From Micromonospora coxensis (lineage in GTDB: Bacteria; Actinomycetota; Actinomycetes; Mycobacteriales; Micromonosporaceae): DNA of 64,000 bases. Position 1 is the stretch's first letter. Each line of letters starts with the position of its first letter. The translations under genes and the position numbers were made by a program. The stretch lies in the NCBI RefSeq assembly GCF_900090295.1, contig NZ_LT607753.1, positions 4,216,001 through 4,280,000 of the forward strand, given 5' to 3'. The notes beneath the pieces are model-generated. The model did no database searches, was not told the origin of the DNA, and saw nothing but the letters and a program-made list of their open reading frames with translations. This document shows, piece by piece, positions 1-64,000 of this stretch.

Positions 1-392
1 TCGGCGGTGGGCCGGCCGACCTGGTCCTGGTGGCCGAGGAGCCGGGCGTCGGGCTGGGCACCCGCTTCGCCGGAGTGTCCGGAACGGACCCGGGGCCGGA
101 ACTCGCCGAGGCGCTGACCGGGCCGGGGGCGGGGCTGGGCCACCCGGAGCACGTCGAGCCCGCCCGGATCAAGGTGGCCGGGCATCCGACTCCACTGTGG
201 CTCGTGGATTCGGCCACGGATCGAAGCGCGTACGCCGGCGAGGCTCGGGGAATGTGGCTCCATGCGATAGCCTGGCCGGCGAGCGCGGGTCACCTCCTCG
301 CGGAAGATGTCGTCCTGCACGACCTCACCGAGTGGACTCCGCCCGAGCTCGTGTACGGCGCACCGTCCCCGTACCTGCACGGCAAGGCGTGA
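1..392 (+). CDS. DUF6758-like protein, C-terminal part (5' end outside window)
   Basis: The reading frame is open from the window edge (first full codon at base 3) to a TGA at 390-392, so only about 129 C-terminal residues are visible. The end of the protein (WLHAIAWPASAGHLL, then LTEWTPPELVYGAPSPYL) resembles the conserved tail of an actinobacterial protein family of unknown function that I recall as DUF6758. The family usually carries an N-terminal zinc-ribbon-like segment, which would lie upstream of the window. No catalytic motif is visible in this part. The following small gene is on the same strand, 114 bp away, and appears to have its own promoter. Confidence 0.6.
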   Translation, partial: GGGPADLVLVAEEPGVGLGTRFAGVSGTDPGPELAEALTGPGAGLGHPEHVEPARIKVAGHPTPLWLVDSATDRSAYAGEARGMWLHAIAWPASAGHLLAEDVVLHDLTEWTPPELVYGAPSPYLHGKA

Positions 393-426
393 CCCTGCCG
401 GGCTTGTCGGGGAACGGACGCAGATA

Positions 427-455
427 TTCACTGTACGACACCAGACTGATACTCT
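427..455 (+). promoter_or_regulatory. putative promoter of the 52-aa microprotein gene
   Basis: TTCACT (427-432) and TACTCT (450-455) are separated by 17 bp in a locally AT-richer stretch ahead of the start at 507. This fits a sigma-70-type promoter, but neither hexamer is perfect. Inference only. Confidence 0.3.
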
Positions 456-506
456 GGGTGCCGCTGCGGTAATCGGACCCGGCGCCGCGCGAGAGGATGG
501 CCCGCT

Positions 507-665
507 ATGGTCAAGAAGGTCCTCACCTGGGCCGGCATCGCGTTCTTGATCTTCTTTGTCGCGTACCGGCCCAACTCCGCCGCAGACGTCTTCAAGTCGC
601 TCGGCGGCGGCATCATGGACATCGCCCAGGGCTTCGGCGACTTCTTCACCAGCCTGGTCGCCTAA
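507..665 (+). CDS. 52-aa membrane microprotein
   Basis: A 52-codon frame starts at ATG 507 (MVKKVLTWAGIAFLIFFVAY) and ends with TAA at 663-665. Residues 7-19 form one hydrophobic segment. It is followed by a conserved-looking amphipathic stretch with GGGIMDIAQGFGDFF and a C-terminal valine-alanine. Positively charged lysines precede the hydrophobic segment, so the C-terminus would face outward if it is a single-pass protein. The next gene begins only 6 bp downstream and encodes a multipass PH-domain protein, so the two are probably co-transcribed. I recall closely similar small proteins in other Micromonosporaceae but know no function. An in-frame alternative start is not evident. Confidence 0.7.
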   Translation: MVKKVLTWAGIAFLIFFVAYRPNSAADVFKSLGGGIMDIAQGFGDFFTSLVA

Positions 666-671
666 CCGTCG

Positions 672-1538
672 ATGGGCAGCCCCTCCGGACCCCCCTTCGA
701 CCCCGACGACCCGGACCGGGAGCGTCGGGAGCGGGACACCGAACCGATCCCGAGGTACCGGCCCGACGACGCGCCGAACCCCGGGCCGGGTCCGGGCATG
801 TCGGACGGTCCGTTCCTCTCCGACGACGTCGGCTACGGCGTCGGCCCCGGCTATCCGGGAGAGGGGCGCTCCGGGCGGGCCTGGGTGGGTGATCCCGACC
901 AGCCGCCCACCATCTCCGAAGAGGAACTGGCCGGCCTGCGCGCCGACGCGCAGGGCATGGCGCCCCGCCGGGTGCTGCCGCTGGAGGACGAGCCCAGCTC
1001 GCTGGTGGCCCGCTACCTCTTCCCCACCGAGCGGTACCGGGGCGAGTGGAAGCGGCACTGGGTCCACCTCACCACACCGATCATCGTGGGCATCGCCGCG
1101 ACCTTCGTGCTCGGCTACCTATCCGGCTTCCTCGCCGGCCAGGACGTCGGCGCCCTCACCACCATCGCGGTGCTGCTCTGGTTCGCGGTGATGGGCTGGG
1201 TGGCCTGGAAGGTCGCCGACTGGTGGTACGACCGCTTCATCCTGACCAACAAGCGGGTCATGGTGGTCAACGGCATCATCACCCGGAAGGTGGCCATGAT
1301 GCCGCTGACCCGGGTCACCGACATGAAGTACGAGCAGTCCCCGACCGGCCGCGCGCTCAACTACGGCACCTTCGTGCTGGAGTCCGCCGGCCAGGAGCAG
1401 GCGCTGCGCGAGATCAAGAACCTGCCCAACCCGAACGAGCTCTACCTGCGCGTCGTCGAGGAGATGTACGAGCCGCAGGCGGTCGAGGCGCGGCTGGGCA
1501 AGGAGGCCGACGAGGCGAAGGCCGACGACGGCGCCTGA
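672..1538 (+). CDS. PH domain (bPH_2-type) membrane protein
   Basis: A 288-aa protein. The first 130 or so residues are an acidic, proline-rich, probably disordered cytoplasmic region (PPFDPDDPDRERRERD and onward). Two hydrophobic helices follow (around IIVGIAATFVLGYLSG and TIAVLLWFAVMGWVAW). Next comes a bacterial PH-like fold with the typical sequence WYDRFILTNKRVMVVNGIITRK and a turn ending in VLESAGQEQALREI. Proteins of this family (YdbS/YdbT-like) sit in the membrane with the PH-like domain in the cytoplasm, and their substrate is unknown. It lies 6 bp after the microprotein gene, suggesting an operon. The C-terminal 30 residues are charged and Ala/Glu/Asp-rich. Confidence 0.8.
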   Translation: MGSPSGPPFDPDDPDRERRERDTEPIPRYRPDDAPNPGPGPGMSDGPFLSDDVGYGVGPGYPGEGRSGRAWVGDPDQPPTISEEELAGLRADAQGMAPRRVLPLEDEPSSLVARYLFPTERYRGEWKRHWVHLTTPIIVGIAATFVLGYLSGFLAGQDVGALTTIAVLLWFAVMGWVAWKVADWWYDRFILTNKRVMVVNGIITRKVAMMPLTRVTDMKYEQSPTGRALNYGTFVLESAGQEQALREIKNLPNPNELYLRVVEEMYEPQAVEARLGKEADEAKADDGA

Positions 1539-1641
1539 AGGTTTTCGTCCGTCCGTCGGAGCAACTGCGAACCAATCGCCGTCGACCCCGCCGCCGCGGT
1601 CATGGCACCCTGCCAGGGACGACAGGGCACGGAGGTGAGCG

Positions 1642-2469
1642 GTGGGCGAGCGGGACCCGCTGGAGGAGGAGTTCCGCGAGTTCGTCGCGGCCCGCTCCGG
1701 CGCCCTGCTGCGCACCGCGTACCTGCTGGCCGGGGACTGGGCCACCGCCGAGGACCTGCTCCAGACCGCGCTCACCAAGACGTACCTGGCCTGGAAGCGG
1801 CTCGGCGGGATCGAGGCCGTCGAGCCGTACGCCCGGCGGGTCATGGTCAACACCTCCACCAGCTGGTGGAGGCGGCGCTGGCACGGTGAACGCCCCACCG
1901 AGGTGCTGCCCGAGCGGGCCGGCGTCGACGAGATCGCCCAGCAGCTAGACCGGGACGTGCTCTGGCGGCACCTGAGCGCGCTGCCCGCCCGGCAACGGGC
2001 GGTGCTGGTGCTCCGCTACTACGAGGACATGTCCGAGGCGCAGACCGCCGCCCTGCTGGAGATCTCGCCGGGCACGGTGAAGAGCCAGACCTCCCGGGCC
2101 CTGGCCACACTGCGCCGCCGGCTCGGCGAGGAGGCGGCCCTGGAACTGCCGGACGAGCGGCGGACGAGCGCCCCGGCCCCGGCCCCGGCTGCCCGCCCAG
2201 CCCGGGTGCGGCCCGGCACGCCGGCCGAACCCCCGCCGCCGCAGCGGTCGGGCCGCCCGGCCGCCCTCGACCCGCACGCCCACGACGGTGGCCGCCCGCC
2301 CGCGCCGGTCCCGGTGGACGCCGACGGCCGCACGTCGCCGCCGGTCCCGGTCCACAGCGGGCGGAGCACACCGACCCCGGTGCCGGCCCGCGGCGGGCAG
2401 CCCGCCGGGGCGCCGACGGTCGGAGCCGGCCGGACCCGGACGGCCACGGTCGGCGGGGAGGCACGATGA
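1642..2469 (+). CDS. SigE-family ECF RNA polymerase sigma factor with long Pro/Ala tail
   Basis: A 275-aa protein starting at GTG 1642 after a good ribosome-binding site (GGAGGTGAGC, 1631-1640). Region 2 is seen in TAYLLAGDWATAEDLLQTAL and region 4 in the helix-turn-helix AALLEISPGTVKSQTSRAL; both are typical of the SigE-like actinobacterial ECF group. The sigma core ends near residue 172. The last 100 residues are a low-complexity tail rich in Pro, Ala, Arg and Val that the usual sigma factors of about 170 aa lack. The stop codon overlaps the start of the next gene by 4 bp (ATGA), so the two are translationally coupled. The partner is therefore a candidate regulator, although it lacks a recognisable zinc anti-sigma domain. 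Confidence 0.85.
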   Translation: MGERDPLEEEFREFVAARSGALLRTAYLLAGDWATAEDLLQTALTKTYLAWKRLGGIEAVEPYARRVMVNTSTSWWRRRWHGERPTEVLPERAGVDEIAQQLDRDVLWRHLSALPARQRAVLVLRYYEDMSEAQTAALLEISPGTVKSQTSRALATLRRRLGEEAALELPDERRTSAPAPAPAARPARVRPGTPAEPPPPQRSGRPAALDPHAHDGGRPPAPVPVDADGRTSPPVPVHSGRSTPTPVPARGGQPAGAPTVGAGRTRTATVGGEAR

Positions 2470-3695
2470 CCGCCCGGGCCGACAACCGGACCGGCGGTCC
2501 GGAGCGTTCCACAGCTGTGACGCGCGACGACCTGGAAGGTGCGCTGCGGGAGACCCTGTCCCGCCGGGTCGCCGCGCCCCCACCACTGGCCGTCGACCCG
2601 GCGGGGCTGGCGATCCGGCAGGGCCGGCGCATCCGACGCCGGCGCATGCTGACCGGGGTCGGCCTCGCCATGGTCGCCACCTCGGCGCTCACCGCCGGGA
2701 TGGCTCAGCTCAGCGACCACCCCGGCCGGGTCAGCACCCCCGTGGTGGTGCTCGGCGGTCCGACCGTCGCCGCCTCGTCCTGGCCGGTCGCCCCGGCACC
2801 CGACTCCCCACCGGCCGACGGCCAGGCGGAACTCGTCGTCGGCGGCGCCCTGCTCACCGCCGACGGCAAACGGCACGACCTGGGGCTCGGCCCGGTCGAG
2901 CGGGCCCAGCGACTGCCCGAGCGCGGCGGCTGGCTGGTGGTCTCCGCCCGCACGCCCGGCGGCCGCACCCTGTGGGTCGTACCCCCGGGCGAGTCGCCGC
3001 AGGTGCTGCTGGCCGGCGCGGAGGAGATCGCCCTGACCGCCGACGGGCGGCGGGTGGGCTGGCGCGACGGCGACGGCCTCTACGTGGCCGGCCTCGTCGG
3101 CCGGCAACTCGTCGCCGCCACCGGCACCACCGGCGTGGCCGACGCGGTGCCGGTCCGCTTCGTCGGCGACCGCCTGCTGGTGCGCGCCCGCGACGGCGGT
3201 CACCTGCTCTGGCAGCCGGGCGCGGGGCCGCTGCCCGCCGCCGACCGGGACGTCCTCGACGTCTACGGCGTGCGGCCCGACGGCCGGCTCGCCGCCCGGG
3301 TGCCCGCCGCCGACTCCCGCCGGTCCTGCCTGGCCCTGCTCGACCCGGCGACGCTGGAGCCGGCCCGTACCGGCTGCGGGGCCGCCCCGACCGGCGACGG
3401 CCTCGGCGCGGTCTCCGCCGACGGCCGCTGGCTGCTGGTCAACGGCTCCGGGGGCACGGGTGGCGCCCTGCTGGTGGACCTGACCAGTCCGGGCCTCACC
3501 GCGCGGGCCGCCGGTCCGGCCGTCAGCGGCGCGGTGGCGTGGAGCGGCTCGACCGTCGCCACCTACGTCGACCGGGGCGGGGTGCTGGCCCGGGTCCGCC
3601 CCGACCGGACGCTGGCCGGGGAGTGGGCCTCCTCGACCCGGCTCAGCGGCGTCACCGCCGGGGACCGTCCGGTCGTGGTCACCGGCGGCTCCTGA
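2466..3695 (+). CDS. single-pass membrane protein with propeller-like extracytoplasmic region, sigma partner
   Basis: A 409-aa protein starting at ATG 2466, overlapping the sigma gene by 4 bp. The first 55 residues are cytoplasmic (DDLEGALRETLSRRV), followed by an arginine cluster and one transmembrane helix at about 58-80 (MLTGVGLAMVATSALTAG). The remaining 320 residues contain repeated segments ending in Asp-Gly-Arg (LTADGKRH, LTADGRRVGW, VSADGRWLLV), as in WD40-like or TolB-like beta-propellers. Topology and coupling suggest an anti-sigma or sensor role for the upstream ECF factor. This is inference from position: I see no HxxxCxxC zinc anti-sigma motif. Two-gene sigma/propeller pairs of this kind are common in Micromonosporaceae as far as I recall. 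Confidence 0.65.
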   Translation: MTARADNRTGGPERSTAVTRDDLEGALRETLSRRVAAPPPLAVDPAGLAIRQGRRIRRRRMLTGVGLAMVATSALTAGMAQLSDHPGRVSTPVVVLGGPTVAASSWPVAPAPDSPPADGQAELVVGGALLTADGKRHDLGLGPVERAQRLPERGGWLVVSARTPGGRTLWVVPPGESPQVLLAGAEEIALTADGRRVGWRDGDGLYVAGLVGRQLVAATGTTGVADAVPVRFVGDRLLVRARDGGHLLWQPGAGPLPAADRDVLDVYGVRPDGRLAARVPAADSRRSCLALLDPATLEPARTGCGAAPTGDGLGAVSADGRWLLVNGSGGTGGALLVDLTSPGLTARAAGPAVSGAVAWSGSTVATYVDRGGVLARVRPDRTLAGEWASSTRLSGVTAGDRPVVVTGGS

Positions 3696-3707
3696 GCGGC
3701 CGGACGG

Positions 3708-3713
3708 TAGCGT
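3708..3713 (+). promoter_or_regulatory. -10 box of a leaderless promoter (PHP gene)
   Basis: TAGCGT lies 6 bp upstream of GTG 3720, the spacing expected if transcription starts at or next to the start codon. No Shine-Dalgarno sequence precedes the gene. Confidence 0.4.
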
Positions 3714-3719
3714 CGGGGC

Positions 3720-4580
3720 GTGACCCCGGCGATCGACCTGCACGCCCACTCCACCGCCAGCGACGGCACGCTGACCCCGGCCGAGCTGGTGCGGGCCGCC
3801 GCCGACGCCGGCCTGGACGTCGTCGCGATCACCGACCACGACACCACCGGCGGTTGGGACGCCGCCGTGCGCGCCCTCCCGCCCGGCCTCACCCTGATCC
3901 GCGGGGCGGAGATCTCCTGCCGGTGGCACGGCGTCGAGCCGGCGGTGCCGCTGCACCTGCTGGCGTACCTCTTCGACCCCGGCCATCCCGAGTTGGTCGA
4001 CGAGCTGGCCCGGGTCCGGGCCGCCCGGGAGGTGCGCGGCGAGCGGATCGTCCGGCTGCTCCAGGCCGACGGGATCGACATCAGCTGGTCGGAGATCATC
4101 ACCGCCGCCGGGGGCGGCACGGTCGGCCGCCCGCACATCGCGGCGGCGCTGATCCGGGCCGGCCTGGTCGCCAGCACCACCGAGGCGTTCGGGCCGGACT
4201 GGCTCGGCGAGCGGTACCGGCTACCGAAGGACGACATCGACGTCTTCCGGGCGGTCGAGCTGGTCCGGGCCGCCGGCGGCGTACCGGTGTTCGCCCATCC
4301 CCGGGCGACCCGGCGGGGACGGATCGTGCCGGACGAGCTGATCGTCGCGCTGGCCGACGCCGGGCTGGCCGGCCTGGAGGCCGACCACGAGGACCACTCA
4401 CCGGCCGAGGCCGCGCACGTACGGGGCCTCGCCGCCGAACTGGGCCTGCTGGTCACCGGCTCGTCGGACTTCCACGGCACGCACAAGAGCGTCCGGCTCG
4501 GCGCGCACACCACCGCCGTCGAGGCGTACGAGAGGATCGTCGCGCAGGCGCGCGGGGTGACGCCGGTCGCTTCCGGCTGA
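3720..4580 (+). CDS. PHP-domain metal-dependent phosphoesterase
   Basis: A 286-aa protein of the TrpH/YciV-type PHP family, whose studied members hydrolyse phosphoester bonds (3',5'-bisphosphonucleotides or short RNA 5' ends) using a metal cluster. The metal-ligand motifs are visible: DLHAHSTASDGTL near the N-terminus, AITDHDT around residue 40, the glutamate in IRGAEISCRWHG, FAHPRATRRG, and the C-terminal GSSDFHGTHK. Length and motif order match the family, so it should be active. The start is GTG 3720, supported by the leaderless -10 box. It is followed by a MarC gene on the same strand with its own promoter. The exact substrate cannot be told from sequence. Confidence 0.85.
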   Translation: MTPAIDLHAHSTASDGTLTPAELVRAAADAGLDVVAITDHDTTGGWDAAVRALPPGLTLIRGAEISCRWHGVEPAVPLHLLAYLFDPGHPELVDELARVRAAREVRGERIVRLLQADGIDISWSEIITAAGGGTVGRPHIAAALIRAGLVASTTEAFGPDWLGERYRLPKDDIDVFRAVELVRAAGGVPVFAHPRATRRGRIVPDELIVALADAGLAGLEADHEDHSPAEAAHVRGLAAELGLLVTGSSDFHGTHKSVRLGAHTTAVEAYERIVAQARGVTPVASG

Positions 4581-4608
4581 TCCGCGTTTCCGCCCTCAGC
4601 GGCGCGGC

Positions 4609-4614
4609 TACCGT
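4609..4614 (+). promoter_or_regulatory. -10 box of a leaderless promoter (MarC gene)
   Basis: TACCGT sits 6 bp before GTG 4621, and no ribosome-binding site is present between them. Confidence 0.4.
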
Positions 4615-4620
4615 TACCCG

Positions 4621-5235
4621 GTGGATCTCAAGCTCTTCGGCGAGGTCTTCGTGACCCTGCTGGTCATCGTCGACCCGCCGGGCATGATGCCGATCTTCCT
4701 CGCCCTGACCGGCCCGCTGCCGGCCCGTGACCGCCACCGGGCCGCCTGGCAGGCCGTCGCGCTGGCGCTCGGCGTCATCGTGATCTTCGCGGTGGCGGGC
4801 CAGACCCTTCTCGACTACCTGCACGTGGACCTGCCCGCATTGCAGGCGGCCGGCGGGCTGCTGCTGGTGCTGGTCGCGTTGGAGCTGCTCACCGGCAAGG
4901 CGGACGACCCCAGCCAGCAGGTCACCTCGAACATCGCCCTGGTGCCGCTGGGCACCCCGCTGCTGGCCGGGCCCGGCGCGATCGTGGCGACCATGCTCTT
5001 CGTGCAGCAGGCCGACGGCGCGGGGCAGTTCTCCGCCATCGCCGCCGCGATCGTCGCGGTGATGCTGGCGGTCTGGATCGTGCTGCGCTTCTCCGGCGGG
5101 ATCGTCAAGGTCCTGCGCCCCGGCGGCATCGAGGTGCTGACCCGCATCGCCGGCCTGCTGCTGGCCGCCATCGCCGTGCAGCTCATCGCCGACGCGGTCG
5201 CCGCCTTCGTCACCCAGTACGCCAACATGTCGTAG
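4621..5235 (+). CDS. MarC family integral membrane protein
   Basis: A 204-aa, very hydrophobic protein with about six transmembrane helices. The family signature VIVDPPGMMPIFLALT lies near residues 14-29, and the second repeat PLGTPLLAGPGAIVATMLF lies around 115-133. MarC/YchE-like proteins are inner-membrane proteins of unresolved function; early links to multiple antibiotic resistance were withdrawn in Escherichia coli. The length matches the family and nothing is truncated. The start is GTG 4621, supported by the -10 box at 6 bp spacing. The neighbours are unrelated, so the context does not help with its role. Confidence 0.85.
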   Translation: MDLKLFGEVFVTLLVIVDPPGMMPIFLALTGPLPARDRHRAAWQAVALALGVIVIFAVAGQTLLDYLHVDLPALQAAGGLLLVLVALELLTGKADDPSQQVTSNIALVPLGTPLLAGPGAIVATMLFVQQADGAGQFSAIAAAIVAVMLAVWIVLRFSGGIVKVLRPGGIEVLTRIAGLLLAAIAVQLIADAVAAFVTQYANMS

Positions 5236-5264
5236 CGGGTTGTCGGGTTGTCGTACGCGGGTGG

Positions 5265-5270
5265 CAGGAT
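5265..5270 (+). promoter_or_regulatory. -10-like box for the RecB-like nuclease gene
   Basis: CAGGAT lies 7 bp upstream of GTG 5278. It is a weaker match to TAnnnT, but the spacing equals that of the other leaderless starts in this window and supports GTG 5278 over upstream TTG 5248. Confidence 0.3.
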
Positions 5271-5277
5271 CGGTGCC

Positions 5278-6168
5278 GTGCGAGCGCCCCGTCCCCGGTC
5301 CGGTCAACCCGAACAGCTCGGCTTCGAGGGCATGCCGGAGCGGCTCTTCGTCTGCACCCCCAGCAAGCTCGGGGCGTACGAGGACTGTCCGCGCCGCTAC
5401 CGCTACTCCTACGTCGACCGTCCCGCCCCGCCCAAGGGGCCGCCGTGGGCGCACAACTCCCTCGGCGCCAGCGTCCACACCGCCCTGAAGAACTGGTACG
5501 CCCTCACCCCCGACCGGCGACGCCCCGAGGCCCTCGCCGGCCTGCTCAAGGGCACCTGGGTGCGCGAGGGCTACCGGGACGACGAGCAGGAGCGCCAGGC
5601 GTACCGGCGGGCGCTCGGCTGGCTGGAGGCGTACGTCGAGACGCTGGAGCCCGGCGTCGACCCGCTCGGCGTCGAGCGGGTGGTCGCGGTGAAGACGGCG
5701 GTGCTGGCCTTCAACGGCCGCGCCGACCGGATCGACTCCCGCCCCGGCCCGGACGGGCCGGAGCTGGTCATCGTCGACTACAAGACCGGCCGCAGCGGGC
5801 TCGACGCCGACGACGCGCGCGGCTCGCAGGCGCTGGCGCTCTACGCGTACGCCGCCGAGCGGACGTTCCGCCGGCCGTGCCGCCGGGTGGAACTGCACCA
5901 CCTGCCCACCGGCACGGTCGCCGCGCACGAGCACACCGCCGACTCCCTGGCCCGGCAGCTCACCCGCGCCGAGGAGACCGCCCGCGACATCATGGCCGCC
6001 GAACGCGCGGTCACCGACGGCGGCGACCCCGACGAGGCGTTCCCGACCGTCGCCGGTCCGCGCTGCGGCTGGTGCGACTACCGCCGGGTCTGCCCGACGG
6101 GCGCGCAGGTTCCGGCGAGGGAGCCGTGGGCGGCCATGGACCGCCCGGCCGCGCCGACCGGCGACTGA
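5278..6168 (+). CDS. PD-(D/E)XK (RecB/Cas4-like) nuclease with probable Fe-S cysteine cluster
   Basis: A 296-aa protein from GTG 5278; TTG 5248 and ATG 5332 are alternatives. After the start come TPSKLGAYEDCPRRYRYSY and a helical region. The nuclease core follows: FNGRADRID supplies the first acidic residue and VIVDYKTG the D-x-K triad. The C-terminus holds CGWCDYRRVCP. One cysteine near the N-terminus (EDCPRRY) plus three C-terminal cysteines (CxxCx5C) is the arrangement that binds a 4Fe-4S cluster in AddB, Cas4 and related nucleases. No helicase domain is attached and no cas gene is nearby, so this is a stand-alone exonuclease-type protein, probably in DNA repair. Confidence 0.8.
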   Translation: MRAPRPRSGQPEQLGFEGMPERLFVCTPSKLGAYEDCPRRYRYSYVDRPAPPKGPPWAHNSLGASVHTALKNWYALTPDRRRPEALAGLLKGTWVREGYRDDEQERQAYRRALGWLEAYVETLEPGVDPLGVERVVAVKTAVLAFNGRADRIDSRPGPDGPELVIVDYKTGRSGLDADDARGSQALALYAYAAERTFRRPCRRVELHHLPTGTVAAHEHTADSLARQLTRAEETARDIMAAERAVTDGGDPDEAFPTVAGPRCGWCDYRRVCPTGAQVPAREPWAAMDRPAAPTGD

Positions 6169-6175
6169 ATCCGGC

Positions 6176-6195
6176 GGTCCGGCCCGGGCCGGACC
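6176..6195. terminator. bidirectional GC-rich hairpin between convergent genes
   Basis: A perfect 20-bp palindrome (GGTCCGGCCC followed by its complement) lies between the convergent nuclease gene (end 6168) and MpaB gene (end 6230). No T-tract follows, as is usual in actinobacteria. Confidence 0.45.
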
Positions 6196-6229
6196 CCGCG
6201 TCGGGGCGTGGCCGAAGCCGGCCGAGCGG

Positions 6230-7087
6230 TCAGCCGACCGTGGTGGTGAGGCGGGCGGCCCGCTCCTTGGCCGCCTGCTGCATCGGCCCCTCCCGCCACG
6301 TGCGCGGCAGCGCGGCCAGCGCCAGCCGCAGCGCGCGGACGCCCAGGTCGGCGGAGAGCGCGGTGGTGGGCAGCCCCAGGCCGCCGTACAACCGCAGCGC
6401 CCAGGGCGGCAGCAGCCCGAGCGCGGTGCCGGCGACGCCGAGGTACGCCCAGCGCGGCGGCCCCAGGCTCACCCCGAGCCGGGCCGGCAGGCTCAGCTTC
6501 CACGGGATCGGCGGCGCGGTCAGGAACAGGGCGGTCTCGGCCGCCTCCTTCGTCATCCGCAGCTCCGGCCGGACGGCCCGGTAGTAGTCGGCCACCTCGG
6601 CGGCGCTGCCCGGCACGTCGGCGGGGTCGAGCCCCACCAGCGCGGCGGCCCGCCGCTGCTCGTCGTAGTAGCCGTCCACCTCGGCGTCGGTCAACGACAG
6701 TCCGGCCCGGCGGGCGGTGCTGACGAACGACTCCACCTCGGTGACGTGCACCCAGCGCAGCAGGTCCGGCTCGTCGATGCGGAACACCTCGCCGGTGGCC
6801 GGGTCGGTGGCGCGCATCCGGGCGTGCAGGGCGCGCAGTCGCCGGCCGGCCGCCTCCGCCTCGGCCGTGGTGCCGTAGATGACGGTGCCGACGTAGGTGG
6901 CGGTGCGGACCAGCCGGCCCCAGGCGTCCGCGCGGTAGTTGCTGTTCTGCGCCACCCCGGCCATCGCCCGGGGATGCAGCGCCTGGAGGTAGAGCGAGCG
7001 CAGGCCGGCGACGATCAGGACCGGTTCGTCGTGCACCTTCCACGTGACCGATCCGGGACCGAAGAGGCCGAGGTCGTCGGAGTCCAC
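6230..7087 (-). CDS. MpaB-type oxygenase (DUF2236)
   Basis: A 285-aa protein. The family pattern is visible: FGPGSVTWKVHDEP near the N-terminus, LRSLYLQALHPRAMAGVA, and WVHVTEVESFV. The last corresponds to the helix bearing the histidine thought to contact haem or the metal centre in latex-clearing and mycophenolic-acid-type oxygenases. Members act as haem-dependent or predicted oxygenases; the substrate here is unknown. The frame stays open upstream, so the start is uncertain: GTG 7087 (VDSDDLGLFGPGSV) is preferred because the conserved region begins there, with GTG 7120 as an alternative. It lies 131 bp downstream of a Fur-type gene on the same strand. Confidence 0.8.
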   Translation of the reverse strand: MDSDDLGLFGPGSVTWKVHDEPVLIVAGLRSLYLQALHPRAMAGVAQNSNYRADAWGRLVRTATYVGTVIYGTTAEAEAAGRRLRALHARMRATDPATGEVFRIDEPDLLRWVHVTEVESFVSTARRAGLSLTDAEVDGYYDEQRRAAALVGLDPADVPGSAAEVADYYRAVRPELRMTKEAAETALFLTAPPIPWKLSLPARLGVSLGPPRWAYLGVAGTALGLLPPWALRLYGGLGLPTTALSADLGVRALRLALAALPRTWREGPMQQAAKERAARLTTTVG

Positions 7088-7218
7088 CGCCCAAGAGTGC
7101 CACGCGGTCCGGGCGGCCACCGTCGGGTCGGACGTCGACGGAGCGCCGGCGGTGGTCGGGGTCGGCCGTCGCCGCAGCGCCGGGCCCGGTGTCCGGCTGG
7201 TGTCGGCCGGACCGGCCC

Positions 7219-7647
7219 TCAGACGTCGGCGGAGCGTCGGGCCTGGCAGGTGGGGCAGAGGCCCCAGAAGGTCACTTCCGCCTCGTCGACCTCGAAGCCG
7301 TGCGCGGTGTTCGGGTCGAGGCAGGGGGCGCCGCCGACGGCGCAGTCGACGTCGGCGATGTGCCCGCAGCCGCGGCACACCACGTGGTGGTGGTTGTCGC
7401 CGGTCCGCGCCTCGTACCGGGCGGGGCTGCCCGCCGGCTCGATCCGCCGGGCCAGGTCGGCGCGGGACAGCGCGCCGAGGACGTCGTACACGGCCTGGGT
7501 GGAGACCGAGTCGAGGCGCTCCCGCACCCGGCGGGTGATCTCGTCGACCTCCAGGTGCCCACCGGCGGCCAGCACGTCCAGCACGGCGAGCCGCGGCCGG
7601 GTGACCCGCAGGCCCCTCGACCGGAGCAGTTCCTCGCCACTGGACAT
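7219..7647 (-). CDS. Fur family metalloregulator
   Basis: A 142-aa protein of typical Fur length. The N-terminal winged helix contains LRVTRPRLAVLDVL and the recognition segment SVSTQAVYDVLGALSRA. The dimerisation domain has the metal-binding pattern DNHHHVVCRGCGHIADVDC and a C-terminal CPTCQ, giving two CxxC pairs that would hold structural zinc. The HHH stretch is the usual regulatory metal site. The sequence is closest in style to the FurA/CatR (PerR-like) branch of actinobacteria, which respond to iron or peroxide, but no catalase gene is adjacent. The MpaB oxygenase lies directly downstream. A 222-bp intergenic region separates it from the divergent DUF2231 gene. Confidence 0.9.
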   Translation of the reverse strand: MSSGEELLRSRGLRVTRPRLAVLDVLAAGGHLEVDEITRRVRERLDSVSTQAVYDVLGALSRADLARRIEPAGSPARYEARTGDNHHHVVCRGCGHIADVDCAVGGAPCLDPNTAHGFEVDEAEVTFWGLCPTCQARRSADV

Positions 7648-7869
7648 GCAGCAATGACAGCACGCCGGTCAGGGGGCGACAAGGGAACCCGGGGGCACGT
7701 GGCCCCGGACACAGCGCAGGTGGCGGCGCGGTCCGGGCATGATCCGGCGCGCCGTCCGTGGCGCTGAACCGACGCGCCGCGCGTCGCGTGTACCCGATCG
7801 TCAGTGCCGTGGAGGTATGGATGGTCGTACGCTTCTGCGGCGGGTCCGCGTCGATCGTCGGAGGTGTCG

Positions 7870-8352
7870 GTGTTCAAGGAGATCAACGGTCTACCCGGGC
7901 ACATCCTGGTGATCCATGCGGCGGTGGTGTTCGTCCCGCTGCTGGCGCTGCTCGCCTCCGCGTACGGGCTGGTGCCGCGTTGGCGGCCCCGGCTGGGCTG
8001 GGCGGTGGCGATCCTCGCCGTGGTGACCCCGGTGATCACGTGGGTGGCGACCGAGTCCGGCGAGGCGTTCGAGGAGTTCCTGAAGGGCAAGGGCTACCCG
8101 CCGGAGCTGCTCGCCAAGATCGAGGAGCATTCCGGGTACGGCGACCGGACCCTCTGGGTCACCCTCGGGCTGGCCGTGGCGGCGCTCCTGCTGCTGGCGC
8201 TGACCAGTGGCCGGGTCCGTGCGCCGCGCCTGCCCTCCTGGGTCACCTGGCTGCTCACCGGGGTGATCGTGGTGCTCTCCGGGTTCGCGCTGGTCTACGT
8301 CTACCTGACCGGTGACACGGGCGCGGCGTCGGTCTGGGGCAACACGCTCTGA
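7870..8352 (+). CDS. DUF2231 membrane protein
   Basis: A 160-aa integral membrane protein with four hydrophobic helices. The family motif LPGHILVIHAAVVFVPLLAL occupies residues 7-26; its two histidines could bind a metal or haem. Start GTG 7870 is chosen because GGAGG (7860-7864) lies 5 bp upstream; GTG 7804 in the same frame would add 22 residues without a membrane or conserved segment. A short loop (EEFLKGKGYPPELLAKIEEH) joins helices 2 and 3. DUF2231 proteins are predicted to be redox or metal-linked membrane proteins, but the function is unknown. Confidence 0.8.
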   Translation: MFKEINGLPGHILVIHAAVVFVPLLALLASAYGLVPRWRPRLGWAVAILAVVTPVITWVATESGEAFEEFLKGKGYPPELLAKIEEHSGYGDRTLWVTLGLAVAALLLLALTSGRVRAPRLPSWVTWLLTGVIVVLSGFALVYVYLTGDTGAASVWGNTL

Positions 8353-8401
8353 GCCTCGGGCCCCGGGCACCCCGGCTGCCACACGCTGACCCGGCTCCCG
8401 G

Positions 8402-8487
8402 GCGTCGGTTCGGTACTGCGCCGTGAGCGGCGTCGGTTCAGTGCTGCGCCCGGGAGCGGCGTCGGTTCAGAACAGCGCCCGGGAGCA
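8402..8487. repeat. three tandem 28-29 bp repeats covering the 3' end of the next gene
   Basis: The unit begins GCGTCGGTTC and recurs at 8402, 8430 and 8459. The third copy contains the stop codon (8467-8469, minus strand) and last codons of the Pro-rich membrane protein gene. The two outer copies are degenerate duplicates of that gene end. Confidence 0.75.
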
Positions 8488-8979
8488 CAGCAGGCAGAGC
8501 AGGGCCAGCAGCACCGCGCCGGCCACCGCGCCGACGACGTAGGTGAGCCGCTGGGCCTGCTGCTCCGACGCGTCCATCGCCTCCATGTCCTGCGGCGGCA
8601 GGGTGCGCGGCGGGGTGGCCTGCAGGTGCACCGGTGGCCGCCAGCCGGGCGGCGGCGGCGTGGTCGGCGGCGGCCCGGCGTAGCCGGGCCCGGACGGCGG
8701 GGCGGGCGGGGGTGTCGCCGCCGCCGGCGGTACGTCCGTCGGGGCCGCCCAGGGCGACGGCGAGACGGGCGCGGCCGGCGGCCTACCCAGCCCCGGGCCG
8801 CCCGTGCCACCGCCCCCCGGGCCGTCCGTGGTCGTACCCGGGCCACCGGGTCCCGGCGGCGGGGTCGGGGCGGGGGACGTCGGCCGGGCGTCCTCGGACG
8901 GCCGTCGCCAGTAGTCGTCCTCGTGGCTGGCACCGCTGGGCGTCGTCACGCCGTCCGACGCTACCAACGCCACGGACAT
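8467..8979 (-). CDS. Pro/Gly-rich protein with one C-terminal transmembrane helix
   Basis: A 170-aa protein from ATG 8979, preceded by GGGGAG at 5 bp. Residues 1-40 contain SHEDDYWRRPSEDARP. Residues 40-125 are low-complexity Pro/Gly/Ala. The final 30 residues form a membrane anchor (LTYVVGAVAGAVLLALLCLL) ending in CSRALF. This is a tail-anchored layout with the disordered part in the cytoplasm. No enzymatic motif is seen and the function is unknown. The 3' end lies inside a tandem repeat, so the extreme C-terminus may vary between strains. Confidence 0.65.
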   Translation of the reverse strand: MSVALVASDGVTTPSGASHEDDYWRRPSEDARPTSPAPTPPPGPGGPGTTTDGPGGGGTGGPGLGRPPAAPVSPSPWAAPTDVPPAAATPPPAPPSGPGYAGPPPTTPPPPGWRPPVHLQATPPRTLPPQDMEAMDASEQQAQRLTYVVGAVAGAVLLALLCLLCSRALF

Positions 8980-9079
8980 CCCACTCCCCGACGCGCGCCA
9001 CCGCCCCGCCACCCCGGACGCGACCGGGTCGCCGGTGTTCCGCGCGTGCCGGTGTACGCGGTCCGGGCCCTGGCTGAGC

Positions 9080-9085
9080 TAGTCT
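9080..9085 (+). promoter_or_regulatory. -10 box of a leaderless promoter (56-aa protein)
   Basis: TAGTCT, a good TAnnnT match, lies 8 bp before GTG 9094. Confidence 0.45.
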
Positions 9086-9093
9086 TGCCGCTC

Positions 9094-9264
9094 GTGAGCA
9101 CCCTGGAACCGGGCGTACGCGACGACGACCGCCCCGTCGACCTCAGTGAGGACTTCGTGGTGCTGCCCGAGCAGACGGTCGACGACACCGACCACGGCTG
9201 GGGTGAGCGCGGCGGCGGCAACGACGACTGGCTGCTCGCCGAGCGCCCCCCGCACTGGGACTGA
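9094..9264 (+). CDS. 56-aa acidic conserved small protein
   Basis: The frame GTG 9094 to TGA 9264 encodes 56 residues. They include RPVDLSEDFVVLPEQTVDDT, then HGWGERGGGNDDWLLAERPPHWD at the C-terminus. The pattern DDTDxGWGE followed by RPPHW is one I recall in small proteins of Streptomyces and relatives, so this is a real conserved gene. No structural or catalytic motif can be assigned. The protein is acidic and probably largely unstructured. Start GTG 9094 is supported by the -10 box at 8 bp; no ribosome-binding site is needed for a leaderless mRNA. Confidence 0.65.
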   Translation: MSTLEPGVRDDDRPVDLSEDFVVLPEQTVDDTDHGWGERGGGNDDWLLAERPPHWD

Positions 9265-9329
9265 CCCACCTCGGCCCCGGGCCGACCCCCGGAACGGCGT
9301 GACCTCCGGGTCGGCGCGCCCGCGCCGGC

Positions 9330-10043
9330 TCAGCCCCGGACGACGACCGTGAAGCGGCTCCCCTCCGGCTGGCCCACCGTGCGCCGCGCCTGGTCCGGCC
9401 CGAGGGCCAGGTAGAGCGCCGACGAGCCGTCCGCGCTGTCGCCGCCCACCACGTCCAGCACCAGCGCCGCCGACGCCAGCGGCACCGCCTCGACCCCGCC
9501 GGCCGGTACGACCAGCAGGTCGACCCGCGCGCCGGGCCGGAGCACGGCGAGCGCCGCCGGCTCCGCCAACCGCACCGGTACGCCCACCGACCCGCTCGGC
9601 AGCGGCAGGGCACCCGGCCGCCCACCACCGACCCGGGTGCCGCCGGCCGCCGGCCCTTCCGTCGGCGCGCCGACGGCCGAGCGCCCACCCCCGGGCGCCG
9701 CGCCGGCCGGCCGCCCGTCCGGCTCCGTCGCGGCGACGCCCGACGGCCGGTCGGGAGCGGTGGCCGACGGGCCGGGCGCGGCCGGCCCCGGACCGGGGCA
9801 GCTCTCCCCGCTGTCCAGCACGAGCACGGCGAGCCCGAGCAGGGCGGCGACCAGACCGGCGCGCAGCAGCGTGCCGCCCGTGGGCAGGCGCGGCCGGCGT
9901 ACCGGCCCCAGCGCGCCACCCGTCCGACCGCCGGCCACGCCACCACCTCCGCCCCCGCCCGTCGGCGACGCCACCGCGACCCGTGTCGGCCGTCGCCGTC
10001 CACGGATGCGGACGCTAGGCCGACGGCAGGGGACGGTGGGCAC
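9330..10043 (-). CDS. SAF/RcpC-like single-pass protein
   Basis: About 237 aa if GTG 10043 is used; GTG 9974 in the same frame would give 214 aa, and neither has a clear ribosome-binding site. After a basic, glycine-rich N-terminus there is one transmembrane helix (LLRAGLVAALLGLAVLVL). A long Pro/Gly/Ala linker follows, and a folded C-terminal domain contains VPVRLAEPAALAVLRPGARV and VDLLVVPAGG. That arrangement resembles the SAF/RcpC (CpaB-like) domain found in Flp pilus assembly proteins and sugar-binding proteins. No other pilus gene is nearby, so a pilus role is not supported by context. Confidence 0.55.
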   Translation of the reverse strand: MPTVPCRRPSVRIRGRRRPTRVAVASPTGGGGGGGVAGGRTGGALGPVRRPRLPTGGTLLRAGLVAALLGLAVLVLDSGESCPGPGPAAPGPSATAPDRPSGVAATEPDGRPAGAAPGGGRSAVGAPTEGPAAGGTRVGGGRPGALPLPSGSVGVPVRLAEPAALAVLRPGARVDLLVVPAGGVEAVPLASAALVLDVVGGDSADGSSALYLALGPDQARRTVGQPEGSRFTVVVRG

Positions 10044-10213
10044 CCGGAGACCGAACCTGTGGACAACCGGCGGCCCTGTGGACAACTCCCGTCGGCGCGG
10101 GGGATGTGCTACCCGCTGTCCGGTTCGGCGCAGCACACCGCCGACGGACCCGCTCGGTGCGGGCGGCCGACCGTGGGTCGGGCGACCGGGCACCGGGGCC
10201 CGGCGGCGTACGA

Positions 10214-10251
10214 CGAGAGCCCCCGCGGCCCGGAGGCGGCGAGGGCTCTCG
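10214..10251 (-). terminator. terminator of the FmdB-type gene
   Basis: CGAGAGCCC (10214-10222) and GGGCTCTCG (10243-10251) form a 9-bp stem 13 bp beyond the FmdB stop on the minus strand. Confidence 0.5.
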
Positions 10252-10263
10252 GTGCGGCGACGA

Positions 10264-10614
10264 TCAGGAGGAGCTGGACGTGCTGGCGGCCGGCGTCTTG
10301 GCCGCCCCGCCGTTCGAGGAACCCGAGGCGCTGGTCGACGACGTGCTCGACGACGACGTCGAGGAGTCCGAGGAGGTGCTGCTCTCGGTCTTCGCCGGCT
10401 TGGCGGCGGTGCTGCCGCTGGTGGTCTCCGAGCCGGAGGAGCGGGAGTCGGTGCGGTAGAAGCCGGAGCCCTTGAACACGATGCCGACCGAGTTGAAGAC
10501 CTTGCGCAGCCGCCCCTCACACGTGGGGCACTCGGTCAGCGGGTCGTCAGAGAAGGACTGCACCGCCTCGAGCTGGTGGCCGCACGCGGTGCAGGCGTAC
10601 TGGTACGTGGGCAC
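10264..10614 (-). CDS. FmdB-type zinc-ribbon protein with Ser/Thr-rich tail
   Basis: A 116-aa protein from GTG 10614, which has GGAGGA 4 bp upstream. The first 45 residues are the FmdB/CxxC-CxxC ribbon (YACTACGHQLEAVQSF, then ECPTCEGRLRKVF) and NSVGIVFKGSGFYRTD. The remaining 65 residues are almost only Ser, Thr, Ala, Gly and Lys, so unstructured. FmdB proteins are putative regulatory or zinc-handling proteins whose biochemistry is unsettled. The interesting point is upstream: a CIRCE-like inverted repeat begins 28 bp before the start codon, suggesting heat-shock (HrcA) control. The 5-formyl-THF cyclo-ligase gene precedes it on the same strand. Confidence 0.85.
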   Translation of the reverse strand: MPTYQYACTACGHQLEAVQSFSDDPLTECPTCEGRLRKVFNSVGIVFKGSGFYRTDSRSSGSETTSGSTAAKPAKTESSTSSDSSTSSSSTSSTSASGSSNGGAAKTPAASTSSSS

Positions 10615-10641
10615 GTTCTCCTCCGGATCTGGCACGGCCGG

Positions 10642-10668
10642 TTGGCACTCGACGTCTTCGAGTGCCAA
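10642..10668 (-). promoter_or_regulatory. CIRCE-like operator (HrcA site) upstream of the FmdB gene
   Basis: TTGGCACTC (10642-10650), nine bases, then GAGTGCCAA (10660-10668) is a perfect 9-bp inverted repeat. It differs from the classical CIRCE consensus (TTAGCACTC-N9-GAGTGCTAA) at one symmetric position per arm and keeps the exact 9-bp spacer. It lies between the cyclo-ligase stop (10679) and the FmdB start (10614). HrcA binding is inferred from the pattern. Confidence 0.7.
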
Positions 10669-10678
10669 TGGTGCGTCA

Positions 10679-11341
10679 TCACCCCCGGATTCGTCCAGCG
10701 GACGTGTGGCGATCGACACCGGGCGCGTCACCCAGCGTACGCAGGCCGCCCGAAGGGGTTATCACGGCGCGGACCGGACGGTCGTGGGGCTGGGCGGGCA
10801 GCACGTCGACGAACTCCCCGTCGTGCAGCAGCGCCACGGTCAGCGTCGAGGCCGGCACCCGGGCCAGCGCCCGGTCGTACGAGCCGCCGCCCCGGCCCAG
10901 CCGCAGGCCCCGCCGGTCCACCGCCAGCGCCGGCACCACCACCAGCTCCGCCTCGCCGACCGCCGCGCGTCCCAGCCGGGGGCCGTCGGGCTCGCGCATG
11001 CCCCGTCCGGCGGCCACCAGCGCGTCCGGCCCGGCGTACCCGGCCCAGTCCAGGTCCAGGTCGTCGCGGAGCACCGGCAGCAGCAGCTCGCCCCCGGCGG
11101 GCAGCGCGTCGCGCAGCGCCGCCGGCAGGTCCGGTCCGCCCGGCTCGGAGCCCACCGGCACGTACGCGGTCATCCGGCGCGGGCGCAGCCGGCGTACCAG
11201 ATCGACCAGCTCGGCCAGGACGGACGCCGCGGCCCCGGCCCGCTGGTCGGCGGTGAGCGCCCGGCGGGCGGCGAGCAGCGCGACGCGGATGTCCCGCTTC
11301 GCCTCGGGTGCCGAATGCGCTTCATCAGAAAAATCCGCCAC
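10679..11341 (-). CDS. 5-formyltetrahydrofolate cyclo-ligase
   Basis: A 220-aa protein of the usual family length. The enzyme converts 5-formyl-THF with ATP to 5,10-methenyl-THF, returning a folate storage form to one-carbon metabolism in the cytoplasm. Visible motifs are the N-terminal KRDIRVALLAARRALT, LLLPVLRDDLDLDW, and the signature LGRGGGSYDRALA, which forms the phosphate/folate site. Start GTG 11341 is chosen over TTG 11359 because AGGAG (minus strand) lies 6 bp upstream. It is divergent from the diguanylate cyclase gene and probably co-directional in an operon with the FmdB gene 64 bp downstream, although the CIRCE-like site in between suggests separate control. Confidence 0.88.
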   Translation of the reverse strand: MADFSDEAHSAPEAKRDIRVALLAARRALTADQRAGAAASVLAELVDLVRRLRPRRMTAYVPVGSEPGGPDLPAALRDALPAGGELLLPVLRDDLDLDWAGYAGPDALVAAGRGMREPDGPRLGRAAVGEAELVVVPALAVDRRGLRLGRGGGSYDRALARVPASTLTVALLHDGEFVDVLPAQPHDRPVRAVITPSGGLRTLGDAPGVDRHTSAGRIRG

Positions 11342-11425
11342 GCAACACTCCTGACGCAACGTTTGTCTACCGGTCGCTCTGTGTCAGCATCGCAGGAACG
11401 GGCCGGGGACATCCGGGGGGAAGCG

Positions 11426-13579
11426 TTGACGCTACGCGGGCGGTTGACGGCGGCCTTCCTCGCGGTGGTGCTCGGCCCGGTGCTGGTCGGCGCGGTCTTC
11501 GTCGGCACCACCCTGACGGCCGTCGACCGCAGCCGCTCCGCCGACCGCCTCGGGCTCGCCGCGTCCACCGTCCGCGCCTCGGTCGACGCCCTCTGCCAGC
11601 AGTTGCGCGCCGCCGCCGACGCGGTGGCGCTGCGCGTCGACCCGGCCGCCCGGGCCGGGGCCGCCGGGCAGGTGGTCAGCCGGGGGCTCGCCGCCGCCGT
11701 GCTGGTCACCGACGGCACCGGCGCCACCACCTACGTCACTCCCGGCGCCCCGCCGACGCCCTGGCAGGACTGCTCCGGCAGCCGGGCCGCGCCCGGGCCG
11801 GTGCGCGCGCTCAGCGCCCGGGTGGACCTGCGCGACCCGGCCGGCGCGGCGCTCGGCACCGTCGCCGCCGCCCAGGTCGTCGACCCGGCGTTCGTGGCCC
11901 GGCTGGCCGCCGCGACCGGCGTCGCGGTCACCCTGCTCGACGGCGACGCCGACCGGGTCACCTTCACCACCGAGGCCGACGGCGTACGCGAGACCGTGCT
12001 GGCCGCCACCGGCGAACAGGTCACCGAGACCCCCGACGGCCGGTACGCGCGGCGGCTCGGCCCGTCCCCCGGGCAGCCGCTGCCGCTGGTGCTCTCCGTC
12101 TCCGGCGAGCAGCCGGCCGGGTTGCCCGCCGTCCTGCTCGGCGCGGTGCTGCTCGCCGTGGTGCTGGCGGTGCTGGCGGCCTGGCGGCTGGCCCGGGTGA
12201 CCACCCGGCCGTTGGTCGAGCTGGCCGGCGCGGTGGACCGGGTCGCCCACGGCGACCTGACCGCCCGGGTGCCGGTGCGCAGCCGCGACGAGATCGGCCG
12301 GCTGGCCGACGCGTTCAACCGGATGACCCGGGAGACCGCCAGCTACGTGACCGCCCTGACCAGCAGCCGCGACCAGCTGCGCGGGCACCTCGCGGTGCTC
12401 GGTGACACCCTGGCCAGCACCCACGACCTGCAACGCATCCTGCGGGTGATCCTGCACAGCGCCGTCGCGGCCACCGGGGCCCGGGCCGGCGCGGTGCTGC
12501 TGCTCGACGGCGGCGACGTGCTGGTGGGGCGGTGCGCCGAAGGGCTGGAGGGCCGGCTGCCGGACGGGCAGCTGCGGGTGCCGGTCGGGGCCGGGGTGAT
12601 CGGGTCGGTGGCGGCCACCGGGGAGGCCCGGCGGGGGCGGGTGGACCCGCAGACCGCGCCGGTGGGGGAGCCGCCCTGCGAGACGTACGTGGCGGTGCCC
12701 TTCGCCGCGCCCACCGCCGGTGATCCCGCCGGCCGTGACCCGGCGGTGGGGGTGCTGGCCCTCTACGACCGCCTCGGCGGCGCGGAGTTCGACGACGACG
12801 ACCTGGCCACCCTGCGCACCTTCGCCGGGCACGCGGCGGTGGCGGTGGAGAACGTCCGGGTGCACGAGGAGGCGCAACGGCTCTCCCTCACCGACCCGCT
12901 GACCGGGCTGTGGAACTACCGCTACCTGCGGGAGTCGCTGCGCCGGGAGGTGGAGCGCGCCAACCGGTTCGGCCGGATGCTGAGCATCCTCGCCCTCGAC
13001 CTGGACCGGTTCAAGCGGGTCAACGACACGTACGGCCACGCGGCCGGGGACGCCGTGCTGGCCGAGTTCGCCCGGCGGGTACGCGGCGAGATCCGCGAGG
13101 TCGACCTGGCGTTCCGGCAGGGCGGCGAGGAGTTCGTGCTGCTGCTGCCGGAGACCGACGCGCGCGGCGCGGCGATCGTCGCCGAGCGGCTCGGCTCGGC
13201 CGTCCGGGACACCCCGATCACCGTGGCCGACCAGCTCTCCATCCCGGTGACCGTCTCCATCGGCATCGCCGTCTACCCGGACCACGCCAGCACCGGGCAG
13301 GAGGTGCTCGACGCCGCCGACGAGGCGCTCTACGCGGCCAAGGCCGCCGGGCGCGACGGCTACCGGGTCACCGGGCAGCGCGCCGACACCCCGACGGCGG
13401 AGATCCCCGTCCCGGCCGGGGCGGTCAGCCCGGAGGACGGGCTGCCCCGCGCCGGCCCGCCGGCGGCCGGCGGCCGGCACGCCGCGGGCGCGTCCCGGCC
13501 CGCCCCGGGTGTGACGCAGCCGGCTACGGGCGGCGCGTCTTCCGGTCCTCAACCGCCGAGACAGAGCCGTGGCCGATAG
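11426..13579 (+). CDS. membrane diguanylate cyclase: TM-sensor-TM-HAMP-GAF-GGDEF
   Basis: A 717-aa protein from TTG 11426, with a G-rich ribosome-binding site (11415-11420) 5 bp upstream. The order is: TM1 about 8-30, an extracytoplasmic sensor region to about 230, TM2 (LPAVLLGAVLLAVVLAVLAA) about 232-256, HAMP linker (RPLVELAGAVDRVAHGDL), GAF domain about 330-480, and GGDEF. The active-site loop reads GGEEF at residues 566-570, so it should make cyclic di-GMP from two GTP. A second metal-site motif is ALDLDRFKRVNDTYGHAAGD. No EAL domain is present. In actinobacteria c-di-GMP controls development (BldD). The C-terminal 55 residues are disordered. galU follows 10 bp downstream with its own promoter. 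Confidence 0.9.
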   Translation: MTLRGRLTAAFLAVVLGPVLVGAVFVGTTLTAVDRSRSADRLGLAASTVRASVDALCQQLRAAADAVALRVDPAARAGAAGQVVSRGLAAAVLVTDGTGATTYVTPGAPPTPWQDCSGSRAAPGPVRALSARVDLRDPAGAALGTVAAAQVVDPAFVARLAAATGVAVTLLDGDADRVTFTTEADGVRETVLAATGEQVTETPDGRYARRLGPSPGQPLPLVLSVSGEQPAGLPAVLLGAVLLAVVLAVLAAWRLARVTTRPLVELAGAVDRVAHGDLTARVPVRSRDEIGRLADAFNRMTRETASYVTALTSSRDQLRGHLAVLGDTLASTHDLQRILRVILHSAVAATGARAGAVLLLDGGDVLVGRCAEGLEGRLPDGQLRVPVGAGVIGSVAATGEARRGRVDPQTAPVGEPPCETYVAVPFAAPTAGDPAGRDPAVGVLALYDRLGGAEFDDDDLATLRTFAGHAAVAVENVRVHEEAQRLSLTDPLTGLWNYRYLRESLRREVERANRFGRMLSILALDLDRFKRVNDTYGHAAGDAVLAEFARRVRGEIREVDLAFRQGGEEFVLLLPETDARGAAIVAERLGSAVRDTPITVADQLSIPVTVSIGIAVYPDHASTGQEVLDAADEALYAAKAAGRDGYRVTGQRADTPTAEIPVPAGAVSPEDGLPRAGPPAAGGRHAAGASRPAPGVTQPATGGASSGPQPPRQSRGR

Positions 13580-13582
13580 TCT
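13577..13582 (+). promoter_or_regulatory. -10 box of a leaderless promoter (galU)
   Basis: TAGTCT, which includes the stop codon of the cyclase gene, lies 6 bp before ATG 13589. Confidence 0.45.
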
Positions 13583-13588
13583 CGCGAC

Positions 13589-14584
13589 ATGTCGGAGCAC
13601 TCAGCGAACCCCTCAACGGCCGCCGCAACCGGTCGTCCCCACGCCGTCAAGGCCGTCATTCCGGCCGCCGGCCTGGCCACCCGGTTCCTGCCGGCCACCA
13701 AGGCGGTCCCCAAGGAGCTGCTGCCGGTCGTCGACCGGCCGGTGCTGCAGTACATCGTCGAGGAGGCCACCCAGGCCGGGATCACCGACGTGCTGCTGAT
13801 CACCGGGCGCGGCAAGACGGCCATGGTGGACCACTTCGACCGCCGTCCCGACCTGGAGGAGCGGCTCGCCAAGAAGCCCGACCTGCTGGCCGCCGTCAAG
13901 CGGACCGAGGAACTGGCCGCGATCCACACCTGCCGCCAGCCCGAACAGCTCGGTCTCGGCCACGCCGTCGGGTTCGCCGAGTCGCACGTCGGCGACGCGC
14001 CCTTCGCGGTGCTGCTCGGCGACGAGTTCGTCAAGCCGTCCGAGCCGCTGCTGCCGGCCATGCTGGAGCTGCAGGCCCGCACCGGCGGCGTGGTGCTGGC
14101 CTTCTTCGAGGTCGACCCGGCCGAGACCAGCCGGTACGGCATCGCCTCCGTCGAGCCCGCCGAGTCCGAGCTGACCGACGTCGGCGAGGTCGTCAAGGTG
14201 ACCGGCATGGTGGAGAAGCCCGACCCGAAGGACGCGCCGAGCAACCTCGCCGTGCTCGGCCGGTACGTGCTGCCGGGGCGGATCTTCGACGCGATCCGGC
14301 GCACCGAGCCGGGCAGCGGCGGCGAGATCCAGCTGACCGACGCCATGGAGCTGCTGCGCCACGAGGGCGTGCCGGTGCACGCGATCGTCTACCGTGGCAC
14401 CCGCTACGACACCGGCATGCCGCTGGGCTACCTCCAGACGGTCGTGCAGATCGCCGCCGAGCGCGAGGACCTCGGCGCCGAGTTCCGCAAGTGGCTCGCC
14501 GAGTTCGTCAACAAGGGCGACGAGACAGTCACCGCGGCGATCATCAACGGGATGCGCGACGCGTCGGGCGGTCCTAGTACATGA
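13589..14584 (+). CDS. galU: UTP-glucose-1-phosphate uridylyltransferase
   Basis: A 331-aa cytoplasmic enzyme that makes UDP-glucose from UTP and glucose-1-phosphate for wall polymers, glycogen-related and galactose metabolism. The nucleotide-binding loop IPAAGLATRFLPATKAVPKE occupies residues 24-43. Also visible are LLPVVDRPVLQYIVEEA, AVLLGDEFVKPSEPL, the substrate segment VEKPDPKDAPSNLAVLGRYV, and GGEIQLTDAMELL. Length and motifs are those of the actinobacterial enzyme. The stop overlaps the next gene by 4 bp, so galU heads a coupled cluster galU-glp-rimJ-glpR that matches Mycobacterium tuberculosis Rv0993-Rv0996 in order. Promoter evidence is the leaderless -10 box. Confidence 0.95.
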   Translation: MSEHSANPSTAAATGRPHAVKAVIPAAGLATRFLPATKAVPKELLPVVDRPVLQYIVEEATQAGITDVLLITGRGKTAMVDHFDRRPDLEERLAKKPDLLAAVKRTEELAAIHTCRQPEQLGLGHAVGFAESHVGDAPFAVLLGDEFVKPSEPLLPAMLELQARTGGVVLAFFEVDPAETSRYGIASVEPAESELTDVGEVVKVTGMVEKPDPKDAPSNLAVLGRYVLPGRIFDAIRRTEPGSGGEIQLTDAMELLRHEGVPVHAIVYRGTRYDTGMPLGYLQTVVQIAAEREDLGAEFRKWLAEFVNKGDETVTAAIINGMRDASGGPST

Positions 14585-15876
14585 CCGCGACGGCCGACGC
14601 CGAGGCGGCCGCGAACGAGTTGACGCCGCTCGCCGACTACCTGGGCAGCGTGCTGCGCAGGTTGCGCGCGCTGCCTCCGCTCGACCTCGACCTCACCCAG
14701 GCGTACGGCAACGTCCTCGCCGAGGACGTCGTGGCGCCGCACTCGTTCCCCGCCTTCGACCAGGCTGCGGTCGACGGGTACGCGGCACGCTGGGAGGACC
14801 TCGTCGGCTACGGCCCGGTCCCCTCCGGGGGGCCGGGCGGCCGCACCGTGCGGTTGAACGTGGTCGGCGACCTGGGGGCGGCGAGCTGGCGGCCGGTCCG
14901 GCTCACCCCGGGCTCGTGCTTCTCCGTGGCCGCCGGGGCCCCGCTGCCCGTCGCCGCGGACGTGGTCGTCCCGGTGGAGTGGACCGACCAGGGCATGGCC
15001 GCGGTGGAGATCTTCCGCACCCCCAAGCGGGGGTACGGCGTGCGCCGCGCCGGTGAGGAACTGCCCGCCGGCACCCTGCTCGCCCGCGCCGGCACGTACG
15101 TCTCACCGGCGCTGGTCGCCGTCCTCGCCGCCACCGGGATCGGGCACGTGGTGGTCCGGCCCAGCCCCCGGGTGGTCATCGTGGCCACCGGCGACGAACT
15201 GGTGGACGTGGGCCGGGGCAGCCAGCCCGGTCAGGTGGTGGACGCCAACTCGCACGCGTTGACCGCCGCCGCGGCCGAGGTGGGCGCGCTGGCGTACCGG
15301 GTGGGCATCTGCGACGACGACCCGGAGGGGCTGCGCGGCCTGTTGGAGGACCAGACCCTGCGGGCCGACCTGATCATCACCACCGGCGGCACCGGCACCG
15401 GCCCCGGCGACATGGTCCGCCGGATCCTGTCCAGGAGGGAGGGTGGCCGCGCCGGGCCGGTCACCTTCACCGAGGTGGCGCTCTATCCCGGCACCGCGCT
15501 CGGATTCGGTACGGTCGGCGCCGAGGAGGTGCCGGTGGTCTGTCTGCCCGGTGAGCCCGGCGCGGCGCTGATCGGCTTCGAGGTGCTGGCCCGTCCGGCG
15601 ATCAACCTGCTGGCCGGGGCGGAGCCGGTGTTCCGGCCGAGTGTCCGGGCGCACCTGCTGGAGACGATCACCTCGCCCGGCGGGCTGCGCGAGTTCCGCC
15701 CCGCGCACGTGGCCGAGCGGCGCGGCGGCGGCTACACCGTCCAGCCGCTGCCCGGTGGGCCGTTCACCCTCTCCGGCCTGGCCGAGGCGAACGGGCTGAT
15801 GGTGCTGGGGGAGCGGGTCACCAGCGCGGCGGCCGGCTCCACGGTGGACGTGCTCCTGCTGGACCGGCGCCGGTGA
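14581..15876 (+). CDS. glp: MoeA/gephyrin-like protein (Glp orthologue by synteny)
   Basis: A 431-aa protein with the MoeA fold: domain order follows molybdopterin molybdenumtransferase, with the aspartate-containing motif AAVDGYAAR at about 62-70, GVRRAGEEL, the MoCF-binding region TGDELVDVG, ITTGGTGTGPGDMVRR and LPGEPGAALIGFEV. Ordinary MoeA carries MDGYA and GGTSxG; here these read VDGYA and GGTGTG, and no other molybdenum gene is near. In Corynebacterium glutamicum the protein at this locus, Glp, has been reported to act in cell division with FtsZ, SepF and the membrane receptor GLPR. The synteny (galU before, rimJ and a membrane protein after) supports that role. A molybdenum cofactor function remains possible. 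Confidence 0.8.
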   Translation: MTATADAEAAANELTPLADYLGSVLRRLRALPPLDLDLTQAYGNVLAEDVVAPHSFPAFDQAAVDGYAARWEDLVGYGPVPSGGPGGRTVRLNVVGDLGAASWRPVRLTPGSCFSVAAGAPLPVAADVVVPVEWTDQGMAAVEIFRTPKRGYGVRRAGEELPAGTLLARAGTYVSPALVAVLAATGIGHVVVRPSPRVVIVATGDELVDVGRGSQPGQVVDANSHALTAAAAEVGALAYRVGICDDDPEGLRGLLEDQTLRADLIITTGGTGTGPGDMVRRILSRREGGRAGPVTFTEVALYPGTALGFGTVGAEEVPVVCLPGEPGAALIGFEVLARPAINLLAGAEPVFRPSVRAHLLETITSPGGLREFRPAHVAERRGGGYTVQPLPGGPFTLSGLAEANGLMVLGERVTSAAAGSTVDVLLLDRRR

Positions 15877-15937
15877 GCCGGTCCGGTCGGCCCGTCCGCC
15901 GGTGGCCGTCGCCGTCCACAAGGGAGAGGCCGGCCCG

Positions 15938-16582
15938 GTGAGGTGGTTCGCGCGGGCGCCCGGCTGGCCGGCGGTGCTGGTCGACGGGCCGGTGGTGCTG
16001 CGGCCGTACCGGCGCTCGGACGCGGTGGCCTGGTCCGAGGTGCGCCGCGCCAACCGGGCCTGGCTGGCGCCCTGGGAGTCGCACCTGCCGGGCGGCTGGA
16101 ACGAGACCAACTCGCCGGCCGCGTTCCGCTACGTCCACGCCGACCAGCGGCGGTCGGCCCGTACCGGCGAGGGGATGCCCTTCGCGGTCTGCCTGCGCGA
16201 GGACGGCCGGGACCGGCTGGTCGGGCACCTCAACGTGGGCAGCATCGTGCGGCGCGCGTTCTGCTCCGGGTACGTCGGATACTGGGTGGACGCCCGGGTG
16301 GCCGGTCGCGGCATCATCCCCACCGCGATGGCGCTCGCGGTGGACCACGCCTTCGGACCAGGAGGGCTGCACCGGGTCGAGGTGAACATCCGGCCGGAGA
16401 ACAGACCCTCCCGGCGGGTGGTGGAGAAGCTCGGCTTCCGTGAGGAGGCGTACCACGTGCGCTACATGCACATCGACGGTGCGTGGCGTGACCACATCGG
16501 ATACGCGATGACCAGTGAGGAAGTGGCCGCCGAAGGTGGACTGTTGGCGCGGTGGCACCGGATCCGCGCCGCCGCGGGGTGA
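15938..16582 (+). CDS. rimJ: RimJ/RimL-type GNAT acetyltransferase
   Basis: A 214-aa protein from GTG 15938, chosen because AGGGAGAGG (15921-15929) precedes it at 8 bp; an in-frame GTG at 15902 is less well placed. The GNAT fold shows VVLRPYRRSDAVAWSEVRRA at the N-terminus, the beta-4 strand SGYVGYWVDARVAGRGIIPT with acetyl-CoA-binding pattern RxxGxG-like VAGRGI, and RVEVNIRPENRPSRRVVEKL. These are the features of RimJ/RimL-like enzymes, which acetylate protein N-termini; the substrate here is not known. It is the third gene of the galU cluster. The next gene is 183 bp downstream and has its own ribosome-binding site. Confidence 0.85.
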   Translation: MRWFARAPGWPAVLVDGPVVLRPYRRSDAVAWSEVRRANRAWLAPWESHLPGGWNETNSPAAFRYVHADQRRSARTGEGMPFAVCLREDGRDRLVGHLNVGSIVRRAFCSGYVGYWVDARVAGRGIIPTAMALAVDHAFGPGGLHRVEVNIRPENRPSRRVVEKLGFREEAYHVRYMHIDGAWRDHIGYAMTSEEVAAEGGLLARWHRIRAAAG

Positions 16583-16765
16583 GCCGTCCCACGGCCGGGA
16601 TCGGCGCGGCGCGCCGGCAGGACCGTTGACAGCCCGTAACCTCAAGTAACTGCAAGCTGTGGCAAGCACTGCCCGACCGTACGATCTGCGCCGTGGACGA
16701 CCATCCGGGGAAGATCCTGCGGTGGCCCGGTGGTTGCCCCGAATTCGGTGACGGGAGGGGTGAGG

Positions 16766-17557
16766 GTGCCGACCTCGGTGCTCCTCGCCGTCCTCGCCGC
16801 CGCCGGCCTGCTCGCCCTCGCGCCGGCGCTGGTCCGCCGGTACGACGCCACAGAGCGGCTGGTGGCGGAGCGGGCGCAGTCGACGGCGCGGGTGCTCCAG
16901 CGCCGCCGACGGCGTCGTACTGTCCCCGGTCGGCGGCCGGTCAACCCGTCCCGCGCCCTTGTCGTCACACTCAGTGAGAACGCGAACACGGGCGGTCTGG
17001 CCGCGCCGGTCTCCGCGCCGCCCGCCCCGGCCCGCCGCAAGGGGCGGCTGCGCGCCGTGCCGCCCCCGCCGAAGCGGGCCCGCCGCCGGCCGCCGCCCCG
17101 CCGGCACCACACCCCCGCCGTCTACCGGCGCCGCCGGGTGCTCGCCGCGCTGGTGCTGCTCAACACCGTCGAACTGGTCGGCGTGATCGTGGTCGGCCCC
17201 GGATTCTGGATCAGCGTCTCGGTCACCGGCATGCTGCTCGTGGCGTACGTCGTCCACCTGCGGGCGCGGGCGGTGGCCGAGCGCCGCCGGCGGCGGCTGC
17301 GGGCCCGCGAGGCCGCCTGGCTGGCCGCCCGGCAGGCCGAGGTGCGGCGGGAGCAGGCCCGTCGGGCGGCGGCCCGCCGGGAGGCGCAGCGCCGCCTGGC
17401 GGCCCAGCGCGAGGCGGTACGGCGTACCGCCATGGGCCTGGACCGCTCCGGCGACCTGCCGGCGGCGGCCAGCGGCGGCGGTTCGGTGATGTACCGGCGC
17501 TCCGGCGGCCTGCGCGGCCGCCCCTACTCCTCCGGCCGAGGCCCCCACTCCGCCTGA
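16766..17557 (+). CDS. membrane protein at the GLPR position (Rv0996-like)
   Basis: A 263-aa protein from GTG 16766, preceded by GGGAGGGG at 5 bp. It starts with a transmembrane helix (SVLLAVLAAAGLLALAPALV, about residues 4-23). A 100-residue cytoplasmic loop very rich in arginine and proline follows, then two close helices (about 127-145 and 148-166), and an Arg/Ala/Glu-rich probable coiled coil (RLRAREAAWLAARQAEVRRE). The C-terminus is Gly/Ser-rich. The topology and place after galU-glp-rimJ match the corynebacterial Glp receptor GLPR and M. tuberculosis Rv0996. Sequence identity cannot be judged by eye, so the orthology is inferred mainly from position and layout. Confidence 0.65.
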   Translation: MPTSVLLAVLAAAGLLALAPALVRRYDATERLVAERAQSTARVLQRRRRRRTVPGRRPVNPSRALVVTLSENANTGGLAAPVSAPPAPARRKGRLRAVPPPPKRARRRPPPRRHHTPAVYRRRRVLAALVLLNTVELVGVIVVGPGFWISVSVTGMLLVAYVVHLRARAVAERRRRRLRAREAAWLAARQAEVRREQARRAAARREAQRRLAAQREAVRRTAMGLDRSGDLPAAASGGGSVMYRRSGGLRGRPYSSGRGPHSA

Positions 17558-17600
17558 CGGCCACCCGGGTAGTGATCGATTCCGCCCGACCGCCACCCGC

Positions 17601-17660
17601 GTTGATCAACTTCGTGCCGGCGATGTGGCGGTGTCGACGCTCCCCGGATGCCGCGACATC
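17601..17660. repeat. intergenic palindrome plus imperfect stem-loop
   Basis: GTTGATCAAC (17601-17610) is a perfect palindrome. GATGTGGCGGTGTC (17622-17635) and GATGCCGCGACATC (17647-17660) form an imperfect stem. The composition (GCGG/GTGTCG core) recalls the two larger palindromic repeats at 35252 and 58096. Confidence 0.35.
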
Positions 17661-17721
17661 CCCGAAACGGCGCGCCCGCTCCGGGTCGCCAGGCCCAAGA
17701 TCGCGCCGTGCCGGGGGGTGA

Positions 17722-17751
17722 TTGGCCGGGTGGGCGGTGGACCTGTTAGCC
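17722..17751 (+). promoter_or_regulatory. putative promoter of the tRNA-Ala gene
   Basis: TTGGCC (17722-17727) and TTAGCC (17746-17751) are separated by 18 bp, 57 bp upstream of the mature tRNA 5' end. Confidence 0.4.
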
Positions 17752-17808
17752 TTGTCGCCGGCCCGCCTGGTGCAAGCCAGGTGGGACCGAAGCCGGTTCG
17801 CCGGCGGA

Positions 17809-17882
17809 GGGGTTGTGGCGCAGTCCGGTAGCGCACCTCGTTCGCATCGAGGGGGTCAGGGGTTCGAATCCCCTCAACTCCA
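17809..17882 (+). tRNA. tRNA-Ala, anticodon CGC
   Basis: A 74-nt cloverleaf is complete. The acceptor stem is GGGGTTG/CAACTCC with the G3-U70 wobble that identifies alanine tRNA. The D stem is GCGC/GCGC, the anticodon stem CCTCG/CGAGG with loop TTCGCAT (anticodon CGC, reading GCG), and the T stem AGGGG/CCCCT with TTCGAAT. The discriminator is A at 17882. The following bases are CCC, so the CCA end is not encoded. Its 3' side is followed by a terminator and a fragment resembling a phage-type integrase, as seen where integrative elements once used the tRNA as attachment site. Confidence 0.95.
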
Positions 17883-17891
17883 CCCAAGGTC

Positions 17892-17924
17892 AAAGGCCGT
17901 TTCCGCTCGTCGGAGACGGCCTTT
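17892..17924 (+). terminator. rho-independent-type terminator after tRNA-Ala
   Basis: AAAGGCCGT (17892-17900) and ACGGCCTTT (17916-17924) form the outer stem, extended by TCCG/CGGA inside around a 5-nt loop. It ends in TTT and starts 10 bp after the tRNA. Confidence 0.75.
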
Positions 17925-17951
17925 GTCGATCCTGTACAGCAGCTCGCAGGA

Positions 17952-18053
17952 CTGGTCGTCGAGCCGGGTGGTGAGGGTGACGACCAGGCCGTTGTCGGGC
18001 CAGACCTGGCCGGCGTGCCCCTGGTGTCGATCTACCCGGCGGGAGCGCAGGGC
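17952..18053 (-). pseudogene. relic of a tyrosine-recombinase (integrase) gene
   Basis: One minus-strand frame reads TALRSRRVDRHQGHAGQVW followed by PDNGLVVTLTTRLDD. This resembles the stretch found in actinobacterial site-specific integrases just before the catalytic His-x-x-Arg box, of the type AL-x-S-RR-x-D...AG-x-VW-x-x-NGLVFTTRLG. Only about 34 residues are recognisable. The catalytic R-HxxR-Y residues are absent and the flanks do not look coding. The fragment points toward the 3' end of tRNA-Ala, the orientation expected for an int gene abutting an attachment site. The rest of the 17925-18199 interval shows nothing else I can assign. Recognition is by eye and needs an alignment. Confidence 0.5.
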
Positions 18054-18199
18054 CGTGTACCTCCAGCGGGCCCGGATCCGTCGAAGACGGTTGCGGGATC
18101 GAGCACGGGTCGACGGTGGTCGGTGTGGTCGTCGGGAGCAGCCGGACCGGACCACGATGCGGGCCGTCCCGGTTGCGCCGGGCGTGGATCATGGGCGCC

Positions 18200-18742
18200 A
18201 TGTCCGATGTCATCGCCGTCGCGCTGATCGCGTCACTGTCGACCCTGCTCGGGGCGGGCCTCAGCGGATTCATGGGGCTGCGCATCGCCCGCCAGCAGAT
18301 CGGCGGTCAGGTGGCGGACGCTCGCGAGGCGCGATCGGCGCAGCGGCGAGCCACGAGGGACGCGCTCCGGCGGGACGCCTACGTGCGGTTCCTGTCCGCC
18401 TGCGACCACGCCTACCGCCAGTTGGACCAGCGGTGGCGCGAATCCGAGAGCCAGGCGCCGGCGGCCGGCTACGACGACGTGTACGCGGCCGTCCGAGCGG
18501 TCGACGAGGCGTACAACCTGATCCTGCTCGAAGGTCCTGCGGCCGTCGCGACGGCGGGCGCGCGGGTGGTGGAGAGCGTCAACGCCGAGAACGCGACACT
18601 CCGGCAGCTCGTGAACGCCGCACCCGCGACCGGGGTGCCGCCCGTCGCTCGGCACACGGCGGAGAGGCGCGAGCTGATCGGCGCCCGGATCGAGACCCGG
18701 GACGCGTTCGTCGACGCCGCACGGGCCGCCCTGGCGGACTGA
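18200..18742 (+). CDS. hypothetical protein with N-terminal membrane anchor
   Basis: About 180 aa from ATG 18200; ATG 18191 is equally possible and no ribosome-binding site is obvious. One hydrophobic helix at the N-terminus (VIAVALIASLSTLLGAGLSG) is followed by a soluble helical region rich in Arg, Ala and Glu (DAREARSAQRRATRDALRRD, YVRFLSACDHAYRQLDQRW). No known motif is seen. The composition suits a membrane-anchored helical-bundle protein. It lies next to the integrase relic and may be cargo of the lost element, but its codon use looks like that of its neighbours. I do not recognise a family. Confidence 0.6.
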   Translation: MSDVIAVALIASLSTLLGAGLSGFMGLRIARQQIGGQVADAREARSAQRRATRDALRRDAYVRFLSACDHAYRQLDQRWRESESQAPAAGYDDVYAAVRAVDEAYNLILLEGPAAVATAGARVVESVNAENATLRQLVNAAPATGVPPVARHTAERRELIGARIETRDAFVDAARAALAD

Positions 18743-18804
18743 GGATGATCGGGCAATCGGCCGGCCACTGCGCGGCCTGCCACGAGCGGCAGCACCGCGT
18801 ACAC

Positions 18805-19530
18805 CTATCCGCGCAGCGCCAGGTGGTACGTGCGCAGCGCGTCCTCACCGTCCGGCGAGGGCTGCTGCGGTCCGGCCTCCCAGCCCAACCGCTCGTAGAA
18901 CCCGGCCGCCCCCAACGGGCCGGTAGAGGTCTGCAACTCGGCCCGCTGGGCACCCGCGTCCCGGGCGTGCTCGACGAAGCGCATCGCCAGCCGTACCCCG
19001 ATGCCGCTCCCACGCCAGTCCGGGTGCACCGCCAGCGCGCTCATGACGGCAACCTGTCCGGTCCGGGCCGGCGCTGCCGGACCGCGTCCGCTCGCTCCCT
19101 GCCGTTGGGTGGACAGCCGGCGGGTCCACGGACGCAGCCGCGAGCGCACCAGGCGGGCGGCCACCCGGGGCCGGACGCACAGCGCGGTGAGCCCGGTGAC
19201 CGCGAGCGCCGCCATCGCGCGCCGGTCCGCCGCCAGCGCCGTGGTGTGGGCGGCGTGGTCGGTGGTGCCGACCAGGAACCCGACGATCTCTCCCGGCGCG
19301 GCCGGGTCGACGACGACGTAACCGAGGCCGTGCGGCGAGTCGAGGTACGTGCGGTGCCAACGCCGGACGAACCGTGCGCCGAGCGACGGGAACAGTCCCA
19401 CGGGCAGGAGATCGACGTGGGCGCGGGACATGACGGGCAGGTCCGCGTGCGTCGCCGCCCGCAGGACGGGGGCGCCCGGCTCCGGGCTCGGCGTCGACGT
19501 GGGGACACCGGTGTCCGGAGGGCCGCTCAC
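18805..19530 (-). CDS. GNAT family N-acetyltransferase
   Basis: A 241-aa protein from GTG 19530, which has AGGAGG just upstream; ATG 19554 is an alternative without such a site. GNAT motifs are VLRAATHADLPVMSRAHVDL at the N-terminus, VVDPAAPGEIVGFLVGTTDH, and the acetyl-CoA-binding strand-turn ALAVHPDWRGSGIGVRLAMR. The C-terminus has GAAGFYERLGWEA. An insertion of about 70 residues (LVRSRLRPWTRRLSTQRQG) between the third and fourth strands is longer than usual. The substrate is unknown. The gene is convergent with the preceding hypothetical gene and lies 37 bp downstream of a 64-aa small gene on the same strand. Confidence 0.8.
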   Translation of the reverse strand: MSGPPDTGVPTSTPSPEPGAPVLRAATHADLPVMSRAHVDLLPVGLFPSLGARFVRRWHRTYLDSPHGLGYVVVDPAAPGEIVGFLVGTTDHAAHTTALAADRRAMAALAVTGLTALCVRPRVAARLVRSRLRPWTRRLSTQRQGASGRGPAAPARTGQVAVMSALAVHPDWRGSGIGVRLAMRFVEHARDAGAQRAELQTSTGPLGAAGFYERLGWEAGPQQPSPDGEDALRTYHLALRG

Positions 19531-19567
19531 GGTCCTCCTGGGTAGGAATCGCATGCCGTCACCCGGG

Positions 19568-19762
19568 TCAGCTGGTGAAGTCGTCCCTCGCGTCCCCTGC
19601 GTCCTCCTGGACGTGCTCCCCGGGCTGCCTGCCCCGGATCTCGTCGCGCCGCATCACCTGTTCCGCCTCGGCCCGCTCGTCCCGGGTCATGTCACCCAGC
19701 CGGGCGCGGGCGGGCCCGGCGACCTGTTCGACCTGCTCGCTCGGCCGCTCGATGGAGCTCAT
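19568..19762 (-). CDS. 64-aa charged small protein
   Basis: ATG 19762 follows GGGAGG at 4 bp on the minus strand. The protein (MSSIERPSEQVEQVAG, then DMTRDERAEAEQVMRRDEIR and a Glu/Asp/Arg-rich end) is strongly charged and predicted helical. It has no cysteines or membrane segment. Small charged proteins of this kind are frequent in actinobacteria, but I cannot name a family. It lies between the acetyltransferase and the DHFR-like gene on the same strand and may be co-transcribed with the former. Confidence 0.6.
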   Translation of the reverse strand: MSSIERPSEQVEQVAGPARARLGDMTRDERAEAEQVMRRDEIRGRQPGEHVQEDAGDARDDFTS

Positions 19763-19861
19763 GTCGCCTCCCTGCCGGTTCGGGCGGGCAGCAGCGCGGC
19801 CCGCCTCCGCTGCTCGGGTCCCCGTCACCGTGCGGAGGAAACCTGCCCCGGGTCCGACCAG

Positions 19862-20470
19862 TCAGTCCAGTGCGAGCGAGCCGAGGGGGATCTCACCGGC
19901 GGGCAGGTAGGTGCCCCGCATCACCCCGGTGTCGAACACCTGGCTGTCGACCAGCGTCAGCCCGGCCGGGACGGTGCCGTCGGCGAACAGCCGCTTGCCC
20001 GTCCCGACGACGACCGGGAAGGTCCACAGCCGGTACTCGTCGACGAGGCCGGCCCGGATCAGCGTCTGGGCCAGGTCGCCGCTGCCGTGCACCTGGAGGT
20101 CCGGCCCGTCGCCCTGCTTGAGCGCGGCGACGCCCTCGGCGGCGTCGCCCTCGATCAGCACGGACCGGTGCCACCCCAGGTGCGGACGGCCGCGCGAGGC
20201 GACGTACTTCGTCGCGTCGTTCAACGGCTTGGCGCTCTCGTCGGTGACCCGGGGCCAGTGGGCGGCGAAGAGGTCGTACGTCCGGCGGCCGAGGACGAGG
20301 TCGAAGGGCCGGCTCAACGCCCGCCCCATGGCCTCGCCCATCCGGTCGTCCCAGTAGTTCACCGACCAGCCGCCGTACGCGAAGCCGCCGTCGGTGTCCT
20401 CCCGTGGGGTACCGGGGGCCTGCAGGACCCCGTCGAGGGTCAGGTAGCTCTGCACGATCAGCCTTCTCAT
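19862..20470 (-). CDS. dihydrofolate reductase-like (RibD C-terminal domain) protein
   Basis: A 202-aa protein starting at ATG 20470 after AGAGGA. The fold is recognised from RRLIVQSYLTLDGVLQAPG at the N-terminus, FDLVLGRRTYDLFAAHWP with the NADPH-binding GRRTY, and LQVHGSGDLAQTLIRAGLVD with the second nucleotide-binding segment. Such stand-alone RibD-C/DHFR-like proteins are NADPH-dependent reductases of mostly unknown substrate; true FolA motifs are not all present. A 254-bp region upstream holds no gene. The length is typical and the gene appears intact. Confidence 0.85.
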   Translation of the reverse strand: MRRLIVQSYLTLDGVLQAPGTPREDTDGGFAYGGWSVNYWDDRMGEAMGRALSRPFDLVLGRRTYDLFAAHWPRVTDESAKPLNDATKYVASRGRPHLGWHRSVLIEGDAAEGVAALKQGDGPDLQVHGSGDLAQTLIRAGLVDEYRLWTFPVVVGTGKRLFADGTVPAGLTLVDSQVFDTGVMRGTYLPAGEIPLGSLALD

Positions 20471-20675
20471 GGCAGGTCCTCTCGGTCGGTCCCGTCGCGG
20501 GGGGACACGACGGGAGGCGGGCCGGTGCGTGGATCCGTGCGGGAGTGCCGGGCGCGTAGGGCGGCGGCCTCCATGGCGATCCCAGGCTAGGCGACCGAAC
20601 CGACGACGGGCGGTCCACGAGGATCCGCCATCGTGCTCTCCACAGTGGAGTTGGCGGGCGGGTCGACCGACAGGA

Positions 20676-20708
20676 ACGGGCCGGCCCCCGAGCGGGGGGC
20701 CGGCCCGT
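20676..20708 (-). terminator. terminator of the PPVSG-repeat protein gene
   Basis: ACGGGCCGGCCCCC and its near-perfect complement form a 14-bp stem with a short loop, 17 bp past the stop codon at 20725 on the minus strand. Confidence 0.6.
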
Positions 20709-20724
20709 CACACGAGCGCAGGGG

Positions 20725-21726
20725 TCACGGCTTCCAGGAGCCGGCGGCCTCGAACCGGTGCTCGTACTCGACGACGCCGTTCTTGTCCTTGACGTCGAAG
20801 ACCACCGCGCCGGAGCGCTTGCTGCCGGCCCGGATGCCGCTGCCGGAGTCCAGCATGTCGCCGCCGCAGCCGGAGAGGGCGGCGGCCAGGCCGTTGCTGG
20901 TGGTGCCGTCCTCGGCCACCCACTGGAAGTAGAACGGGTTGATCGACGCCTTGCCCTTGGTCACCGTCGCGGTCACGTCGGCGATCAGGTACAGGCCCTT
21001 GGACGGGGCCGGGGCGAACGAGCGGCAGCCCTTGGTGGAGGTGGAGAACTTGCGGATGGTGATCTCCAGGGTGCCCTCGTCGTCCTCGATGACCAGGGTG
21101 TCACCGGCCTTCATGTTGAAGGTCTCGCCGTCGGCCGGGCTGGACGCCGACGGCTTCGTGCCGGGCAGGTCCGGCAGCGAGGTCGTGCCCGGCGTCGGCA
21201 GCGAGCGCTCGATCTCCTCCGCCTTGTCGGCGGCCTTCTTGCCCCCGACGGCCAGCGCCGCGATGCCGCCGCCGCAGCAGAGCAGGAGCAGCACCGCGAC
21301 CACGATGCCGATGATGAGCCACGGCTTCTTCTTCGCGCCGGACGTCATCGGCGGGCCGAGCGGCGCGCCGGGCGGCGGCGGGTAGCCGGGACCGGACACC
21401 GGCGGGTAGCCGCCCCCGGAGACCGGGTGCGGTGCGCCGGAGACCGGCGGGTACGGCGCCCCCGACACCGGCGGCATCGAGGCGTTCGGGTCGTAGGCCG
21501 GGTACGGCGAGCCCGACACGGGCGGCGGGGCGTACGGCGAGCCGGAAACCGGCGGCTGCGGGGTGGTCGGATCGACCGGCGCGTACGGGTTCTGCGGCGG
21601 GCCGGAGACCGGGGGCGGCGCGGCGGTCGGGTCGGCGGGGTACTGGGGCACCGGCGCCGTGGGGAACGGGTCCACCGGCGGCTGGTTGGGGTCCTGCGGC
21701 CCGTAGGGGGGCTGGGGCTGGCTCAC
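20725..21726 (-). CDS. PPVSG-repeat membrane protein with DUF4352-like domain
   Basis: A 333-aa protein. Residues 1-125 are a Pro/Tyr/Gly-rich region with about seven PPVSG or PVSG repeats (for example PPVSGSPYAPPPVSGSPY). One transmembrane helix (PWLIIGIVVAVLLLLCCGGG) follows at about 135-155. A linker of Ser/Pro/Thr leads to an outside domain with FNMKAGDTLVIEDDEGTLEI and LYLIADVTATVTKGK, which match DUF4352, an immunoglobulin-like fold in secreted actinobacterial proteins. Two cysteines (KGCRSF and SGCGGD) could form a disulfide. The Pro-rich cytoplasmic tail suggests a scaffold role; the exact function is unknown. Confidence 0.75.
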   Translation of the reverse strand: MSQPQPPYGPQDPNQPPVDPFPTAPVPQYPADPTAAPPPVSGPPQNPYAPVDPTTPQPPVSGSPYAPPPVSGSPYPAYDPNASMPPVSGAPYPPVSGAPHPVSGGGYPPVSGPGYPPPPGAPLGPPMTSGAKKKPWLIIGIVVAVLLLLCCGGGIAALAVGGKKAADKAEEIERSLPTPGTTSLPDLPGTKPSASSPADGETFNMKAGDTLVIEDDEGTLEITIRKFSTSTKGCRSFAPAPSKGLYLIADVTATVTKGKASINPFYFQWVAEDGTTSNGLAAALSGCGGDMLDSGSGIRAGSKRSGAVVFDVKDKNGVVEYEHRFEAAGSWKP

Positions 21727-21847
21727 CGTACTCCTCGGCGCTTCGAATCAGGCTTGATGAAACTCCCCGACGCTAGTCGGTACGGTCAACCCGGAATCGT
21801 CTCGGGTCCGGCCCCGCCGTTCGGTTCGCCGGTCGGGGGCCGAACGG

Positions 21848-22501
21848 TCAGCGCAGCAGCACGGCGGCCGTCCGGACCAGGTCGTCCTCGACCGCGAAGC
21901 GGCCGTGGACCACGGTGGGCGGATCGGCCACCGTCGCGGCGGCCACCCGCACCGGGTCGATCCGCGCGGTGAACGTCCCCGCGTCGGGGTCCAGCTCGAC
22001 GGTGGCGTCCTGGAAGTCCAACCAGGACCCGACGACGGGATGCCAGACCTTGTAGACGGTCTCCTTGGCGCTGAACAGCACCACCGGCCACGCGGTGCCC
22101 GCGGGCAGCCGGGCGCAGCGATCCTCCTCCTCGGGGCGGCAGATCAGCCGGCGTACCCCCGGGTTGAGCTCGCGCTGCCGCTCGGCGTCCATGCCGACGG
22201 AGCGCACGTCGTCGGCCCGGGCGACCGCGGCGGCGCAGTAGTCGCGGGTGTGGGTGATGGTGCCGACCACGCCCGCCGGCCAGAGCGGGGACCGGTCGGC
22301 CGCCGCGGGCACCGGCACCGGCGGCAGGCCCAGGCCGGTCATCGCCCGCCGGGCGCAGACCCGCCCGGCGGTGAAGTCGCGCCGCCGGCTCTCCACCGCG
22401 CGCTCGCCCAGGCCGGTCCGCTCGGCGGGCAGCAGTTCGCCCACCCAGTCCGCCGGCCCGGCCACCACGACCGACACGGCCGGTGGCAGCAGGTCACGCA
22501 T
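21848..22501 (-). CDS. 4'-phosphopantetheinyl transferase (EntD/PptT type)
   Basis: A 217-aa enzyme that transfers phosphopantetheine from CoA to carrier proteins of fatty acid, polyketide or nonribosomal peptide synthases. Key motifs are GMDAE at residues 103-107, which binds Mg2+, and FSAKETVYK at 143-151, which supplies the catalytic Glu and Lys. VGTITHTRDYCAAAV is the usual preceding strand, and RRDFTAGRVCARRAM the CoA-contacting region. The length fits the Sfp/EntD monomeric class. The start is ATG 22501, overlapping the stop of the AlkZ-like gene by 8 bp, so the pair is likely translationally coupled. No carrier-protein gene occurs in the window. Confidence 0.88.
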   Translation of the reverse strand: MRDLLPPAVSVVVAGPADWVGELLPAERTGLGERAVESRRRDFTAGRVCARRAMTGLGLPPVPVPAAADRSPLWPAGVVGTITHTRDYCAAAVARADDVRSVGMDAERQRELNPGVRRLICRPEEEDRCARLPAGTAWPVVLFSAKETVYKVWHPVVGSWLDFQDATVELDPDAGTFTARIDPVRVAAATVADPPTVVHGRFAVEDDLVRTAAVLLR

Positions 22502-23606
22502 CACCCACCCCTTTCAGGTACGACCGCAGTCGCGACCGCTCCTCGTCGAGCCGGTCGGCCGGCACCGGCGGCGACTCGGGCCAGAGGGTCACCTCGGGCT
22601 CGCCGTCGCGGGCCTCCCAGGTGCCGACCACCCGGCCCCGGTGCACCACCACCGGGGTGATCCAGCCGGCCGTCCGGCTCACGTCCGCCCGGCGGGCCGC
22701 CGGCACCACCGTGGTGTCCCGGGTGCCCGGCCCGAGCACCCACTGGTCGAAGGCGGGCAGCAGGCGCACGTCGTCGGTGGGCTCGGCGGCGGCGATCTCC
22801 GGCAGGTCGCCGGCCCGGGCGTACCCGGGTCGCCCGTCGACCGTCACCGGGACCAGCTCACCCGCCTCGACCAGGGTCCGGAACCAGCCCCGCAGCATCG
22901 GCCGCTTCGAGCCGCCCCGGCTGAGCCACTGGTCGAAGGTCTCCGGGTCCGCCGGCCCGTACGCCCCCAGGTACGCCGGCACCACCCGTGCGGCGGCCTC
23001 CTCCGGGGCGGGCAGCCCCGACCAGCCCGGCAGGTACGTGTCGGGCCGGGTGAAGGTGACCCGGTTGCCGTCGGCCGGCCCGTGCACCAGCAGCCCCTGC
23101 CAGGCCAGCGGCTTGAGCACCGCGCCCCAGCCGGAGCCGAGGTGCGCGGCGAGCGCGGCGTCACCGGTGCGTTCGACGATCTCGGCGGTCAGCGCCTCCC
23201 GGCCGAGCACCCGGCCGTCCAGTGCGGACCGGGCCGCCTCGGCGATCGCGTCGAGCTGCCCGACCGTGACGAAGCTGCGCTGCCAGGAGCCCTTCTCCCA
23301 GAACCGGCCGGCGGCCAACAGCGCCAGGTAGGCCGCCGCCTCGGCGGTGGGCAGCAGGTGCAGGGCGCCACGCATCGCCCAGGTCTTCACCAGGGTCCGG
23401 TCGGCGAGCGCGGCAGCCGTCGTACCCGGTCGGGGCGCCGGCTGTCGCGCGGCGACGGCCTGCTCGGCGGCGGAGGCCACCTGCGCCTGCACGCCGGCCA
23501 GCCGGCCGACCACGGCGACCGCGTCGGTGCCCGGCGGCCGGTGCAGCAGCTGACGGCGCGCCCGCCAGGCCAGCACCTGCTCGACGGAAAGGTTCGTGAC
23601 GGCCAT
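22494..23606 (-). CDS. winged-helix DNA-binding protein, AlkZ/YcaQ-like (HTH_42)
   Basis: A 370-aa protein of the HTH_42 family. The N-terminus has EQVLAWRARRQLLHRPPG, then GRLAGVQAQVASAAEQAV, whose Q-x-Q resembles the catalytic motif of AlkZ-type DNA glycosylases. KTWAMRGALHLLPTAEAAAY carries the typical W-x-MRG-x-LH. The C-terminal part has LLPAFDQWVLGPGTRD and TPVVVHRGRVVGTWE. AlkZ enzymes excise bulky alkylated or crosslinked bases; other family members are uncharacterised. The gene is intact and overlaps the pptase gene downstream. Whether it is a glycosylase or only a DNA-binding protein cannot be decided from sequence alone. Confidence 0.75.
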   Translation of the reverse strand: MAVTNLSVEQVLAWRARRQLLHRPPGTDAVAVVGRLAGVQAQVASAAEQAVAARQPAPRPGTTAAALADRTLVKTWAMRGALHLLPTAEAAAYLALLAAGRFWEKGSWQRSFVTVGQLDAIAEAARSALDGRVLGREALTAEIVERTGDAALAAHLGSGWGAVLKPLAWQGLLVHGPADGNRVTFTRPDTYLPGWSGLPAPEEAAARVVPAYLGAYGPADPETFDQWLSRGGSKRPMLRGWFRTLVEAGELVPVTVDGRPGYARAGDLPEIAAAEPTDDVRLLPAFDQWVLGPGTRDTTVVPAARRADVSRTAGWITPVVVHRGRVVGTWEARDGEPEVTLWPESPPVPADRLDEERSRLRSYLKGVGDA

Positions 23607-23754
23607 GGACGGTCAACGTACCGCAACCGCGTAACGCCGGAGGGTTCCGGAGCGCTGTTCGGGCGACACGGGGGAGTCGACCGGTCTCTCTCCGTGCCGA
23701 CGGGTGGTGACCGGCGGCGCGGCCGACGTCGACGGACGTGAGAGGAAGTGACAG

Positions 23755-24024
23755 ATGACCGGTGCCACGGCTGCGTCGGGCTCCCGGCCCGACGAGCACG
23801 TTCCGGTGACACCCGGGTGGACCTGCGGGACGTGTGGCGAGGAGTGGCCCTGCGCGGCCAAGCGGGACCTGTTGCTCGCCGAGTACCGGGTGGACCGGGC
23901 GTCGCTCAGCGTCTACCTGGGAGCGTGCCTCGCCGCGGCGACCGCCGACCTCGCCGCGGCCCCGGTCCGACCCCTGCGCGAGCGGTTCATCGGTTGGTTG
24001 CCCCGGGGGCCGGTCACGTCCTGA
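23755..24024 (+). CDS. 89-aa small protein with CxxC motif
   Basis: The ATG at 23755 follows GAGAGGAAG at about 6 bp. The sequence TPGWTCGTCGEEWPCAAKRD carries three cysteines (CxxC and a third 7 residues on), likely a small zinc or redox site. It is followed by LLLAEYRVDRASLSVYLGAC and a helical C-terminus. I recall similar short proteins in Micromonosporaceae annotated as flavin reductase, but nothing in the sequence supports a flavin-binding fold. A strong terminator follows 4 bp downstream, so it is a monocistronic gene. Confidence 0.65.
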   Translation: MTGATAASGSRPDEHVPVTPGWTCGTCGEEWPCAAKRDLLLAEYRVDRASLSVYLGACLAAATADLAAAPVRPLRERFIGWLPRGPVTS

Positions 24025-24027
24025 CCG

Positions 24028-24058
24028 GGACGGCCGCACCCCACGGGTGCGGCCGTCC
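24028..24058 (+). terminator. terminator of the CxxC small gene
   Basis: A 14-bp perfect stem (GGACGGCCGCACCC and complement) with a CAC loop starts 4 bp after the stop codon. Confidence 0.7.
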
Positions 24059-24107
24059 GGAGACGCGCCGACCACACCGGCGGTCCGGGCGGACGGTGGA
24101 TGTCCGA

Positions 24108-24120
24108 TAACGGTCCGTTA
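24108..24120. promoter_or_regulatory. 13-bp operator-like palindrome
   Basis: TAACGG-T-CCGTTA is a perfect inverted repeat in the AT-richer middle of the 24025-24425 gene-free interval. No adjacent gene start explains it. Confidence 0.25.
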
Positions 24121-24183
24121 GGTGTCGGATGTAAACCTTTTGCTCGACCACGCACCGTCGGAAATCTGACTGAAGTCAGCCCG

Positions 24184-24267
24184 TTGTGCCGGTGCCCAAG
24201 GGTGGTTAAGCTCTGTGTTGCGCGCCCCAATCGCCCGCTTCCCCCGTGGCAGGCGATCGGGGCGCGC
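24184..24267 (+). ncRNA. candidate small RNA: orphan promoter plus 16-bp hairpin
   Basis: TTGTGC (24184-24189), 17 bp, then TAAGCT (24207-24212) form a good promoter. Transcription would begin near 24219, exactly where a hairpin starts: GCGCGCCCCAATCGCC (24220-24235), a 16-nt C-rich loop, and its complement with one mismatch (24252-24267). No plus-strand gene follows for 1.9 kb, and the next gene (pmt) is convergent. A short structured RNA is therefore plausible, though the hairpin could be only a terminator of upstream transcription. The rest of the 24025-24425 interval holds two terminators, a 13-bp palindrome and a small CTGACT/AGTCAG hairpin near 24170, and no ORF I trust. Confidence 0.35.
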
Positions 24268-24371
24268 TCTACGTGTGCCCAGATCCGGTCCGCGGCGATC
24301 CGCCCGACCTGCTCGGCCACCACCGGCCCTCACCTCGCGTTCGCCCCGGCAGGGGACACCCGCCCACGCGA

Positions 24372-24406
24372 TCGCGCCCGGTCCGGAGATCCGGAACCGG
24401 GCGCGA
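24372..24406 (-). terminator. terminator of pmt
   Basis: TCGCGCCCGGT (24372-24382) and ACCGGGCGCGA (24396-24406) form an 11-bp stem, extended by an inner CCGG/CCGG, 20 bp past the pmt stop. Confidence 0.6.
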
Positions 24407-24425
24407 CGACGACCTGCGGTGGGGC

Positions 24426-26099
24426 TCAGATCCAGCGGCCGTCCAGCCACATCCGGCCCGACCAGTCGTCGTACGGCAGCGAGTTGCCCACGAAGATCGG
24501 GTAGAAGTACGCGAAGCAGAGCGCCACCAGCAGCACGTACGCGCCGACGATGACGCCGCCCACCAGCCGCCGGTCGGCGCTGCGCCCTTCATCGGCCGGG
24601 TCCTGCGGCGTCCCCTCCGGGATGCGCGGCGTGACGATCGCGCCCAGCACGTAGACCACCGCCAGCACCAGGAACGGCAGCGCCGGGGCGGCGTAGAAGG
24701 AGAACATCGTCCGGCCGTCCAGGGCGAACCAGAACCAGGGCAGCAGGCCGGCGGCGAGGCTCAGCAGGATCGCCCCGGCCCGCCAGTCCCGCCGGGCGAT
24801 GCCGAGCCAGGCCAGCGCCGCCAGCGCGGGCAGGAACGACCACCACAGCAGCGGCGTGCCGAGCAGCAGGATCTCGGCGGCGCAGCTCGCCGCCCCGCAC
24901 CCGCCCGCGTTCGACCAGTAGAACGCCACCGGCCGCCCGAGCAGCAGCCACTGCCAGGGCCAGGACTGGTACTTGTGCGGCGTCTCCAGGCCGGTGTGGA
25001 AGTCGAAGGCCGCCTTGTGGTACTGGAACAGGTTGTTCAGCGCCCCGATGACCGGGGTGTCGCTCAGGCCGGGGGTGTTCGGGTACCGCTCGGCCAGCCG
25101 GTAGTAGCCGTCGTCGCCGAGCAGCCAGCCCGACCACGTCGCCAGGTAGGTCAGGACCAGCACGACGCCGGCCAGCACCAGCCAGGGCAGCTCGTCCAGC
25201 AGCGCGTCCCGCCACGGGCGGCGTACCCCGGCCGAGCGGCGGACGCCGACCTCCCACAGGAGCGCCAGCAGACCGAACGCCGGCACGAAGTACAGGGCGC
25301 TCCACTTCACCGCGACCGCGCAGCCGAGCAGCACCCCGACGGCGAGCCGCCACCACGGCCAGGTGCGCCAGCCGCCGGCCGGACGCCCGGCCGGCCCGGC
25401 GGCGGTCGGGTCCAGCCCCGCCTCCAGCGCCCGGGCCCAGCGCCGCCGCCGGGAGTCGCGGTCCAGCACCAGGGCGCCGAAGGCGGCCAGCACGAACAAC
25501 AGCAGGAAGATGTCAAGCAGCGCGGTGCGGGAGAGCACCAGGTGGAAGCCGTCCAGGGCCAGCAGCAGGCCGGCGGCGCAGCCGAGCGTGGTGGAGCGGA
25601 ACATCCGGCGCGCGATCCGGGTCAGCATCAGCACCGACAGGATGCCGGCGATCGCCGCCGAGATCCGCCAGCCGAACTCCGGGGCGGTGGTCATCAGATG
25701 GCCCGGCACCTTGATGTTGTGCTCGGCGTCGGCGTAGCCGAAGGCCCACTCACCGAGCCCGATCAGCCACTTGCCCAGCGGCGGGTGCACCACGTACGAC
25801 GGGCCGTTGTCCTTGTAGTTCCACTCGACGCCCTTGTCGATCAGCCCGTAGCCGTCGCGGGCGTAGTAGATCTCGTCGAAGATCTTGCCCGCCGGGCGGC
25901 TGAGGTCGAGCAGGCGCAGGACGGCCGCGATGACCACCACCACGGCGGTGGCCAGCCACGAGTTCACGTCCAGCCGGGCCTCGACGGTGGCGAGCCGGCG
26001 GCGTACGACGGCCGGGATGCCGTCACCGCCGCCGGTGGGGGAACTCCCCTGCTCGGGACCGGCTTCGTTCGCGCTCTGTGCTGTCGACGCACTCGTCAC
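24426..26099 (-). CDS. pmt: protein O-mannosyltransferase (PMT family)
   Basis: A 557-aa multipass membrane enzyme that transfers mannose from polyprenyl-phosphate-mannose to Ser/Thr of secreted proteins, related to M. tuberculosis Rv1002c. The catalytic Asp-Glu of loop 1 is in GKIFDEIYYARDGYGLIDKG at about 72-91, followed by the conserved YVVHPPLGKWLIGLGE. About ten hydrophobic helices run to the end. The C-terminal four-helix region ends with DDWSGRMWLDGRWI. The start is GTG 26099. It is divergent from rsmI, the arrangement found in many actinobacteria, with an 83-bp shared promoter region. Length and motifs indicate an active enzyme. Confidence 0.92.
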   Translation of the reverse strand: MTSASTAQSANEAGPEQGSSPTGGGDGIPAVVRRRLATVEARLDVNSWLATAVVVVIAAVLRLLDLSRPAGKIFDEIYYARDGYGLIDKGVEWNYKDNGPSYVVHPPLGKWLIGLGEWAFGYADAEHNIKVPGHLMTTAPEFGWRISAAIAGILSVLMLTRIARRMFRSTTLGCAAGLLLALDGFHLVLSRTALLDIFLLLFVLAAFGALVLDRDSRRRRWARALEAGLDPTAAGPAGRPAGGWRTWPWWRLAVGVLLGCAVAVKWSALYFVPAFGLLALLWEVGVRRSAGVRRPWRDALLDELPWLVLAGVVLVLTYLATWSGWLLGDDGYYRLAERYPNTPGLSDTPVIGALNNLFQYHKAAFDFHTGLETPHKYQSWPWQWLLLGRPVAFYWSNAGGCGAASCAAEILLLGTPLLWWSFLPALAALAWLGIARRDWRAGAILLSLAAGLLPWFWFALDGRTMFSFYAAPALPFLVLAVVYVLGAIVTPRIPEGTPQDPADEGRSADRRLVGGVIVGAYVLLVALCFAYFYPIFVGNSLPYDDWSGRMWLDGRWI

Positions 26100-26182
26100 C
26101 CGGCGATCGTAGGCTCTGAAGGTGCCCGGTGGCGTCCATCGTCCCCGATACTGGCACGCTCGTCGATGAAGGAGCGCTACTC

Positions 26183-27031
26183 GTGGGTGAAATGTCCGAG
26201 CTCGGACGCCTGGTCCTGCTCGGCGCGCCGCTGGGCAACCCGGCCGACGCCTCGGCCCGGTTCCGCGAGGTGCTCGCCACCGCCGACGTGGTCGCCGCCG
26301 AGGACACCCGCCGCCTCACCCGGCTGGCCCGGGACCTCGACGTCGCCGTCCCGGGCCGGATCGTCTCCTACTTCGAGGGCAACGAGGAGCGGCGTACCCC
26401 CGAGCTGGTCGAGGTGCTGACCGCCGGGTACACGGTCGCCCTGGTCACCGACGGCGGCATGCCCAGCGTCTCCGACCCCGGGTACCGCCTGGTCCGGGGC
26501 GCGCTGGACGCCGGCGTGCCGGTCACCGCCGCGCCTGGCCCGAGCGCGGTCACCACCGCGCTGGCCCTGTCCGGCCTGCCCTGCGACCGGTTCTGCTTCG
26601 AGGGCTTCCTGCCCCGCACCCCCGGCGCGCGCCGGTCCCGGCTGCGGGCCCTCGCCGCCGAGGAACGGACGCTGGTCTTCTTCGAGGCCCCGCACCGGAT
26701 CGCCGGCGCGCTGGCCGACCTGGCCGCCGCGTTCGGCGCCGACCGTCCGGCCGCGCTCTGCCGGGAGCTGACCAAGACGTACGAGGAGGTCGTCCGGCGG
26801 CCCCTCGGTGAGCTGGCCGACTGGGCCGCCGAGGGTGAGCCGCGTGGCGAGATCACCCTCGTGGTGGCCGGCGCGCCGCAGCGGCCGGCGGAACGCCCCG
26901 ACGACGACACCCTGCGCGCCGCCGTCGCCGCGCGGGAGGCCGCCGGCCTCTCCCGCCGCGACGCCATCACCGAGGTCGCCACCGAGTACGCCCTGCGCCG
27001 CCGCGACGTCTACACCGTCGTCCACGCCTGA
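26183..27031 (+). CDS. rsmI: 16S rRNA (cytidine1402-2'-O)-methyltransferase
   Basis: A 282-aa SAM-dependent enzyme that methylates the 2'-O of C1402 in 16S rRNA at the decoding site. The YraL/RsmI pattern is complete: RLVLLGAPLGNPADASARF, DVVAAEDTRRLTRLARDLDV, VTDGGMPSVSDPGYRLVRGA, PGPSAVTTALALSGLP and FFEAPHRIAGAL. GTG 26183 is preferred: AAGGAG lies 8 bp upstream, while ATG 26192 is three codons further in. It is divergent from pmt and upstream of metG, tatD, rsmA and ispE, the usual actinobacterial neighbourhood. Together with rsmA in the same window, two of the 16S decoding-region methyltransferases are encoded here. Confidence 0.93.
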   Translation: MGEMSELGRLVLLGAPLGNPADASARFREVLATADVVAAEDTRRLTRLARDLDVAVPGRIVSYFEGNEERRTPELVEVLTAGYTVALVTDGGMPSVSDPGYRLVRGALDAGVPVTAAPGPSAVTTALALSGLPCDRFCFEGFLPRTPGARRSRLRALAAEERTLVFFEAPHRIAGALADLAAAFGADRPAALCRELTKTYEEVVRRPLGELADWAAEGEPRGEITLVVAGAPQRPAERPDDDTLRAAVAAREAAGLSRRDAITEVATEYALRRRDVYTVVHA

Positions 27032-27039
27032 CCCCGCCC

Positions 27040-27172
27040 GCACGTCCGCGCCCGCGCCTCCCGCGTCCGCACGTCCTCCCGCCCCCGCGCCTCCCGCTCC
27101 CCGGGTGGCGCGCGCCCGCACGTCCGCCCGCCTCCCGCGCCCGCGCCTCCCGCGCCCGGGGCGGCCCGGGCA
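27040..27172. repeat. low-complexity GC-rich repeats between convergent genes
   Basis: Short units of the type GCCCGCACGTCC and CCCGCGCCTCCCGC recur irregularly between rsmI and the convergent membrane-protein gene. No stem-loop terminator is obvious within them. Confidence 0.5.
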
Positions 27173-27177
27173 AAGGG

Positions 27178-28053
27178 TCACCAGGCGGCGAGGAGGAAGC
27201 CGAGGGTGATCAGGGCGGGGCCGGCGTGGGCGGCGAGGGTGGCCCGGCGGCGGTGCCGGGGGTCGGGCAGCCGGGTGGCGCCGGTCCAGCGGGCGATGCC
27301 GGCGCCGCAGCCGGCCACCACCAGCAGGCCGAGCAGCCAGCGCAGGTGCCCGCCCGCCCCGGTGTCGACGTACGCGGTGTCGTCGCCCGCGCCGGTCATC
27401 CGGGCCGGCAACGTCGTGCCGGGGGTGCTGCGCTCGCCGGGCACCCCGCTGACCCGGACGCCGTGGGCGAGGAACCGGCCCTGATCGGCGGCGAAGATGC
27501 CCCGGCAGCGCTGGGTCAACCCGCTCCCGGCGCAGTCCGTGATCACCACGGTCCCGCCGGTGGCATGGCCGACCGCCAGCCAGAACGGGCCGGCGCTGAC
27601 CCAGGCGAAGAAGGCGGCGAGCAGGCTCAGCGCCAGCAACGCCGCCAGGCCCCGCACCGGGTCCGGCGGGTGGGCGGCGCGGGGCGCGCGGGTCCGGGCC
27701 GGCGCGGTGGAGGTCCGCTCGGGGCGCTTCGGCTCCTCGCGCAGCGGCGTGCCGTCCCAGTGCACCTGCTCGATCGGGGGCCAGAAGAGTTCGCCGTCGC
27801 CGGTCGTACCCGGATCGGGGTCGGCGCGCAGGCCGCGCGGCTGGCGGACCGGGACCCGGCTCGGCACGGCGTCGACCGGGGCGCCGGTGGTCGGCTCGAC
27901 CTCGACCGGCGAGTCGTCCGGGCCGGGCACCACCCGGGGCTGGGGCGCGACCGCTCCACCGCGCGACGGCGCGGGCCGGTCGGGCGCCGCTGCGCCACGG
28001 GCACCGGGGGAGGGATCGTCGTGTCCCGCTCGTCTCGCCGTCACGGCGTTCAT
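27178..28053 (-). CDS. two-TM hypothetical membrane protein
   Basis: A 291-aa protein from ATG 28053 ([17 protein letters not shown]); the frame is open further upstream but that part looks non-coding. Residues 1-140 are a disordered, Pro/Arg-rich cytoplasmic region containing [20 protein letters not shown]1 ([20 protein letters not shown]) follows, then an outside loop of about 90 residues with two cysteines (ITDCAG, TQRCRG). TM2 ([16 protein letters not shown]) and a final hydrophobic stretch ([15 protein letters not shown]) end the protein. I do not recognise the family. It is convergent with rsmI and divergent from metG. Confidence 0.65.
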
Positions 28054-28188
28054 TGGACACCGCGAAGGCGCGACGGCAGGGCAGCTCAGGCCGCGTGTCG
28101 GCGACAAATCGGACCAGCGATGAGGGCGTCGCGGCCCGCCGCGCGCGGCGGGTGCCCTATTGGTTCGCGGGCACGGGGAGCCGGTCAC

Positions 28189-28194
28189 TAGGCT
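28189..28194 (+). promoter_or_regulatory. -10 box of a leaderless promoter (metG)
   Basis: TAGGCT lies 8 bp before ATG 28203; no ribosome-binding site is present. Confidence 0.45.
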
Positions 28195-28202
28195 TGCTGG
28201 TC

Positions 28203-30005
28203 ATGAGTCACGTTCTCGCCGCGGTCGCCTGGCCCTACGCCAACGGCCCGCGCCACATCGGCCACGTATCCGGATTCGGCGTTCCCTCCGACGTCTTCGC
28301 CCGGTACATGCGGATGGCCGGCCACGACGTGCTCATGGTCTCCGGCACCGACGAGCACGGCACCCCGATCCAGGTGCAGGCCGACGCCGAGGGGGTCACG
28401 CCGCGCGAGCTGGCCGACCGGTACAACCGGGTGATCGCCGAGGACCTCCGGGCGCTGGGCCTCTCCTACGACCTGTTCACCCGCACCACCACCCGCAACC
28501 ACTACGCCGTGGTGCAGGAGCTCTTCACCGGGCTGCACCGCAACGGCTACATCGTCCCGAAGGTCACCACCGGCGCGATCTCCCCGTCCACCGGCCGGAC
28601 CCTGCCCGACCGCTACATCGAGGGCACCTGTCCGATCTGCGGTTACGACAGCGCCCGTGGCGACCAGTGCGACAACTGCGGCAACCAGCTCGACCCGATC
28701 GACCTGATCAACCCGAAGTCGAAGATCAACGGCGAGACGCCGGAGTTCGTCGAGACCGAGCACTTCTTCCTCGACCTGCCGGCCCTCGCCGACGCGCTGC
28801 GCCAGTGGCTGGACAACCGGGAGGGGTGGCGCCCCAACGTGCTGCGGTTCTCCCGCAACCTGCTCGACGACCTCCAGCCCCGGGCCATCACCCGGGACCT
28901 GGAGTGGGGCGTGCCGATCCCGCTCGACGGCTGGCAGGACCGCCCCGACAAGCGGATCTACGTCTGGTTCGACGCGGTCATCGGCTACCTGTCCGCGTCC
29001 ATCGAGTGGGCCCGCCGCACCGGCGACCCGGAGGCCTGGCGCAAGTGGTGGTCCGCCGACGGCGAGGGCAAGGACGCCCGTGGCTACTACTTCATGGGCA
29101 AGGACAACATCGTCTTCCACTCGGTGATCTGGCCGGCGCTGCTCGGCGGCTACTCCGGCGAGGGCGCGCGCGACGGCCAGCCGGGCGAACTGGGCCGGCT
29201 CAACCTCCCCACCGAGGTCGTCTCCAGCGAGTACCTGACCATGGAGGGACGCAAGTTCTCCTCCTCCCGCAAGGTCGTCATCTACGTCCGCGACTTCCTG
29301 GAGCGCTACGACGCCGACGCGCTGCGGTACTTCATCGCCGTCGCCGGCCCGGAGAGCAACGACACCGACTTCACCTGGGCCGAGTTCCTCCGCCGCAACA
29401 ACGACGAACTGGTCGCCGGCTGGGGCAACCTGGTCAACCGCTCCATCTCGATGGCGGCGAAGAACTTCGGCGCGATCCCGCCGGTCGACCCGGCCGGGCT
29501 CACCGAGGCCGACGAGGCGCTGCTCGCGGTGGCCCGCGCCGGCTTCACCACCGTCGGCGACCTGATCGCCAAGCACCGGCAGAAGCAGGCGATCGGCGAG
29601 GCGATGAAGGTGGTCGCCGAGGCCAACAGGTACCTCTCCGAGCAGGCCCCGTGGAAGCTCAAGGGCGAGGCGGACAAGCCCCGGATGGGCACCATCCTGC
29701 ACGTCGCCCTCCAGGTGGTCAGCGACGCCAACACGCTGCTCACGCCCTTCCTGCCGCACTCCGCGCAGCAGGTGCACGAGCTGCTCGGCGGCACCGGCGT
29801 GCACGCGCCGATGCCGGTCATCGAGGAGGTCGAGGACCTCGACGGCGGGCCGGCGTACCCGGTGCTGACCGGCGACTACACGGTCGGGGCGCGCTGGGAG
29901 TCGGTGCCGATCGAGGCGGGCCGGCCGCTCGCCGCGCCGAAGCCGGTCTTCCGCAAGCTCGACCCGTCGATCGTCGACGAGGAACTGGCCCGCCTGGCGG
30001 GCTGA
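28203..30005 (+). CDS. metG: methionyl-tRNA synthetase
   Basis: A 600-aa class I aminoacyl-tRNA synthetase. The HIGH motif is HIGH at residues 18-21 (PRHIGHVSG). The zinc knuckle is [20 protein letters not shown], with four cysteines as two CxxC pairs. The KMSKS loop reads KFSSS ([13 protein letters not shown]), a variant that other actinobacterial enzymes also show. The anticodon-binding helical domain ([17 protein letters not shown]) is intact, and there is no C-terminal tRNA-binding-domain fusion. It charges initiator and elongator tRNA-Met. It is probably transcribed from its own leaderless promoter and ends at a strong terminator at 30015. Confidence 0.97.
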
Positions 30006-30014
30006 CCCGGCCGA

Positions 30015-30051
30015 CGACGGGGACGGGCGCCGACTGCGCCCGTCCCCGTCG
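30015..30051. terminator. bidirectional terminator between metG and the hydrolase
   Basis: A 16-bp perfect stem (CGACGGGGACGGGCGC and complement) with a 5-nt loop lies between the metG stop (30005) and the convergent hydrolase stop (30058). Confidence 0.75.
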
Positions 30052-30057
30052 CGCGTC

Positions 30058-30909
30058 TCAGCGCCGGGCCATCGCCGGGGCGCCGACGAACTCCATGATC
30101 GCCTGGTTCACCTCGCCCGCGTTGGTCCACGGGATGCCGTGCGGGGCGCCGTTCAACGTCACCAACGTCGCCGTCGGCAGCATCGGCTGCAACCGCTGGC
30201 CGGTCACCGGGTACGGCAGCACCATGTCCTGGTCGCCCTGCACGATCAGCACCGGCACGTCGATCCGGGGCAGGTCGCCGCGGAAGTCCGTCAACCAGGC
30301 GTCCACGCAGGCCAGCGTCCCCATCGCCGACGCCTGCGCCCCGATGTTCCAGTGGGCCCGGAAGGCCTCCTCGCTGACCAGCTCGCCCTTGTTGGCGTCC
30401 CAGTTGAAGAAGTTCTGGCAGAACTGGGTGAGGAAGGCGAACCGGTCGTCCCGGATGGCCTGCTTGAACCCGTCGAAGAGGCTCTGCTCCACGCCTTCGG
30501 GATTGTCCGCCGTCTTCAGCAGGAACGGCGCCAACGGCGCGAGCAGCACCGCCCGGTCCACCCGGTTCGACCCGTACGTGCCCAGGTAGCGGGTCACCTC
30601 ACCGGTGCCCATCGAGTGCCCGATCAGGATCGTGTTGCGCAGGTCCAGCTCGGTCATGATCATGTCAAGGTCGGCGGCGAAGGTGTCGTAGTCGTACCCC
30701 GAGGCCGGCTGGCTGGACGCGCCGAAGCCCCGCCGGTCGTACGTGATCACCCGGTAGCCGGCCGCCAGCAGCGGGCCGGACTGCTTCTCCCACGTCGCCC
30801 CGTTGAACGGGAAGCCGTGGATCAGCACCACCGGCTGTCCGGAGCCGTGGTCCTCGTAGTACAGGTCGATGGGCGCGGAGTTCTCCGCGCCGACGGTGAT
30901 GAAGGGCAT
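30058..30909 (-). CDS. alpha/beta hydrolase (non-haem chloroperoxidase-like)
   Basis: A 283-aa protein starting at ATG 30909, with GGGAG 5 bp upstream. The alpha/beta fold shows HGFPFNGATWEKQ (oxyanion region), the nucleophile elbow GHSMG at 97-101 (Ser99), the acid in VPVLIVQGDQDMVLP and the histidine in GAPHGIPWTNAGEV. The closest known group is the cofactor-free haloperoxidase/arylesterase family, whose in vivo substrates are mostly unknown. All three catalytic residues are present, so it should be an active esterase or hydrolase. It is convergent with metG and lies next to the unknown 408-aa gene on the same strand. Confidence 0.85.
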   Translation of the reverse strand: MPFITVGAENSAPIDLYYEDHGSGQPVVLIHGFPFNGATWEKQSGPLLAAGYRVITYDRRGFGASSQPASGYDYDTFAADLDMIMTELDLRNTILIGHSMGTGEVTRYLGTYGSNRVDRAVLLAPLAPFLLKTADNPEGVEQSLFDGFKQAIRDDRFAFLTQFCQNFFNWDANKGELVSEEAFRAHWNIGAQASAMGTLACVDAWLTDFRGDLPRIDVPVLIVQGDQDMVLPYPVTGQRLQPMLPTATLVTLNGAPHGIPWTNAGEVNQAIMEFVGAPAMARR

Positions 30910-30964
30910 CGGGTCTCCCGGTCGTCGCGTCTCGGACGAGCGCGCTTTCCCGACCCGCCCGGGC

Positions 30965-32191
30965 TTATGCCAGCGGATACGGCACGTCCACCACCCGGTC
31001 GTCGGTGACCTCCGCGCCCGGCGCCCACACCTCGTACACGCCCCGTTCCTGGCACTGCGCCCCGGTCGCGAGCACCGCGTCCGGGTCCGGCCGGCACAGC
31101 CGCAGCCGCAGCCAGCCCGGCTCCTCCCGCAGCACCTGGCAGGGGGCGCCCCGCCAGTGGGCGTAGCGCAGCCGCCGGCCCACCGACTCCACCGGGTAGC
31201 GGGCCGCCCGGGTCATCGCCAGCACCCGGAACCCGCCCGGCAGGTCCGCCACCGCCTCGTACTCGCCGCCGGCGTAGCGGCCGACCAGCTGGGTGGAGCG
31301 GGGCGCGTCCCCGGTGGGCACGTACTCCTGGTCCGGCGAGAGCCCCGGCACGGCGGCCAGCAGGTGCCGCCACTGCGGGCCGGCCATGCGCAGCCAGCCC
31401 CGCTGCTCCGCCTGGTAGGCGTAGAGCACCACCTCGACCCCCTCGGCGGTGTAGGCCAGCAGGGTCGCGTTCGCCGGCAGCGGCAGGTCGGCGAAGTCCC
31501 GGGTGACGAACTCGGGGATCAGCTGCCCGCTGCTCGGCACGAACCCGGTGCCCAGCACCGGCGGGCCGAGCCGGTCGCGGGGCGGCAACGCCAGCAGCCC
31601 ACGGTGCGCCGGGCCGACCGGCACGTCGTAGTCGCCGGGGTCCGCGGCCCGCCAGCGCAGGGCGTAGGCCACGTCGCCGGCCGCGCCGCCGTCACCGCCC
31701 AGCACCGCCAGCCCGGCCGGGGTACGCAGGTGCGCCACGTCGTGCTCGCGGAAGCAGAACCCGTGCGGCAGCCACCCCTTCACCACCCCGGCGAGCTGCT
31801 GGGCGGAGAGCACCTTCACCATCCGGGTGCCCCGCCGCACCACCGCCGAGGCGCGCACCGTGCGCAGCGTCGGATCCCCGGCCGCCGCCGGCTGCTGGCT
31901 GAGCTGCTGCACGTACGCCCAGCCGCGCTCCCGGTGCAGCGGCACCAGCAGCGGCGCCTCCGGCTCCTCGGCCGGCTCACTCGTGCCGTGCACCGCGTCC
32001 ACCTCGGTCACGTGCACGAACCTGCGCCACGGCAGCGCCGAACCGGGGCGGGGCGCCCACTCGAATCCGGCGGCCTCCTCGGCGCTGAACAACTCGTACG
32101 CCGCACCGCGGGCGATCTCCTCCGCCGGGTACGCCGTGCCCTCGTACGTCACACGCAGTCCGATGCCGCTTGCCTGAGGAGTGACGGTCAT
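30965..32191 (-). CDS. 408-aa soluble protein of unknown function
   Basis: From ATG 32191 (MTVTPQASGIGLRVTYEGTA) to 30965. The protein has no signal peptide and no membrane segment. Segments such as RVTYEGTAYPAEEIARGAAY, LPWRRFVHVTEVDAVHGTSE and DYDVPVGPAHRGLLALPPRD suggest beta-rich domains. Towards the end, YRVxx-type strands occur (RRLRYAHWRGAPCQVLREEP, GVYEVWAPGAEV), which look like a repeated small beta domain. No catalytic motif is recognised and I cannot name the family. It is divergent from tatD with a 94-bp shared region; the upstream hydrolase gene lies 55 bp past its stop on the same strand. Confidence 0.7.
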   Translation of the reverse strand: MTVTPQASGIGLRVTYEGTAYPAEEIARGAAYELFSAEEAAGFEWAPRPGSALPWRRFVHVTEVDAVHGTSEPAEEPEAPLLVPLHRERGWAYVQQLSQQPAAAGDPTLRTVRASAVVRRGTRMVKVLSAQQLAGVVKGWLPHGFCFREHDVAHLRTPAGLAVLGGDGGAAGDVAYALRWRAADPGDYDVPVGPAHRGLLALPPRDRLGPPVLGTGFVPSSGQLIPEFVTRDFADLPLPANATLLAYTAEGVEVVLYAYQAEQRGWLRMAGPQWRHLLAAVPGLSPDQEYVPTGDAPRSTQLVGRYAGGEYEAVADLPGGFRVLAMTRAARYPVESVGRRLRYAHWRGAPCQVLREEPGWLRLRLCRPDPDAVLATGAQCQERGVYEVWAPGAEVTDDRVVDVPYPLA

Positions 32192-32272
32192 CCTGCAGAC
32201 GGTAAGCGCGGCTGATGCCGGACCGGTGAACAGTCGATGGCGTCCCGGAGACGCGACGGCGTGTCGGTGTGT

Positions 32273-32278
32273 GATGCT
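32273..32278 (+). promoter_or_regulatory. -10-like box of a leaderless promoter (tatD)
   Basis: GATGCT lies 7 bp before ATG 32286. The match is imperfect at the first base, but the spacing is that seen at the other leaderless starts. Confidence 0.35.
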
Positions 32279-32285
32279 GGCCGCG

Positions 32286-33209
32286 ATGACTGAACGCACC
32301 GAAACCCGCAAGCAGCGCGCCGCCCGGCGGGCCGGGGAGTTCCCGCCCGCCCCGGAGCCGCTGCCCCGTCCCGTGCTCGACAGCCACACCCACCTGGACA
32401 TCACGGTCGGCGAATACGGGGTGCCCCTGGCCGGCGCGACGAGTGAGCCGGGGTCGCGAGCGGCGGACGGCGTCGCCGGCGACCCGGTCGCCGCCGCGAT
32501 CGAGGTGGCCGCCGCCGTCGGCGTGGACCGGCTGGTCCAGGTCGGCGTCGACGTCGACTCCTCCCGCTGGGGCGCCGGGATCGCCGCGCGGCACCCGGCC
32601 GTGCTGGCCACCGTGGCGCTGCACCCCAACGAGGCGCCCCGCCTGGCCGACCTGGACGAGGCGCTGCGCGAGATCGAGACGCTCGCCGCCCACGACCGGG
32701 TACGCGGCATCGGCGAGACCGGGATGGACTTCTTCCGTACCGGCGACGAGGGGCGGGCCGCGCAGGAGGAGAGCTTCCGCGCGCACATCGCCATCGCCAA
32801 GCGGTACGGCAAGGCGCTGGTCGTCCACGACCGCGACGCGCACGCCGACGTGCTGCGCATCCTCGACGACGAGGGCGCTCCCGACACCGTGGTGCTGCAC
32901 TGCTTCTCCGGCGACGCCGAGTTCGCCGCCGAGTGCGTGCGCCGCGGCTACCTGCTCAGCTTCGCCGGCACGGTGACCTTCGGCAGCGCCGGCGCGCTGC
33001 GCGAGGCCGCCGCGCTCACCCCGATCGACCAGATCCTGGTGGAGACCGACGCGCCGTACCTGACCCCGATGCCGCACCGGGGGCGGCCCAACGCGTCGTA
33101 CCTGATCCCGTTGACCCTCCGGTCCCTGGCCGCGACCACCGGGGCCGACCTCGACGACCTCTGCGCGGCCGTCTCCGCCACCGGCGACCGGGTCTTCGGC
33201 CCGTGGTGA
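32286..33209 (+). CDS. tatD: TatD family metal-dependent hydrolase (DNase)
   Basis: A 307-aa amidohydrolase-fold enzyme; TatD proteins act as Mg2+-dependent 3'-5' exonucleases on single-stranded DNA or RNA. Metal ligands are in LDSHTHLDI (H34, H36), the glutamate in [10 protein letters not shown], the histidine of [10 protein letters not shown], the histidine of VVLHCFSGD, and the aspartate in LVETDAPYL. The N-terminal 30 residues are a charged extension. It lies between metG and rsmA. The resuscitation-promoting factor gene rpfB, which sits between tatD and rsmA in mycobacteria, is absent: only 32 bp separate the two genes here. Confidence 0.92.
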
Positions 33210-33228
33210 GCGGGCCGGAGCCCGCCGC

Positions 33229-33234
33229 TACGCT
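33229..33234 (+). promoter_or_regulatory. -10 box of a leaderless promoter (rsmA)
   Basis: TACGCT lies 7 bp before GTG 33242. Confidence 0.4.
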
Positions 33235-33241
33235 ACGGGGC

Positions 33242-34111
33242 GTGACCGGTCTCCTCGGCCCGGCGGAGATCCGGGAACTCGCCGCCCGCCTGGGCGTCGC
33301 CCCGACCAAGAAGCTCGGCCAGAACTTCGTGCACGACCCGAACACGGTCCGCCGGATCGTCACCACCGCCGGGCTCGCCCCCGACGACGTGGCGCTGGAG
33401 GTCGGCCCCGGCCTCGGCTCGCTCACCCTGGCCCTGCTGCCGGTGGCCGCGCACGTGCACGCCGTGGAGATCGACCCGACGCTGGCCGGGGCGCTGCCGG
33501 AGACCGCCGCCCGGCACGCCGGCGCGGACGCCGCCCGGCTCACCGTGCACCAGGCCGACGCGCTGCGGGTCACCGCCGCCGACCTGGCCGGTCCCGCGCC
33601 GACCGCGCTGGTGGCGAACCTGCCGTACAACGTCGCCGTGCCGGTGGTGCTGCACCTGCTCGCCGAGCTGCCCACGCTGCGCCACGGCCTGGTGATGGTG
33701 CAGAAGGAGGTCGCCGACCGGCTCGTCGCCGGTCCCGGCTCCAAGGTGTACGGGATCCCGTCGGTCAAGCTCGCCTGGTACTCCCGGGCCCGCGCCGCCG
33801 GCCGGGTGCCGCCGAACGTGTTCTGGCCGGTGCCGAACGTCGACTCCGGCCTGGTCGCCTTCACCCGGCGCGAGCCGCCCCGCGACGACGTCGCCCGGCA
33901 GGCCGTCTTCGCCGTGGTGGACGCCGCGTTCGCCCAGCGCCGCAAGACCCTGCGCGCCGCCCTGGCCGGCTGGGCCGGCGGCGCGGACCGGGCCGCCGCC
34001 GCGCTCACCGCCGCCGGGGTGGACCCCGGCGCACGCGGGGAGTCACTCACCGTGGAGCAGTTCGCCGCCATCGCCGCGTCGGCCCCGACCGCCGCCCCCA
34101 CCGCCGGTTAG
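33242..34111 (+). CDS. rsmA: 16S rRNA (adenine1518-N6/adenine1519-N6)-dimethyltransferase
   Basis: A 289-aa KsgA-type enzyme that dimethylates two adjacent adenosines near the 3' end of 16S rRNA. Motifs are [19 protein letters not shown], the SAM-binding [18 protein letters not shown], the catalytic NLPYN ([13 protein letters not shown]), and the C-terminal helical region [18 protein letters not shown] and [14 protein letters not shown]. All are intact. The start is GTG 33242 with a leaderless -10 box. Its stop codon TAG coincides with the -10 box of the following small ORF. The order tatD-rsmA-ispE is the usual actinobacterial one. Confidence 0.95.
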
Positions 34112-34114
34112 GCT
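34109..34114 (+). promoter_or_regulatory. -10 box ahead of the 39-codon ORF and ispE
   Basis: TAGGCT, overlapping the rsmA stop codon, lies exactly 7 bp before TTG 34122, the same spacing as at rsmA. Confidence 0.4.
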
Positions 34115-34121
34115 GGCGCCG

Positions 34122-34241
34122 TTGCCCGCGCAGGGCCCACCGTTGTACGCCTACGACCCGGTCGACGCCCCCGCCGACCCTGCCGAGGAGCTGATCGTGA
34201 GCAAGCCGTTCGACATCCGCCTGCGGGACGTCGCTCCGTGA
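34122..34241 (+). CDS. 39-aa small ORF translationally coupled to ispE
   Basis: A frame from TTG 34122 to TGA 34239-34241 encodes 39 residues (start MPAQGPPLYAYDPV, end SKPFDIRLRDVAP when the initiator is read as Met). Three things suggest it is translated. A leaderless -10 box lies 7 bp upstream. Its TGA overlaps the GTG start of ispE as GTGA, the coupling signature. The codon choice has the G/C third positions of real genes here. It has no membrane segment or cysteines. It could be a leader whose translation delivers ribosomes to ispE, or a small protein. Initiation at TTG without a leader is less usual, which lowers confidence. Confidence 0.45.
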   Translation: MPAQGPPLYAYDPVDAPADPAEELIVSKPFDIRLRDVAP

Positions 34242-35194
34242 CCGAGGCCTGGCGACCGGACGACGAGGACGAGCAGCGGCGGCGCGGGGCCGCCGGCCCG
34301 GTCAAGGTCCGGGTGCCCGCCAAGGTCAACCTGCACCTCGGGGTGGGGCCGCTGCGCCGCGACGGCTACCACGAGCTGAACACCGTCTACCACGCGATCT
34401 CCATCCACGACGAGCTGACCGCCCGGCGGGGTGACACGCTCACCCTGACCATGGAGGGCGAGGGCGCCGGCGAACTGGCCCTGGACGATTCCAACCTGGT
34501 CATCCGGGCGGCCCACGCCCTCGCCGGGTACGCCGGGGTCATGCCGCACGCCCGGCTGCACCTGCGCAAGCAGATCCCGCTGGCCGGCGGGCTGGCCGGC
34601 GGCAGCGCCGACGCGGCCGCCGCCCTGGTCGCCTGCGACGCCCTCTGGGGCACCGGCCTGTCCCGGGACGAGCTGGCCGGCATCGCCGCCGACCTCGGCT
34701 CCGACGTGCCCTTCCTGATCCACGGCGGCACCGCGCTCGGCACCGGGCGGGGCGAGGCGGTCAGCCCGGTGCTGGCCCGCCCCACCTCCTGGCACTGGGT
34801 GGTGGCCATCGCCGACGGCGGCCTGTCCACCCCCGCCGCCTACCGGGAGCTGGACCGGCTGCGGGACGCCGGCACCGCCGGTGAGCCGCTCGGCAGCACC
34901 GACGGGCTGCTCGCGGCGCTGCGCCAGCGCGACCCCCGGGTGCTCGCCGCCGCCCTCGGCAACGACCTGCAGGACGCCGCGCTGGCCATGCGCCCGTCGC
35001 TCGCCGACACCCTCAAGGCCGGCGAGGCGGCCGGCGCGCTCGCCGGCATCGTCTCCGGCTCCGGCCCGACCTGCGTCTTCCTCGCCACCGGCGCGGCCGA
35101 CGCGGAGCGGATCGCCGGCGAGGTGGAGGCGGCCGGGGTGTGCCGGGAGGCGCGGGTGGCCCACGGCCCGGTGGCCGGGGCCCGCGTCGTCTGA
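34238..35194 (+). CDS. ispE: 4-diphosphocytidyl-2-C-methyl-D-erythritol kinase
   Basis: A 318-aa GHMP kinase of the MEP pathway; it phosphorylates CDP-methylerythritol on the way to isopentenyl diphosphate for quinones, carotenoids and wall lipid carrier. Motifs are VRVPAKVNLHLGVGPLRRDG at the N-terminus, the ATP loop PLAGGLAGGSADAAAALVAC, and the C-terminal GSGPTCVFLATG. The N-terminal 20 residues (EDEQRRRGAAGPVK) are an extension before the conserved part. Start GTG 34238 overlaps the preceding small ORF by 4 bp. No other MEP gene lies in the window. A palindromic repeat follows in the intergenic space. Confidence 0.95.
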   Translation: MTEAWRPDDEDEQRRRGAAGPVKVRVPAKVNLHLGVGPLRRDGYHELNTVYHAISIHDELTARRGDTLTLTMEGEGAGELALDDSNLVIRAAHALAGYAGVMPHARLHLRKQIPLAGGLAGGSADAAAALVACDALWGTGLSRDELAGIAADLGSDVPFLIHGGTALGTGRGEAVSPVLARPTSWHWVVAIADGGLSTPAAYRELDRLRDAGTAGEPLGSTDGLLAALRQRDPRVLAAALGNDLQDAALAMRPSLADTLKAGEAAGALAGIVSGSGPTCVFLATGAADAERIAGEVEAAGVCREARVAHGPVAGARVV

Positions 35195-35251
35195 CCGTCG
35201 CACCCGCCCGACCCGGTCCACCCCCGAGGCCCGGACGCGAGATCGACCCGG

Positions 35252-35304
35252 TTTGCGGCGTGTCGCGCCTTCGCCCGCCAGGGACACCGCGACACGCCGC
35301 AAAC
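35252..35304. repeat. 53-bp palindromic intergenic repeat, copy A
   Basis: Perfect 16-bp arms (TTTGCGGCGTGTCGCG and its complement) flank a 21-bp centre. A second 53-bp copy with the same ends lies at 58096-58148, with matching outer 10 bp and right arm. Both are intergenic, so this is a dispersed repeat family rather than a local terminator. Confidence 0.7.
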
Positions 35305-35424
35305 GGAGTCGATCAAGAGCTGGGTCGGGCCGGAGTGGGGCGGGCTGGTCCGCGTACGCTGGGAGGCCAGGCGTCCCGAGGTGCCAGCCGGCACCGGGAC
35401 GCCTTGATCATGGGAGGTGAGGTC

Positions 35425-37224
<1,800 letters not shown>

Positions 37225-37237
37225 CCCCGCCCCGCGT

Positions 37238-37260
37238 CCCCCGCCCGCGACAGGCGGGGG
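37238..37260 (+). terminator. terminator of the ABC-F gene
   Basis: CCCCCGCC and GGCGGGGG form an 8-bp stem with a 7-nt loop, 14 bp beyond the stop. Confidence 0.5.
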
Positions 37261-37336
37261 CCGTGTGCGGCGTCACACTCCGGCGTGCGGGACAATCGTC
37301 GACGACCTCTCATCCGAACGCGTTGGAGACTCAGAC

Positions 37337-37792
37337 ATGGCCCATACCCCCGTCAACCACCCCGCGCGGCCGATCTACCGGGCGATCGGCGGGCTCGTTG
37401 GTCTGTACTTCGTGGTCTTCGGTGTGCTCGGCCTCATCACGAGCGCCGGCAACGACATCTTCGCCCAGGACGACACCAAGGTCCTCGGGCAGGGCACGAA
37501 CCTCGGGTTCTCGCTGCTCAGCATCGTGATCGGCATCGCCGTCCTGGCCGGCACCGCGATCGGGCGCAACCTCGACGTGGCGATCAACCAGTTCATGGCG
37601 TACGCCCTGATGGTGCTCGGCCTGGCGGAGCTGGCGTTCCTGCAGACCGACGCCAACGTCCTCAACTTCACCATCCTCACCGACATCGTGGTGCTGACCC
37701 TCAGCCTCGTCCTGCTGATGGTCGGCATGTACAGCAAGGTCGGCACCGACGAGGAGAAGGAAGCCTGGCAGAAGGCCCGCCTGGTGCTCTGA
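37337..37792 (+). CDS. DUF4383 membrane protein, paralogue 1
   Basis: A 151-aa protein from ATG 37337 with GGAG 9 bp upstream. The family start HTPVNHPARPIYRAIGGLVG is followed by four hydrophobic helices (LVGLYFVVFGVLGLI, LGFSLLSIVIGIAVLAG, FMAYALMVLGLAELAF, ILTDIVVLTLSLVLLMVG). The end is VGTDEEKEAWQKARLVL. DUF4383 proteins are four-helix integral membrane proteins of unknown function, frequent in actinobacteria. A second, clearly paralogous gene follows 182 bp downstream, after a large palindrome, and both share a GACAATC motif 43-46 bp before their starts. Confidence 0.85.
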   Translation: MAHTPVNHPARPIYRAIGGLVGLYFVVFGVLGLITSAGNDIFAQDDTKVLGQGTNLGFSLLSIVIGIAVLAGTAIGRNLDVAINQFMAYALMVLGLAELAFLQTDANVLNFTILTDIVVLTLSLVLLMVGMYSKVGTDEEKEAWQKARLVL

Positions 37793-37808
37793 TCTCTGGT
37801 TACGGTTT

Positions 37809-37850
37809 CGGTTTCGCCGGAGCCCGACGCGTCGGGCTCCGGCGAAACCG
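37809..37850 (+). terminator. 42-bp perfect palindrome, terminator between DUF4383 genes
   Basis: Two 21-bp halves are exact complements (start CGGTTTCGCCGG, centre GACGCGTC). Located 16 bp past the first DUF4383 stop, it would fold into a very stable hairpin that separates the two paralogues into distinct transcripts. Confidence 0.7.
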
Positions 37851-37974
37851 TCCCTGGTCCCGCTCCACCCGTGCCTGCTGCCCGGTGGGGCGGGATCTTT
37901 CCGTTCGCCGGTCGTGCCGCCCCCAATGGGGGACAATCCTCCTGGACCGGTCATACCTGGACGGAGGAGGGACC

Positions 37975-38451
37975 ATGGCGCACTTCCCGGTGAACCACCC
38001 GGCGCGCCCGCTCTACCGGGTCCTCGCCGGACTCGTCGGCCTCTACATCCTCGTCTTCGGGGTCTGGGGCGTCTTCCAGACCTGGGGCGACCCCCTCTTC
38101 GACCGGGGCAGCAACTGGGCCCTCGGACTCCGCACCAACCTGGCCTTCTCGCTGGCCTCCGTGGGCTTCGGGATCGTCCTCATCGTCGGCGCGTCCCGAC
38201 GCGGCAACCTCGGCCACTACATGAACCTGACCGCCGGGGCGATCTTCCTGGTCACCAGCATCCTGATGATGTCCGTGCTGCAGACCTCGGCGAACTTCCT
38301 CAACTTCTCGATGTCGACCGTGATCGTGTCCATGCTCTTCGGCCTGCTCCTGCTCGGCACCGGCCTCTACGACAAGGTCGGCACCGACGAGCACGCCGAG
38401 GAGGAGCGACGCAAGCGCCAGCACCCGATCTCCGAGGCCGGCGCCCGCTGA
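37975..38451 (+). CDS. DUF4383 membrane protein, paralogue 2
   Basis: A 158-aa protein from ATG 37975 with GGAGGAGG 5 bp upstream. It begins MAHFPVNHPARPLYRVLAG, matching paralogue 1 at most positions (HPARPxYR), and has four helices at the same places. The end reads LYDKVGTDEHAEEERRKRQH, homologous to YSKVGTDEEKEAWQ of paralogue 1. The pair is a tandem duplication with diverged loops: paralogue 2 has FQTWGDPLFDRGSNWALG where paralogue 1 has TSAGNDIFAQDDTKVLG. Function is unknown. It is convergent with the TetR gene, whose stop codon is 10 bp away. Confidence 0.85.
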   Translation: MAHFPVNHPARPLYRVLAGLVGLYILVFGVWGVFQTWGDPLFDRGSNWALGLRTNLAFSLASVGFGIVLIVGASRRGNLGHYMNLTAGAIFLVTSILMMSVLQTSANFLNFSMSTVIVSMLFGLLLLGTGLYDKVGTDEHAEEERRKRQHPISEAGAR

Positions 38452-38460
38452 CCGCGCCGG

Positions 38461-39138
38461 TCAGGCCCGCTTGCGGGTGATCAGCCCCGGCTTCGCCTCC
38501 AGGTGCGACAACCCGTTCCAGGCCAGGTTCACCAGGTGCGCGGCCACCGTCTCCTTGCGCGGCTTGCGCACCTCCAGCCACCAGCGGCCGGTCAACGCCA
38601 CCATCCCCACCAGCGCCTGCGAGTACAGCTCGGCCAGCTTCGGGTCGTACCCCCGGCTGGAGAACTCCGCGCCGAGGATGTGCTCCACCTGGTGCCCCAC
38701 GTCGTTCATCACGCTGCTGAAGTTCCCCGTCGCCGACATCAGCGGCGACTCGCGGACCAGCACCCGGAATCCGGGCGTCTCCTCCTCGATGTACGTCAAC
38801 AGCGCCAGCGCCGCCTGTTCCAGCAACTCGTGCGGGTGCCCGGCGGTCAGCGCGGTGGTGATCCGGTCCAGCAGGGCCCGCACCTCGCGGTCGACCACCA
38901 CCGCGTACAGCCCTTCCTTGCCGCCGAAGTGCTCGTAGACCACCGGCTTGGAGACCTTGGCCCGCGACGCCACCTCCTCGATCGAGGTGGCGTCGAAGCC
39001 CTTCTCGGCGAACACCTGCCGGCCGATCGAGATCAACTGTTCGCGCCGCTGGGCCGCGGACATCCGCACCCGGGACGCCGGCTTCGCGCCCGCCGCCGGC
39101 ACCGCCCGCCGCCGCGCGCCCGTGGTCCCGTCCGTCAT
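38461..39138 (-). CDS. TetR family transcriptional regulator
   Basis: A 225-aa protein from ATG 39138 after GAGGTG; the frame runs further upstream without a better start. The N-terminus has RRAVPAAGAKPASRVRMS, then the TetR helix-turn-helix QLISIGRQVFAEKGFDATSI and EEVASRAKVSKPVVYEHFGG. The C-terminal ligand-binding region includes LLTYIEEETPGFRVLVRESP and ALVGMVALTGRWWLEVRKPR. The ligand is unknown. It is convergent with the DUF4383 gene and divergent from a frameshifted HTH gene with 154 bp between. It may regulate itself through that region; no clear palindrome was found there. Confidence 0.88.
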   Translation of the reverse strand: MTDGTTGARRRAVPAAGAKPASRVRMSAAQRREQLISIGRQVFAEKGFDATSIEEVASRAKVSKPVVYEHFGGKEGLYAVVVDREVRALLDRITTALTAGHPHELLEQAALALLTYIEEETPGFRVLVRESPLMSATGNFSSVMNDVGHQVEHILGAEFSSRGYDPKLAELYSQALVGMVALTGRWWLEVRKPRKETVAAHLVNLAWNGLSHLEAKPGLITRKRA

Positions 39139-39292
39139 GTCGTCACCTCGCCGGCGCTCGGTGACGCCCTGTCGTGGGATGTTCCTGCCGTCGTGCCCGT
39201 CTTCCTCGGTCACCCGGCCATCCTGCCAGGCTCGCTCCGAATCCACCGGCGGGATTCCCGCCGGGGTCGTACCTCCGTTCTAACGTCCCGTC

Positions 39293-40141
39293 GTGGATGA
39301 CGTCACGGTGGGTGAGGTGCGGCGGCTGCGCGTGGAGGAGGGGCTCTCCGTGGCGCAGTCCGGGCTCGGACGGGGCTGGGGCGAAACCGGGTGCAGGACC
39401 TGCTGCGGGGGTGCTCCCGCCCGTGTGGACGCGGCGTCCGAGGGCCAAGGACGACCTGCGGGGGGCGGCGGTGGCGCTGCGCGGCGAGCGCCTGTCGGTG
39501 GGTGCGATCGCCGACCGGCTCGGTGTGGCGAAGTCGACCGCCTACTTGTGGGTACGACACTGCCGCTGGACCCGCGACGGTGCGGCCGAACGGGAGCGGC
39601 GCCGCGCCCACTCGAAGGTGGTGACGGACGCGCAGTGGGCCGCGCACCGCCAGACCCGCGACGCCGCGCGGGCGGAGCTGGCCGAGTTCGGCGCCGCATG
39701 GGTGTCCCGGCTGGACGGTCGGGAGTTGCTCCTGGTCGGGGCCGCCCTCTACTGGGTCGAAGGGGTCAAGGCGAAGCCCTGGCGACCCCACGACTGCCGG
39801 GTCCGGCTCACCAACAGCGATCCGGCGCTCATCGACCTCTTCGTCCGCTTCGTCGAGGAGTTGGGCGTGCCGCGCGGAGGTCTGCGGTTCCGGGTGAGCA
39901 TCCACGAGACGGCCGACGCGGACGCGGCGGTCCGCTGGTGGGCTCGGCAGGTCGGCGTCGCCGTCGAGGCGTTCCAGCGCACCTCCCTCAAGCGGCACCG
40001 GCCCGCCACGGTCGGCACGACACCGGCGACGACTACCACGGCTGCCTGGTCGTCTCGGTGCCCGACTCCCGCCGGATGTACTGGGCCATCGAAGGGATCA
40101 TGAAGGGAATGAGTGATGGCGTGGGCCGAGCGGGGCGCTAA
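39293..40141 (+). pseudogene. frameshifted HTH / LAGLIDADG-like protein gene
   Basis: A protein of about 280 aa can be assembled from three frames. It starts MDDVTVGEVRRLRVEEGLSV (GTG 39293). After a shift near 39358 it continues RARTGLGRNRVQDLLRG. After a second shift in the G5 run 39407-39411 it continues PPVWTRRPRAKDDLR, the HTH SVGAIADRLGVAKSTAYLWV, and LLLVGAALYWVEGVKAKPWR to LKRHRPATV. After a third shift near 40013 it ends DDYHGCLVVSVPDSRRMYW and a TAA at 40139. Each step restores a family pattern I recall from actinobacteria. Three 1-bp deletions mean a decayed gene, unless they are sequencing errors in G/C runs. The C-terminal half resembles a LAGLIDADG-like fold. tRNA-Gln follows 47 bp downstream. 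Confidence 0.6.
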
Positions 40142-40188
40142 GGTGTAGTGGAGTCCAGGCGCGCGAGCGTTTTGACCGTTTTAGACCG

Positions 40189-40259
40189 TCCCGGGTCGTC
40201 TAATGGCAGGACGTCAGGTTTTGGTCCTGATTGTAGGGGTTCGAGTCCTCTCCCGGGAG
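40189..40259 (+). tRNA. tRNA-Gln, anticodon TTG
   Basis: A 71-nt cloverleaf. The acceptor stem is TCCCGGG/CCCGGGA, with the U1-A72 pair typical of glutamine tRNA. The D stem is GTCT/GGAC, the anticodon stem TCAGG/CCTGA with loop TTTTGGT (anticodon TTG, reading CAA), and the T stem AGGGG/CCTCT with loop TTCGAGT. The discriminator is G at 40259. CCA is not encoded. It stands just upstream of glmU on the same strand, a common actinobacterial arrangement. Confidence 0.94.
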
Positions 40260-40332
40260 CTTCTGCTGATCGCCGGGTGATGTCTGGTTAGCATGGCCGC
40301 GAGACTGTCGCCTTCCCGACGGGAGCCACGTC

Positions 40333-41856
40333 GTGCCCCAGCCCCACCTCCGTACCGTCGTCGTGCTCGCCGCCGGTGAGGGCAAGCGGATGAAGTCGGC
40401 GCTGCCCAAGGTGCTGCACCCGCTGCTCGGCCGTACCCTGCTCGGCCACGTGCTGGCCGCGGCGGCGCCGCTGGCCGCGGACCGCACGGTGGTCGTGGTC
40501 GGTCACGGCGCCGAGCAGGTCCGGGCGCACCTGACCGAGATCGCCCCGGACGCCACCGCCGTCCTCCAGGCCGAGCAGCTCGGCACCGGTCACGCGGTAC
40601 GGATCGCGCTGGACGCGGTGCCCGAGGTCTCCGGCACGGTGGTCGTGATCAACGGGGACGTCCCGCTGCTGCGCGCCGAGACGGTGGCCGCGCTGGTGCA
40701 GGCGCACGAGGGCGAGCGCGCGGCGGCGACCGTGCTGGCGGCCGAGGTGCCGGACCCGACCGGTCTGGGCCGGATCGTGCGGGACGCGGACGGCCGGCTG
40801 GAGCAGATCGTCGAGGAGCGGGACGCCAGCCCCGCGCAGCGCGCGCTGCGGGAGATCAACGCCGGCATCTACGCCTTCGACGTGGCCCGGCTGCGCGACG
40901 CGCTGGGCAAGCTCTCCACGGACAACGACCAGGGCGAGGAGTACCTCACCGACGTCTTCGGGCTGCTCGTCTCGGCGGGTGAGCCGGTGGGGGTGCACGT
41001 CGCGGCGGACCACGTGGAGACGCTGGGCTGCAACGACCGGGTGGAGCTGGCCGGCCTGCGCCGGCTGCTGCGCGACCGGGTCAACGAGGCGTGGATGCGC
41101 ACCGGGGTGAGCATCCTGGACCCGGAGACCACCTGGATCGACGTCACCGTCACCGTCGAGCGGGACGCGGTGATCGACCAGAACACGCAGCTGCGCGGGA
41201 CGACGGTGGTGGGCGCGGAGGCGGTCGTCGGGCCGGACGTCACGCTCGTCGACACGGTGGTCGGCGCGGCGGCGACGGTGCTGCGCAGCCACGCGATCAG
41301 CGCCGAGGTGGGGCCGGGCGCCAGCGTCGGACCGTACGCGTACCTGCGGCCGGCGGCGAAGCTGGCCGAGAAGGCGAAGATCGGCACCTTCGTCGAGGTG
41401 AAGAACTCCGAGGTGGGCGCGGGCGCGAAGGTGCCGCACCTGTCGTACGTGGGTGACGCCACGATCGGCGCGAAGGCGAACATCGGCGCGGCGACGATCT
41501 TCGTGAACTACGACGGGGTGAACAAGCACCGCACCACGGTCGGCGAGGCGGCCTTCATCGGCTGCGACACCAGCCTGATCGCCCCGGTCGAGGTGGGTCC
41601 GGGGGCGTACGTGGCGGCGGGCAGCGCGATCTCGCAGGACGTGCCGGCGGGCGCGCTCGGGGTGACCCGGGCGCCGCAGCGCAGCATCGAGGGCTGGGTG
41701 GCGCGCAAGCGGCCGGGCACGGCGTCGGCGGCGGCGGCCGAGCGGGCGCAGAGTGCGTCGGCGGACACGCCGGCCGCAAGGGAAGGTGAGGCAATCCACG
41801 AGGGCGCGGAGACCGTGGGTGGGCCGTCGTCGGCGGGGGATACTGCAACCGAATAG
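40333..41856 (+). CDS. glmU: bifunctional GlcNAc-1-phosphate uridyltransferase / glucosamine-1-phosphate acetyltransferase
   Basis: A 507-aa cytoplasmic enzyme that makes UDP-GlcNAc for peptidoglycan. The N-terminal pyrophosphorylase half has VVVLAAGEGKRMKSALPKVL at residues 9-28, then LQAEQLGTGHAVRIAL and VVINGDVPLLRAETV. The C-terminal left-handed beta-helix has the hexapeptide repeats and the acetyl-CoA/catalytic region YAYLRPAAKLAEKAKIGTFV, VPHLSYVGDATIG and NIGAATIFVNYDGVNKHRT. The last 50 residues (ERAQSASADTPAAREGEA) are a disordered extension, also known in other actinobacteria. The start is GTG 40333. It precedes prs, rplY and pth, the conserved actinobacterial order. Confidence 0.97.
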   Translation: MPQPHLRTVVVLAAGEGKRMKSALPKVLHPLLGRTLLGHVLAAAAPLAADRTVVVVGHGAEQVRAHLTEIAPDATAVLQAEQLGTGHAVRIALDAVPEVSGTVVVINGDVPLLRAETVAALVQAHEGERAAATVLAAEVPDPTGLGRIVRDADGRLEQIVEERDASPAQRALREINAGIYAFDVARLRDALGKLSTDNDQGEEYLTDVFGLLVSAGEPVGVHVAADHVETLGCNDRVELAGLRRLLRDRVNEAWMRTGVSILDPETTWIDVTVTVERDAVIDQNTQLRGTTVVGAEAVVGPDVTLVDTVVGAAATVLRSHAISAEVGPGASVGPYAYLRPAAKLAEKAKIGTFVEVKNSEVGAGAKVPHLSYVGDATIGAKANIGAATIFVNYDGVNKHRTTVGEAAFIGCDTSLIAPVEVGPGAYVAAGSAISQDVPAGALGVTRAPQRSIEGWVARKRPGTASAAAAERAQSASADTPAAREGEAIHEGAETVGGPSSAGDTATE

Positions 41857-41909
41857 TCCCCGGCCACACCGCCGCCGGGCACCACCGACCAACGGGAGCA
41901 GACGGTTCC

Positions 41910-42890
41910 ATGGGCAGCATCGTCGCCGAAAACCGCAAGAGCCTGATGCTCTTCTCCGGACGTGGCTTTCCGGAGCTGGCCAAGGAGATCGGTGAGGTGC
42001 TCGGCGTCGCGCCGACGCCTTCCGACGCGTACGAGTTCGCCAACGGCGAGATCTTCGTACGGTTCAAGGACTCGGTGCGCGGGTCGGACGCCTTCGTGGT
42101 GCAGTCCGTCACGCACGGCGTCAACACCTGGGTCATGGAGACCCTGATCATGATCGACGCGTTGAAGCGCGGTTCGGCCAAGCGGATCACCGTGGTGCTG
42201 CCGTTCTACCCGTACTCGCGGCAGGACAAGAAGCACCGCGGCCGGGAGCCGATCTCGGCCCGGCTGATCGCGGACCTGCTGAAGACGGCGGGGGCGAACC
42301 GGATCCTCACGGTCGACCTGCACACCGCGCAGATCCAGGGCTTCTTCGACGGCCCGGTGGACCACCTCTTCGCGATGGACGTGCTGGCCGAGTACGTGGA
42401 GCACAAGTTCAACGGCCGGCCGATGACGGTGGTGGCCCCGGACTCGGGCCGGGTGCGGGTGGCGGAGCGGTGGACGGACCGGCTGGGCGGCTGCCCGCTG
42501 GCGTTCATCCACAAGACCCGGGACCCGCTGAAGCCGAACCAGGTGGTGGCGAACCGGGTGGTCGGTGAGGTCGAGGGTCGGGTCTGCCTGATCGTCGACG
42601 ACATGATCGACACCGGTGGGACGATCAGCAAGGCCGCCGACATCCTCAAGCAGTCGGGTGCGGCGGAGATCGTGGTGGCGTCCACCCACGCCCTGCTGTC
42701 GGACCCGGCGACCGAGCGGTTGAAGAACAGCCCGATCAGCGAGGTCGTGGTGACCAACACGCTGCCGCTGCCGCCGGAGAAGCAGCTCGACAAGATCACC
42801 GTGCTGTCGATCGCGCCGCTGCTGGCCCGGGCGATCCGGGAGGTCTTCGACGACGGTTCGGTGACCACCCTCTTCGGTGGCCTGAGCTGA
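41910..42890 (+). CDS. prs: ribose-phosphate diphosphokinase (PRPP synthase)
   Basis: A 326-aa enzyme that makes PRPP from ribose-5-phosphate and ATP for nucleotide, His, Trp and decaprenyl-phosphoryl-arabinose precursors. Class I motifs are ITVVLPFYPYSRQDKKHRGR (flexible loop and catalytic lysine region), LTVDLHTAQIQGFFDGPVDH (the H/D metal site), and the PRPP loop CLIVDDMIDTGGTI. The N-terminus MGSIVAENRKSLMLFSGRGF is as in other actinobacterial enzymes. It starts 53 bp after glmU and ends at a strong terminator, so glmU and prs likely form one transcript. Confidence 0.97.
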   Translation: MGSIVAENRKSLMLFSGRGFPELAKEIGEVLGVAPTPSDAYEFANGEIFVRFKDSVRGSDAFVVQSVTHGVNTWVMETLIMIDALKRGSAKRITVVLPFYPYSRQDKKHRGREPISARLIADLLKTAGANRILTVDLHTAQIQGFFDGPVDHLFAMDVLAEYVEHKFNGRPMTVVAPDSGRVRVAERWTDRLGGCPLAFIHKTRDPLKPNQVVANRVVGEVEGRVCLIVDDMIDTGGTISKAADILKQSGAAEIVVASTHALLSDPATERLKNSPISEVVVTNTLPLPPEKQLDKITVLSIAPLLARAIREVFDDGSVTTLFGGLS

Positions 42891-42902
42891 CCGGCTGATC
42901 CT

Positions 42903-42935
42903 GTCGGCCGGGGCGCCTCCGGCGCCTCGGCCGAC
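42903..42935 (+). terminator. terminator of prs
   Basis: GTCGGCCGGGGCGCC and its complement (one G-U pair) form a 15-bp stem with a TCC loop, 12 bp after the prs stop. Confidence 0.7.
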
Positions 42936-43007
42936 GGCGTATTCGCGCTGCGCGCGAGACCGGACGGTGATAGAGGGGACTGCCGGCACCCTCGGAATCG
43001 GCTCGGG

Positions 43008-43183
43008 TAGACTGGCACGGTTGCCACGGCGAGGGTGTCCGGCGGGCCGCTGAGAGGCGCCGCACGGAGACACCGTCATCGACGCGGTGCTCCGGGCAGT
43101 CATGACGCACGAGCCCCAGCGAGCCCCTCGCCCAGCACCGCCAGTCGACAAGCCGCCGCAGCGAAAGCATCAGGAGTTTCCCC
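43008..43183 (+). promoter_or_regulatory. rplY promoter and long structured 5' leader
   Basis: TAGACT at 43008-43013 is a good -10 box, 170 bp before the rplY start. Within the leader, GGTGTC near 43034 and GACACC near 43073 bracket an extended GC-rich hairpin. Ribosomal protein genes often carry autoregulatory leaders; whether this one binds L25 is unknown. No other ORF or hairpin stands out in 42891-43183. Confidence 0.45.
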
Positions 43184-43891
43184 GTGTCCGAGGTAAAGAT
43201 CAGCGCCGAGCCCCGTACCGAGTTCGGCAAGGGTGGTGCCCGTCGTACCCGCCGGGCCGGCAAGGTGCCCGCCGTGCTGTACGGCCACGGCGAGAAGCCG
43301 AAGCACATCGCGCTTCCGGCCCGTGAGTTCGCCGCCGCGATCCGCAAGGGCGGGGCCAACCAGCTCTTCGCGATCGAGGTCAGCGACGGCACCCAGGTGC
43401 TGGCGCTGCCGAAGGCGATCCAGCGTGACCCGATCCGGGACACCTTCGAGCACGTCGACCTGCTGCTGGTGCGCCGGGGCGAGAAGGTCACCGTCGAGGT
43501 TCCGGTCCAGCTGACCGGTGAGGCGGCCAAGGACACCCTGATCGTCCACGACCACGACACCCTGTCGGTGACCGCGGACGCCACCAAGGTTCCGGACCAC
43601 CTGGAGGCCTCGATCGAGGGCCTGGAGGCCGGCAACCAGATCACCGCCGCCGACGTGGAGCTGCCGGCCGGTGTCGAGCTGGCCGCCGACCCGGAGACCC
43701 AGGTCGCCGCGGTGACCGCCGCGCCGACCGCCGAGCAGCTCGAGGCGACCCTGCCCGAGGTCGAGACCGCCGACGAGGAGGTCGAGGCCGGCGTCGGCGA
43801 GGAGACCGCCGAGTCGTCCGAGGGCGCCGAGGTCGGCGAGCCGGCCGCCGCGGGTGGCGAGGAGACCGCCGAGGCGAAGACCGAGGCCTGA
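43184..43891 (+). CDS. rplY: 50S ribosomal protein L25/general stress protein Ctc
   Basis: A 235-aa protein from GTG 43184 with CAGGAG 8 bp upstream. Residues 1-95 are the L25 domain that binds 5S rRNA (SAEPRTEFGKGGARRTRRAG, VPAVLYGHGEKPKHIALP, IQRDPIRDTFEHVDLLLV). The TL5/Ctc C-terminal beta domain follows to about residue 180 (EVPVQLTGEAAK, VELPAGVELAADPETQV). The last 50 residues are an acidic, Glu/Ala/Gly-rich tail (ETAESSEGAEVGEP). This is the long Ctc form, typical of actinobacteria, rather than the short E. coli L25. A terminator lies between it and pth. Confidence 0.96.
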   Translation: MSEVKISAEPRTEFGKGGARRTRRAGKVPAVLYGHGEKPKHIALPAREFAAAIRKGGANQLFAIEVSDGTQVLALPKAIQRDPIRDTFEHVDLLLVRRGEKVTVEVPVQLTGEAAKDTLIVHDHDTLSVTADATKVPDHLEASIEGLEAGNQITAADVELPAGVELAADPETQVAAVTAAPTAEQLEATLPEVETADEEVEAGVGEETAESSEGAEVGEPAAAGGEETAEAKTEA

Positions 43892-43908
43892 TCGGTCCGC
43901 GTCGTTGC

Positions 43909-43942
43909 GACAGGCGTCCCCGCACCGTCGGGGGCGCCTGTC
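43909..43942 (+). terminator. terminator of rplY
   Basis: GACAGGCGTCCCCG and its complement (one G-U pair) form a 14-bp stem with a 6-nt loop, 17 bp after the stop. Confidence 0.7.
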
Positions 43943-43985
43943 GGCGTATCGGGACACCGACGTTTGACCCCGGGAGGGACGGGAC

Positions 43986-44576
43986 GTGACGGACGAGGCG
44001 GGGCCGTGGCTGGTGGTCGGCCTGGGCAACCCCGGTCGGGAGTACGCCGGCAACCGGCACAACGTCGGTTTCATGGTGGCCGACCTGCTGGCGGGCCGGG
44101 TGGGCGCGAGGTTCGGCCGGCACAAGCGGGCGGTGGCGGAGGTCGCCGAGGGGCGGCTGGGCTTCGGCGGGCCGAAGCTGGTGCTGGTGAAGCCGTTGAC
44201 GTACATGAACCTCTCCGGTGGGCCGGTGGCGGCGCTGGCCCAGTTCCACAAGATCCCCGCCGACCGGGTGATCGCCGTGCACGACGAGCTGGACATCCCG
44301 TACGGCCAGTTGCGGATCAAGCTGGGCGGCGGTGAGGGCGGGCACAACGGCCTGCGCTCGATGTCGAAGTCGCTGGGGACGAAGGACTACGTGCGGGTCC
44401 GGTTCGGCATCGGCCGGCCGCCGGGGCGGCAGGACCCGGCGGACTACGTGCTGTCGGATTTCGGCGCCGCGGAGCGCAAGGAGCTGGAGTTCCTGGTGGA
44501 CCGGGCGGCCGATGTGGTGGAGTCGGTGGTCACCAAGGGTGTGGAGCCGACTCAGAACGCGTACCACGGGGTGTGA
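43986..44576 (+). CDS. pth: peptidyl-tRNA hydrolase
   Basis: A 196-aa enzyme that cleaves peptidyl-tRNA dropped from stalled ribosomes. The motif [20 protein letters not shown] carries the catalytic histidine (RHNVGF), with [18 protein letters not shown] and [19 protein letters not shown] following, and [20 protein letters not shown] for tRNA binding. All known catalytic residues (Asn, His, Asp) are present. The start is GTG 43986 with GGGAGG upstream. It is the last gene of the glmU-prs-rplY-pth run, separated from rplY by the terminator and therefore probably with its own promoter. Confidence 0.95.
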
Positions 44577-44680
44577 CGCGCGGGGCGTACCCGACGGCGG
44601 CGCGTGCGGGGCCGGTAGTCTGCGCCTTCTGACGTGGCGCGACCGGCGACCTGGGCCGCGCGAGGCGACGGGAGCGTGGT

Positions 44681-45514
44681 GTGGGCAGTCCTCCGATGAT
44701 CGACGGTGCGTTCGCCCGGTGGTTGGCGGCGCGGGCCGGGCAGGCGCTGCTGGCGTTGCGCTCCGACATGGGGTTCGAGGATCCGGGCGCGTTGAAGTCG
44801 GCGGGGGACAAGGTCTCGCACGACCTGATCCGTACCGAGCTGGCGCGGTGGCGTCCGGGGGACGCGGTGCTCTCCGAGGAGGACGAGGGCTCGCGGCTGG
44901 CCTGGGCGGCGCAGGTGAGCGCCGGGGCGGTGTCCCGGCTGGGCGCGGACCGGGTGTGGATCGTCGACCCGCTGGACGGCACCCGGGAGTTCTCCGAACA
45001 GGGGCGCTCGGACTGGGCGGTGCACGTGGCGCTCTGGGCGCGCAACGCGCCGACCTCGCACGGTCTGGTGGCGGGTGCGGTGGGGCTGCCGGCGCAGCAC
45101 CGGGTGCTGGGCACGGACCAACCGCCGGCGTACCCGCCGTTGACGGTGGAGGCGGCGACGGCCGGTGGCGGGCGGACGCTGCGGCTGGCGGCGAGCCGGA
45201 GCCGGCCGCCGGTCTTCCTGACCGACCTGGCCGAGGACGTGGGCGCGCAGTTGGTGCCGATGGGTTCGGCCGGCGCGAAGATCGCCGCGGTGGTGACCGG
45301 CGAGGTGGACGCGTACATCCACGCGGGCGGGCAGTACGAGTGGGACTCGGCCGCGCCGGTGGCTGTGGCGACGGCCACCGGGCTGCACGCTTCCCGGATC
45401 GACGGTTCTGCGCTGAAATACAACGAGGCGGATCCGCGCCTGCCGGACCTGCTGGTCTGTCGCAAGGATCTCGCCACTCGGTTGCTTGCAGCGCTGCAGA
45501 GACATTCCGGGTAG
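44681..45514 (+). CDS. cysQ: 3'(2'),5'-bisphosphate nucleotidase CysQ-like (inositol monophosphatase family)
   Basis: A 277-aa Mg2+-dependent phosphatase from GTG 44681 (GGGAG 6 bp upstream; ATG 44696 is alternative). Metal-site motifs of the family are VLSEEDEGSRLAWA, VWIVDPLDGTREFSEQGRSD and GGQYEWDSAAPVAVATATG. CysQ removes the 3' phosphate of PAP and PAPS, recycling the by-product of sulfotransfer. Its position 79 bp upstream of cysD and cysN, on the same strand, supports CysQ over inositol phosphatase or HisN. The substrate specificity cannot be read from sequence alone. Confidence 0.85.
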   Translation: MGSPPMIDGAFARWLAARAGQALLALRSDMGFEDPGALKSAGDKVSHDLIRTELARWRPGDAVLSEEDEGSRLAWAAQVSAGAVSRLGADRVWIVDPLDGTREFSEQGRSDWAVHVALWARNAPTSHGLVAGAVGLPAQHRVLGTDQPPAYPPLTVEAATAGGGRTLRLAASRSRPPVFLTDLAEDVGAQLVPMGSAGAKIAAVVTGEVDAYIHAGGQYEWDSAAPVAVATATGLHASRIDGSALKYNEADPRLPDLLVCRKDLATRLLAALQRHSG

Positions 45515-45517
45515 CCT
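45512..45517 (+). promoter_or_regulatory. putative -10 box for the cysD transcript
   Basis: TAGCCT overlaps the cysQ stop codon. Downstream is an AT-rich stretch (TTGATATATCC, 45530-45540) containing the palindrome GATATATC, unusual for this chromosome, and a possible regulator site. Confidence 0.3.
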
Positions 45518-45561
45518 GAGCGCCTGTTCTTGATATATCCGACCGGAAAGGTCTGGAACCC

Positions 45562-45597
45562 ATGAGCGGATCCACGCCGAGCGAGACCGTGTCATGA
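45562..45597 (+). CDS. 11-aa upstream ORF coupled to cysD
   Basis: ATG 45562 encodes MSGSTPSETVS, ending in TGA 45595-45597, which overlaps the ATG of cysD (TCATGACC). The overlap suggests that ribosomes finishing the short ORF re-initiate at cysD. The peptide has no cysteine or methionine run, so simple cysteine-dependent attenuation is not indicated; four of its residues are serine. A weak ribosome-binding site (GGAAAGG) lies 12 bp upstream. It is too short to judge by codon use. Confidence 0.35.
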   Translation: MSGSTPSETVS

Positions 45598-46508
45598 CCG
45601 CCCCCGCCCGCTTCTACCAGGTGTCCCACCTCGACGCGCTCGAGGCGGAGAGCATCTTCGTGATGCGCGAGGTGGTCGCGGAGATGGAGCGCCCCGTGCT
45701 GCTCTTCTCCGGCGGCAAGGACTCCATCGTCATGCTCCGGTTGGCCCAGAAGGCGTTCGCGCCGGCCAACATCCCGTTCCCCGTCATGCACGTGGACACC
45801 GGCCACAACTTCCCCGAGGTGCTGGAGTACCGCGACCAGCGGGTCGCCGAACTGGGCCTGCACCTGATCGTGGCGAGCGTGCCCGAGGCCCTGGCCAGCG
45901 GGACGGTGCGCGAGCCGGCCGACGGCACGCGCAACCGGATCCAGACCCCGGTGCTGCTGGACGCGGTGGAGAAGCACCGCTTCGACGCGCTCTTCGGCGG
46001 CGCCCGGCGCGACGAGGAGAAGGCCCGGGCCAAGGAGCGGGTGTTCAGCTTCCGCGACGAGTTCGGCCAGTGGGACCCGAAGAACCAGCGGCCGGAGCTG
46101 TGGTCGCTGTACAACGGCCGGCACCACCCGGGCGAGTCGATCCGGGTCTTCCCGCTGTCCAACTGGACCGAGCTGGACGTCTGGCACTACATCGCCCGCG
46201 AGCGCATCCCGCTGCCGTCGATCTACTACGCGCACGAGCGCGAGGTGGTCGAGCGCGACGACATGCTCTACGCGGTCAACGAGTTCTTCCGCCCCCGGGC
46301 GGGCGAGGAGCGGTTCAAGGCCCGGGTGCGCTACCGCACCGTGGGCGACGCCTCCTGCACGGCGGCCGTCCGCTCGGACGCCGACACGGTGGAGAAGGTG
46401 ATCGAGGAGGTGGCCGCCACGCGGATCACCGAGCGCGGCGCGACCCGTGGTGACGACCGGGTCAGCGAGGCCGCCATGGAGGACCGCAAGCGGGAGGGCT
46501 ACTTCTGA
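45594..46508 (+). CDS. cysD: sulfate adenylyltransferase subunit 2
   Basis: A 304-aa ATP-pyrophosphatase-fold subunit of ATP sulfurylase, which makes APS from sulfate and ATP together with CysN. The PP-loop SGGKDS is at residues 39-44 (LLFSGGKDSIVML). Also visible are VMHVDTGHNFPEVLEYRDQR, FGGARRDEEKARAKERVFSF and VFPLSNWTELDVWHYIARER. The C-terminus (RYRTVGDASCTAAVRSDADT) is complete. The stop codon shares one base with the cysN start (TGATG), so the two are translationally coupled. APS kinase (cysC) and APS/PAPS reductase are not in the window. Confidence 0.96.
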   Translation: MTAPARFYQVSHLDALEAESIFVMREVVAEMERPVLLFSGGKDSIVMLRLAQKAFAPANIPFPVMHVDTGHNFPEVLEYRDQRVAELGLHLIVASVPEALASGTVREPADGTRNRIQTPVLLDAVEKHRFDALFGGARRDEEKARAKERVFSFRDEFGQWDPKNQRPELWSLYNGRHHPGESIRVFPLSNWTELDVWHYIARERIPLPSIYYAHEREVVERDDMLYAVNEFFRPRAGEERFKARVRYRTVGDASCTAAVRSDADTVEKVIEEVAATRITERGATRGDDRVSEAAMEDRKREGYF

Positions 46509-47812
46509 TGACCGCCGAGACCCTGGCCCCGGCCGGTCCCCCGGCCGAGGCGCGGCCGATGGACCTGCTGCGCTTCGCCACCGCCGGCAGCGTGGACGAC
46601 GGCAAGTCGACCCTGATCGGCCGGCTGCTGTACGACACCAAGTCGCTCTTCACCGACCAGCTCGCCGCCGTGGAGGCGGTCAGCGCGGCCCGGGGCGACG
46701 AGTACACCAACCTGGCGCTGCTCACCGACGGCCTGCGCGCCGAGCGGGAGCAGGGCATCACCATCGACGTGGCGTACCGCTACTTCGCCACGCCGCGGCG
46801 GAAGTTCATCATCGCCGACACCCCGGGGCACATCCAGTACACCCGGAACATGGTCACCGGGGCCTCCACGGCCGACCTGGCGCTGATCCTGGTCGACGCC
46901 CGCAAGGGCCTGGTGGAGCAGTCCCGCCGGCACGCCTTCCTCTGCTCGCTGCTGCGGGTGCCGCACCTGGTCCTCTGCGTCAACAAGATGGACCTGGTCG
47001 ACTACTCGCAGGAGGTCTTCGAGCGGATCGCCGACGAGTTCACCGCGTTCGCCGCGAAGCTGGACGTGCCGGACCTGACCGTGGTGCCGATCTCCGCGCT
47101 CAGGGGCGACAACATCGTCTCCCGCTCGGAGAGCATGCCCTGGTACGAGGGGCCGTCGCTGTTGCACCACCTGGAGCGGGTGCACATCGCCAGCGACCGC
47201 AACCTGGTCGACGTCCGCTTCCCGGTGCAGTACGTCATCCGCCCGCAGTCCACCACCGTCACCGACTACCGGGGCTACGCCGGCCAGGTGGCCTCGGGCG
47301 TGCTCAAGCCGGGCGACGAGGTGATGGTGCTGCCCTCCGGCTTCACCAGCCGGATCTCCTCGGTCGAGACGGCGGACGGCCCGGTGGCCGAGGCGTTCCC
47401 GCCGATGTCGGTGACCGTACGGCTGGAAGACGAGATCGACATCTCGCGCGGCGACCTGATCTGCCGGCCGAACAACGCCCCGGCCGTGTCGCAGGACATC
47501 GAGGCGATGGTCTGCTGGATGGACGAGACCCGTCCGCTCCAGATCGGCGGCAAGTACGCGATCAAGCACACCACCCGCTCGGCGCGGGCGATCGTGCGCG
47601 CGCTGCACTACCGGCTGGACATCAACACGCTGCACCGGGACGAGGCGGCCGGCGAGCTGAAGCTCAACGAGATCGGCCGGGTCCGGCTGCGCACCACGAT
47701 CCCGCTGCTGGCCGACGAGTACCGCCGCAACCGCACCACCGGCGGCTTCGTCATCATCGACGAGACCACCAACCGCACCGTCGGCGCCGCCATGATCGTC
47801 GACGCCACCTGA
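46508..47812 (+). CDS. cysN: sulfate adenylyltransferase subunit 1 (GTPase)
   Basis: A 434-aa EF-Tu-like GTPase that drives APS synthesis. G1 is AGSVDDGKSTLIGRLLYD at about 26-43, G2 REQGITIDVAYRYF, G3 IADTPGHIQYTRNM and G4 CVNKMDLVDY. Domains II and III follow (VQYVIRPQSTTVTDYRGY, GDEVMVLPSGFTSRI, KHTTRSARAIV). It ends at residue 434 without the C-terminal APS-kinase domain that is fused in the mycobacterial CysNC protein, so PAPS formation must use a separate CysC. It is followed by a tandem repeat and an AT-rich palindrome that separates it from convergent galK. Confidence 0.96.
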   Translation: MTAETLAPAGPPAEARPMDLLRFATAGSVDDGKSTLIGRLLYDTKSLFTDQLAAVEAVSAARGDEYTNLALLTDGLRAEREQGITIDVAYRYFATPRRKFIIADTPGHIQYTRNMVTGASTADLALILVDARKGLVEQSRRHAFLCSLLRVPHLVLCVNKMDLVDYSQEVFERIADEFTAFAAKLDVPDLTVVPISALRGDNIVSRSESMPWYEGPSLLHHLERVHIASDRNLVDVRFPVQYVIRPQSTTVTDYRGYAGQVASGVLKPGDEVMVLPSGFTSRISSVETADGPVAEAFPPMSVTVRLEDEIDISRGDLICRPNNAPAVSQDIEAMVCWMDETRPLQIGGKYAIKHTTRSARAIVRALHYRLDINTLHRDEAAGELKLNEIGRVRLRTTIPLLADEYRRNRTTGGFVIIDETTNRTVGAAMIVDAT

Positions 47813-47841
47813 CCCACCCCGTAGCCGCCCACCCCCACCCC

Positions 47842-47892
47842 CGCCGGGGCCGACGCGCCCCGCCGGGGGCCGACGCGCCCCGCCGGGGGCCG
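47842..47892. repeat. 2.5 tandem copies of a 19-20 bp GC-rich unit
   Basis: The unit CGCCGGGGGCCGACGCGCCC starts at 47842 (with one G fewer), 47861 and 47881 (partial). It lies immediately before the AT-rich palindrome. Confidence 0.6.
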
Positions 47893-47900
47893 GAGACGCA

Positions 47901-47954
47901 AATACAGAGAAAGAGTGGCTATCCACCGAGGAATAGCCACTCTTTCTCTGTATT
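47901..47954. terminator. 22-bp perfect AT-rich palindrome between cysN and galK
   Basis: The left arm 47901-47922 (starting AATACAGAGAAAG, ending GTGGCTAT) and the right arm 47933-47954 are exact complements with a 10-nt loop. The arms are about 60 percent A/T in a region of over 80 percent G/C. Lying between convergent genes, it can act as a terminator in both directions, but the composition is alien to the neighbourhood. Confidence 0.7.
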
Positions 47955-47995
47955 CGGCCGCACGGGCTGGCGGGCGGGGTGCGGGGTGGGTGGGG

Positions 47996-49153
47996 TCAGG
48001 GGAGGCGGGTGGCGCCGGGGGCGGGGAGGACGGTGACGTGGCGGGGGGTGGTGAAGCCGCGCTCGGCGTAGGCGCGGGTGACGGCGTCGGCGACCGTGGT
48101 GGCGGAGGCCGCCTCGACCAGGGCGAGGACGCAGCCGCCGAAGCCGCCGCCGGTCATCCGGGCGCCGAGCGCCCCGGCCGCCAGCGCCGCCTCGACCGCG
48201 GTGTCGATCTCCGGCACGGTGATCTCGAAGTCGTCCCGCATCGAGGCGTGCGAGGCGGTGAGCAGCGGGCCGATCTCGCGTACCCGGCCGGCGCGCAGGA
48301 GCGCGACGGTGTCGAGGACCCGCTGGTCCTCGGTCACCACGTGCCGCACCCGACGGCGCGTCTCGTCGTCGGGCAGCCGGCCGAGCGCGGCGTCCAGGTC
48401 GGCGACGGCCACGTCGCGCAGCGCCGGCACGCCCAGCGCGGACGCCGCCGCCTCGCAGGACTTGCGCCGGGAGGCGTACTCGCCGTCGGCGTGCCGGTGC
48501 GGGGCCCGGCTGTCCACGACCAGCATGGCCAGGCCGGCGGCGTCCAGGTCGAACGGGATGTGCTCGACGGCCTCGGTACGGCAGTCCAGGAAGAGCGCGT
48601 GCCCCTCCCGGCAGCGGATCACCGCGGACTGGTCCATGATCCCGGTCGGCGCGCCGACGTAGGCGTTCTCGGCGCGCTGGGCCAGCCGGGGCCGGCGCTC
48701 GGCGGGCAGGTCCAGCCCGCCGAGGTCGACCAGGGCGGCGAGCACCGCCGCCTCCAGCGCGGCCGAGGAGGAGAGCCCGGAGCCGAGCGGCACGTCCGAG
48801 GCGATGGCCAGGCGCGCGCCGGGCACGGCGTACCCGGCCTCGCGCAGCGCCCAGACCACCCCGGCGACGTACGCGCCCCAGCCGGTGACCCGACCGGGCT
48901 CGTCCGCCTCGGCCGCGCCGAACTCGACCGGCTGGTCCGTCGTCTCCGAGAAGGCCGTCCAGCGCTCACCCGGTTGCGGGGACGCGGCGACGACGGTCCG
49001 CAGCGACAGGGCGAAGGGGAGCACGAAGCCGTCGTTGTAGTCGGTGTGCTCACCGATCAGGTTGGCCCGGCCGGGAGCCGCCCAGCGGCCCGCCGGCTGC
49101 TGCCCGTACGCCGACCGGAAGCCGGCGGTGGCGCGGGCCGCGACGTCGGTCAT
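47996..49153 (-). CDS. galK: galactokinase
   Basis: A 385-aa GHMP kinase that phosphorylates galactose at C1. The galactokinase signature GRANLIGEHTDYNDGFVLPF is at about 28-47. The ATP loop is VPLGSGLSSSAALEAAVLAA, the catalytic aspartate region GAPTGIMDQSAVI, and the C-terminal motif GARMTGGGFGGCVLALVE. The start is ATG 49153, overlapping the galE stop by 4 bp (ATGA), so the two are translationally coupled. galT, the third Leloir gene, is absent from the window, though it may lie elsewhere. galU at 13589 would supply UDP-glucose. Confidence 0.95.
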   Translation of the reverse strand: MTDVAARATAGFRSAYGQQPAGRWAAPGRANLIGEHTDYNDGFVLPFALSLRTVVAASPQPGERWTAFSETTDQPVEFGAAEADEPGRVTGWGAYVAGVVWALREAGYAVPGARLAIASDVPLGSGLSSSAALEAAVLAALVDLGGLDLPAERRPRLAQRAENAYVGAPTGIMDQSAVIRCREGHALFLDCRTEAVEHIPFDLDAAGLAMLVVDSRAPHRHADGEYASRRKSCEAAASALGVPALRDVAVADLDAALGRLPDDETRRRVRHVVTEDQRVLDTVALLRAGRVREIGPLLTASHASMRDDFEITVPEIDTAVEAALAAGALGARMTGGGFGGCVLALVEAASATTVADAVTRAYAERGFTTPRHVTVLPAPGATRLP

Positions 49154-50133
49154 CGCTGCTCCAGGATGTGGGTGCGGTAGAAGGTCCAGGCGTCGCCGAC
49201 CATGTCGTGCAGGGTCGGCTTCTCCGGCGTCCAGCCCAGTTCCTCGCGGGCCAGCGCGGAGGAGGCGACCAGTTCGGCGGGGTCGCCCTCGCGGCGCGGC
49301 GCCATCTCCACCGGCAGCGGCCGGCCGGTGACCTCGCGCACCACGTCCACCACCTGCCGGTTGGTGAAGCCGTTGCCGTTGCCGAGGTTGTAGATCCGGT
49401 GCCGGCCGGGCACGGCGGCGGTCAGCGCCAGCAGGTGGGCGCGGGCCAGGTCCTCGACGTGGATGTAGTCGCGTACACAGGTGCCGTCGACGGTCGGGTA
49501 GTCGTCGCCGAAGAGCTGGAGCTTCTCCCGCCGGCCGGCGGCGACCTCCAGCGCGATCGGGATCAGGTGCGTCTCCGGGTCGTGCCGCTCGCCGATCGCC
49601 ATGTCGCCGCGCAGGTACGCCCCGGCGACGTTGAAGTAGCGCAGCGAGACGGCGGCCAGGTCGTGCGCGACCGCCTCGGAGGTGAGCGCCATGTCGACGG
49701 CGAGCTTGGTGGCCCCGTACGTGTTGGTGGGGGCCTTGACCGCGGTCTCCGGGATGGGCAGCTCGACCGGGTTGCCGTAGACGGCGGCGGTGGAGGAGAA
49801 GACCAGCCGGGGCACGCCGGCCGCGCGGACCGCGTCGATCAGGGCGATCGAGCTGACCGTGTTGGCGTGCCAGTACAGCTCCGGCTTGACCATCGACTCG
49901 CCGGCGGCGATGAGCGCGGCGAAGTGCAGCACCCCGTCGAAGCCCGCCTCCGGGGTGAGCACCCGGGCCGCCTCGTGGACCGGCAGGTCGACGTGGGTGG
50001 CGTCCGGGGCGAGCGCTTCGCGGTGTCCGGTGCGCAGGTCGTCCAGGACCGTCACGTCGTGGCCGTTGTCCAGCAGCATCCGGGTCACCACACTGCCGAT
50101 GAAGCCGGCGCCGCCGGTGACGAGCAGTTTCAC
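49150..50133 (-). CDS. galE: UDP-glucose 4-epimerase
   Basis: A 327-aa short-chain dehydrogenase-fold enzyme interconverting UDP-glucose and UDP-galactose. The NAD-binding Rossmann motif is VTGGAGFIGSVVTRMLLDNG at residues 5-24. The Ser-Tyr-Lys catalytic set is in SSTAAVYGNP and NTYGATKLAVD (YxxxK). Later motifs are VSLRYFNVAGAY and CVRDYIHVEDLARAHLLAL. The start is GTG 50133 with GGGAGG upstream. The 176-bp upstream region contains an AT-rich patch with TATGAT on the minus strand (50236-50241), a possible -10 box about 100 bp from the start. Confidence 0.95.
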   Translation of the reverse strand: MKLLVTGGAGFIGSVVTRMLLDNGHDVTVLDDLRTGHREALAPDATHVDLPVHEAARVLTPEAGFDGVLHFAALIAAGESMVKPELYWHANTVSSIALIDAVRAAGVPRLVFSSTAAVYGNPVELPIPETAVKAPTNTYGATKLAVDMALTSEAVAHDLAAVSLRYFNVAGAYLRGDMAIGERHDPETHLIPIALEVAAGRREKLQLFGDDYPTVDGTCVRDYIHVEDLARAHLLALTAAVPGRHRIYNLGNGNGFTNRQVVDVVREVTGRPLPVEMAPRREGDPAELVASSALAREELGWTPEKPTLHDMVGDAWTFYRTHILEQR

Positions 50134-50309
50134 CTGGGGTCCTCCCTGCCTGGCCGTGTCCCGCCACGGCCGTTCGTGATCACCCTACGGCCGTACGGGG
50201 GGCCTGCGCCCGGCGTCGACCTGAGCCGCCATTCCATCATAAACCTTCAGGATTGAACAGATACGAACATGTGCCGTCCGGCGACACCGGCGGCCCTACC
50301 ATCACCTGC

Positions 50310-51323
50310 ATGCGGGAAGCGGCAGGTCCCGGGTCCCGGAGACGCGCGCCCGGACGACCACGGCGGGCACCCGGGCCGGTGGCGCGCAGCGTGGCCCGGC
50401 TCGTCGTCCGGGCCGCCGACGCCGCCACCCGGCTCGTCACCGACCTGCTCGGCGCCAGCCCGGCCGCCGGGCGGGAACGGATCAGCGAGGACGAGCTGCG
50501 CGACCTGGTCGCCGCCAACACGGTGCTCGACCCGGACGAGCGCCGGATCATCGACGAGGTGCTGGTCGCCGGGGCGAGCCTGGTGCGCGAGGTGATGATG
50601 CCCCGCACCGAGGTGGTCTTCCTCTCCGCCGGGATGAGCCTCGCCGAGGCCGGCCGGGTGGTCCGGGCCGACACGCACACCCGCTACCCGGTGGTCGACG
50701 GCACCCACGACGACGTGGTCGGCTTCGTCCACCTGCGCGACGTGCTGTTCCGCCCCGACCTCGACCCGCACGCCACGCTCGGCGAGCTGGTCCGCGAGGT
50801 GAAGCAGCTGCCCGGCAGCAAGCGGGTGCTCGCCGCGCTGACCGAGATGCGCCGGGAGGGCCACCACCTGGCGGTGGTGGTCGACGAGTACGGCGGCACC
50901 GCCGGCATCGTCACCCTGGAGGACCTGATCGAGGAGCTGGTCGGCGAGATCCACGACGAGTACGACGGGGTGCCCGAGCCGCCCCACGCCGGCCTGCCCG
51001 CCGTGGTCGACGGCCGGCTCAACCTCGCCGACTTCGCCGAGCGGACCGGGGTGGCGCTGCCGACCGGGCCGTACGAGACGGTCGGCGGTTTCGTGATGGC
51101 CGCGCTGGGACGGCTGCCGGTCGCCGGCGACGAGGTGCCGGTGGCCCCGCCCGACGCCGACGACCCGGAGACGCCCGGCGGCGGCTGGCTGGTGCGGGTG
51201 CTGGCCCTGGAGGGACGCCGGGTGTCCCGCATAGCGGTCTCCGCCGCGCGCCTGCCCGAGCAGCGACGCGAGGTCACGGCCCCGGGCGGGCCGACGGTGG
51301 GTCGACCCGCCGGCCCGTCATGA
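50310..51323 (+). CDS. CorC/HlyC-type CBS-domain protein lacking the DUF21 membrane domain
   Basis: A 337-aa protein from ATG 50310. The region ERISEDELRDLVAANTVLDP leads into two CBS domains (VREVMMPRTEVVFLSA with VRADTHTRYPVVDG, then VLAALTEMRREGHHLAVVVD and GGTAGIVTLEDLIEELVGEI). A C-terminal CorC_HlyC domain follows (GRLNLADFAERTGVALPT, GGFVMAALGRLP). The usual DUF21 four-helix membrane domain is missing; only its last helix-like stretch (RSVARLVVRAADAATRLVTD) remains. It is thus like E. coli CorC, a soluble partner in Mg2+/Co2+ export. It could also be a 5'-truncated full-length gene. AT-rich DNA lies upstream. Confidence 0.8.
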   Translation: MREAAGPGSRRRAPGRPRRAPGPVARSVARLVVRAADAATRLVTDLLGASPAAGRERISEDELRDLVAANTVLDPDERRIIDEVLVAGASLVREVMMPRTEVVFLSAGMSLAEAGRVVRADTHTRYPVVDGTHDDVVGFVHLRDVLFRPDLDPHATLGELVREVKQLPGSKRVLAALTEMRREGHHLAVVVDEYGGTAGIVTLEDLIEELVGEIHDEYDGVPEPPHAGLPAVVDGRLNLADFAERTGVALPTGPYETVGGFVMAALGRLPVAGDEVPVAPPDADDPETPGGGWLVRVLALEGRRVSRIAVSAARLPEQRREVTAPGGPTVGRPAGPS

Positions 51324-52382
<1,059 letters not shown>

Positions 52383-52401
52383 CGGCCCCGGGTCGTCAGG
52401 G

Positions 52402-52980
52402 GTGGAGTCGGTGGCCGGAGGGGTGGCGCGGAGCGTGGATCGCAGGGACGGGGCGCCGAGGTCCGGTGACACCATCCAGATCGGGATCGCGGTGGACATC
52501 CCGGAGCCGTGGGGCGGCATGCTCACCCGGCGCCGGGTCGAGGCGGGCGATCCGCAGGTGGTGCCGGCGCACGTGACGCTGCTCGGGCCGACCGAGATCC
52601 CGGTGGCCGCGCTGCCGGCGGTCGAGGAACACCTGGCCCGGGTCGCCGCCACGCACCTGCCGTTCACCCTGCACCTGCGCGGCACCGGCACCTTCCGGCC
52701 GGTCACCCAGGTGGTCTTCGTGGCGGTGGCGGCCGGGATCAGCGAGTGCGAACTGCTCGCCGCCGCCATCAACGCCGCGCCCGAGCTGCACCGGGAGGCC
52801 CGCTTCCCGTACCACCCGCACGTCACCGTGGCGCAGGACGTCGCGCCGGAGGCGCTGGACCGGGCGTACGAGGACCTGGCCGACTTCTCGGCGATGTTCG
52901 AGGTCGACTCGTTCACCCTCTTCTCGCACAGCGGTCAGACCCGGTGGCAGCCGCGCCGGGACTTCCGGCTCGGCGGCTGA
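52402..52980 (+). CDS. 2'-5' RNA ligase family (2H phosphoesterase) protein
   Basis: About 192 aa if GTG 52402 is used; GTG 52411, 52426 and 52435 in the same frame are alternatives and none has a clear ribosome-binding site. Two H-x-T motifs define the family: VVPAHVTLLGPTEIP near residue 50 and PYHPHVTVAQDVAPE near residue 137. They supply the two catalytic histidines of 2H phosphoesterases, which hydrolyse cyclic phosphates in RNA or related compounds. The N-terminal 25 residues look non-conserved. It lies 19 bp after trpS on the same strand. The substrate is unknown. Confidence 0.82.
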   Translation: MESVAGGVARSVDRRDGAPRSGDTIQIGIAVDIPEPWGGMLTRRRVEAGDPQVVPAHVTLLGPTEIPVAALPAVEEHLARVAATHLPFTLHLRGTGTFRPVTQVVFVAVAAGISECELLAAAINAAPELHREARFPYHPHVTVAQDVAPEALDRAYEDLADFSAMFEVDSFTLFSHSGQTRWQPRRDFRLGG

Positions 52981-53036
52981 TCCGGGCCCGGTGAGCACGA
53001 GCCCGCCCCGGTGGGCGGGAGATCGGCGAGGATGAC

Positions 53037-53975
53037 GTGGTGGACGCGTGGGGCCGGCTGACGGCCGGCATGGACCGCCGGTTCACCACGGCCCGGCGGC
53101 GGTGGCCCCGGGTCGACCACCTGTGGCGGGCGGTCGACCTGTACGGCAACGTGCTCGGCGGCCGGCTCGCGGCGGCGATCGCGTACTACGGGTTCTTCGC
53201 CGTCTTCGCGCTCGCCCTGGTCGCGTACTCGATCTTCGGGGCGATCCTGGAGGACAACGACGAGGTCAGCGACGCGGCGGCCGACTTCCTGCGGCAGAAC
53301 CTACCCTTCCTCGACCCGCAGCAGATCGCCCAGAGCAGCAACACCGTCGGCGTGGTCGGCCTGGTCATCCTGGTCTTCACCGGGATCGGCTGGGTGGAGG
53401 CGATCCGCTCGTCGCAGCGGCTGATGTACGGGTTCAACCAGCAGCCCGGCAACCTGGTGGTGCGCCGCCTGGTCGACCTGGGCGTGCTGCTGCTGGTCTT
53501 CGTCATGCTCGGGCTCTCGGTGGCGGCCGTGGACGCCCTGGAGTCGCTGCTGCGGTTCCTGCTGCGGGCCACCGGCTCGGTCGGGCTGACCACGATCAGC
53601 GCGGTGCTCAGCGTCCTGGTCAACGCGGTGCTCGCGGCGGCGCTGCTGGTGGCGGTGCCCCGGCTGCGGATGAGCCGGCGCCGGCTGCGGCCCGTGGTGC
53701 TGTTCGTCGCGGTGGGGATCACGCTGCTGAACACCGTCGGGCGCTACTACATCGTGCGGACCGAGCGGAACCCGGCGTACACGGTGGTGGCCGGCGCGGT
53801 GGCCGTGCTGCTCTACCTCTACGTGCTCAACCAGCTGGTGCTCTTCGGCGCCGCGCTGGCCGCGACCAGCCGGCACGGCCGGGTGGTCGACCTGGCCGAG
53901 GGGCCCGCCCCGGCGGACCTCGACGTCGAGCTGGACGCCGAACGCGATCCGGGTACGCCGGGAGGGGCGGGCTGA
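53037..53975 (+). CDS. YihY/BrkB-type membrane protein
   Basis: A 312-aa protein from GTG 53037 (GTG 53040 equally possible), with GAGG 5 bp upstream. After a cytoplasmic N-terminus there are six hydrophobic helices. Family motifs are GRLAAAIAYYGFFAVFALAL in TM1 and RTERNPAYTVVAGAVAVLLY before TM6. The C-terminal 40 residues are acidic (DLDVELDAERDPGTPGGAG). YihY/BrkB proteins are widespread and of unknown function; the name virulence factor BrkB is historical. The stop is 1 bp from the start of a small GntR gene, suggesting co-expression. Confidence 0.85.
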   Translation: MVDAWGRLTAGMDRRFTTARRRWPRVDHLWRAVDLYGNVLGGRLAAAIAYYGFFAVFALALVAYSIFGAILEDNDEVSDAAADFLRQNLPFLDPQQIAQSSNTVGVVGLVILVFTGIGWVEAIRSSQRLMYGFNQQPGNLVVRRLVDLGVLLLVFVMLGLSVAAVDALESLLRFLLRATGSVGLTTISAVLSVLVNAVLAAALLVAVPRLRMSRRRLRPVVLFVAVGITLLNTVGRYYIVRTERNPAYTVVAGAVAVLLYLYVLNQLVLFGAALAATSRHGRVVDLAEGPAPADLDVELDAERDPGTPGGAG

Positions 53976-53976
53976 C

Positions 53977-54345
53977 GTGCTGATCGAGATCGACCCGGAC
54001 GCGACGACGCCGCCGTACGAGCAGGTGCGCGGGCAGTTGGCCGCGATGATCGGGGACGGGCGGCTGCCGGTCGGCACCCGGCTGCCCCCGGTCCGGCAGT
54101 TCGCCGGGGAACTGGGACTGGCGGTGAACACCGTGGCCCGGGCGTACCGGGAGCTGGAGGGCGCCGGGCTGGTGGAGACCCGGGGTCGGCACGGCACGTA
54201 CGTCGCGCCGGGACGGGACGACGCGACGGACCGGTTGCAGCGCTCGGCGCTGCGCTACGCCGAGGAGGCGGCCCGGCTCGGCGTGCCGCCGGAGACGGCG
54301 CTGGCGCTGGTGCGCGCGGCCCTCGACGCCGCCCGCCCCGACTGA
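53977..54345 (+). CDS. small GntR-type (YtrA-like) transcriptional regulator
   Basis: A 122-aa protein from GTG 53977. The N-terminal two thirds is a GntR winged helix: PPYEQVRGQLAAMIGDGRLP, VGTRLPPVRQFAGELGLAVN and TVARAYRELEGAGLVETRGR, then GTYVAP. The remaining 40 residues form a short helical dimerisation tail (RYAEEAARLGVPPETALALV) as in the YtrA branch, which lacks a large effector domain. YtrA-type regulators usually control a neighbouring ABC transporter, which is not present here; the adjacent BrkB gene is the only candidate. The 272 bp that follow hold no convincing gene. Confidence 0.9.
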   Translation: MLIEIDPDATTPPYEQVRGQLAAMIGDGRLPVGTRLPPVRQFAGELGLAVNTVARAYRELEGAGLVETRGRHGTYVAPGRDDATDRLQRSALRYAEEAARLGVPPETALALVRAALDAARPD

Positions 54346-54617
54346 CCACCACCGGGCAGCACCCGCGCGTCTGCCGGGCCGGCTCGGCGCGGTGTCCGCC
54401 CGTCGCCGCGCCGGCTCCTGGCCGGGACGCGTCGCCGTGGTGCTCGCTCCTTGCCGGGGCCGTGCCACCGTCGTGCGTGCCTGCCGCCAGGCCCACCCCG
54501 CCAGCCGGGCCGCGTCATCGACGCAGCCGGTGGTGGCCGGGCCGCGCCCGTGTCGGGCCTGTCGTCGCGGCACGGTGGGTGCTTGACCCGGTGCGGCGGG
54601 GCCGGGAGGGTGGGGCG

Positions 54618-55244
54618 ATGACGGGGTTCGAGGTGCGCACGGTCGTGGCGGCGCCACGCGAGCGGGTCTGGTCGGCGTTGACCGAGCCGGCGGAGGTACG
54701 GCAGTGGTTCGGCTGGGAGCATCCCGGCCTGGACGAGGAGATCCGGTACATCTTCGTCGACCACGCGCAGGCGGTCCCGCCGGACCGGATCGTGCTCGCC
54801 GGCGGCCAGGAGATCGAGGTCGTCGACGACGGCGGGCGCACGGTCGTCCGGGTGACGATGCCGGGGGAGGGCGACGAGGCGTACGACGTGCTGGCGGAGG
54901 GCTGGCGGCTCTTCTTCGCCCAGCTCAGGTTCTGGCTGGAGCAGGCTCCCGCCGGTCACCGGCGTACGGTGCGGCTCAGTGGCGACGCCGACGGCCCCGG
55001 CCTGCTCGCGGCCCTCGAATCGGCCGGCGTGAAGGAACAGTGGCACCGCAGTCGGTACCTGCACATGGTGGTGGACGCCGACGGGCTGCTCGTCGCGGCC
55101 ACCGCCGAGCGGCCGCTGACCGACGAGGAGTCGGGCCCGGCCGCCCTCGTGGTCAGCGGGTACGGTCGGGACCTCGCCGCGGTGCGGGCCGGCTGGGTCG
55201 CGCGTTGGCGGGCCATCGTGGGTGACGACCCGGTGGTGGAGTGA
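54618..55244 (+). CDS. SRPBCC (AHSA1-like) domain protein
   Basis: A 208-aa protein from ATG 54618 with GGGAGG upstream. The START-like fold of the AHSA1 group is recognised from FEVRTVVAAPRERVWSALTE at the N-terminus, EVRQWFGWEHPG, TVVRVTMPGEGD and the long C-terminal helix EGWRLFFAQLRFWLEQAP. The last 70 residues are a further domain (LSGDADGPGLLAALESAG, HMVVDADGLLVAATAERP) not found in short AHSA1 proteins. Such proteins bind hydrophobic ligands or assist stress responses, and the ligand is unknown. The adjacent downstream gene is 34 bp away on the same strand. Confidence 0.75.
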   Translation: MTGFEVRTVVAAPRERVWSALTEPAEVRQWFGWEHPGLDEEIRYIFVDHAQAVPPDRIVLAGGQEIEVVDDGGRTVVRVTMPGEGDEAYDVLAEGWRLFFAQLRFWLEQAPAGHRRTVRLSGDADGPGLLAALESAGVKEQWHRSRYLHMVVDADGLLVAATAERPLTDEESGPAALVVSGYGRDLAAVRAGWVARWRAIVGDDPVVE

Positions 55245-55278
55245 GCCGCAGGCAGGACGCCGACAGCCGAAGGAAAAG

Positions 55279-55779
55279 ATGAATAGGGCAAATGCCGCAC
55301 GGCTCGACGAGCCGACCGACCATGATGAGCCCGTGGGCGCACTCGTGACGTTGGACCTGCCGGACGACTCGCCGATGCTCGGCCTGCCGTGGATCATCAC
55401 GTTCGGTCCGCTCGGCGATCCGGCGGAGTGGGAGCCGGTGGTCTGCGGCCCGTACGAGCGGCCGCACGCGCTCGCCCTGGCCGAGGCGGTGGTGGCCGAG
55501 GAGCAGCTGATGGCGGTGGTCGAGCCGCTGGTGCCGGCGCTCTCGGCCGACGAGGTCCGGGGTGAGATCGCCGCCGCGCAGATCGCCGCGCGGGACGAGG
55601 AGGCCCGGATCGAGGAGTCCGACCTCTACGGCGACTTCGGCGACGTCCTCGACGAGGAGTTGGAGCGGGCGGCCGCGCAGGAGGAGCACCCGCCGGAGCC
55701 GGTGCCCGCGCCGACCGAGGAGGAGTTGCGCGCCGGCTTCGAGCGGATCGCCGAGCAGTTGCGGCGCAAGGGGCGCTGA
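55279..55779 (+). CDS. acidic hypothetical protein
   Basis: A 166-aa protein from ATG 55279 (AAGGAAAAG before it). GTG 55333 is another start, after which the sequence becomes more conserved-looking: ALVTLDLPDDSPMLGLPWII and TFGPLGDPAEWEPVVCGPYE. A helical stretch (LALAEAVVAEEQLMAVVEPL) and an acidic C-terminal half (EEARIEESDLYGDFGDVLDE) follow. No motif is recognised. It is probably a cytoplasmic protein with an unstructured tail. It may be co-transcribed with the SRPBCC gene upstream. Confidence 0.6.
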   Translation: MNRANAARLDEPTDHDEPVGALVTLDLPDDSPMLGLPWIITFGPLGDPAEWEPVVCGPYERPHALALAEAVVAEEQLMAVVEPLVPALSADEVRGEIAAAQIAARDEEARIEESDLYGDFGDVLDEELERAAAQEEHPPEPVPAPTEEELRAGFERIAEQLRRKGR

Positions 55780-56029
55780 CCCGCCGGTCCGCCGGCTACG
55801 GCCGTGCCCGTCACCGCCGGGAGATGAGCCGCGGCCGTGAAGCAACGGACCCGGCAACCCCACGCCAACCGGCCCATCGGCACCCGCAACATGGGCGACC
55901 GGGAGCGTTGCGACCAGCTGACGGGTCGATCGGTCCGGGACCCGGCCCGGCCGGTGGGCGGGCGGTGACCGGGCGTCGTGGGTCGAGCGGGCCACGCCGG
56001 GCGGCCCGGCCGGTGGTCCGGAATGGACA

Positions 56030-56065
56030 CCGGCGCCCCGGGGAGCGGACTCCCCGGAGCGCCGG
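56030..56065. terminator. bidirectional terminator in the 55780-56159 gap
   Basis: A 16-bp stem (CCGGCGCCCCGGGGAG with one mismatch in the complement) and a CGGA loop lie between the acidic hypothetical gene and the convergent GH13 gene. The remainder of the 380-bp gap shows no ORF I trust and no recognisable RNA. Confidence 0.65.
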
Positions 56066-56159
56066 CATCACCTCACCCCCCACCACAAGGGGTCGGCTGC
56101 CCAGTCGCCCGTCGGCGCGGAGCACAACGGACGACCAGGTCGATGGCGGGTTACCCGGC

Positions 56160-57797
<1,638 letters not shown>

Positions 57798-57876
57798 CGG
57801 TGACGATCCCCGTTCTGTGGCGCGGGACGGCGTGAGCCCGCGCGGGGGGTGGGTGGACGGGCGCGGGTGTCAGAGC

Positions 57877-57922
57877 AGAATGCCGGCCGAGCGCTGCAAG
57901 AGTCAAGCATTCCTTGCGCAAG
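57877..57922 (-). promoter_or_regulatory. promoter and operator of the GH13 alpha-glucosidase
   Basis: On the minus strand TTGACT (57901-57906) and CATTCT (57877-57882) are spaced 18 bp. CTTGCGCAAG (57913-57922), a 10-bp palindrome, lies just upstream, and a TTGC element (57897-57900) sits in the spacer. The same CATTCT -10 and TTGC/GCAA elements occur before malE. The gene-free interval 57798-58325 also holds the 53-bp repeat and tandem repeats listed separately. Confidence 0.55.
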
Positions 57923-58095
57923 AAATGACGGCCGTCACCCTCCGGCCAGCGTAACGTCACCTTCCGGCGTGTCCCACCACGTGAGACGACGGGCACCGTT
58001 CCGGGACGCCCCGCCCCGCCGGCAGGTGGGAGCGCGCCCACCGGCCACTCCACCGCCCCCGTCCGACGGCCGACCCGGGACGGCCGGCCCCACCG

Positions 58096-58148
58096 CTTGC
58101 GGCGTATCGCGGTCTCGACGTGGCGGGACACCGTGACACGCCGCAAAC
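58096..58148. repeat. 53-bp palindromic intergenic repeat, copy B
   Basis: The same length as copy A at 35252, the same TTGCGGCGT start and ACACGCCGCAAAC end, with a diverged centre. Arms pair less perfectly than in copy A (TATCGCG against CGTGACA). Confidence 0.65.
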
Positions 58149-58223
58149 CGCGGGCGACACCCTCGGTCGGGCGGATCCGACGGCGCTGCCGGTGGCGGCG
58201 GCGCGTCGTGTGCCGCGGGACGG

Positions 58224-58350
58224 TGGCAGGCCGGAACGGTGACAGGCCGGGGACGGCGAAGGCCGGGGGCGATGTCGGGCCGGGGTGGTGGCCGGGTGTC
58301 AGGCCGGGGCGGGGAGGGCCGGGTGTCAGGCCGGGACGGCGAGGGCCGGC
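58224..58350. repeat. degenerate 24-27 bp tandem repeats over the lacI-type gene 3' end
   Basis: Units containing GGCCGGGTGTCAGGCCGGG recur with a period near 27 bp (TGTCAGG at 58297 and 58324), with more degenerate copies before. The last copy contains the stop codon (58326-58328, minus strand) of the regulator gene. This is similar in arrangement to the repeat at 8402-8487. Confidence 0.6.
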
Positions 58351-59429
58351 GGCGCCGGGCGCTGCTGGCGGGGGCCACCGGCGGTCGGGCCGCCGGTCGT
58401 CGGGCCGGCGCCGGCCGGGCGGACCACGGCGGTGGAGCCGCGCACCACCAGCTCCGGGCGGAACAGGTACTCCGAGTGCGGGGCGGCGTGCCCGTTGATC
58501 TCGTCGACCAGGGCGCGGACCGCGGCGACCGCCATCGCGGTCACCGGCTGCCGCATGGTGGTCAGCGGCGGGTCGGTGAAGGCCATCAGCGGCGAGTCGT
58601 CGTAGCCGACCACCGAGAGGTCGCCGGGGACCGACATGCCGCGCTGCCGGGCCGCCCGGATCGCGCCGAGCGCCATCAGGTCGGAGCCGCAGACGATGCC
58701 GGTGACGCCGCGCTCGATCAGCCGGCCGGCGGCGGCCTCGCCGCCCTCGACGCCGAAGAGCGAGAGCTCGGCCAGCTCGGTCAGGTCCGCCTCGGTGGCC
58801 CCGGCCAGCCGGGTCATCGCGGCCCGGAAGCCGGCCACCCGGCGCTGTACCGGCACGAACCGGTCCGGGCCGGTGATCAGGCCGATCCGGCGGTGGCCGA
58901 GCGCGACCAGGTGGGCGACGGCCAGTTCGGTGGCCTCGCCGTCGTCGCAGGAGACGAAGGGGGCGGCGATGCCGGGCGCGTACCCGTTGATCATCACGAT
59001 CGGCAGCGGGCGGGCGATCAGCGCCCGGTAGCGGTCGTGGTTGGCGGCCGTGTCGGCGTGCAGGCCGGAGACGAAGACGATCCCGGAGACCTGCCGGTCC
59101 AGCAGCATCTCGACGTACTCGTCCTCGGTGACCCCGCCGGGGGTCTGGGTGCAGAGCACCGGGGTGAACCCGCTCTGCGCCAGGGTCGACTCGATCACCT
59201 GGGCGAAAGCGGGGAATATCGGGTTGTCCAGCTCCGGTACGACCAGCCCGACGAGCCCGGCGCTGCGCTTGCGCAGCCGGGCGGGGCGCTCGTAACCGAG
59301 CACATCGAGGGCGGTCAGGACGGCCTGCCGGGTCTCGGGGGCCACTCCGGGGCGGTCGTTGAGCACCCGCGACACCGTGGCCTCGCTGACTTCGGCCTGC
59401 TGGGCGATGTCGGACAGTCGAGCGCGCAT
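58326..59429 (-). CDS. LacI family regulator of maltodextrin genes (MalR-like)
   Basis: A 367-aa protein. The N-terminal helix-turn-helix is SDIAQQAEVSEATVSRVLND at residues 6-25, with the hinge LGYERPARLRKRS. The periplasmic-binding-like effector domain has VGLVVPELDNPIFPAFAQVI, IVFVSGLHADTAAN, VMINGYAPG, VGYDDSPLMAFTDPPLTTMR. The last 25 residues are a low-complexity tail that lies in a tandem repeat. It stands between the GH13 gene and malEFG and is divergent from malE, so it very likely represses both, released by a maltodextrin. GCAA-N4-TTGC boxes lie between it and malE. Confidence 0.92.
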   Translation of the reverse strand: MRARLSDIAQQAEVSEATVSRVLNDRPGVAPETRQAVLTALDVLGYERPARLRKRSAGLVGLVVPELDNPIFPAFAQVIESTLAQSGFTPVLCTQTPGGVTEDEYVEMLLDRQVSGIVFVSGLHADTAANHDRYRALIARPLPIVMINGYAPGIAAPFVSCDDGEATELAVAHLVALGHRRIGLITGPDRFVPVQRRVAGFRAAMTRLAGATEADLTELAELSLFGVEGGEAAAGRLIERGVTGIVCGSDLMALGAIRAARQRGMSVPGDLSVVGYDDSPLMAFTDPPLTTMRQPVTAMAVAAVRALVDEINGHAAPHSEYLFRPELVVRGSTAVVRPAGAGPTTGGPTAGGPRQQRPAPPALAVPA

Positions 59430-59449
59430 GGCGGCACTTTAGCTCACGG

Positions 59450-59566
59450 GCAAGTTCTTGCGTACACTTCTGCAAGCCCTTCCATTCTCTGCAACCTCTT
59501 GCTAACGTCCCCGCAACACGCGAGAGCAGCGGCGCAGCACTCTGGCGCCGGATGGCAAGAACTTAC
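59450..59566 (+). promoter_or_regulatory. malE promoter with three GCAA-N4-TTGC-type boxes
   Basis: Boxes are GCAAGTTCTTGC (59450-59461), GCAACCTCTTGC (59491-59502) and GCAAGAACTTAC (59555-59566, one mismatch). They follow the half-site pattern known for actinobacterial MalR-type LacI regulators. TTGCGT (59459-59464) and CATTCT (59483-59488), 18 bp apart, form a promoter between the first two. The arrangement allows the regulator to block transcription in both directions. Confidence 0.6.
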
Positions 59567-59627
59567 AGAGGTTTCCACTGGCGGGCCGCCCTTCCCCCGG
59601 CGGTCGGCCACAACGACAGGAGTACCG

Positions 59628-60878
59628 ATGCGCATCCGTACCGCGGGTGTGGTCGCCGTTCTCGGTCTGGCGCTCGCTGCGTCCGGCTGCGGCGACAACA
59701 GCAAGGACGAGCCGGCCGCGAAGGAATCCCCCAAGGCCGCGAGCGGCAAGCTCGTCATCTGGGCCGACGACAAGCGGGCCGCGGCCCTCAAGCCGTTCGG
59801 CGACAAGTTCGGCCAGGAGAACGGCGTCACCGTCGAGGTCCAGGCCGTCTCCAAGGACCTGCAGACCAACTTCGTCACCGCCTCCCAGCAGGGCAGCGGC
59901 CCGGACGTCGTGGTCGGCGCGCACGACTGGATCGGCAACCTGGTCCAGAACGGCGCCATCGACCCGGTCCAGCTCGCCGCCGAGCAGAAGAGCGCCTTCA
60001 ACGAGACCGCCATCAAGGCCGTGACCTTCAACGGCCAGCTCTACGGCGTGCCCTACGCCATGGAGAACGTGGCGCTGATCCGCAACACCGAGCTGGCCCC
60101 CGAGGCCCCGAAGACGATCGAGGACCTGGTCGCCGCCGGTAAGAAGCTCAAGGCGGAGAAGAAGGCCAGCGAGATCCTCTGCCTCCAGTCCGGCCAGAAC
60201 GGCGACGCGTACCACATCTACCCGCTGTACACCTCGGCCGGCGGCTACCTCTTCGGCACCGCCGCCAACGGCGACTACGACCCGAAGGACCTGGGCGTGG
60301 GCAAGCCGGAGTCGATCGAGGCGTTCAAGAAGATCGCCAAGCTGGGTGAGAAGGGCGACGGCGCGCTGAAGCGCTCCATCACCGGCGAGAACTCGATCGC
60401 CACCTTCACCGGCAAGAAGTGCGCCTACCTGGTCTCCGGCCCGTGGGCGATCGCCGACGCCAAGAAGGCCGGCATCAAGTACGACATCTCCCCGGTCCCC
60501 GGCTTCGCCGGTGGCAAGGAGGCCGCGCCGTTCGTGGGCGTCCAGTCCTTCTACGTCGCCTCGAAGGGCAAGAACAAGGCGCTGGCCCAGGAGTTCGTCG
60601 CGAACTACGTGACCACCCCCGAGCTGGCCGTCGCCCTGTACAACGCCGAGCCGCGTCCGCCGGCGCTGACCGCCGCCCTGGACCAGGTCAAGGGCAGCGA
60701 CCCGGACCTGGCCAAGTTCCAGGAGGCCGGCAAGAGCGGCCAGGTGCTCCCGGCGATCCCGGCCATGGCCGCGATCTGGGACCCGTTCGGCAAGGCGGAG
60801 GCCGCCATCATCGGCGGCGCCGACCCGGCCAAGACGATCACCTCGGCCGGTAACACGATCGCCGGTCAGATCAAGTAA
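59628..60878 (+). CDS. malE: maltodextrin-binding lipoprotein of the ABC transporter
   Basis: A 416-aa extracellular substrate-binding protein from ATG 59628 (AGGAG at 59619-59623). The signal peptide VVAVLGLALAASGC ends in a lipobox with Cys21, so it is a membrane-anchored lipoprotein. The maltose-binding-protein pattern is visible: KLVIWADDKRAAALKPFGDK, TVEVQAVSKDLQTNFVTASQ, VVVGAHDWIGNLVQNGAIDP, VPYAMENVALIRNTELAPEA and PFVGVQSFYVASKGKNKALA. It is followed without a gap by malF and malG. No ATP-binding subunit is encoded here; in actinobacteria a shared MsiK ATPase encoded elsewhere usually serves such transporters. Confidence 0.93.
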   Translation: MRIRTAGVVAVLGLALAASGCGDNSKDEPAAKESPKAASGKLVIWADDKRAAALKPFGDKFGQENGVTVEVQAVSKDLQTNFVTASQQGSGPDVVVGAHDWIGNLVQNGAIDPVQLAAEQKSAFNETAIKAVTFNGQLYGVPYAMENVALIRNTELAPEAPKTIEDLVAAGKKLKAEKKASEILCLQSGQNGDAYHIYPLYTSAGGYLFGTAANGDYDPKDLGVGKPESIEAFKKIAKLGEKGDGALKRSITGENSIATFTGKKCAYLVSGPWAIADAKKAGIKYDISPVPGFAGGKEAAPFVGVQSFYVASKGKNKALAQEFVANYVTTPELAVALYNAEPRPPALTAALDQVKGSDPDLAKFQEAGKSGQVLPAIPAMAAIWDPFGKAEAAIIGGADPAKTITSAGNTIAGQIK

Positions 60879-62518
60879 TGAGCACGTCGCTGTCCGGCCC
60901 GGGGTCTGCCCAGCAGACCCCGGGCCGGGGGCCCGTCCGCTCCGGGTCCCCGCGCACGTCCCGTACCGCGCGGAACCACGCGCCGATCACCCTGACCGGC
61001 CTCGTCGTCAAGGTGGTCCTGCTCGGCCTGGTGGCCGGGATCGCGATCTGGGCGGCCTTCCCGCTCATCGAGGCGAAGCTCTGGGTCGGCCTGGCCGTCC
61101 TGCTGGCGACCACCGCCGGCCTGTTCTACCTCTACCTGACCCCCCGGCACATCCCGGGCAAGTACCTGATCCCGGGCACGCTCTTCCTGGTGGCGTTCCA
61201 GGTCTTCCCGGTGCTCTACACCGCGAGCACCGCCTTCACGAACTTCGGCGACGGCCACCGCGGCAGCAAGGACGACGCGATCGTCGCCATCCAGAGCGGC
61301 TCGGTGAAGCAGGTCCCCGGCTCCACCCAGTTCCCGCTGACCGTCGCCACCAAGGGCGACCCGGCCACCGGCGCACTGGTCTTCCTGGTCACGGACCCGA
61401 AGACCGACACGGTCTCCGTCGGCGACACCGAGGGACTGCGTCAGCTCGACGCCGCCGACGTCACGGTCCAGCCGGGCGGCAAGGTCACCGCCGCCGAGGG
61501 CTACACCATCCTCAACTTCGGCCAGGCCAGCGCCCGTAGCCAGGACATCACCGACCTGGTGGTGCCGACCTCCGGCGGCGCGCTGCGCTCCTCCGGCCTG
61601 TCCCGGGCGTACGAGGGCAAGGCGGTCCGGGCGTACGACGCGGGCTGCGACTGCATCAAGGACAGCGAGAGCGGCAAGATCTGGAGCGCGGACGAGTCCG
61701 TCGGCTCCTTCGTCGCCGCCGACGGCGAGGCGCTGGCCCAGGGCTGGAAGGTCAACGTCGGCCTGGAGAACTTCTCCCGGGTGCTCACCGACCCGGCCAT
61801 CTCCGGCCCCTTCTTCGGCACCCTGCTGTGGAACTTCGCCTTCGCGATCGGCTCCACCGGCTTCACGTTCCTGCTCGGCATGGGCATCGCGCTGGCGCTG
61901 CACTCGCCCCGGATGCGGGGCACGAACTTCTACCGGGTGCTGCTGATCCTGCCGTACGCCATGCCGTCGTTCGCGATGCTGCTGGTCTGGCGGGACATGT
62001 TCAACACCGACTTCGGCCTGATCAACAACCTGTTCGGGCTCGGGGTGGACTGGTTCGGCGAGACCTGGTCGGCCCGGATCGCGGTGCTGCTGGTCCAGCT
62101 CTGGCTCGGCTACCCGTACATGTTCCTGGTGGCCACCGGCGCGCTCCAGGCCATCCCGAAGGAGCTGACCGAGGCCACCTCGGTCGACGGGGCGTCGCCC
62201 TTCCAGTCGTTCAAGGCGGTCACCCTGCCGCTGCTGCTGGTGGCGATCTCGCCGCTGCTGATCGCGTCGTTCGCGTACAACTTCAACAACTTCAACGCGA
62301 TCTACCTGACCACCGAGGGTGGGCCCTTCCCGGCGGACAACCCGACGGCCGGCGCCACCGACCTGTTGATCACGTACACGTACCGGCTGGCCTTCGGCGC
62401 CCAGGGCGCCGAGTACGGCCTGGCCGCCGCCGTCTCGATCTTCATCTTCACGATCGTGGCGACGGTGTCGGCGATCAGCTTCTCGCGGACCCGCAAGCAG
62501 GAGGAGGTGTACTCGTGA
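60878..62518 (+). CDS. malF: maltodextrin ABC transporter permease MalF
   Basis: A 546-aa permease from ATG 60878, sharing one base with the malE stop (TAATG). Three helices occur near the N-terminus (about residues 40-110). A large extracytoplasmic region of about 170 residues comes next (FTNFGDGHRGSKDDAIVAIQ to SVGSFVAADGEALA), resembling the P2 loop of E. coli MalF that contacts the binding protein. The membrane core has the EAA motif EATSVDGASPFQSFKAVTLP, which couples to the ATPase. It contains two cysteines (GCDCIKD) in the outer loop. The end overlaps malG by 4 bp. Confidence 0.93.
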   Translation: MSTSLSGPGSAQQTPGRGPVRSGSPRTSRTARNHAPITLTGLVVKVVLLGLVAGIAIWAAFPLIEAKLWVGLAVLLATTAGLFYLYLTPRHIPGKYLIPGTLFLVAFQVFPVLYTASTAFTNFGDGHRGSKDDAIVAIQSGSVKQVPGSTQFPLTVATKGDPATGALVFLVTDPKTDTVSVGDTEGLRQLDAADVTVQPGGKVTAAEGYTILNFGQASARSQDITDLVVPTSGGALRSSGLSRAYEGKAVRAYDAGCDCIKDSESGKIWSADESVGSFVAADGEALAQGWKVNVGLENFSRVLTDPAISGPFFGTLLWNFAFAIGSTGFTFLLGMGIALALHSPRMRGTNFYRVLLILPYAMPSFAMLLVWRDMFNTDFGLINNLFGLGVDWFGETWSARIAVLLVQLWLGYPYMFLVATGALQAIPKELTEATSVDGASPFQSFKAVTLPLLLVAISPLLIASFAYNFNNFNAIYLTTEGGPFPADNPTAGATDLLITYTYRLAFGAQGAEYGLAAAVSIFIFTIVATVSAISFSRTRKQEEVYS

Positions 62519-63414
62519 GCACGTACGCGGACGCCCCGGTCGCCAACCGCAACGTCAAGGGCAAATCCAGGAACCGCTGGTTCACCCAGGTGGGGTGGCG
62601 GCACCTGGTCGGGGTGCTGGCCGTGGCGTTCAGCCTCTTCCCGATCCTGTTCGTCCTCTCGGCGGCGCTCAACCCGCTCGGCACCCTCTCCTCCACCGAG
62701 CTGGTGCCGACCGGCGCGTCGATGGAGAACTTCACCAACCTGTTCGAGCGGACCGCCTTCGGGCACTGGTTCCTCAACTCGCTGCTGCTCGCCGGGGTGG
62801 CCAGCTTCGCGTCGATCTTCCTGTCGGCGCTGGCGGCGTACGCCTTCTCCCGGATGCGCTTCGCCGGCCGCCGGGTCGGGCTGCTGTCGCTGCTGCTGAT
62901 CCAGATGTTCCCGCAGTTCCTGGCGATCGTGGCGATCTTCCTGATCTTCACCACGGTCACCGACCTGTGGCCGGCGATCGGCTTCAACACCCCGTGGGGC
63001 CTGTTCCTGCTCTACATGGGCGCGGCGCTCGGGGCGAACACCTGGCTGATGAAGGGCTTCTTCGACACCCTGCCGAAGGAGCTGGACGAGTCCGCGACCA
63101 TGGACGGCGCCTCGCACGCCCAGGTCTTCTTCCGGATCATGCTGCCGCTGGTGGCGCCGATCCTGGCGGTGACCGGCCTGCTCGCCTTCATCGGCTCGAT
63201 CAACGAGTTCCTGATCGCCAACGTGTTCCTCACCAACACCAACTCGAAGACCCTCGCGGTCGGCATGTTCGGCCTGGTGGCCGGTGAGCGCAACAACAAC
63301 TTCGGGATCTTCGCGGCGGGCACCCTGCTCACCGCCATCCCGACGGTGCTGGTGTTCCAGCTCCTCCAGCGCTACATCGTCTCCGGCCTCACCGCCGGAG
63401 CCGTCAAGGGCTGA
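62515..63414 (+). CDS. malG: maltodextrin ABC transporter permease MalG
   Basis: A 299-aa permease from GTG 62515, overlapping malF by 4 bp (GTGA). It has six helices. The EAA loop reads LPKELDESATMDGASHAQVF followed by FRIMLPLVAPILAVTG, with the Glu-Ala-Gly-type core DGAS. The N-terminus (NRNVKGKSRNRWFTQVGWRH) is cytoplasmic and basic. The C-terminus has VFQLLQRYIVSGLTAGAVKG, typical of MalG. It forms a heterodimer with MalF. A GC-rich gap of 272 bp separates it from the GH13 gene; it contains a GGCCGGGTC/GACCCGGCC palindrome (63514-63532). Confidence 0.95.
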   Translation: MSTYADAPVANRNVKGKSRNRWFTQVGWRHLVGVLAVAFSLFPILFVLSAALNPLGTLSSTELVPTGASMENFTNLFERTAFGHWFLNSLLLAGVASFASIFLSALAAYAFSRMRFAGRRVGLLSLLLIQMFPQFLAIVAIFLIFTTVTDLWPAIGFNTPWGLFLLYMGAALGANTWLMKGFFDTLPKELDESATMDGASHAQVFFRIMLPLVAPILAVTGLLAFIGSINEFLIANVFLTNTNSKTLAVGMFGLVAGERNNNFGIFAAGTLLTAIPTVLVFQLLQRYIVSGLTAGAVKG

Positions 63415-63513
63415 ATCGGAGGGGTGGTCGCTCTCCGCGGAGGGCGAGGTCGGTGGTCCGGGTCCGTCCGGGCCACTGACCGGTGGCCGGGTACGTGCGG
63501 CCACCGACCGGCG

Positions 63514-63532
63514 GGCCGGGTCCGACCCGGCC
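63514..63532 (+). terminator. possible terminator after malG
   Basis: GGCCGGGTC and GACCCGGCC face each other with a single base between, 100 bp after malG. The position is rather distant, so confidence is low. Confidence 0.3.
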
Positions 63533-63686
63533 GGCGGGTCGGGTCCGCACGGGTCCGGCCGCCCACCCCGACGAGCAACGCTGCGGCAAGGGCGTCGGCG
63601 TCGACGACGTACACCGGAGCAGTTCCGGGCCGACCGGGTGGTCGTCCCCTCTCCTCCTCGTACCTCGTACCCGAAAGGTTCGTGCC

Positions 63687-64000
63687 ATGTCCCTGCAGCC
63701 GCACCACGACGGATCCGCCACCTACGTCCCGGAGCAGGAGCCGGCGCTCGGGCAGACCGTGCCGGTCTTCGTCCGCGTCCCGGCCGGCGCCGACGTCCGC
63801 CAGGTGCACGTCCGGACGACCGGGGACGGCGAGCCCCGCTTCGCCGAGGCCGTCGTCGACCGCACCGAGGGCGGTGACGTCTGGTGGCGGGCCGACGTCG
63901 AGGTCCGCAACCCGGTCAGCAACTACCGGTTCATGCTCTCCGGCACGAAGGGGTACCGCTGGCTCAACGCCGCCGGCCTGGTCGCCCACGACGTGCCCGA
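63687..64000 (+). CDS. GH13 glycoside hydrolase, N-terminal part (3' end outside window)
   Basis: ATG 63687 opens a frame that continues past the window; about 104 residues are visible. The start MSLQPHHDGSATYVPEQEPA is followed by a beta-rich region (LGQTVPVFVRVPAGADVRQV, HVRTTGDGEPRFAEAVVD, WRADVEVRNPVSNYRFMLSG). This matches the CBM34-like N-terminal domain of cyclomaltodextrinases, neopullulanases and maltogenic amylases. The catalytic GH13 barrel would lie beyond the window. No signal peptide is seen. Together with the GH13 glucosidase and MalEFG it completes a maltodextrin-use locus. AAAGG, 12 bp upstream of the start, is a weak ribosome-binding site. Confidence 0.75.
   Translation, partial: MSLQPHHDGSATYVPEQEPALGQTVPVFVRVPAGADVRQVHVRTTGDGEPRFAEAVVDRTEGGDVWWRADVEVRNPVSNYRFMLSGTKGYRWLNAAGLVAHDVP

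Follow-up and report, generated by a model that had tools for sequence, protein, structure and literature searches.

Why should an inverted repeat of the CIRCE type, which resembles an operator of the repressor HrcA, stand in front of a gene for an FmdB-family zinc-ribbon protein? The repeat, a perfect 9-bp inversion with a 9-nt spacer (TTGGCACTC-N9-GAGTGCCAA), lies on the minus strand of a 64-kb stretch of DNA from a Micromonospora-like bacterium that was analysed as a whole and is termed the window here; its position and those of the features around it are collected in Table 1. Our comparisons make it very probable that this repeat is an HrcA operator controlling ruc, the gene for a small, serine-rich zinc-ribbon protein that is probably an oxidation-activated holdase chaperone. 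For the organism of the window we infer that HrcA, when bound to the repeat, would cover the last part of a housekeeping-type -10 element together with the likely transcription start, and that RNA polymerase would be blocked by a repressor so placed. Heat or unfolded protein inactivates HrcA, whereupon ruc would be transcribed along with groES-groEL, a second groEL and hrcA itself.

Table 1. Features of the ruc locus in the window, with the basis of each assignment.
Feature	Coordinates	Strand	Basis
CIRCE-type HrcA operator (putative), perfect 9 + 9 bp with 9-nt spacer	10642..10668	-	repeat and same-genome sites
-10-like hexamer CACCAT (proposed; weak match), its last T being the first base of CIRCE	10668..10673	-	operator alignment
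-35-like TGGACG (weak match), 18 nt before the -10-like hexamer, in the 3' end of the cyclo-ligase gene	10692..10697	-	operator alignment
FmdB-family zinc-ribbon protein, counterpart of Ruc, 116 aa, GTG start	10264..10614	-	TIGR02605, PF09723
5-formyltetrahydrofolate cyclo-ligase gene, co-directional neighbour, start uncertain	10679..11359	-	TIGR02727, PF01812

The probable operator and its gene in the window

When up to three mismatches to the CIRCE sequence TTAGCACTC-N9-GAGTGCTAA were allowed, the repeat was the sole match in the 64-kb window, compared with a chance expectation of 0.01 (the mean over 100 shuffles, of which one yielded one match). It departs from the CIRCE sequence at two positions, both of them outer letters, and its inner GCACTC and GAGTGC are perfect. 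On the minus strand, the operator begins 10 nt after the TGA of the cyclo-ligase gene (10679-10681) and ends 27 nt before the GTG of ruc (10614), which is itself preceded by a GGAGG-type ribosome site recognised by eye. The preliminary description of this locus was right about the perfect repeat with its exact CIRCE spacer and about its place between two co-directional genes, first the cyclo-ligase and then the FmdB-type gene; it also correctly put the repeat just before the FmdB start, but its distance of 28 bp is to be corrected to the measured 27 nt. A longer mechanical open reading frame (10264-10731) reads through the repeat. A coding repeat was nevertheless rejected, because the distances to the start in the three same-genus loci (the window and two relatives) are 27, 28 and 27 nt and hence break the frame.

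The FmdB-type protein scores 75.4 bits against TIGR02605 and 60.4 bits against PF09723. The cysteines of its zinc ribbon are Cys 8, 11, 29 and 32, and the tail, as read from the translation, is serine-rich and of low complexity. Among solved structures, none was related to the protein by sequence at better than E 0.35. The frame downstream on the same strand (9330-10058) has no Pfam match. Elsewhere in the window lie, both on the minus strand and both recognised by eye, a frame for a Fur-like regulator (7219-7647) and one for an MpaB-like oxygenase (about 6230-7100), as well as a PD-(D/E)XK nuclease on the plus strand (5248-6168; PF12705).

CIRCE sites elsewhere in the genome

The genome to which the window belongs is a single contig of 6.77 Mb. 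It was searched with up to three mismatches to the same CIRCE sequence and, in addition, with the exact pattern with free ends. The first search returned five sites, that of the window among them, and the second returned one further site, at hrcA; a reversed control pattern gave 0 matches in both. Two CIRCE sites precede groES-groEL, two precede a second groEL (recognised by eye), and one is found at hrcA, the product of which matches TIGR00331 (312 bits) and PF01628. The marks of an HrcA regulon, namely hrcA together with CIRCE at groES/groEL and hrcA, are all present in this genome, and the comparison with its groES copies, which the preliminary description had proposed, found the same type of site there. 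As judged from their sequences, the CIRCE-bearing genes match the HrcA target set of M. tuberculosis given in excerpts of PMC8557902, which comprises groEL2, groES-groEL1, the rv0991c-rv0990c operon and hrcA-dnaJ2.

Ruc as an HrcA target in M. tuberculosis

We take the FmdB-type gene of the window to be the counterpart of M. tuberculosis Rv0991c (Ruc). This assignment is based on the cysteine numbers, on the pieces of the protein contained in primers from a portion of PMC7448276, on family membership, and on the Mycobacterium ruc loci that were found with the window protein. Passages of PMC7448276 describe Rv0991c as a redox-regulated chaperone that is repressed by HrcA: it is present in abundance at 37 °C when hrcA is mutated, rises at 45 °C, binds zinc via its cysteines (the mutants concern C8, C11, C29 and C32), carries a disordered hydrophilic tail and, when oxidised, prevents aggregation and helps the Hsp70 system. 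Rv0991c is likewise an HrcA target in excerpts of PMC8223512. By analogy with this counterpart, the window gene would be expected to be repressed by HrcA and induced by heat, and its protein to bind zinc and to act as a chaperone after oxidation.

The proposal made earlier for this locus, CIRCE/HrcA control and a role in heat shock or protein damage, is borne out by the conservation described below and by the experiments on Rv0991c. It knew of no FmdB gene reported under HrcA; the idea that there was none is mistaken, since passages of PMC7448276 report the repression of Ruc and the excerpts of PMC8557902 list rv0991c-rv0990c. This may be a gap of naming, because PMC7448276 does not contain the word FmdB; no paper that treats FmdB and HrcA together was found in the literature searched. 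HrcA control of ruc is already known, and since HrcA repression of this gene has been published, the window case adds to a known control; the addition is the class-wide pattern of the operator. A ruc operator outside the mycobacteria was not found in the literature searched, which covered few subscription journals and did not extend to the work on HrcA of Corynebacterium that PMC3489674 cites.

Conservation of the probable ruc operator

Among 296 genomes of the class, 291 have a counterpart of ruc. The 150 best-scoring of these genes, among which nearer relatives are over-represented, were inspected for CIRCE (at most one inner change, at most 260 nt upstream): 134 possess it, 15 lack it, and one is borderline, with both arms changed. 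The figure of 134 is a hand-made union of several pattern searches and of inspections of upstream regions, sixty of which were hand-picked, mainly from genomes without the exact pattern, and nine more of which completed the 150. It is made up of 43 exact operators within the 12-42 nt of the pattern, 7 exact ones further upstream, 67 plus 7 whose one inner change falls at position 7, and 10 f2-type operators (GCACTT or GCACTG). Conservation in orthologous promoters, on which the preliminary description had staked its reading, is seen in most cases but not in all (for instance 134/150), the surveyed genomes being related and the counts not independent events.

A CIRCE with exact inner arms lies 12-42 nt before an MPTY-type start in 70 of the 296 genomes, and the reversed control in one. 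Genome G288, whose tandem CIRCE is 79.5 kb away from ruc, was dropped from the 70; of the remaining 69, 43 match the ruc start coordinate to the base, 11 were translated to an MPTY-type start, and 15 were counted by the pattern alone. Exact-arm operators precede ruc in every one of the 30 genomes of g22, a genus whose operators are Streptomyces-like, and in all three genomes of the genus of the window. Among named loci, taken as the best 80 of at least 586 confirmed, 72 possess an operator, with exact inner arms in 54, and 8 did not qualify as bearing CIRCE; those with an operator include Micromonospora, Salinispora, Actinoplanes, Streptomyces, Frankia, Mycobacterium and Rhodococcus. Outside the class, 7 of 195 genomes of the phylum, belonging to three families, have a CIRCE 8-38 nt away from an MP-type start, which is a count of operators at such starts and not a share of ruc genes. 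Two of these seven have the diverged start MPIYEYRR, and the reversed control occurred in 2/216. One match, in G405, was discarded, as no start of ruc could be located for it and it runs, judged by eye, into an HrcA-like protein.

A missing hrcA was rejected as the cause of ruc genes devoid of CIRCE, as hrcA was found in all 60 genomes tested, including the 15 without a ruc CIRCE. In the f23 family, the HrcA model was matched by its second half alone in 16 of 30 genomes, which may bear on the lack of CIRCE there.

Some further observations concern individual lineages. The small genomes of f23 (e.g. G021, G038 and G053) have no CIRCE with exact inner arms in 30/30 cases, and in G021, G053 and G078 a form with GCAATC stands close to the match to HrcA; taken with the half-matched HrcA model, this looks as if operator recognition had changed. 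In locus L122 (G023), CIRCE occurs in tandem copies before ruc. Finally, two metagenome-assembled genomes, one labelled Bifidobacterium breve (L214) and one labelled actinobacterium (L227), share a near-identical 61-nt stretch upstream of ruc; the organism labels being very different, that of L214 may be wrong.

Proposed promoter elements

Non-redundant ruc operators devoid of a SigH-like box, 71 in all, were aligned over 60 upstream columns. The fourth base before CIRCE is an A in 60 of the 71, the highest frequency of A in any of the 60 columns (mean 16%). This A is the second position of the -10-like hexamer, the full TA of which is present in 29/71, while GGAC is commonest 28 nt upstream of CIRCE (16/71; the next commonest offsets reach 3/71). 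On the strength of this alignment, we propose that the last T of the -10 element is the first T of CIRCE. Position 7, the inner base of CIRCE that is most often changed, lies 5 nt past the -10-like element and would be a plausible transcription start, where G or A is preferred. A simple form of this start-point idea is disfavoured, however, because the -10-like A is no commoner where position 7 is a purine (24/31) than where it is C (36/40).

In M. tuberculosis, a thiol-stress sigma factor contributes strongly to the expression of this gene: the ratio of wild type to sigH mutant after heat is 40.3-fold for Rv0991c in the part of PMC4803200 that concerns it. It could be argued that in the window, too, ruc is driven by SigH/SigR and that HrcA is secondary. 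Boxes of the GGAA[TC]-N-GTT kind do adjoin the operator in other lineages, ending where CIRCE starts in Mycobacterium-type loci and overlapping into it in Streptomyces-type loci, and 18/80 named loci (the best 80 of at least 586), chance hits included, have a box with 17-19 nt spacing no more than 200 nt from the start. Yet no GGAA[TC]-N16-20-GTT was found within 300 nt upstream of ruc in the window or in two same-genus relatives, and a housekeeping-like element aligns at the operator. We hence consider it improbable that such a sigma factor is the main driver here.

Changes in the operator arms

Where a ruc operator carries a single change, the changed arm is the promoter-side one in 83 of 84 cases among the 150 genes and in 18/18 cases in the named loci (the best 80 of at least 586, fetched by protein). 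In 123 non-redundant operators, the left arm is changed in 53 and the right arm in 2, in a set that is biased by its inclusion of loci fetched with patterns fixing the right arm or both arms. A search for operators altered at position 7, which sees changes at that position alone, listed 150 sites, of which 63 come from genomes lacking a listed ruc coordinate and were left unjudged. In genomes with a listed ruc, 20 such sites lie away from ruc, and 14 of them were traced to groES or groEL. Here the gene-side arm is changed in 11 and the upstream arm in 3 (identical g22 sites), in what is a small comparison, 6/20 sites falling outside assignment. An imperfect arm is no general feature of CIRCE in the class, because some site with both inner arms exact is present in 265/296 genomes (ruc sites counted in).

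One possible reading, which we offer tentatively and with some doubt, is that over much of the class HrcA binds at ruc to a site tied to the promoter, the first T of the operator forming the end of the -10 element, and that a single promoter-side change kept in many lineages (at C7, to G or A, or at position 9) would provide a purine at the likely start point, weaken HrcA binding, or both. If this is true, ruc would leave HrcA control at another threshold than groES/groEL. The lineage of the window keeps the perfect form of the operator.

A separate peculiarity was noticed in g22 loci (L039, L151-L157) and in Streptomyces loci L228, L232, L245 and L252, many of which contain a second GAGTG in the 9-nt spacer; in these operators, a nested CACTC-N3-GAGTG lies inside CIRCE, beside the ribosome site.

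Conserved sequence or conserved pairing

An inverted repeat may also be kept for the structure of its transcript, in which case its main role would be that of a hairpin in the leader RNA of ruc, or of a terminator for the cyclo-ligase transcript, and not that of a DNA operator. The minus-strand RNA of the window folds the repeat at -26.1 kcal/mol (z -2.3), but no T run follows it as a terminator would have it, and the hairpin would be absent from the mRNA if transcription starts inside the left arm. In Streptomyces-type loci, the repeat stands directly before the ribosome site. Stem pair 3-25 shows variation in both of its bases (GC in 61 and AT in 15 of the 123 non-redundant operators), as pairing would demand; the same pair, however, is an A-C mispair in 31/123, and pair 7-21 is broken in 45/123 (43 GG, 1 AG, 1 CC) with no restoring pair. 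Since these breaks are unrestored and the inner arm letters are nearly fixed, it appears to be the sequence that is kept rather than the pairing, and a function mainly in RNA is very unlikely. As for a chance repeat without function, GC-rich DNA does yield palindromes at random, but this explanation is already contradicted by the shuffles, by the recurrence of the repeat at ruc across the class and by the reversed control, and can be given practically no weight.

Comparison with known systems

The reading of the repeat as an HrcA operator of ruc joins the label 'FmdB family' to an experimentally known chaperone, and presents the HrcA operator at ruc as widespread in the class and no mycobacterial peculiarity. 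Furthermore, the lineage forms of the operator, whether perfect, with a changed promoter-side arm, or with and without a SigH-type box, provide a testable set on how a repressor grades its targets.

The closest known system is that of M. tuberculosis. As far as the excerpted sources describe it, Ruc of that species agrees with the window protein in the zinc ribbon at Cys 8/11/29/32, the HrcA site before the gene, the other HrcA targets and a probably hydrophilic, variable tail; the MPTY start and the FKG motif, recognised by eye from the primers of the paper, are also shared. The two differ in that M. tuberculosis ruc has an overlapping SigH promoter too, whereas none was found in the 300 nt upstream of the window gene. 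In M. tuberculosis, hsp22.5 (rv0990c) is co-transcribed downstream of ruc. Most of the Mycobacterium-type loci examined carry a changed promoter-side arm (GCACTT), in contrast to the perfect copy of the window.

With the CIRCE/HrcA regulon in general, the locus has in common the letters of the operator, the 9-nt spacer, the presence of hrcA and the sites at groES-groEL, the second groEL and hrcA. The regulon is known for its chaperonin targets, whereas the target in the window is a zinc-ribbon gene, and groES and the second groEL have two CIRCE sites each where ruc has one. Finally, Hsp33 is like Ruc in having zinc-binding cysteines and in being activated by oxidation, although, according to passages of PMC7448276, the four zinc-coordinating cysteines are the only sequence similarity between the two.
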